Of a stretch of DNA of 20,005 nucleotides, positions 1-20,005 are shown in pieces (the stretch's first letter is position 1; every line of letters starts with the position of its first letter). A model generated the notes under the pieces. That model was given only the letters and a program-made list of their open reading frames with translations, ran no database searches and was not told where the DNA came from. The position numbers were made by a program, and so were the translations under genes. This stretch comes from a virus. Location of the stretch: positions 1-20,005 of IMG/VR virus record IMGVR_UViG_3300013136_000057. The stretch is one strand, 5' to 3'.

Positions 1-20
1 AGCATGGTTGACATCTTTTT

Positions 21-82
21 TGGTGCCGAAGACCGGAATCGAACCGGTACGGGGTTTAACTCCCGCAGGATTTTAAGTCCTG
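21..82 (-). tRNA. Truncated tRNA-Leu (TAA), 3' half; probable prophage att core
   Basis: Read on the minus strand this is the 3' part of a tRNA. The anticodon stem CAGGA/TCCTG encloses the loop CTTAAAA (anticodon TAA, leucine). It is followed by a long variable arm typical of class II tRNAs, a T arm with the GGTTCGATTCC core, the 3' acceptor strand CTTCGGCA, and an encoded CCA end at 21-23. The D arm and 5' acceptor strand should lie at about 83-110 but are absent: the sequence turns into A/T-rich repeats there. A 3' tRNA fragment cut at the anticodon stem is the usual form of a tyrosine-integrase attachment core at the prophage end that does not keep the intact tRNA. By that logic bases 1-20 are host DNA and the phage starts near 83. 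The core's right limit is inferred from where tRNA similarity ends. Confidence 0.85.
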
Positions 83-93
83 TTTTGGGGTAA

Positions 94-184
94 AATCAAA
101 CCGGTTCAAACCGAATCAAACCGCTTAAAAATGCGGGTTTCGTGGGATTTCCTCCGGTTCGTATCGGTTCGTATCAATCCGTGC
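94..184. repeat. 10-bp tandem repeats in both orientations beside the att core
   Basis: Three head-to-tail 10-bp units at 94-103, 104-113 and 114-123 share the core TCAAACCG. At 155-164 and 165-174 there are two identical units CGGTTCGTAT, with a decayed third at 175-184. The second set is close to the reverse complement of the first (CGGTTTGA), so the two blocks face each other around a small hairpin (CCGC...GCGG, 121-137). The 10-bp period puts each unit on the same face of the helix. Arrays like this beside a tRNA att core are compatible with integrase arm-type or excisionase binding sites. That role is inference. Confidence 0.6.
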
Positions 185-186
185 TG

Positions 187-208
187 GGTGGCTCAAAAGG
201 TGGCTCAA
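187..208 (+). repeat. Direct repeat GGTGGCTCAA x2 near the prophage end
   Basis: The 10-mer GGTGGCTCAA occurs at 187-196 and again at 199-208, a 12-bp period. It differs from the CGGTT-type repeats to its left and lies just upstream of the lipoprotein promoter. It could be a recombination-protein site or an operator for that promoter; the sequence does not decide between these. Confidence 0.45.
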
Positions 209-218
209 TTTATAAAAT

Positions 219-246
219 TTGCAAAAAGAATAATTTGGTATATAAT
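219..246 (+). promoter_or_regulatory. Sigma-A-type promoter for the lipoprotein gene
   Basis: A -35 element TTGCAA (219-224) is followed after 16 bp by a perfect -10 TATAAT (241-246). The region is A/T-rich in an otherwise GC-rich window. An AACGGAGG-type ribosome binding site (about 255-262) and an ATG at 273 follow. This is the clearest promoter in the window, and it would let the downstream gene be expressed in the lysogen independently of the late operon. Confidence 0.75.
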
Positions 247-272
247 AGCAAGAAAACGGAGGTATACCAAAA

Positions 273-608
273 ATGAAAAAGTCCTTTGTCCTAATCCTTT
301 GCATTCTGTGCGCGGTCATTTTCATGTCCGGCTGCAGCGCGGATCCGCTCTTGGGTGAGTGGGGCTATTCGGATAGCACAAAAGAAGTTATGGAAAAGCT
401 CGGGGCCGGTGCAGACGAGCTCGGCGGCACCGTCGTAACATTTAAAGCGAACGGCCAGGCGGTTGCTGCCGATGGGACGGAGCTTTCCTATTCTTGCAGC
501 GGGGACGTGGTGACCCTGTACGGTGTCGACGGGTCTGCAGACGTTTTGAAATTAAAGGGCCGCGATCTGCTAATGGAAGATGGGTCCGCCGCATTAAGTA
601 AAAAATAA
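273..608 (+). CDS. Small secreted lipoprotein, candidate lysogenic-conversion gene
   Basis: The 111-aa product has a Lys-Lys start, a hydrophobic segment (about residues 4-17) and a lipobox-like FMSGC that ends in Cys21. It is therefore expected to be exported, lipidated and held on the outer face of the membrane. The mature part is short, with an LLGEW-type opening and alternating short strand-like segments (TVVTFKANGQ, DVVTLYGVDG, VLKLKGRDLL). This resembles the small beta-barrel lipoproteins common in clostridia, though I do not assign a family with certainty. It is the only plus-strand gene, has its own promoter, sits between the att core and the late operon, and ends at a terminator. That position is typical of prophage cargo such as superinfection-exclusion lipoproteins. 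The specific function is unknown. Confidence 0.8.
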   Translation: MKKSFVLILCILCAVIFMSGCSADPLLGEWGYSDSTKEVMEKLGAGADELGGTVVTFKANGQAVAADGTELSYSCSGDVVTLYGVDGSADVLKLKGRDLLMEDGSAALSKK

Positions 609-645
609 AAAAGGGCCCGTCCCAATTATGGGGCGAGCCCTTTTT
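607..645. terminator. Bidirectional intrinsic terminator between convergent genes
   Basis: A near-perfect stem of about 14 bp pairs AAAGGGCCCGTCCC with GGGGCGAGCCCTTT around an AATTAT loop. It is flanked by A-rich sequence on the left and T6 on the right, so it works on both strands. It ends the lipoprotein transcript from the left and the late lysis operon from the right. Confidence 0.85.
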
Positions 646-658
646 TCTTTGTAACATT

Positions 659-904
659 TTACTTTTTGGCCGTTGTTTTGGTGGGAGGTCGTGCTGCCGC
701 CGGATTGGCTTTTATACTCCCAATTCCCGTCTTGTTCGTCGGGTTGTTCACGATGCCCAGCATCACCAGGACCGGCAGCAGGACGTTTAAGAATCCGTCC
801 GCGCTGTCGCTGATGTCCAGTCCCGTAAATTCCTTGACGAGAAAAACAATCAGCGCCACGATCGCCAGCCACAGGGCCCAGCTTTTCCAAGGTTTTTGTT
901 CCAT
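659..904 (-). CDS. Phage holin, phi-LC3-like
   Basis: The 81-aa protein has a first hydrophobic helix (about residues 8-25), a polar turn (LDISDSADG) and a second hydrophobic helix (about 37-51). A GIVNNPTNKTG motif matches the conserved GIVxDPTTKG segment of phi-LC3-type holins. The C-terminal tail is basic and Ala/Pro-rich. Holins form membrane lesions that let the endolysin reach the cell wall at the end of the lytic cycle. A GAAAGGAG ribosome binding site sits 8-9 bases before the ATG. It is the last gene of the late operon, just before the terminator, and lies downstream of the amidase, which supports the assignment. Confidence 0.88.
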   Translation of the reverse strand: MEQKPWKSWALWLAIVALIVFLVKEFTGLDISDSADGFLNVLLPVLVMLGIVNNPTNKTGIGSIKANPAAARPPTKTTAKK

Positions 905-920
905 GATTCCAAAGCTCCTT

Positions 921-1229
921 TCAGTTATCGTCTACCGCAAAACGCGCATTTAGTTTTCGGTAGAAAGCGTTTCGTTTTTTGCGCGCAGTTTCAAAGTCCG
1001 CGATCTTCTCCCGGACCTCCCCGTTGCACACCCCTTTTTCTGCGGCGGCTCGCGCCGTCCGGTATATAAGCTCGCCGGCGCAGTCCCCGTATTCCTTTTC
1101 CACTTCCCATTGCTCAAACATTTGCTCCTGGCGCCTGTCTGCTTTCTTTTCGCGTCGGTTTATTGTCTTTATGAGCATCGCAAAAAGAAACCCCATTGCC
1201 GCCGTCATTACAATTTGTACCCACTGCAT
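921..1229 (-). CDS. Membrane-anchored small protein in the lysis cassette
   Basis: The 102-aa protein has one N-terminal hydrophobic segment (about residues 4-20), then a highly charged basic/acidic helix (RREKKADRRQEQ) and a mostly helical, charged remainder. The likely topology is N-terminal anchor with the rest in the cytoplasm, by the positive-inside rule. It lies between the endolysin and the holin and has a GGGAGG ribosome binding site. Firmicutes lysis cassettes often carry a small extra membrane protein at this place (XhlA-like proteins or second holins), but I cannot see a diagnostic motif. Function unknown; a modulator of lysis timing is possible. Confidence 0.7.
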   Translation of the reverse strand: MQWVQIVMTAAMGFLFAMLIKTINRREKKADRRQEQMFEQWEVEKEYGDCAGELIYRTARAAAEKGVCNGEVREKIADFETARKKRNAFYRKLNARFAVDDN

Positions 1230-1246
1230 GTGCGGATCCTCCCACT

Positions 1247-2005
1247 CTAATCTTCGGTCTTGCTGTATTTCCGTTTATTGGATTCCCTCTGCGCTCCGCC
1301 CGATTCAATATATCCCCCTTCGAGGATGTGCGGTCCCTGGTCCACATCGGAGTAATCCACGGCCGGCTTTTCCGGTGCTGTGGGCTCCTGGGGCTCCTCT
1401 GTCGGCTCCTGGGGTTCCACCGGTTCCTGTGGCTCGTCCACCGGCGCCGGCGGCTCCTGCGGGGGCTCCTGGGGCTCCGCAGGCTTGTCCTGCCCGTATG
1501 TGCGGATGTAATCCCGCAGTACGTCCGCGGGGAAGTATTTGCCGGGGCAGTCCGTGTGGGAGGCGCCCGCCACCTCGATGTGGGTTTTAATCTTGGTCAC
1601 GCTGTCGATGCCGGGGAAAGCCAGCACACACGCCGCCAGTATCTTTTTGCCCGCCTCCAGCTGCTTTGCGTTCATGGGTCCGTTTTTGAAGTTCCCCTGG
1701 AACGCGATTCCGATCGACCGTGCGTTCATCCCGTTGGTCGGATAGCTCGTCCCGTTCATCACGTGGCCGCCCTGGTAAAGCAGGCCGCGCCCCCACACCA
1801 CCGTGCCGTCCAGCCGGACGACGATGTTGTAATCGATGCCGGCGTGTCCGCGGCTTATGTGGTATGCGTGCACACTTTCCACGCTGGCGTCGCTCTCGAA
1901 GTGATGAAGGATGATCAGGTTCGTTTCCGTTCTTTTTGTGTATGGCCTGGCCGGTACCAGGCCCAGGTCTTTCACAAAGTCAAAATTAATTCCGTTGTGT
2001 GTCAT
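1247..2005 (-). CDS. Endolysin: N-acetylmuramoyl-L-alanine amidase (Amidase_2 type)
   Basis: Residues about 25-170 form an Amidase_2/PGRP-type zinc amidase. They include LHH (His34 as likely first zinc ligand), HISRGHAGIDYNIVVRLDG (Tyr59 in the catalytic position), RSIGIAFQGNF, and a second ligand pair in THIEVAGASHTDCPGK (His142, Cys153). The enzyme cuts the amide bond between N-acetylmuramic acid and L-alanine to release virions. Residues about 175-213 are a run of Pro/Glu-rich PQEP-like repeats, followed by a short C-terminal part that matches no cell-wall-binding domain I recognise. An AGAGGAG site precedes the ATG, and the start overlaps the stop of the XkdX-like gene (ATGA). It sits with the holin in the lysis cassette. 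Confidence 0.93.
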   Translation of the reverse strand: MTHNGINFDFVKDLGLVPARPYTKRTETNLIILHHFESDASVESVHAYHISRGHAGIDYNIVVRLDGTVVWGRGLLYQGGHVMNGTSYPTNGMNARSIGIAFQGNFKNGPMNAKQLEAGKKILAACVLAFPGIDSVTKIKTHIEVAGASHTDCPGKYFPADVLRDYIRTYGQDKPAEPQEPPQEPPAPVDEPQEPVEPQEPTEEPQEPTAPEKPAVDYSDVDQGPHILEGGYIESGGAQRESNKRKYSKTED

Positions 2006-2139
2006 TCTGTTTCGCTCCTCTCTATGTAATCATATTCTTCCTGGGTGATCTTGCCGTCCGCCAGTATTCCGTCTAGCCGCGCGAGTGTAATCCTGTCGGC
2101 CCCATAAAGCCTTTTTAGGCTCTCTACTAAAATGCTCAT
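2002..2139 (-). CDS. XkdX-like small protein (45 aa)
   Basis: A short frame translates to 45 residues, beginning MSILVESLKRLYGADRIT and ending in DGKITQEEYDYIERSETE. The pattern of a Leu-Tyr helix followed by a GKIT-x-EEY segment is characteristic of the XkdX family, tiny proteins encoded between tail-fibre and lysis genes in many Firmicutes phages and phage-like particles such as PBSX. The molecular role of the family is unknown. The start codon overlaps the stop of the upstream gene (TAATG) and its own stop overlaps the endolysin start (ATGA). Both overlaps point to translational coupling and support the frame. Confidence 0.85.
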   Translation of the reverse strand: MSILVESLKRLYGADRITLARLDGILADGKITQEEYDYIERSETE

Positions 2140-2411
2140 TATAAAACACCCCCGGCCAGCAGCTCTAGCGTGTAGGCGTCAATCGCCGCCTGGATCTGCT
2201 CCTCGACGGTCGGAATCTTTGACACCTCCGTGCCGTCCCGATAGAATTTTCCGTCGATTGGCTCATATACGTCCGCGCATTGAGCATTGATGCCTTCCAC
2301 CGATACCAGGGTCATACCGAGGCCCGCCTCTAGTTCGCCGGCCACCGTCGTGGTTGCTTCGATTATGTTTTCCACGATATTGGTTTCTTTGTTTATAACC
2401 GCATATCTCAT
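2139..2411 (-). CDS. Small tail-associated protein, XkdW-position
   Basis: The 90-aa product opens with RYAVINKETNIVENIIEA, a pattern (YAVI...N.VENVI) seen in small proteins encoded just after tail-fibre genes of Firmicutes and other siphophages. The middle part (YEPIDGKFYRDGTEV) looks like a short beta hairpin, and the C-terminus is helical. It has an AAAGGGGGAG ribosome binding site. It lies between the glycine-rich tail protein and the XkdX-like protein, the place held by XkdW in PBSX-like operons. I see no catalytic motif; a fibre-assembly or tail-tip role is inference from position. Confidence 0.7.
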   Translation of the reverse strand: MRYAVINKETNIVENIIEATTTVAGELEAGLGMTLVSVEGINAQCADVYEPIDGKFYRDGTEVSKIPTVEEQIQAAIDAYTLELLAGGVL

Positions 2412-2422
2412 GTGCTCCCCCT

Positions 2423-3292
2423 TTAATCATCCCATTGAAGCAGAATGATTCCGCTTCCCCCCGCGCCGCCGATCTTTCCGGCTGTGGCTTCTGCGTTTGC
2501 TCCGCCGCCGCCGCCGCCCGTATTTGCAGTTCCGGGCGAACCGTTAGCGTTGCTCGCTCCGCCGGCGCCGCCGCCGCCAACTCCTCCAGAAGCTGCGGCT
2601 TGTAATTTACGCGTCCCGCCACCGCCGCCGGCATAGTAATTCGCATTAATATCTGCAAAGTTTTTTCCGGCGCCTCCGACCGGAACGACGGACGTTGTGG
2701 GTCTTGTGCCTGCGGCACCGCCGCCGCCGCCACCACCGCCGCTGGAAACGCCCCCATCCCCGGACGTTGATCCGGACGCGCCGGCATTACCGTAACCCGT
2801 ACCACCGGATGAATCCCCTTGTGTAGCCGCGCCGCCTGCAATTACATACTTTGAACCGCCACCGGAGCCGCCGTTCGCGCCAGCAACCGCCCCCGCTCCG
2901 CCGCCACCGCCGCCGCCTCCGATAGCTGTGATTCCATCAAACGTTGAATTTCCACCGTTTCCGCCCAGCCCGGTTGTGCCGCCGGCGCCGCCGCTCCCTA
3001 TTTCAATAACTTTGTCGCCGGGTAAAACGCTTCGGACATCGTCAAATACTACCCCGCCACCACCGCCACCACCGGCGTATTGGAAGGCAGCGGAGGTTCC
3101 TCCTCCTCCCCCGCCTCCGGCTACAACTAAAACGCGCACATTGACTTTTGCGTTAATGTTTAGCGTTCCGCTCCCGAGTAGTATTGCGTATCCCGATCTT
3201 TTTCCCGTCTTGCTATATGTCCAGCTTCCGGTATAAGTAAGGTCTATTTCGGGTTTTCCGTAATATTTTTGTAATCCAATTATAGGAGCCAT
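2423..3292 (-). CDS. Glycine-rich tail-tip/adhesin-like protein with poly-Gly runs
   Basis: This 289-aa protein is about one-third glycine. Residues 1-60 form a normal strand-rich N-terminal part (LTYTGSWTYSKTG, NVRVLVVAG). From about residue 59 to 280 it is dominated by runs of 5-8 glycines broken by Ala/Ser/Asn/Thr-rich loops and short strands. It ends in GSGIILLQWDD. The LVVAGGGGGG opening and GSGIILLQ ending are hallmarks of phage glycine-rich-domain proteins. In T-even-like adhesins of the S16 gp38 type such runs pack as a polyglycine-II helix sandwich with variable receptor-binding loops. By analogy this may be the receptor-binding tip. It sits downstream of the baseplate/fibre gene in the distal tail module. 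Confidence 0.82.
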   Translation of the reverse strand: MAPIIGLQKYYGKPEIDLTYTGSWTYSKTGKRSGYAILLGSGTLNINAKVNVRVLVVAGGGGGGGTSAAFQYAGGGGGGGVVFDDVRSVLPGDKVIEIGSGGAGGTTGLGGNGGNSTFDGITAIGGGGGGGGAGAVAGANGGSGGGSKYVIAGGAATQGDSSGGTGYGNAGASGSTSGDGGVSSGGGGGGGGAAGTRPTTSVVPVGGAGKNFADINANYYAGGGGGTRKLQAAASGGVGGGGAGGASNANGSPGTANTGGGGGGANAEATAGKIGGAGGSGIILLQWDD

Positions 3293-3304
3293 GCTGCTGC
3301 CCTC

Positions 3305-4015
3305 CTATTGTCCGAGCACGAGAATGTTGATCGGGATGTCCTCGGTCGGTTCCGTTTCGTCGTATGCAAAGGTCACCTCGTCGGTCCCGACCTCGGTCGC
3401 GTATATCGCCGCGTCCCGCAGGGCCGCCCTTGCGTCCGCGCTGGCGCTCTCCGAATCGATATCCCATAAAATCGTACTGGTGGGCCGCACGCCCGTCACC
3501 GTTACGATCTGCTCGCTGCCGGACCAGGAGGCCGTGGAAAGGGTGGCGGCTACAAGCGGAACGACCGGGTGTGAATTGCCCATGGACCGCACCAGCCCCG
3601 TCACGACGCTGCTCTCGATCGTGTGCACGGCGACCTCGTATTCGAATATGTGCGTGTTTCCTCCGTCGTTTATATCTTCCTGCGTCAGTGCTGCGAAGCC
3701 CTCCAGCGTTGCCGAGTAGTCATAATCCCAATATCCTTGCGCGAATACGGGCGCCGCGGCCTGCGTCATGTCGATTACGAGCTTTGTCCGCACGTATCCG
3801 TCCGCGATCGGGCTTAAGAGCGACACAGTTTCCGAGCCCACTATCTGAAATCTCCGGCCCTCTACGTTGAAGTACCCGGCACCGAGCACTATCTCGGTCG
3901 CTGTGTTTGTGATCGCGCACCCGCTTTCGATGCCGTTGCTCCGCACCACTTTACATAGCTGTGCGTCGTTTTCTCCGGCGTTGCTCTGCAAATCAAAAGT
4001 TAATCCCTTAAGCAT
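3305..4015 (-). CDS. Putative tail fibre / baseplate protein
   Basis: The 236-aa product begins LKGLTFDLQSNAGENDAQL and continues GYFNVEGRRFQIVG, a style found in N-terminal regions of phage fibre and baseplate proteins that attach to the tail tip. A middle part carries YWDYDYSATLEGFAALT and HIFEYEVAVHTI. The C-terminal domain (about 150-236) is a small strand-rich domain with SGSEQIVTVTGVRPTS and ADARAALRDAAIY, reminiscent of repeat units found in Firmicutes fibre proteins. The gene follows the Tal-like gene with an 8-base overlap and precedes the Gly-rich protein. A function in host attachment is inferred from position and composition. Confidence 0.65.
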   Translation of the reverse strand: MLKGLTFDLQSNAGENDAQLCKVVRSNGIESGCAITNTATEIVLGAGYFNVEGRRFQIVGSETVSLLSPIADGYVRTKLVIDMTQAAAPVFAQGYWDYDYSATLEGFAALTQEDINDGGNTHIFEYEVAVHTIESSVVTGLVRSMGNSHPVVPLVAATLSTASWSGSEQIVTVTGVRPTSTILWDIDSESASADARAALRDAAIYATEVGTDEVTFAYDETEPTEDIPINILVLGQ

Positions 4016-5012
4016 CTTTTTGTAGCCCCCTTATCAAACTTGGCAGTTCTGTGACCAGCTCTCCGATCTTATAAAAGAATCGGTCGGAGCCCCGTTTAAT
4101 CCGTTTGCTGGAAATGTAGCTGGTGAAAACGCGGCCGTCTTTACGCACCGCCGCGCGATCGAAAGCGCCATATTCCTCTGTCCCGCTAAATTCGACGGAA
4201 TGAGAATACTGCTTATCAGCGAATTTATCCGCTACTTTGCTGTCTATATCGCTGGTTGCGTACAGCGCAGTCCACTGTCCCTCGGCCCGGTCCTCCGCGG
4301 CCGGCTGCGCCGTGACGATGGTTCCGTCGGTCTTTAGGTAATAATCCACGTCCGTCCCGGTGCCGTCGTTCACCGTAATCTTGGCCAGCGCGTCGTCGTT
4401 GTACTTTTCCGCGGTGACTTCAAATTCGCCCGAGAATTCGAGCACCCGCGTCGGCGGGGTCCGCTTTTGTATTGTGATTTTCAGCTTGTCTTGCCCGGAT
4501 ATGCGAGCGCGGGAGTATGTCACAAACACACCAGCCATGCGCCGCAGCCGCTCCATGTGCTCTTTGATTGAATACAGGCCGCTGCTAACGTCCGGTATAA
4601 TCATCGGATCCGCTGCGGTGTACGTCGGGGTGCTGAATACCAAATACGGCAGCTGGTATGCCGCATCAGCCTGGTTTAAAAAGCAGGCCTGCAGCGCTGC
4701 CTTTAGCGTGTTTTCAATGCCGCCGGCCGCCGTGGTGATGGCGTGCTCGTTCTCGGATATCTTCCGATCGAACAGGTTTGCCAGCTCTTTGCACGTGAGC
4801 ACCGTGGCGCCCCCGTTAACCTCCACCCCATCGATCACGCCCATCCAGGTGTCGTCCACGCACACAATATCTCCCTTTGCCGCGGCATGTTTGCCGGTGA
4901 TGGTGATGGTCGATTTATCATCAAATATCGAATCCAGCACGATATCGTGGTCCGTGATTTCGTGGTTGCTCTCGGTTACGAACGTCAAGCGGTTTTTGAT
5001 GTAGCATGTCAT
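4008..5012 (-). CDS. Tail-associated / baseplate hub protein (Tal-like, no lysin domain)
   Basis: The 334-aa protein follows the distal tail protein directly, the place of the Tal/hub protein in siphophages. Its N-terminal part (ITDHDIVLDSIFDDKSTITI, MGVIDGVEVNGGATVLTCKEL) matches the strand-rich hub fold of the gp27/Gp37-like type, which forms a trimer that closes the tail tube. The middle part contains a GLYSIKEHMERLRRMAGVFVTYSR helix-strand segment. The length is typical of a hub domain alone: I see no peptidase or glycosidase domain, so any wall-degrading activity of the tail must come from elsewhere. The C-terminal end overlaps the next gene by 8 bases. Confidence 0.75.
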   Translation of the reverse strand: MTCYIKNRLTFVTESNHEITDHDIVLDSIFDDKSTITITGKHAAAKGDIVCVDDTWMGVIDGVEVNGGATVLTCKELANLFDRKISENEHAITTAAGGIENTLKAALQACFLNQADAAYQLPYLVFSTPTYTAADPMIIPDVSSGLYSIKEHMERLRRMAGVFVTYSRARISGQDKLKITIQKRTPPTRVLEFSGEFEVTAEKYNDDALAKITVNDGTGTDVDYYLKTDGTIVTAQPAAEDRAEGQWTALYATSDIDSKVADKFADKQYSHSVEFSGTEEYGAFDRAAVRKDGRVFTSYISSKRIKRGSDRFFYKIGELVTELPSLIRGLQKDA

Positions 5013-5016
5013 ATCG

Positions 5017-5877
5017 TCACCCGTGCCTGTAATAATCGTAAACGTACAGCGTGGCCGTGTCGGCGGATCCCGTGAATTCCAGGACCACCTCGCACTCCAC
5101 CCCTAGCGGAATCCGAAAGAATGAATCGTATGTGAGGTCCATGTAGCTGCTCACGTCGGTGATGGTCCCGTCGGCGCCCACCACCCACACGCCCCGGCTG
5201 CCCGGGACCGTCGAGAATAGCAGGTGTTCGTCTGTCTCCACTTCCAGTCCCTCAAGATACAGCTTTCCGAGTATCTCCCCGTCCTGGGCCCGCTTCAAAG
5301 TCACCGCCGGGGATACCATCTCCCCGAAAGCGGTTAAACGCACGGCCGCCGGGTAATGACCCGCGGCCGTGTGCACCACTTTGTTTGAAGCGCTCGCCTT
5401 GGAATAAACATACGGGTATGTGTAGGGATAAATTTTGTAATCCACGTCGTCGTTGAGCGCGAAGTTAAGGACCGTCGGGCTGGTATTGTACCACGGCGTC
5501 TTTCCGCGGAACGACACCGGGCAGCACAGATATCCGTCCTGGATCTCCGCTTTCTGCAAAAACTCCACGCTGACGTCGCATGCCCGGCCCGTGGTTCCGT
5601 ACGGTTTGCTCACGAGCTTTATGCTGCTGGCCGCGCATACCCAATTAACGAAAGCCTCATAGTCCTGGTATGGCGTGGCGCCCAAAAAAACAATTTCCCC
5701 GACCGGGTTTATCTGCTCGCTGCGGCTGTCCACCTCTGCAAAGAATCCGTCTGCCGGGCGCTCGTATGTTGCGTCTATCCCGAAGCCCAGGCCCTGGGGC
5801 CTGTGGAAAAAATGATTCTCGGCCATCAAATCCATTATGGCTCCGGCCTGGTTCTGCAAATAAAATTGTCTAACCAT
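5017..5877 (-). CDS. Distal tail protein (Dit-like, siphovirus tail component)
   Basis: The 286-aa protein shows the layout of Dit proteins: an N-terminal beta-rich ring domain (about 1-130) that contains PQGLGFGIDATYE, a GEIVFLGATPYQDYEAFVNWV segment and FRGKTPWY, then a galectin-like C-terminal domain (about 140-286, with KIYPYTYPYVY and AAVRLTAFGEMVSPAVTL). Dit forms the hexameric ring that joins tail tube, tape-measure tip and hub. It lies immediately downstream of the tape measure, which is the canonical position. Gaps to its neighbours are only 3-4 bases. Confidence 0.85.
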   Translation of the reverse strand: MVRQFYLQNQAGAIMDLMAENHFFHRPQGLGFGIDATYERPADGFFAEVDSRSEQINPVGEIVFLGATPYQDYEAFVNWVCAASSIKLVSKPYGTTGRACDVSVEFLQKAEIQDGYLCCPVSFRGKTPWYNTSPTVLNFALNDDVDYKIYPYTYPYVYSKASASNKVVHTAAGHYPAAVRLTAFGEMVSPAVTLKRAQDGEILGKLYLEGLEVETDEHLLFSTVPGSRGVWVVGADGTITDVSSYMDLTYDSFFRIPLGVECEVVLEFTGSADTATLYVYDYYRHG

Positions 5878-5880
5878 CTA

Positions 5881-8800
5881 TCACACCCCCGCCACCAGTC
5901 GTCTGCTGACCGTTTCTACAAAATAATCTGTCTGCGCTTTGTTAAGCTCTCTTACGTTGAGCTGTATGTGAATCTCGGGCGCGTTGTTTATGGTCCGCTG
6001 GATTGAATTTGTTATGATGTTTTCCAAGGTGCTTAATGGCGAGACGACCTCCGTCCCGGCTTCTCCCACGCCGATCACGCTGGGCGCGTAAAAAACGCCG
6101 CCGTTTCCGTACCACCGCACGTTTATGGCTGCGGTGCTTCCGCCTCCTGTGGCCGACACCGTTCCGCGAATGGTAAGGGCGGCCTTTAAGCTGTTTGCGA
6201 TCTCTTTGGCCACCGCGATCATGGCGGCTTTCGATTCTTTCAGCCCGGATATGATGTCCGTCATTATGCTGGCGCCGATGGTCTGAAACCGGGAGGCTAT
6301 CACCTGGGTGTTCATGGCCGCTTTGGCGTCTATGACCTGCTGCACAACGGATTCGTCCAGCGCTTCGTTCTCGTCCACGCCGGCGGCGTTGGCGTCCATC
6401 ATGTCGCTTCCGATGCGCGTCGCTTCGTCCGACGTCAGCTCATCATCCACCGATCGCACGCCGGCCGCTGCAGCGTTTTTAAGCGCCGCATTAAATTCTG
6501 CAAAGCTGGTATCCCCGGTATCGGTCATGTATTTGACCATGGCGGCCACCGTGGCGCCGGCTTCAGTTCCTTTGTCCCGGAGCTCCTGCAAAAATCCCTT
6601 GTCCAGTCCGCTGCCAGCCAGTACGGCCATATTGTCGGCCCACGCGTTCATGGCCTCCGCGTTTGCGTTGAGGTTGTCCATCATGGATTGCACGGATTGT
6701 GCTTCGCCCTGGTTTATGCGGTTGAATGCGTCCGTGGCCATTGCCACGCGCGCTTCCAGCAGCGCTTTGCGCTTCTCCTCGGCCTCCGCCTGGGCAGTAA
6801 GCTCCGCGTCCGTGTTCGCCTGCCACATCTCCAGCTGCTGGGTCTGCTGGGCGGACAGCGTCTCCCCGTTCTCCTGCATCTGAATAAGCCGCTGCGCTTC
6901 CGCGTCGGTTATAAGCTCGACCGATGCCGCGGCAGCTTCATTCGCTTCGACCACACCGTCCGTGTTATAGGTGTCCAGGTTCTCCTGGCTGTCCACCATC
7001 GTTTCGTTAAGCTCTTTGTCGGCCTTGTCTAAATCCCGGACGCTGTTTATGATCTCCCGGTATTCTTCGGGCGCCTGTACGAACAGGATACTTAATTTGG
7101 CCATTTCCGAAACTTGCTTTTTTTCTTCCGCGGTCAGCCCTTTTAAAAGCTCGCTGCGCTTGTATTCATTCTCGGCCAGCTGCAGCTGGGCATTGGCCAC
7201 GTCGGAGGAAAGCTGCTTTATCCGCTCCATCGTCGCCTGCTGCTCGGCCTGGGCTTTCATGGCTGCTACACTCTTGGTAATCTCCGCGGTGTTCTTATTC
7301 AGCTTCCCGGTGTTCTCGTCAATGACAAGGTTAAGGTCCGGGTATATGGAATTCAGCTGATCGACGTACACACGCATTTGCGCCTGCTCCGCCGCGGTCA
7401 GCTTCGCCTTTTGGGTGAGCGCGTCCAGCTTCCCGACCAGGTCGCCTGCCACGACGCCCTGCGCCGCGATGCTGGCGGTCGTGTCTGCGAAGTCCACGGC
7501 GCCCTGCTTCATGCTGTCGACCAGGTTGTCGGACGCCTCCGTGAGCTGCCGGGTTTCCTCGTCCGCTTTCAGCGCGCTTGAAATAAACACGCCGAGAACG
7601 GCCACCAGGGCCGCGATGCCTGCGATTACCGCCCCGATGGGGTTGGCGCTCATGGCGACGTTCAGTCCCGTCTGTGCGGCGGCCGCGCCCGTCAGCGACG
7701 GAATTAAAGCGATAAGAGCCGCCTTGGCCGCCAGGACGATACCCGAAATTTTAAACGCTGCAAATGCCGCCCCGATGCCTGCGACCACGGCCAGGATTTT
7801 ATCCCCGTTTTTGGCTATATAATCCGCGAATTCAAAGAAAGCCTTTGCGGCTTTTTGCATGATGTTCCCGATCACTTGGCCAAATTTCTGCAGCATGGCT
7901 TGGGTCGCCGGAGAGGCGAGCCGTTGGCTGATCAGCTCGGCGGTCTGTTTAATCGCGGGTATCAGTCCCTCAACAAACGGCGCGGACGCGAGCTTGATCT
8001 GCTGCTTCATCTTGTCCATGGTGTCTTTGTATTTATTTAATTTTGTGAGCTGCTCTCCGCTCAATACCGCCCCTACGGTCCGCGCCTCGTCGCCCAGCTC
8101 TCTTAATCGCGCGCTTCCGGCTGCGACCAGCGGATTGAGCTCCTGGAAGGACCGCCCAAATAGCGCGGTCGCGTATATGTCGGCCTGGGTTTCGTTTGTC
8201 TGCCGGCCGAGCGCGTCGATCACGTCATAGAATATATCTTCCGTATCGCGCAGGGTCCCGTTGGCGTCCTCGTAGGTCACACCGAGCCCTTTGAATGCAG
8301 CGACCTGGTCCTCGGTTCCTTTTCGGGCGTTGTTTATGTTCCGGGTCAGCCGGCCAAGCGACGACCCGAAGGTTTCAATGGAAACGTCGACGATCTCACT
8401 GGCGTATGCAAACTCCTGCAGGGTGTCGGTTGACACACGATACATTGCGCTCATGGTGCTGATGTCGTCCGCGTATTCCGCCAGGCCGTTCACGTTGTCT
8501 TTTATGGCAGTGGTGACCCGGGACACCACTGCGACCGCCGCGGTCGCCGCGGCTGCTATGGCCGCGAATCCCACCGCCGCACTGGCAGAGAAGCCCTTGG
8601 TCTTTTTGGCGGAATCGTCCGCTTTGTTTCCGATGGCTGTGGTGGCGTCCGCCGTTTTCTTGCTTTCGTCCCCGACCTCTTTCAGCTGCGTTTCGTACCC
8701 CTTGAGGTCCTGCTCGGTCTTTACGATCTCCCGCTGCAGGGCGCGATACTGCTCCTCGGAAATCTCGCCCTTTTTGAATTGCTCCTGGGCCTGCTGCTCT

Positions 8801-9033
8801 GCAGTTTTAAGGGTCTTTAACTTGGCTGTGGTATTCTCGACCGCCTCGGTCAGTATCTTTTGTTTCTGCGCGACCAGGGCGACGTTTGTCGGGTCCAGCT
8901 TGAGAAGTTTTTCTACCTGCCGCAGTTCGGATTGCAGGTCCCGGCTTTTCGTATTAACTTGTTCAAGCGCCTTAATCAAAGGCTGGGTGTTCCCACCGAT
9001 CTCAATGGTGATACCCTTTATGCTACCTGCCAT
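5881..9033 (-). CDS. Tail tape measure protein, TP901 type
   Basis: The 1050-aa protein is the longest in the window. Residues 1-125 form a coiled-coil region that starts with GNTQPLIKALEQVNTKSRDL and contains KLDPTNVALVAQKQ, a common opening of Firmicutes tape measures. A first Ala-rich hydrophobic segment spans about 150-172. A TP901-like core (about 180-350) holds STDTLQEFAYAS and ATALFGRSFQELNPL. A long Ala/Gly/Ile/Val-rich hydrophobic region (about 412-488) could insert in the host membrane during DNA entry. The rest is mostly helical. The protein sets tail length and is ejected with the DNA. A TAGGAG ribosome binding site overlaps the stop of the gpT extension 10 bases upstream of its ATG. 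Confidence 0.95.
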   Translation of the reverse strand: MAGSIKGITIEIGGNTQPLIKALEQVNTKSRDLQSELRQVEKLLKLDPTNVALVAQKQKILTEAVENTTAKLKTLKTAEQQAQEQFKKGEISEEQYRALQREIVKTEQDLKGYETQLKEVGDESKKTADATTAIGNKADDSAKKTKGFSASAAVGFAAIAAAATAAVAVVSRVTTAIKDNVNGLAEYADDISTMSAMYRVSTDTLQEFAYASEIVDVSIETFGSSLGRLTRNINNARKGTEDQVAAFKGLGVTYEDANGTLRDTEDIFYDVIDALGRQTNETQADIYATALFGRSFQELNPLVAAGSARLRELGDEARTVGAVLSGEQLTKLNKYKDTMDKMKQQIKLASAPFVEGLIPAIKQTAELISQRLASPATQAMLQKFGQVIGNIMQKAAKAFFEFADYIAKNGDKILAVVAGIGAAFAAFKISGIVLAAKAALIALIPSLTGAAAAQTGLNVAMSANPIGAVIAGIAALVAVLGVFISSALKADEETRQLTEASDNLVDSMKQGAVDFADTTASIAAQGVVAGDLVGKLDALTQKAKLTAAEQAQMRVYVDQLNSIYPDLNLVIDENTGKLNKNTAEITKSVAAMKAQAEQQATMERIKQLSSDVANAQLQLAENEYKRSELLKGLTAEEKKQVSEMAKLSILFVQAPEEYREIINSVRDLDKADKELNETMVDSQENLDTYNTDGVVEANEAAAASVELITDAEAQRLIQMQENGETLSAQQTQQLEMWQANTDAELTAQAEAEEKRKALLEARVAMATDAFNRINQGEAQSVQSMMDNLNANAEAMNAWADNMAVLAGSGLDKGFLQELRDKGTEAGATVAAMVKYMTDTGDTSFAEFNAALKNAAAAGVRSVDDELTSDEATRIGSDMMDANAAGVDENEALDESVVQQVIDAKAAMNTQVIASRFQTIGASIMTDIISGLKESKAAMIAVAKEIANSLKAALTIRGTVSATGGGSTAAINVRWYGNGGVFYAPSVIGVGEAGTEVVSPLSTLENIITNSIQRTINNAPEIHIQLNVRELNKAQTDYFVETVSRRLVAGV

Positions 9034-9043
9034 TTTTTTACTC

Positions 9044-9558
9044 CTACAGTCGGTTGATGTCGTCCTGCGTGGCTTTTCGTACTTGGTCTTTCTCCGGTAT
9101 GAATTCGGACGTGATGTCCCCTATCATGCCGATCGTCAAACATTCAAAATCCGCGACGGTGAGCCCGTGGCTTATTGCAGACGCAATCAGCCCTTGCGTT
9201 GTGAGCTTACCGCCGCTTTTGCGTTTTTTATTTTAGTCGTGGATGCCATGTTGATCATGAGCATATCCTGCAAATCGAGAAAAACGTCCAGGATGGGGAA
9301 TTCCTCGAATTGGTCCAGCCATTCTTCAAAGGTCGGGATCCCTGCGTCTGCGGCTTTGGCCATCGTCCATATCAATTTCATGACCCCGAGGCAGTCCAGG
9401 TTTTCGATAATAAGCTCGTCCTTGTCGTTTATGGTTTTCATAAAGGTGCCCTGCACTTTGAAGATGTCCTCTCCAAAAAAGGCCCTATAAATAAGCGCAT
9501 TCCGCGCGTTGGCTTTCAGTTTAATTTCTTTGCCGTCTATGGTAATTGTCCGCTCCAT
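9044..9558 (-). CDS. Tail assembly chaperone gpGT, -1 frameshift product
   Basis: This is the predicted 171-aa fusion made when ribosomes slip back one base on A AAA AAC (minus strand, at 9223-9229) near the end of gpG. The -1 frame is open for 59 more codons after the slip site and ends with TAG at 9044-9046. It encodes SHGLTVADFECLTIGMIGDI followed by a charged tail ending DDINRL. The LTIGMIGDI segment resembles the (L)T.GEI.D(L)I pattern of T domains in many siphophages. In lambda and its relatives the G and GT proteins coat the tape measure and recruit tail-tube subunits. The extension has no good start codon or ribosome site of its own, and the tape measure begins 10 bases later. Confidence 0.82.
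9187..9558 (-). CDS. Tail assembly chaperone gpG
   Basis: The 123-aa zero-frame product begins MERTITIDGKEIKLKANARN, with ALIYRAFFGEDIF and EWLDQFEEFPILDVFLDLQD following. This matches small tail-chaperone proteins encoded between the major tail and tape-measure genes. It is preceded by an AATCGGAGGAAAG ribosome binding site. The last 12 codons lie beyond the slippery heptamer and are replaced by the T extension in a fraction of products. gpG without T is normally the more abundant form. Absent from mature virions, it guides tail-tube polymerisation around the tape measure. Confidence 0.88.
   Translation of the reverse strand: MERTITIDGKEIKLKANARNALIYRAFFGEDIFKVQGTFMKTINDKDELIIENLDCLGVMKLIWTMAKAADAGIPTFEEWLDQFEEFPILDVFLDLQDMLMINMASTTKIKNAKAAVSSQRKG
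9223..9229 (-). promoter_or_regulatory. Programmed -1 ribosomal frameshift site A AAA AAC
   Basis: The heptamer AAAAAAC lies in the zero frame as ATA AAA AAC, an exact X XXY YYZ slippery motif. It sits 12 codons before the gpG stop, and the -1 frame continues into the T-type extension. The downstream sequence can form a weak stem (CGCAA with TTGCG, plus AGC with GCT), which is poor evidence of a stimulator on its own. The overlapping frames, the motif and the gene position agree. Confidence 0.8.
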
Positions 9559-9584
9559 GATTCTTTCCTCCGATTTAAAAATTT

Positions 9585-9609
9585 AGAGAGGGGCTGCGGG
9601 CCCCTCTCT
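9585..9609 (-). terminator. Hairpin between major tail and chaperone genes (attenuator-type)
   Basis: A perfect 10-bp stem (AGAGAGGGGC with GCCCCTCTCT) closes a 5-base loop. On the minus strand it is followed by AAATTTTT, a delayed and short U tract. Placed directly after the major tail protein, it could act as a partial terminator or a 3'-end stabiliser that lowers expression of the genes downstream relative to the abundant tail-tube protein. Confidence 0.65.
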
Positions 9610-9616
9610 CCGGTTG

Positions 9617-10168
9617 TTATTCGGTTACGTATACAGACTGGTACCAAGTCGCCGCAGCCGTGGTTGCGGCCTCCGACGCCCTTGCTCTGATATATCCGGT
9701 ATCCTGGGCAGGATTGCACGAAATATCAAACTTCACCGTCTTGGGTTCCTCGACGCTCGTCTTGGTGGACGCGTCTGCCGCAGGCCTGGACGCCTGGACG
9801 TTATAAAACGCGAACAGGTTTGCGGCCTCGTCGCCGTCGACCTCAAACAGCATTGCCACCGGCGTGATGGATTCTGCCGAATCCTCCGTGTACACCAGGT
9901 TTGCGTCCTTGATCTCGTTCAGCACGTTTTCCCGGAACCAGTCCGATATCCTTGCGAGCTCCATGGATCCCTTATACCCGTTGTTCTTCGCCTTGGTGAA
10001 GTAGATCCCGTTGTCCGCATAAAACTCGGTGAGCTGTCCCTCCGGCGCCAGTACCATGGCGACCGCGCCGGGGTGCGCCTCGGGCGTCCCGTAGACGATA
10101 TCACTGCCGGACAGGCTGAACGTCGCAAAGTAAACGTTTTTTAAACCAAATTCTACTAAATTGCTCAT
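9617..10168 (-). CDS. Major tail (tube) protein
   Basis: The 183-aa protein starts NLVEFGLKNVYFATFS and contains YADNGIYFTKAKNNGYKGSME and ISDWFRENVL. This pattern is typical of the phi13-type major tail protein family in Firmicutes siphophages. Subunits stack as hexameric rings to form the tail tube. A very strong GAGGAGG ribosome binding site lies 7 bases before the ATG, which suits a highly expressed protein. It is flanked upstream by the neck genes and downstream by the hairpin and the chaperones. No Ig-like C-terminal domain is present. Confidence 0.92.
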   Translation of the reverse strand: MSNLVEFGLKNVYFATFSLSGSDIVYGTPEAHPGAVAMVLAPEGQLTEFYADNGIYFTKAKNNGYKGSMELARISDWFRENVLNEIKDANLVYTEDSAESITPVAMLFEVDGDEAANLFAFYNVQASRPAADASTKTSVEEPKTVKFDISCNPAQDTGYIRARASEAATTAAATWYQSVYVTE

Positions 10169-10202
10169 TTTTAATCCTCCTCAATTTCTTAAAAGAAAAG
10201 CG

Positions 10203-10598
10203 TCACCCTTTGCGGATCACGCCCTCCACTAGGTCCTCAAATTCCTTTTTTGCCTGCTCCTCGTTCTTTTGTATGTGCGGAAATGCCCGCGTCTTTTTCC
10301 CGTTTACCGTCATGTGCCCCCGCTCTAAAAGATGGGCCAGCCGGTAATGCGGAGCTTTGACGTACCACGTCACACTTTTTCCATATAACGTGCTGCTGGT
10401 TTTTTTAAGGTCCATCGCCCGGATATACTTTTTGCCACCAATCCCGGCGGCGCGGGCGTCCCTCTTGATGTTGTTTTTAAGCTCTCCGCCCACATACTCG
10501 ACCGCCTGGTCGACGCCTGTCTTTACCCGGCTGCTGTACATTTCAAGCTCTCGCCCGACCGCCGAGGCCAGGCCGCCAATTTCAATCTGTGCGCTCAC
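10203..10598 (-). CDS. HK97 gp10-like neck/tail-joining protein
   Basis: The 131-aa basic protein has the HK97-gp10-like signature: an N-terminal helix (EMYSSRVKTGVDQAVEYVGG), a KYIRAMDLKK segment, and a conserved YRLAHLLERGHMTVNGKKT motif followed by RAFPHI. Members join head and tail or complete the tail. The start is GTG, overlapping the upstream stop as GTGA, which implies translational coupling. An intergenic gap of about 34 bases separates it from the major tail gene. Confidence 0.88.
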   Translation of the reverse strand: MSAQIEIGGLASAVGRELEMYSSRVKTGVDQAVEYVGGELKNNIKRDARAAGIGGKKYIRAMDLKKTSSTLYGKSVTWYVKAPHYRLAHLLERGHMTVNGKKTRAFPHIQKNEEQAKKEFEDLVEGVIRKG

Positions 10599-10918
10599 GG
10601 CCTCGCCCCCGTTTCGTATATAAGCTCAAATGTTCCCTGGTTTTCGACGTAGAATCCGTCCACCACCTCAAACGGCAGCTCGTTGGTATTAAGCGCGCTT
10701 TCCAGGGCCGCCTTTGCAGTTTTGTTCGGCGTCCGGCCAAGGCTAACCAAGCGAATTGTTACGACGTCGGACCTGTAATAAACCTTATTGTCGGCCGGCA
10801 GATTGTTGCTGCGGTTCCGCTCGTAAATGATAAAGGGCGGCGCGACACCGGAATTGTCCGGGAATTCGTTTTCAGATACCCGGTATCCGGTCGATGCCAA
10901 AATCTGATATAACGTCAC
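10595..10918 (-). CDS. Tail terminator-like / head-tail joining protein
   Basis: The 107-aa protein contains PPFIIYERNRSNNLPADNKV and VTIRLVSLGRTPNKT, then a helix and a GFYVENQGTFELIYE segment. This is the small alpha/beta layout of tail-terminator-type proteins (lambda gpU-like and DUF3168-like), which cap the tail tube and bind the neck. It starts at a GTG that overlaps the stop of the head-closure gene and ends in a GTGA overlap with the gp10-like gene. It comes before gp10 in transcription order, whereas many HK97-type phages have the reverse order. Family assignment is tentative. Confidence 0.7.
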   Translation of the reverse strand: MTLYQILASTGYRVSENEFPDNSGVAPPFIIYERNRSNNLPADNKVYYRSDVVTIRLVSLGRTPNKTAKAALESALNTNELPFEVVDGFYVENQGTFELIYETGARP

Positions 10919-11238
10919 GTCCTCACCACCGCCTTTTTTTTCATTATGTTGTTCTCAAAGAAAAGGTTGTCCGGGTCGATGATGTCGTAGGTCTGCCCGT
11001 TCCATACGATGTAATCCTGGGCCGTCAGGCTCGCGATCGCGCTGTCGTAGAAAATCTTAAACACGACCGTCTTTTCTGCCTGCATCGCCCTGGCGGTCCA
11101 AAACTCCGCCCCGGATAAACTGTTAGCCGCCGCCCACGCAACCAGCAGCGTGGTGTCGGTGCCTATCGGTGACCAGTCCCCTGTGGTAGTGCTCTGCGTG
11201 GTCGCGGCTTTGCGCTTGATGGTTATCTTGTGCTTCAT
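10915..11238 (-). CDS. Head-closure / head-tail adaptor protein
   Basis: I place the start at the ATG at 11236-11238, giving 107 aa that begin MKHKITIKRKAATTQ and include GDWSPIGTDTTLLVAWAAAN, SGAEFWTARAMQAEKTVVF and DYIVWNGQTYDII. The alternation of short strands and the hydrophobic-W-G turn near the C-terminus match SPP1 gp16-like head-closure proteins. The same frame is open up to 11403, but that longer version would run deep into the gp6-like gene and its extra residues are not family-like. The ribosome binding site at the chosen start is weak, so coupling to the upstream gene is likely. Confidence 0.82.
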   Translation of the reverse strand: MKHKITIKRKAATTQSTTTGDWSPIGTDTTLLVAWAAANSLSGAEFWTARAMQAEKTVVFKIFYDSAIASLTAQDYIVWNGQTYDIIDPDNLFFENNIMKKKAVVRT

Positions 11239-11273
11239 GTCCGCCGCATCAAACCCGGGCTTCTCTCGTAATA

Positions 11274-11612
11274 TCACGACACGTCCACCTCCCGCCTGGG
11301 ATATAAAAGGTCGCGGAATGCGCGAAGCCATCCGGGGTCCGTTGACTTTTCGTGCGTGGCTACGCAGTACAAATAAAGCGCCTGCTTGATTGACGCCGGG
11401 CACGTCGCCGCGGTGTATCCCACCGTGGTGACCACGCCGTCGTCGTCCGTTATCGTGCCGCGGGCGATGTAGATGTGCATGTAGTCCTCGGCCGCCTCTC
11501 GGGCCGCTTTTATGAGCTCGTCCACGTCGGCGTCGGTCATGTTTGTCACCCGCATGGCGTCTTTAGCCTGCGCCCGCGTGATCGGTTCCTCTGTTATCGT
11601 TCTCGTCGCCAT
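11274..11612 (-). CDS. Head-tail connector, gp6-like
   Basis: The 112-aa protein contains PITRAQAKDAMRVTN, DVDELIKAAREAAEDYMHIY and PASIKQALYLYCVATHE, a helical pattern with the L-I-x-A-R-x-A-x-x-Y core of HK97 gp6-type connectors. These form a ring under the portal. A GGGAGG ribosome binding site six bases before the ATG fixes the start. Because of that start, the gene overlaps the last 50 bases of the upstream glycosyltransferase in another frame. Confidence 0.88.
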   Translation of the reverse strand: MATRTITEEPITRAQAKDAMRVTNMTDADVDELIKAAREAAEDYMHIYIARGTITDDDGVVTTVGYTAATCPASIKQALYLYCVATHEKSTDPGWLRAFRDLLYPRREVDVS

Positions 11613-12213
11613 GTTCAGCCTCCCATGTTAATGACCCCGGCCTCGGGTATGTATACTGGACCAGCGGAACATTAAAGCCCGCTTGCCGCACACTCGGCCG
11701 GTGAAATACTCGCATGCAAAAATCCAAATCCTCCGCCGTGCGCGCCTCCTCATCAAATCGAATCTGACCGATGAATTTCCGGCGCCATGCCCGGCTCCAC
11801 ACGTTGCACCATAGTCCGTTGCCGTTTGGGTTCAATATTCCGACGGGTCGCCGCCCAAACAAAAAACCGAAATGCAAAACGTCCAGGTCCTGGGCGCGCA
11901 GCTGCTCGTCTATGAATTCCAGCGCCTGGTCCGTGAAATAATAGTCGTCGGAATCCAGGAATAGGATATACTCACCTTTTGCGCGGTCCAGGCCGGCGTT
12001 CCTGGCCGCCCCGGGGCTCCCGCGGTCAATGACAAGGACCGCAGTGTTTTCGCGCACCGCGCACGCCCTGGCCGCCTCCTCCGTCCCGTCGCTGCAGGCG
12101 TCGCATATCACGATAAGCTCGTAATCTGTGAACGTTTGGCGCTGCACACTCTGTATGGCCCGCTTTATGTATTCCTCGGTGTCGTGGGCCGGAATGATCA
12201 CCGAAAATCTCAT
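11563..12213 (-). CDS. GT-A glycosyltransferase, family 2 type
   Basis: The 216-aa protein begins FSVIIPAHDTEEYIKRAIQS, the classic GT2 nucleotide-sugar-binding strand. It has CDACSDGT (about 37-44), SPGAARNAGLDRAKGEYI, a DSDD metal-binding DxD (87-90), NVWSRAWRRKFI (about 137-148), and TAEDLDFCMRVF with the catalytic-base ED pair (161-162). No membrane segments are seen. It should transfer a sugar from a nucleotide sugar onto an acceptor in the cytoplasm. It overlaps the previous glycosyltransferase by ATGA and the connector gene by 50 bases, so it is built into the head-neck operon. A plausible acceptor is a virion protein. Confidence 0.9.
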   Translation of the reverse strand: MRFSVIIPAHDTEEYIKRAIQSVQRQTFTDYELIVICDACSDGTEEAARACAVRENTAVLVIDRGSPGAARNAGLDRAKGEYILFLDSDDYYFTDQALEFIDEQLRAQDLDVLHFGFLFGRRPVGILNPNGNGLWCNVWSRAWRRKFIGQIRFDEEARTAEDLDFCMRVFHRPSVRQAGFNVPLVQYTYPRPGSLTWEAEHGDENDNRGTDHAGAG

Positions 12214-12821
12214 AGGTGGATCCCACCTTTGTATGTGATGTAATGCTCCGCGTATATCGGCCGCGTTTCCAGGTGCCCTACCCGTATCCGGGGGTCAATC
12301 CGCACCCTGTACCCGGCCTGGTTCGCCCGGATGCAAAAGGCCAAATCCTCCCCGGACAGTGGCAGGGGGAGGAAATGCGGCGGTTTCACGTTCTCGAAAA
12401 CCTCCCGCCGTATCAGCATGCACGCCGCGCCGGCGCCATCCACATCGAACGGTTCCTTTGGCAGCTTGTCAAATTCCAGCACCTCCATGGCCAGGCCCGG
12501 CCCGTTCAGTTTCAGGCTGGGATAGACGCACGGAGTATAAGGCGGCACCCGTTTAAAACACATCGCGCTTGCGATCGGCACATCCAAATCGGCCAGGCGG
12601 TCTGCGACGTCTGCCGGAAAAATCATATCATCGTCCAAAAATAACAGGGCGTCAAAGTTGCCTTTGATAAGCGCCCCCGCCATCTGCTCCCTGGCTATGT
12701 GTGGAACCGATCGCGCAATGAAGCACTGCGTTATTTCGTGTTTGCTGGCCAGGTTAGAAAGCTGTATAACAAATTCCACCGGGAGGCTCCCGGCCGTTGG
12801 TATTCCTAGTAAAATCTTCAT
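12210..12821 (-). CDS. GT-A-fold glycosyltransferase (second of a pair)
   Basis: The 203-aa protein has a GT-A layout: KILLGIPTAGSLPVEFVIQL, a LLFLDDDMIF metal-binding DDD (63-65), a sugar-binding middle with DVDGAGAACMLIRREVFENV (about 126-145), LSGEDLAFCIRA with a probable catalytic ED (157-158), and VGHLETRPIY in which His183 may be the third metal ligand. This resembles short, soluble family-2-like glycosyltransferases found in phages and mobile elements. It is the first gene after the hairpin that follows the head-fibre-like gene, and it is translationally coupled to the second glycosyltransferase. The donor sugar and the acceptor cannot be read from the sequence. Confidence 0.85.
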   Translation of the reverse strand: MKILLGIPTAGSLPVEFVIQLSNLASKHEITQCFIARSVPHIAREQMAGALIKGNFDALLFLDDDMIFPADVADRLADLDVPIASAMCFKRVPPYTPCVYPSLKLNGPGLAMEVLEFDKLPKEPFDVDGAGAACMLIRREVFENVKPPHFLPLPLSGEDLAFCIRANQAGYRVRIDPRIRVGHLETRPIYAEHYITYKGGIHL

Positions 12822-12857
12822 AATTACTCGCTCCGATCTACTCCGAAAAAATAAAAT

Positions 12858-12892
12858 GCAGGGACGCGGCTCGGAGCGTACCGCGTCCCTGC
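12858..12892 (-). terminator. Strong hairpin after the capsid/head-fibre genes
   Basis: A perfect 12-bp stem (GCAGGGACGCGG with CCGCGTCCCTGC) encloses an 11-base loop. On the minus strand it is followed by ATTTTATTTTTT. This is a good intrinsic terminator. Because essential neck and tail genes follow, it probably acts as a partial terminator that favours capsid transcripts, or is overridden by late antitermination. Confidence 0.8.
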
Positions 12893-12923
12893 GGTTATAT
12901 CAAACCCGAAGGTCCGATATCTG

Positions 12924-13226
12924 TTATGTGCCGGACGTTGTCACGGCGATGGATGCTGTCGTTGCGTCGCTGAACGTCACCGTGCCTCCGGTTACCGCGC
13001 CGTCGGTCGTGATCAGCTCGATGGCTGCCACCGATAATCCGTCCGCGCCGTCCGCGCCAGCGGCACCGGCCGCGCCATCTTCACCGTCAGCGGGCGCTGT
13101 ATAGTTTTCCGCGACCTTTTCGATCGCCTCCGCGATGTCGTTGGCGTCTATGTCCTCTGCCGTAGTTTCGCCGCCGGCAAACGTCGCCGCCAGTCCCTTA
13201 ATTGCACTTACGATGTCTTGGGCCGT
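12924..13226 (-). CDS. Collagen-like head-fibre-type protein with apparent ACG start
   Basis: This 100-codon frame has no ATG, GTG or TTG near its ribosome site. An in-frame TGA lies 6 bases upstream, and an AGGAGG motif (13235-13240) lies exactly 8 bases before an ACG at 13224-13226. With ACG read as Met, the protein begins MAQDIVSAIKGLAATFAGGE and continues with a helical DANDIAEAIEKVAENY. Five Gly-x-x triplets follow (residues 48-63, GEDGAAGAAGADGADG), then a strand-rich C-terminal part ending TTASIAVTTSGT. Collagen-like triplets followed by a small beta domain are seen in phage head-fibre and decoration proteins. Its place directly after the capsid gene agrees. ACG may be a true rare start or a mutated ATG. 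Confidence 0.72.
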   Translation of the reverse strand, partial: TAQDIVSAIKGLAATFAGGETTAEDIDANDIAEAIEKVAENYTAPADGEDGAAGAAGADGADGLSVAAIELITTDGAVTGGTVTFSDATTASIAVTTSGT

Positions 13227-13262
13227 TTTTCACACCTCCTGTGCTGGCCCTGGTTGCAAGTA

Positions 13263-14399
13263 TTACTTGCACACCAGGTATTTGATCGCCTCCGGGAGCG
13301 TCAGGCCGCCGTCGAGCCGCTGGGTCGACAGAAATCCGACCTGACCATATTCCGCATATCGTTCCGTGAGCCGCTGGGTGTAGATGCCCAGCCGGAGCCC
13401 GATTTTGTAATACTTGAAGTTGCCAAACAGGATCGCCTTGGCCCCGGTCGTCAGCGCGGGCATATATTCGCTCGCTTTCATCGGCTTGCCGAGCAGCCGG
13501 TCGGGATCGCCCTCGGTAAGGCTGGGCTTGAATATAAACTGGTTCGAGCTGTCCTGCAGCGTCATGATTGACAGCAGGGCACCGTCCGAAATCAGCCAGG
13601 AGCCCTTGGCCCTGTACGGGCGTCTAACCCCCGTAAAGAGGCCGGCGATGTCGTTGTAGTTGAACGACCCGGTCACGCTGGAAGTCACCCCAAAGGAGGC
13701 GGAAACTGCCGCGCCGCGAGGCACACCGGAGGCCGTGCCGTTGATGAAAGAATCTTCCGCCAGGAGGCCCATCTGCAGGCCCGTGTCCTGTCCGATGTAT
13801 GCCGCGATGTCGAATGCGCTATCCTGGATTAATTCCACGGAGGCTTTAACCAGGGCGCCGAGCTTTTTCGCTTTCAGCGTAACCGCGCTGAAGGAAACCG
13901 TGGAGCCGGTGATCGCCGCCGCTTCTTCTACCCAGTACGCCGTGGAATTGCTCGCCCCGACCGGGATGTCCATTGACTGTTCGCCCAGGTTCATCACGTC
14001 GGCCAGCTGCAGCATGACGCTCGCGTCATACTCGGCCGCGATGATGGCGTTGTACAAGTCCTTGGGAACCAAGACCGCCGCGGATCCCGTTGCGGTGCTC
14101 ACGTCATTCGAGATTTTAAGCCCCTGGGGAATGCCGGACCGCAGGAAGTTTGCAAACTTCGTGAGCTCGTCCATGCTCGGATTTGCGGCCGCGAATTTTT
14201 CAGCCTGGTCCTCGATGGCTTCCGCCTCCCGCATTGCGTCGATCTGCTCGCCCAAGGATTTAATCTCGGCCGTGACATTGTTAAACTTCACGGCTGCATC
14301 GGCATCCATGGCCTTGCCGCCGGCTGCTTCCACCATCGCCTGCATGTTTTTCACGGCATCGTGGCGTTTGGAAACAAGTTCGTCTAAAATTCTGCTCAT
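13263..14399 (-). CDS. Major capsid protein, HK97 fold
   Basis: The 378-aa protein has an N-terminal helical region (about 1-75, with SRILDELVSKRHDAVKNMQA and EIKSLGEQIDAM) that serves as the delta/scaffold domain removed on maturation. It continues with the HK97 core: VLVPKDLYNAIIAAEYDASV, DIPVGASNSTAYWVEEAAAI, LKAKKLGALVKASVELIQDS, AEDSFINGTASGVPRGA and GDPDRLLGKPM. No separate scaffold gene is present, which fits a delta-domain capsid. An AAAGGAG site lies 8 bases before the ATG, and the start overlaps the protease stop by 4 bases. Confidence 0.96.
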   Translation of the reverse strand: MSRILDELVSKRHDAVKNMQAMVEAAGGKAMDADAAVKFNNVTAEIKSLGEQIDAMREAEAIEDQAEKFAAANPSMDELTKFANFLRSGIPQGLKISNDVSTATGSAAVLVPKDLYNAIIAAEYDASVMLQLADVMNLGEQSMDIPVGASNSTAYWVEEAAAITGSTVSFSAVTLKAKKLGALVKASVELIQDSAFDIAAYIGQDTGLQMGLLAEDSFINGTASGVPRGAAVSASFGVTSSVTGSFNYNDIAGLFTGVRRPYRAKGSWLISDGALLSIMTLQDSSNQFIFKPSLTEGDPDRLLGKPMKASEYMPALTTGAKAILFGNFKYYKIGLRLGIYTQRLTERYAEYGQVGFLSTQRLDGGLTLPEAIKYLVCK

Positions 14400-15265
14400 T
14401 TCATACTCTCCTTTATCGAATAAAATTCCGCCATGTAGGCGTAGTCCTGTAAACCCTCGGTATCGGGCTCACTCCCTCCGCCTGCCGGCGGTTCTTCCTC
14501 TGTTCCGCCTGCAGGCGGTTCACCCTCGGGCGGCATCTCCTCGGCCGCTTGCGCGGCCGTCGTGCCGTCCTTGTTGTCCAGCTTGTCTATCAGTTCTTGC
14601 GGCAAAACACGCGGCGCCATGGCGCTGTAGGCCGCGCGCATGCGTGTTTTAAGGGTGTTCAATAGCTGGGGCCCCGGCTGCGGTTCGTCGTCTGCAAACA
14701 TGATCTCGTCGATCAGTTTCATGCCGAGCGCCTCCTGGGCGTCGTACCACGATTCGTGGTCCATGATGTCTTTTATCGTTTTGTCGTCGAGGCCGGTCCT
14801 GGCCTTATAAGCTGAAGCGCACGCCTTGTTGACGGTCTGCAGAATCTCCGCGGAATGCTGCATCACCCGATAGTCGCCCTCGCTCCTGGTCGACGCGTTG
14901 TGAATCATCATCAGCGCCGTCGGGGACATGAACAGTTTCCCGGGATCCGCGCCCATCGCTATGACCGACGCGGCCGATGCTGCCATTCCCTCAATCTTGA
15001 CAGTGACCGCGCCGGCATAGTCCCGCAGCTCCGTGTATATCTGCGACGCTGCTACGTAATCCCCGCCGGGGCTGTCAATCCGCACGACGATGGGCGCTCC
15101 GCCCATCATGTCCAGCACGTCGTTGACGTCGCCGGGGCAGATGGCCGGCCATCCGAACCAGTCATATACCGGTTTCCAGTCATTGGAAACAATTTCGGCG
15201 TCGATTCGTATCTCGGCGCCGCTTTCGTTTCGTATCAAATTCTTAATAAGCAAGTTCCTAATCAT
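14396..15265 (-). CDS. ClpP-type prohead protease
   Basis: The 289-aa protein has a ClpP-fold domain (about 17-190). It includes DSPGGDYVAA (64-73), IEGMAASAASVIAMGAD with catalytic Ser97, MMIHNAST with His122, and MDHESWYDAQEALGMKLIDE, in which Asp169 is the probable third catalytic residue. Residues about 192-289 form an acidic, Pro/Gly-rich extension with repeated PPAGG motifs. The protease matures the procapsid by cutting the capsid delta domain and itself. The acidic tail may serve in assembly. It lies between portal and capsid with a 4-base overlap to the capsid gene, the standard HK97 order. Confidence 0.94.
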   Translation of the reverse strand: MIRNLLIKNLIRNESGAEIRIDAEIVSNDWKPVYDWFGWPAICPGDVNDVLDMMGGAPIVVRIDSPGGDYVAASQIYTELRDYAGAVTVKIEGMAASAASVIAMGADPGKLFMSPTALMMIHNASTRSEGDYRVMQHSAEILQTVNKACASAYKARTGLDDKTIKDIMDHESWYDAQEALGMKLIDEIMFADDEPQPGPQLLNTLKTRMRAAYSAMAPRVLPQELIDKLDNKDGTTAAQAAEEMPPEGEPPAGGTEEEPPAGGGSEPDTEGLQDYAYMAEFYSIKESMK

Positions 15266-15268
15266 GAA

Positions 15269-16498
15269 TTAGGCCCCCTCTCCAAGTTTCCGCATGTTCA
15301 GCGGGACGTAGTGGTCATCCCCGCCCGGCACCTCCGGGAGGTTCTCTTTCGCGCGGACCTCGTTAATGGACAGCCATCCGTTGGCCAGGGCTTTCGCGTA
15401 TGCCTCGAACCGGTCCGTCTGTCGGCCGCGGAGCATCACGTTGAGGTCTGCCTCGATGTATGTGCCCGCTTCCCGCTCGCTCGGGAATATAAGCGCCTGG
15501 GCAGCCGCCTGCTCGATGTTTTTTATCCATGGCATCAGCGTGTCCTGGGCGAAGCTCAAATTCATTTCTTCGATGTTGTTCCACGTCGCCCGGTCCAGGT
15601 CCATTATTTTGTGGGGAGGCACGTTAAAAAATCGCGCCATCTCAGTCACCTGGAATTTGCGCGATTCTATCATCTGTCCCTCGATCGGCGGGCTGGAAAC
15701 CTTTTCGTATTTCATGCCCTCCTCCAGCAGCATGAGCCGCTGGGATTTTCCGAGCCCGGAATACGCTGCGCGGATCTCCGATTTGAATGCTTTTTCCTGG
15801 TCCTCATTCAGCCCGCCCTTGTAGGTGATCACCCCGGGCGGGTGTGTGCCGTTTGCGAAATACTCACTTGCGTATTCCTCCGCGGCGATGGCCAGGCCCA
15901 GGACCTCACGCAGTAGTGATATGGGCTGGTATGCAATGAAGCCGTCCGTGGCCAGGCCCGGTATCTCGATCACCTGGTTGTATTTCAGCGCGTAGGCTTC
16001 CATCCCATCCATCTGCACCACGTACTCCGGCCGGAGCGTCCGGCGGTCTATCTTCTTTGTCACGTACTTGCTGGGTATCGGATAAAGCGCGACCGGCTTT
16101 CCGCTCTTACGGACCACTTCGATGTACCCGGCTTCCGTGAGCAGCGCGTTGGCCATAACGATGCGCCAGCCCCGGTATGCGGTCAGATAGTCATTCCATT
16201 CGACGTTCATCAGCTTGTGGGCCGGGTGCTTCTTGTCTTTGTCCCTGCCGCCTTTGTCGTTGGTTTTAAAAATGCCCCACGACAAACACCCGACGGCCGC
16301 CGATATCACGTTTACACACGCGTATGCGGCCGAAACCTGAAGCGCGTTATCCCGTGTCACGGTGATTCCGCTCTTGCTGGCCTGCCCGCCCAGGGCGGAC
16401 ATCAGCCAGGCTTCCGGGTCGGTTATCGTGGAAAACAAATTTTTAATAAAACGACCGGCTCGCACAAAGCCGGACCGAATTGCATTAGTGAATCTCAA
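15269..16498 (-). CDS. Portal protein, HK97 family
   Basis: Landmarks are SKSGITVTRDNALQVSAAYACVN, WNDYLTAYRGWRIVMANAL, EYVVQMDGMEAYALKYNQVI, YFANGTHPPGVI, RKFQVTEMARFFNVPPHKI and LSINEVRAKENLPEVPGGDD, all typical of the Phage_portal/HK97 family. Twelve copies form the DNA entry ring at one capsid vertex. The frame is open to a GTG at 16505-16507, but that codon overlaps the AGGAGG ribosome site. The TTG at 16496-16498 lies exactly 8 bases downstream of it, so I choose TTG (409 aa); the longer GTG form would have 412 aa. Confidence 0.95.
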   Translation of the reverse strand: MRFTNAIRSGFVRAGRFIKNLFSTITDPEAWLMSALGGQASKSGITVTRDNALQVSAAYACVNVISAAVGCLSWGIFKTNDKGGRDKDKKHPAHKLMNVEWNDYLTAYRGWRIVMANALLTEAGYIEVVRKSGKPVALYPIPSKYVTKKIDRRTLRPEYVVQMDGMEAYALKYNQVIEIPGLATDGFIAYQPISLLREVLGLAIAAEEYASEYFANGTHPPGVITYKGGLNEDQEKAFKSEIRAAYSGLGKSQRLMLLEEGMKYEKVSSPPIEGQMIESRKFQVTEMARFFNVPPHKIMDLDRATWNNIEEMNLSFAQDTLMPWIKNIEQAAAQALIFPSEREAGTYIEADLNVMLRGRQTDRFEAYAKALANGWLSINEVRAKENLPEVPGGDDHYVPLNMRKLGEGA

Positions 16499-16510
16499 AT
16501 GTCGCACCTC

Positions 16511-18079
16511 CTAAACCGTGATAATTCCGCGGCGCTCGTATACGCTGCCCGGGGTGCCCTCGTTCTTGATCAGCACGTACATGGCGTTTATCATGGCCAC
16601 CGTGAGGTCAATCCTGCCGGTGCTGCGTATTTTCTGCGGTTTGTAGTTTTCGTTGCCGTCCATGACCACCTTTGTGTTCCCGAAGCACCAGCGTGCCAGC
16701 GGGTTTGCGCCGTGCTTCAGTTTTCCGATGCGGAGCAGGCGCTCGATCTCTTTCATGGTCGGGGACATGGCGGATATGTTCTGTCGGACCTCGGTCAGCT
16801 CGATTGGCCTTTCCTCCCGCATTAAATCCTGGCGCAGTTTCTCGGCGCCCCACGGGTCGTTCCCGTGCTCTTTGATTTTGTACACACCGTTTTGCCGCAC
16901 GATTGTGGCCCGGATGAAATCGTAATCGATCACATCGCCCGGCGTGGCGTGGAGATACCCCCCGCGCACCCACCTGCTGAACGGGACCTTGTCGTCGCGC
17001 TCCCGCTGCCGCATGCCGTCCTCCGGCATGAATGCTTCGAAAAGCACATAGAAAAACGGCAGGCCCTCCTGGGGCGGGAAAACGTAAGCGAGCCCGCTTA
17101 AGTCGACCACACTTGAAAGGTCCAGCCCCGCGTAGCAGCGCTTCCCGATCAAGTCCTCCAGCTTGACGTCCTCGGTGTTTTGGTCCCAAAGCGTAAGCGG
17201 AAGCCAGGACGCGGCCTTGTTGGCCATCCATTGGTTCAGCCGCAACCACCGGAACAGTCTTTCCTCCGCTTCGCTATTGCGGGCGCCGATGGCCGCCTGC
17301 CGCACCTTTTCGATGTCGATCGTGTATCCCAGCGACGGGTTTAGCCTATACCACAGCGCTTCGTCGTAAATGTCGCCCTCAAAATCGGGCTCCAGGCCCC
17401 ATATTTTGCAATACCAACGCGGATCCACGAGCTCTCCGGCGATAATTTTCCGGGCTTTTTCGTGTATTTCCCAGCCGATGCTCGTCCGATCGGGGTCGTC
17501 GCCGGCCGTAGTGATCACGTACCACATCGGTTCGGTCCGCGAATCGCCCGAATTTCCGGTCATAACGTCCCATAATTCGCGGTTAGGCTGCGCGTGTATC
17601 TCGTCAAAAATGACGCACGACACATTTAAACCGTGCTTCGTGGGCGCTTCCGCGGCCAAAACTTTATAAATCGAGCCCGTGAGCCGGTCGTGAATCTCTT
17701 TCCTGGACCGCAGTACCTTGGCCCGCTTCTTTAGCATCGGGTTTTGGTCGATCATCGCGCACGCGACATCAAACACAAGGGACGCCTGCTGCTTGTCCCC
17801 CGCACACCCGTATATCTCGCCCATCACCTCTCCATCTGCGAACAGGTGATATAAAGCGATGGCGGCTCCCAGCTCACTCTTGCCGTTTTTCTTGGGAATC
17901 TCCAGGTAGATATACTGGTATTGTCGGAGCCCGTGCTCGTTTAGTGTGCCGTAAGCCTCCGCGATCGTGTCGTACTGCCACGGTAAAAGCTCGAATGGCT
18001 TTCCGGCCCACCGGCCCTTTGTATGCTTGAGCTGCTGTATAAAATCGATTGTATACAGCGCGAGGTCATTGCTGAACAT
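16511..18079 (-). CDS. Terminase large subunit (Terminase_1, HK97 type)
   Basis: The 522-aa packaging motor has an adenine-binding WQYDT segment (34-38), a Walker A-like EIPKKNGKSE (60-69), Walker B VIFDE (156-160), and coupling motif VITTAGDD (188-195). A C-terminal RNase-H-like nuclease starts at YAGLDLSSVVDLSG, where Asp320 is the first metal ligand. It pumps DNA into the procapsid through the portal and cuts the concatemer. Its start overlaps the small subunit by 14 bases, and the portal gene follows within about 12 bases. Confidence 0.96.
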   Translation of the reverse strand: MFSNDLALYTIDFIQQLKHTKGRWAGKPFELLPWQYDTIAEAYGTLNEHGLRQYQYIYLEIPKKNGKSELGAAIALYHLFADGEVMGEIYGCAGDKQQASLVFDVACAMIDQNPMLKKRAKVLRSRKEIHDRLTGSIYKVLAAEAPTKHGLNVSCVIFDEIHAQPNRELWDVMTGNSGDSRTEPMWYVITTAGDDPDRTSIGWEIHEKARKIIAGELVDPRWYCKIWGLEPDFEGDIYDEALWYRLNPSLGYTIDIEKVRQAAIGARNSEAEERLFRWLRLNQWMANKAASWLPLTLWDQNTEDVKLEDLIGKRCYAGLDLSSVVDLSGLAYVFPPQEGLPFFYVLFEAFMPEDGMRQRERDDKVPFSRWVRGGYLHATPGDVIDYDFIRATIVRQNGVYKIKEHGNDPWGAEKLRQDLMREERPIELTEVRQNISAMSPTMKEIERLLRIGKLKHGANPLARWCFGNTKVVMDGNENYKPQKIRSTGRIDLTVAMINAMYVLIKNEGTPGSVYERRGIITV

Positions 18080-18587
18080 TGACCTTTGGCTTTCCTCGGT
18101 TTAGCAGCAGGCCCATGGGATCATTATCCGCTTCCTTTTCCCGGGCCATGCCGAGCCGCGCCCGGCCGACCGGGGACATGCACAGCTGCTCCGCCAGCCG
18201 GATGATGTTCTTTATCTGCCGGTCCATTACGGTGATGTACGGGCTTTGCACTATCTTCCCGTCGACCAGGCCCGCGACCGGGTGGAGCCCCTCCGCCTGT
18301 TTGCGTTGGGCCTCTTTGTATATGGACACCGCCTCGCAATATGCCATAAGAACCGACACGTCCAGGTCGTTGATCACCTCGGAATCAAGCTCCCGGTATA
18401 ATTTAATAACCCGGTGCCATTCCCTTTGGGCCTCTTTGCTTAATCCACTTGGCATCTTCAGCTTTGCGCTGCAGCCCTTGGGCGTATTGTCCTCCCTGGT
18501 TGTTTGTTCCTCCTGGGTAAGGTGCCGGGTAGAATTGTCCACCAAATGAAAAGGACGGGGCTTCCGGCCTCCGCCATTGTTACTCAT
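18066..18587 (-). CDS. Terminase small subunit, P27 family
   Basis: The 173-aa protein has the P27-type layout: a Gly/Arg-rich N-terminus (GGGRKPRPFHLV), PSGLSKEAQREWHRVIKLYREL, NDLDVSVLMAYCEAVSIYKE, SPYITVMDRQIKNIIRLAEQ and LCMSPVGRARLGM. It binds the packaging start site and regulates the large subunit. The start codon overlaps the stop of the methyltransferase gene (ATGAGTAA), implying coupling to that gene. An apparent frameshift upstream could therefore affect its translation unless independent initiation occurs. Confidence 0.94.
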   Translation of the reverse strand: MSNNGGGRKPRPFHLVDNSTRHLTQEEQTTREDNTPKGCSAKLKMPSGLSKEAQREWHRVIKLYRELDSEVINDLDVSVLMAYCEAVSIYKEAQRKQAEGLHPVAGLVDGKIVQSPYITVMDRQIKNIIRLAEQLCMSPVGRARLGMAREKEADNDPMGLLLNRGKPKVNVQQ

Positions 18588-19059
18588 CTAATTTCACCGC
18601 CTTTTGCCCCGTGAATTTCTCCCATCTATCGATGATAACGTCTGAATATTTCGGGTCGAATTCCATCATGTAGCACGCCCGGCCCAGCTGCTCGCATGCG
18701 ATCGCCGTGGATCCGCTGCCCCCGAACAAGTCCAGCACCAGGTCCCCGGGCTTGCTGCTGTTTTTTATAAGCCGCCCGAGCAGTTTGATGGGCTTCATTG
18801 TCGGGTGCTCTGCGTTCCTGGCCGGGCGGTCCTCATGGATTACGGTTGATGCCGGGCCCGGTTCGAGCAGCTCTTTGAGAAGCTCTTTCATCTCCGTTTT
18901 CTTGAGCTTGTTTATATCGATGCGGTCCTCGAATACCGTCGTTTGCCGCCGGTCGTCTATGAAGTAATGCGCGGCGCCGTTCTTCCACCCGTACAGGCAC
19001 GGTTCGTGCCTCCACTGGTAATCCTGCCGCCCAAGCACGAGCGCGTTCTTTACCCACAC
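18580..19059 (-). CDS. DNA methyltransferase, C-terminal half (split by frameshift)
   Basis: The 159 residues from the first possible start (GTG) hold the second half of a beta-class DNA methyltransferase: KNALVLGRQDYQWRHEPCLY, HPTMKPIKLLGRLIKNSSKP, and the S-adenosylmethionine-binding motif DLFGGSGSTAIACEQLGR. The same frame stays open upstream as GGYDLRQCLVW, which joins naturally to the upstream ORF if one base is restored near 19080-19087. There is no ribosome site at the GTG. I therefore read this as the 3' part of one broken gene (18580-19835, 418 aa if repaired) rather than a separate gene. Confidence 0.85.
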   Translation of the reverse strand: MWVKNALVLGRQDYQWRHEPCLYGWKNGAAHYFIDDRRQTTVFEDRIDINKLKKTEMKELLKELLEPGPASTVIHEDRPARNAEHPTMKPIKLLGRLIKNSSKPGDLVLDLFGGSGSTAIACEQLGRACYMMEFDPKYSDVIIDRWEKFTGQKAVKLDE

Positions 19060-19835
19060 CAGGCACTGCCGTAAATCGTAGCCGCCTCCCGGAATGCCCG
19101 GCGGAAATTGTATCCCTCGCTGTCCGCGTGAAAAACATACGCCGCGGCGCCCTGCCTGGAATGTTCGTTCATCTGCCGGAATGCGGCGGTCAGAAATTCT
19201 AAAAACTGGACGTCCTCCATCTTGTCGTTTTCAATGCGGAGGCGCGCCGGTGTCCCGCCCTGGTAGTCCACGTTGTATGGCGGGTCCGTCAGGGCCAGGT
19301 CTGCCCGCGCGAAAGCCATTAGCTTTTTCACGGCCTCCGGGCTGGTCGCGTCCCCGCACATTAACCGGTGCGCGCCGAGCTGGAAAATTTCCCCGCGTTT
19401 TGACTTGGGGTTCTTGGGCGGATCCGGCTCGTAGTTGTCCTCCTGCACGTCGGTCTGCTCGGTGTATTCGTCAAATCCGAATGCCTCCATGTGGAAGTCG
19501 GCCGCGACAGATTTTAGGAGCTCGTCGAGCTTTATGTTGTCCCAGGCGCCCTGCGCTTTATTGACGGCCATGTTCGCCGCCTTTTCGGTCTGCTCGTCAA
19601 AGTCGACCACGACGCATTCGATCTCGGTGCGGCCCTCCGCGGTTAAAATTTTGAACCGCTGGTGTCCCCCGACAAGGTTGCCGGTCCTCTCGTTCCATAT
19701 GATCGGGTCGATGTACCCGAAGGTGTCCAGGCTGTTTTTTATGTGCTGGTATTCCTTATCGGTCTGCTTGAGGTCTTTCCTGGGGTTGTATGCTGCCGGT
19801 TTTATCCGGTCGACCGGTATCTTTTCAATTTTCAT
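19050..19835 (-). CDS. ParB-domain DNA adenine methyltransferase, N-terminal part (frameshifted)
   Basis: Residues 1-110 form a ParB/Srx-like N-terminal domain with IPVDRIKPAAYNPRKDL, a NLVGGHQRFKIL motif and KAANMAVNKAQGAWD. From about residue 150 the methyltransferase begins: RGEIFQLGAHRLMCGDATS and the catalytic motif IV, DPPYNVDYQGG. DPPY before FGGSG is the beta-class order, and DPPY with Asn after it suggests N6-adenine methylation. The frame then runs through YNFRRAFREA and fails in about a dozen unrelated residues ending AWCG. ParB-methylase fusions are common in Firmicutes phages next to terminase genes. A CGGAG site lies 8 bases before the ATG. The break may be real or a sequence error. 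Confidence 0.88.
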   Translation of the reverse strand: MKIEKIPVDRIKPAAYNPRKDLKQTDKEYQHIKNSLDTFGYIDPIIWNERTGNLVGGHQRFKILTAEGRTEIECVVVDFDEQTEKAANMAVNKAQGAWDNIKLDELLKSVAADFHMEAFGFDEYTEQTDVQEDNYEPDPPKNPKSKRGEIFQLGAHRLMCGDATSPEAVKKLMAFARADLALTDPPYNVDYQGGTPARLRIENDKMEDVQFLEFLTAAFRQMNEHSRQGAAAYVFHADSEGYNFRRAFREAATIYGSAWCG

Positions 19836-19945
19836 TTTTCAAACTCCGAAATTATAATTTTTGGGGCTTCCAAATAAAATTCGGAAAAACGAAAAAAATT
19901 CGCGCGTGTGTGCCCCTGCCGTTCCCCCGTTGTTCTATAGAAAGT
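19836..19945. other. Short A/T-rich intergenic region upstream of the methyltransferase
   Basis: This stretch of about 110 bases is much more A/T-rich at its left end than its surroundings and has repeated AAAATTCG-like motifs on the plus strand (about 19876-19902). On the minus strand a TATAAT is present at 19851-19856, but it is too close to the ribosome site and lacks a convincing -35. It may hold a weak promoter or a packaging/binding site; nothing firm can be called. Confidence 0.35.
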
Positions 19946-20005
19946 TTAGACCCCCCTCTCCCCCTGCAGCTGCTCCAGGTATCGATGCTTCAGCTCGTAA
20001 TAATC
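19946..20005 (-). CDS. C-terminal end of an upstream gene (partial)
   Basis: A minus-strand frame enters from beyond the window and ends with TAA at 19946-19948. It encodes DYYELKHRYLEQLQGERGV, a charged amphipathic helix. In comparable phages the gene before the methyltransferase or terminase is often a small regulator or an HNH protein. Nineteen residues are too few to choose, so the identity is unknown. Confidence 0.5.
   Translation of the reverse strand, partial: DYYELKHRYLEQLQGERGV

Follow-up and report, generated by a model that had tools for sequence, protein, structure and literature searches.

Gene order at the locus

The window, that is, the whole stretch of DNA analysed, comprises the 20,005 bp of IMG/VR virus contig IMGVR_UViG_3300013136_000057, which is a partial record and not a complete genome. 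Its minus strand carries, in this order, a ParB-like/DNA methyltransferase region, a probable TerS, the terminase large subunit (TerL; 16511..18079; PF20441, 7e-43; PF03354, 3e-21), the portal protein (15269..16507; PF04860, 2e-93), a ClpP-type head maturation protease (14396..15265; PF00574, 6e-24) and an HK97-type major capsid protein (MCP; 13263..14399; PF05065, 1.5e-58; phrog_10, 2e-69). These are followed by a short collagen-like/head-fibre-like open frame (12924..13229; phrog_34916 tail fibre, 1.5e-7), the glycosyltransferase genes GT1 (12210..12821) and GT2 (11563..12213), a gp6-like head–tail connector (11274..11612; phrog_442, 1e-6; PF05135, 0.038, under the Pfam cut-off), a head closure protein (10915..11403; phrog_25, 1.9e-15), and neck and tail proteins, including tail-completion and major tail (tube) proteins (the latter at 9617..10168; phrog_88, 1.3e-36), with an amidase at the end. 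The stop codon of GT1 and the start codon of GT2 share an ATGA at 12210..12213, and the 3' end of GT2 overlaps the start of the connector gene by 50 bp. The arrangement described in an earlier sequence-only reading, namely two GT-A enzymes joined by ATGA and sited between the capsid/collagen-like genes and gp6, was thus confirmed from the sequence and the models. Both GC and GC3 of the GT genes are in line with those of their neighbours, so a recent foreign insertion is not indicated. A sigma-70 promoter scan of the window returned nothing above chance.

The collagen-like frame has no in-frame ATG, GTG or TTG near its start, and a GTG with a good Shine–Dalgarno sequence lies close by, one base out of frame; a frameshift, a contig error or an unusual start would each account for this. 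Elsewhere in the window, the ParB-N/N6_N4 methyltransferase region (18580–19835) is split over two frames (19050–19835 and 18580–19059) that each hold part of the methylase domain, which is a second hint of a contig indel, or else a decayed gene.

The gap between the collagen-like gene and GT1 contains an intrinsic-terminator-like hairpin on the minus strand (12858..12892; GCAGGGACGCGG...CCGCGTCCCTGC followed by ATTTTATTT), with a T-rich tail and a folding energy of -28.2 kcal/mol. It was omitted by the consensus terminator scan because its loop is longer than the scan allows. Of 26 related loci, 18 have a comparable hairpin behind the capsid gene, loci without GT genes among them; the element recurs inside the head operon, right after the capsid gene or the capsid and fibre genes. 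Given this position, expression of the GT genes may be attenuated relative to that of the capsid gene. Capsid would then probably be made in excess of the products of the downstream genes, which would suit the catalytic amounts in which a GT enzyme is needed.

GT1 and GT2 as GT-A glycosyltransferases

GT1 (203 aa) is a soluble GT-A glycosyltransferase of the A197/phrog_1574 type, and GT2 (216 aa) is a soluble GT-A glycosyltransferase of family 2. In Pfam, GT2 matched PF00535 (E=2e-23; 83 bits against a cut-off of 23), and GT1 gave a weak match (E=0.005; 17 bits against a cut-off of 27). In PHROG, GT1 matched phrog_1574 (4e-15) and the glycosyltransferase family phrog_12406 (2e-9), and the N-terminal part of GT2 matched GtrB-like families; features of GtrB-type O-antigen conversion were sought, and neither C-terminal membrane helices nor a gtrA/gtr partner was found in the window.

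The AlphaFold2 models (pLDDT 92.5 for GT1 and 89.3 for GT2) both adopt the GT-A fold, with best PDB matches at E=5e-12 and E=2e-15, respectively. Comparison of the predicted structures with known glycosyltransferases, a check proposed in the sequence-only reading, placed STIV A197 (2c0n; E=5e-12; 20% identity) at the top for GT1, followed by the collagen glycosyltransferases LH3 and COLGALT1 and mimivirus R699, with the mucin-type GalNAc-T2 lower down. The matches of GT2 comprised a Leptospira GT, TarS/TarP, RmlT and others.

The catalytic motifs are FLDDDM (D63–D65), GED (E158–D159) and H183 in GT1, and LDSDD (D87, D89, D90) and AED (E161–D162) in GT2. Residues D63, D65, D159, F162 and H183 of GT1 are invariant across 28 relatives; among 26 relatives of GT2, D87, D89 and D90 are invariant, and D162 is present in at least 90%. 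Neither protein has membrane helices (maximal 19-residue hydropathy of 1.54 for GT1 and 0.76 for GT2). In the loci with the same gene order described below, dN/dS is about 0.05–0.07 for both genes, denoting strong purifying selection. GT1 and GT2 are therefore intact GT-A glycosyltransferases with conserved catalytic residues.

Recurrence of the pair and neighbours of its relatives

Scans of IMG/VR with GT1 or GT2 as single sequences yielded no matches, so that alignment-based queries were needed, and loci with the pair were found with a GT2-alignment scan. The search for the pair between capsid and gp6 genes of other phages, as suggested in the sequence-only reading, retrieved the order MCP–GT1–GT2–gp6 in the same slot of about ten divergent rumen/gut phage contigs. 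This quartet is exact in L209/L290, L212, L223, L224, L291, L294 and L297, and has one end missing or an unrecognised gp6 in L211 (which starts at GT1), L292, L293 and L295. Most of the quartet contigs share sample prefixes that we take to denote rumen metagenomes. The ATGA overlap between GT1 and GT2 is found in L224 and L211 as in the window. Between the window and L209, the MCPs show 26% identity over 133 aa and the TerLs 25%, and similarity between the gp6 proteins is undetectable; GT2 is 44% and GT1 30% identical, as would fit a pair either exchanged laterally or retained over a long time. In the GT2 tree, the window falls within a supported clade (97/95) that holds quartet GT2s only. The GT2 of the L297 quartet falls elsewhere in this tree, which indicates that the quartet order arose on at least two occasions. 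The GT1 tree pairs the window with L180 and gives weak support to the window's position among the other Clostridia-phage GT1s. This L180 region (6556–8470), from a prophage-like part of a Clostridiales MAG, contains a portal-like gene, GT1, a second GT-like gene, a radical-SAM-like protein and a scaffold-like gene, and could be a larger particle-modification cassette.

A capsid-chosen set was obtained by scanning with the MCPs of L209, L223 and L224 alone, which gave 52 loci readable downstream. GT1 lies directly downstream of MCP in 49 of these 52 loci, which, the set having been seeded from GT-bearing phages, reflects stable co-inheritance there and not general prevalence; the three loci without GT1 are L302, L303 and L304. 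After GT1, the 49 loci have GT2 in 10 cases and a second GT1-like gene in 11. When the capsids were merged at 80% identity, 16 of the resulting 18 groups had GT1.

Among 77 terminase relatives of the window, no gene of the GT1 or GT2 family was found in the sequence examined, so the pair is dispensable in that lineage; the MCP–connector slot, where read, holds decoration or fibre-like genes, or is empty. In three of these relatives (L005, L035 and L042), large decoration/fibre-like genes fill an MCP–gp6 interval of up to several kilobases, so the interval serves phages of this type as a general accessory slot.

A GT1-chosen set comprised 80 IMG/VR loci picked by GT1 sequence alone, the query comprising sequences from the window and from two Manatee Spring phages. 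In 56 of the 80, GT1 is preceded on its strand by an MCP gene that ends no more than 2 kb away; drawing any gene from the same locus instead would be expected to give 15. Of 26 GT1 clusters (60% identity), 20 have an upstream capsid gene. The capsids beside GT1 belong to six PHROG families (1328, 267, 10, 371, 14242 and 334), and the gene after GT1 is an adaptor in many of the loci. Exceptions comprise a group between TerL and portal, another close to tail fibres, and a small remainder. Bacillota MAGs, including Clostridia, carry GT1 in the same slot (L181 from Mogibacterium, L182, L184 and probably L183), and cyanophage relatives are located near baseplate or tail-fibre genes. In L169, L225 and L228, a GT1–DUF4406–GT8–GT2 cassette, whole or in part, is found close to a primase-like gene and outside the head module. 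In L169 it spans 8001–10415, with a DUF4406-like gene second, a GT8-like gene third and a 4-bp overlap between the latter and GT2; L238 has the cassette or part of it. GT2-family genes, often in tandem, also occupy other head-module intervals, namely TerL-like/portal-like and portal/protease, in L214, L226, L233 and L239 and in L213, L215, L216 and L231.

In the alphaproteobacterial loci L189, L191, L195 and L197, relatives of GT1 are found directly upstream of flagellin–FlbT–FlaF, in the order GT4-like, GT1b, GT1, flagellin, FlbT, FlaF. Two tandem GT1-family genes are present in L189 and L197; GT1b is absent from L191, and at least a remnant of it is seen in L195, whose contig begins inside the cluster. 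On the other side of the flagellin genes, L197 has an FlmG-like TPR-glycosyltransferase, for which FlmG, a flagellin glycosyltransferase, provides the comparison, as soluble glycosyltransferases modify flagellin in the cytoplasm (PMC7591256). These relatives are candidate flagellin glycosylation enzymes, as judged by their gene neighbours. Other cellular GT1 relatives have no gene for a self-assembling surface protein as a neighbour. With capsid genes beside them in viruses and flagellin genes in bacteria, viral and some cellular GT1s thus adjoin genes for self-assembling surface proteins. The sequence-only reading had held that homologues residing mainly in host polysaccharide loci would speak against a virion acceptor, and the relatives of GT1 do not reside mainly there.

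Candidate acceptors and proposed function

The reading that we prefer, with a probability of roughly two in three, is that a glycan begun by GT1 and lengthened by GT2 is built on one of the phage's own virion proteins, most likely the capsid. Our inferences about enzyme activity, the acceptor and the sugar, the order in which the two act and the benefit are as follows. Both enzymes would be cytoplasmic and active, and would be made late along with the head genes. GT1, proposed to act first, would attach the first sugar directly to a virion protein from a host nucleotide-sugar donor, the major capsid protein being the most likely acceptor and the tail tube protein the second choice. GT2, the proposed extending enzyme, would add to this sugar to yield a short glycan on the particle; the benefit could be a shielded particle or a change in its stickiness. 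A virion-protein acceptor is favoured by the flagellin-adjacent relatives, the match to STIV A197, the mycobacteriophage precedents and the families of the cluster J cassette. Such an acceptor had been suggested in the sequence-only reading, and it has good backing, by association, from the recurrence of the pair in its slot and the enrichment of GT1 after six capsid families. The idea of two enzymes acting in sequence stays plausible in terms of gene content, as in the capsid-chosen set GT2 in the slot is always accompanied by GT1 (10/10) and GT1 alone is common.

The main rival, which we consider unlikely, is that the two enzymes alter a polymer on the host surface, either wall teichoic acid or another polysaccharide, late in infection, so that progeny avoid debris or competing phages are excluded. 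It draws on the nearest folds of GT2, which include the wall teichoic acid glycosyltransferases TarS, TarP and RmlT, on the GtrB-like PHROG matches of its N-terminal part, and on the host-capsule modification proposed for a head-module GT of Gratiaviridae (PMC8008677). However, the resemblance of GT2 to TarP and TarS lies in the catalytic GT-A domain (normalised to query length, TM about 0.75); GT2 stops at 216 aa without their extra C-terminal domains, and it sits in a head operon. Moreover, neither GT has membrane helices, no flippase is encoded in the window, and the relatives of GT1 go with capsid genes, or with flagellin genes in some bacteria, rather than with polysaccharide loci.

Glycosylation of the collagen-like head-fibre protein from the gene immediately before GT1, in the manner of collagen glycosylation by LH3/COLGALT1, had been given preference in the sequence-only reading and is now improbable. 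In its favour, GT1 has the fibre gene next to it in the window, L166 likewise has MCP, a fibre-like gene and GT1 in succession, and the GT1 model matches human LH3 and COLGALT1 and mimivirus R699; yet these matches reflect generic GT-A similarity (TM about 0.65), and in the quartets, as in most other slots, GT1 has no fibre gene separating it from MCP. The Gly-X-Y stretch, GEDGAAGAAGADGADG, contains no Ser, Thr or Lys; Ser and Thr occur in the C-terminal part of the protein. With the capsid gene, and not the fibre gene, as the constant neighbour of GT1, the collagen-like protein was rejected as a general acceptor. Glycosylation of a modified base in the phage's DNA, as an anti-restriction measure, is very improbable, since the GT1 family tracks capsid genes, its top fold matches are A197 and protein-acceptor glycosyltransferases, and this partial 20-kb record showed no recognisable partner gene for base modification, even though virus-encoded DNA-hypermodifying glycosyltransferases are known (cited in PMC12619734) and the L169 cluster lies near replication genes.

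Returning to glycosylation of the virion, self-glycosylation of particles has so far been shown experimentally mainly for mycobacterial phages, whose glycosyltransferases modify capsid and tail tube according to PMC12363180 and PMC12619734 (both citing Freeman 2023). As described there, the systems of Che8 (gp108–110) and Corndog (gp36–38) consist of several small phage glycosyltransferases, like the pair in the window. In Corndog the genes sit within the virion operon, with portal on one side and protease on the other, and their products are not packaged (PMC4351075). For mycobacteriophages, the glycan site reported on the MCP is its C-terminus. The GT genes of the window lie inside the virion module, as in Wanda and Corndog, whereas those of Che8 are at the genome end; BLASTP of the window GTs against Che8 gp110, the experimentally implicated capsid glycosyltransferase, revealed no detectable similarity (E=2.3 and 0.026). 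The window also differs in host group, which would be Bacillota judging by its relatives, and in its MCP–gp6 slot, and its glycan is a predicted one. Cluster J phages (Wanda gp15–gp24) have a GT cassette in the MCP–connector interval, the same slot as the window pair, and GT1 and GT2 resemble phrog_12406 (Wanda gp15; 2e-9) and phrog_9549 (Wanda gp18; 1e-5), respectively. The similarity is remote, and that cassette has 8–10 genes, including a kinase and a methyltransferase, against two in the window; its genes were described in 2013, with roles stated as not known (PMC3706429).

Outside the tailed phages, A197 is a minimal GT-A enzyme like GT1 and comes from a virus, STIV, that has a glycosylated capsid and for which A197 is essential (PMC10551542). 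However, STIV is an archaeal virus with an unrelated virion, and A197 has no proven acceptor either (PMC10551542). The alphaproteobacterial flagellin loci share with the window a GT1-family enzyme beside a gene for a self-assembling surface protein; they differ in being cellular, with flagellin in place of capsid, and their glycosyltransferases are putative. The suggestion of a poorly described virion-decoration system therefore has to be narrowed. Phage self-glycosylation itself is known, and a system of this type has been described in mycobacteriophages (PMC12363180, PMC4351075, PMC3706429); what is new here is the different GT lineage, the recurrent capsid–connector slot and the different host group.

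More tentatively, and with the odds somewhat against it, the GT1 (A197/phrog_1574) family could be a dedicated lineage acting on self-assembling surface lattices, i.e. unrelated tailed-phage capsids, an archaeal virus capsid and bacterial flagellins. If so, capsid glycosylation would be a widespread trait of gut and aquatic phages, with the capsid–connector interval as the preferred slot, GT1 as the priming enzyme and an exchangeable second glycosyltransferase diversifying the glycan. For the large unannotated phage family phrog_1574, a testable acceptor is offered. Should the pair indeed act on the virion, sugar-coated capsids would be common in gut/rumen Bacillota phages and not a mycobacteriophage peculiarity. 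This would affect the proteomic annotation of particles through shifted masses and missing capsid peptides, provide a source of small soluble enzymes for protein glycosylation, and bear on the encounters of these phages with mucus, proteases and antibodies.
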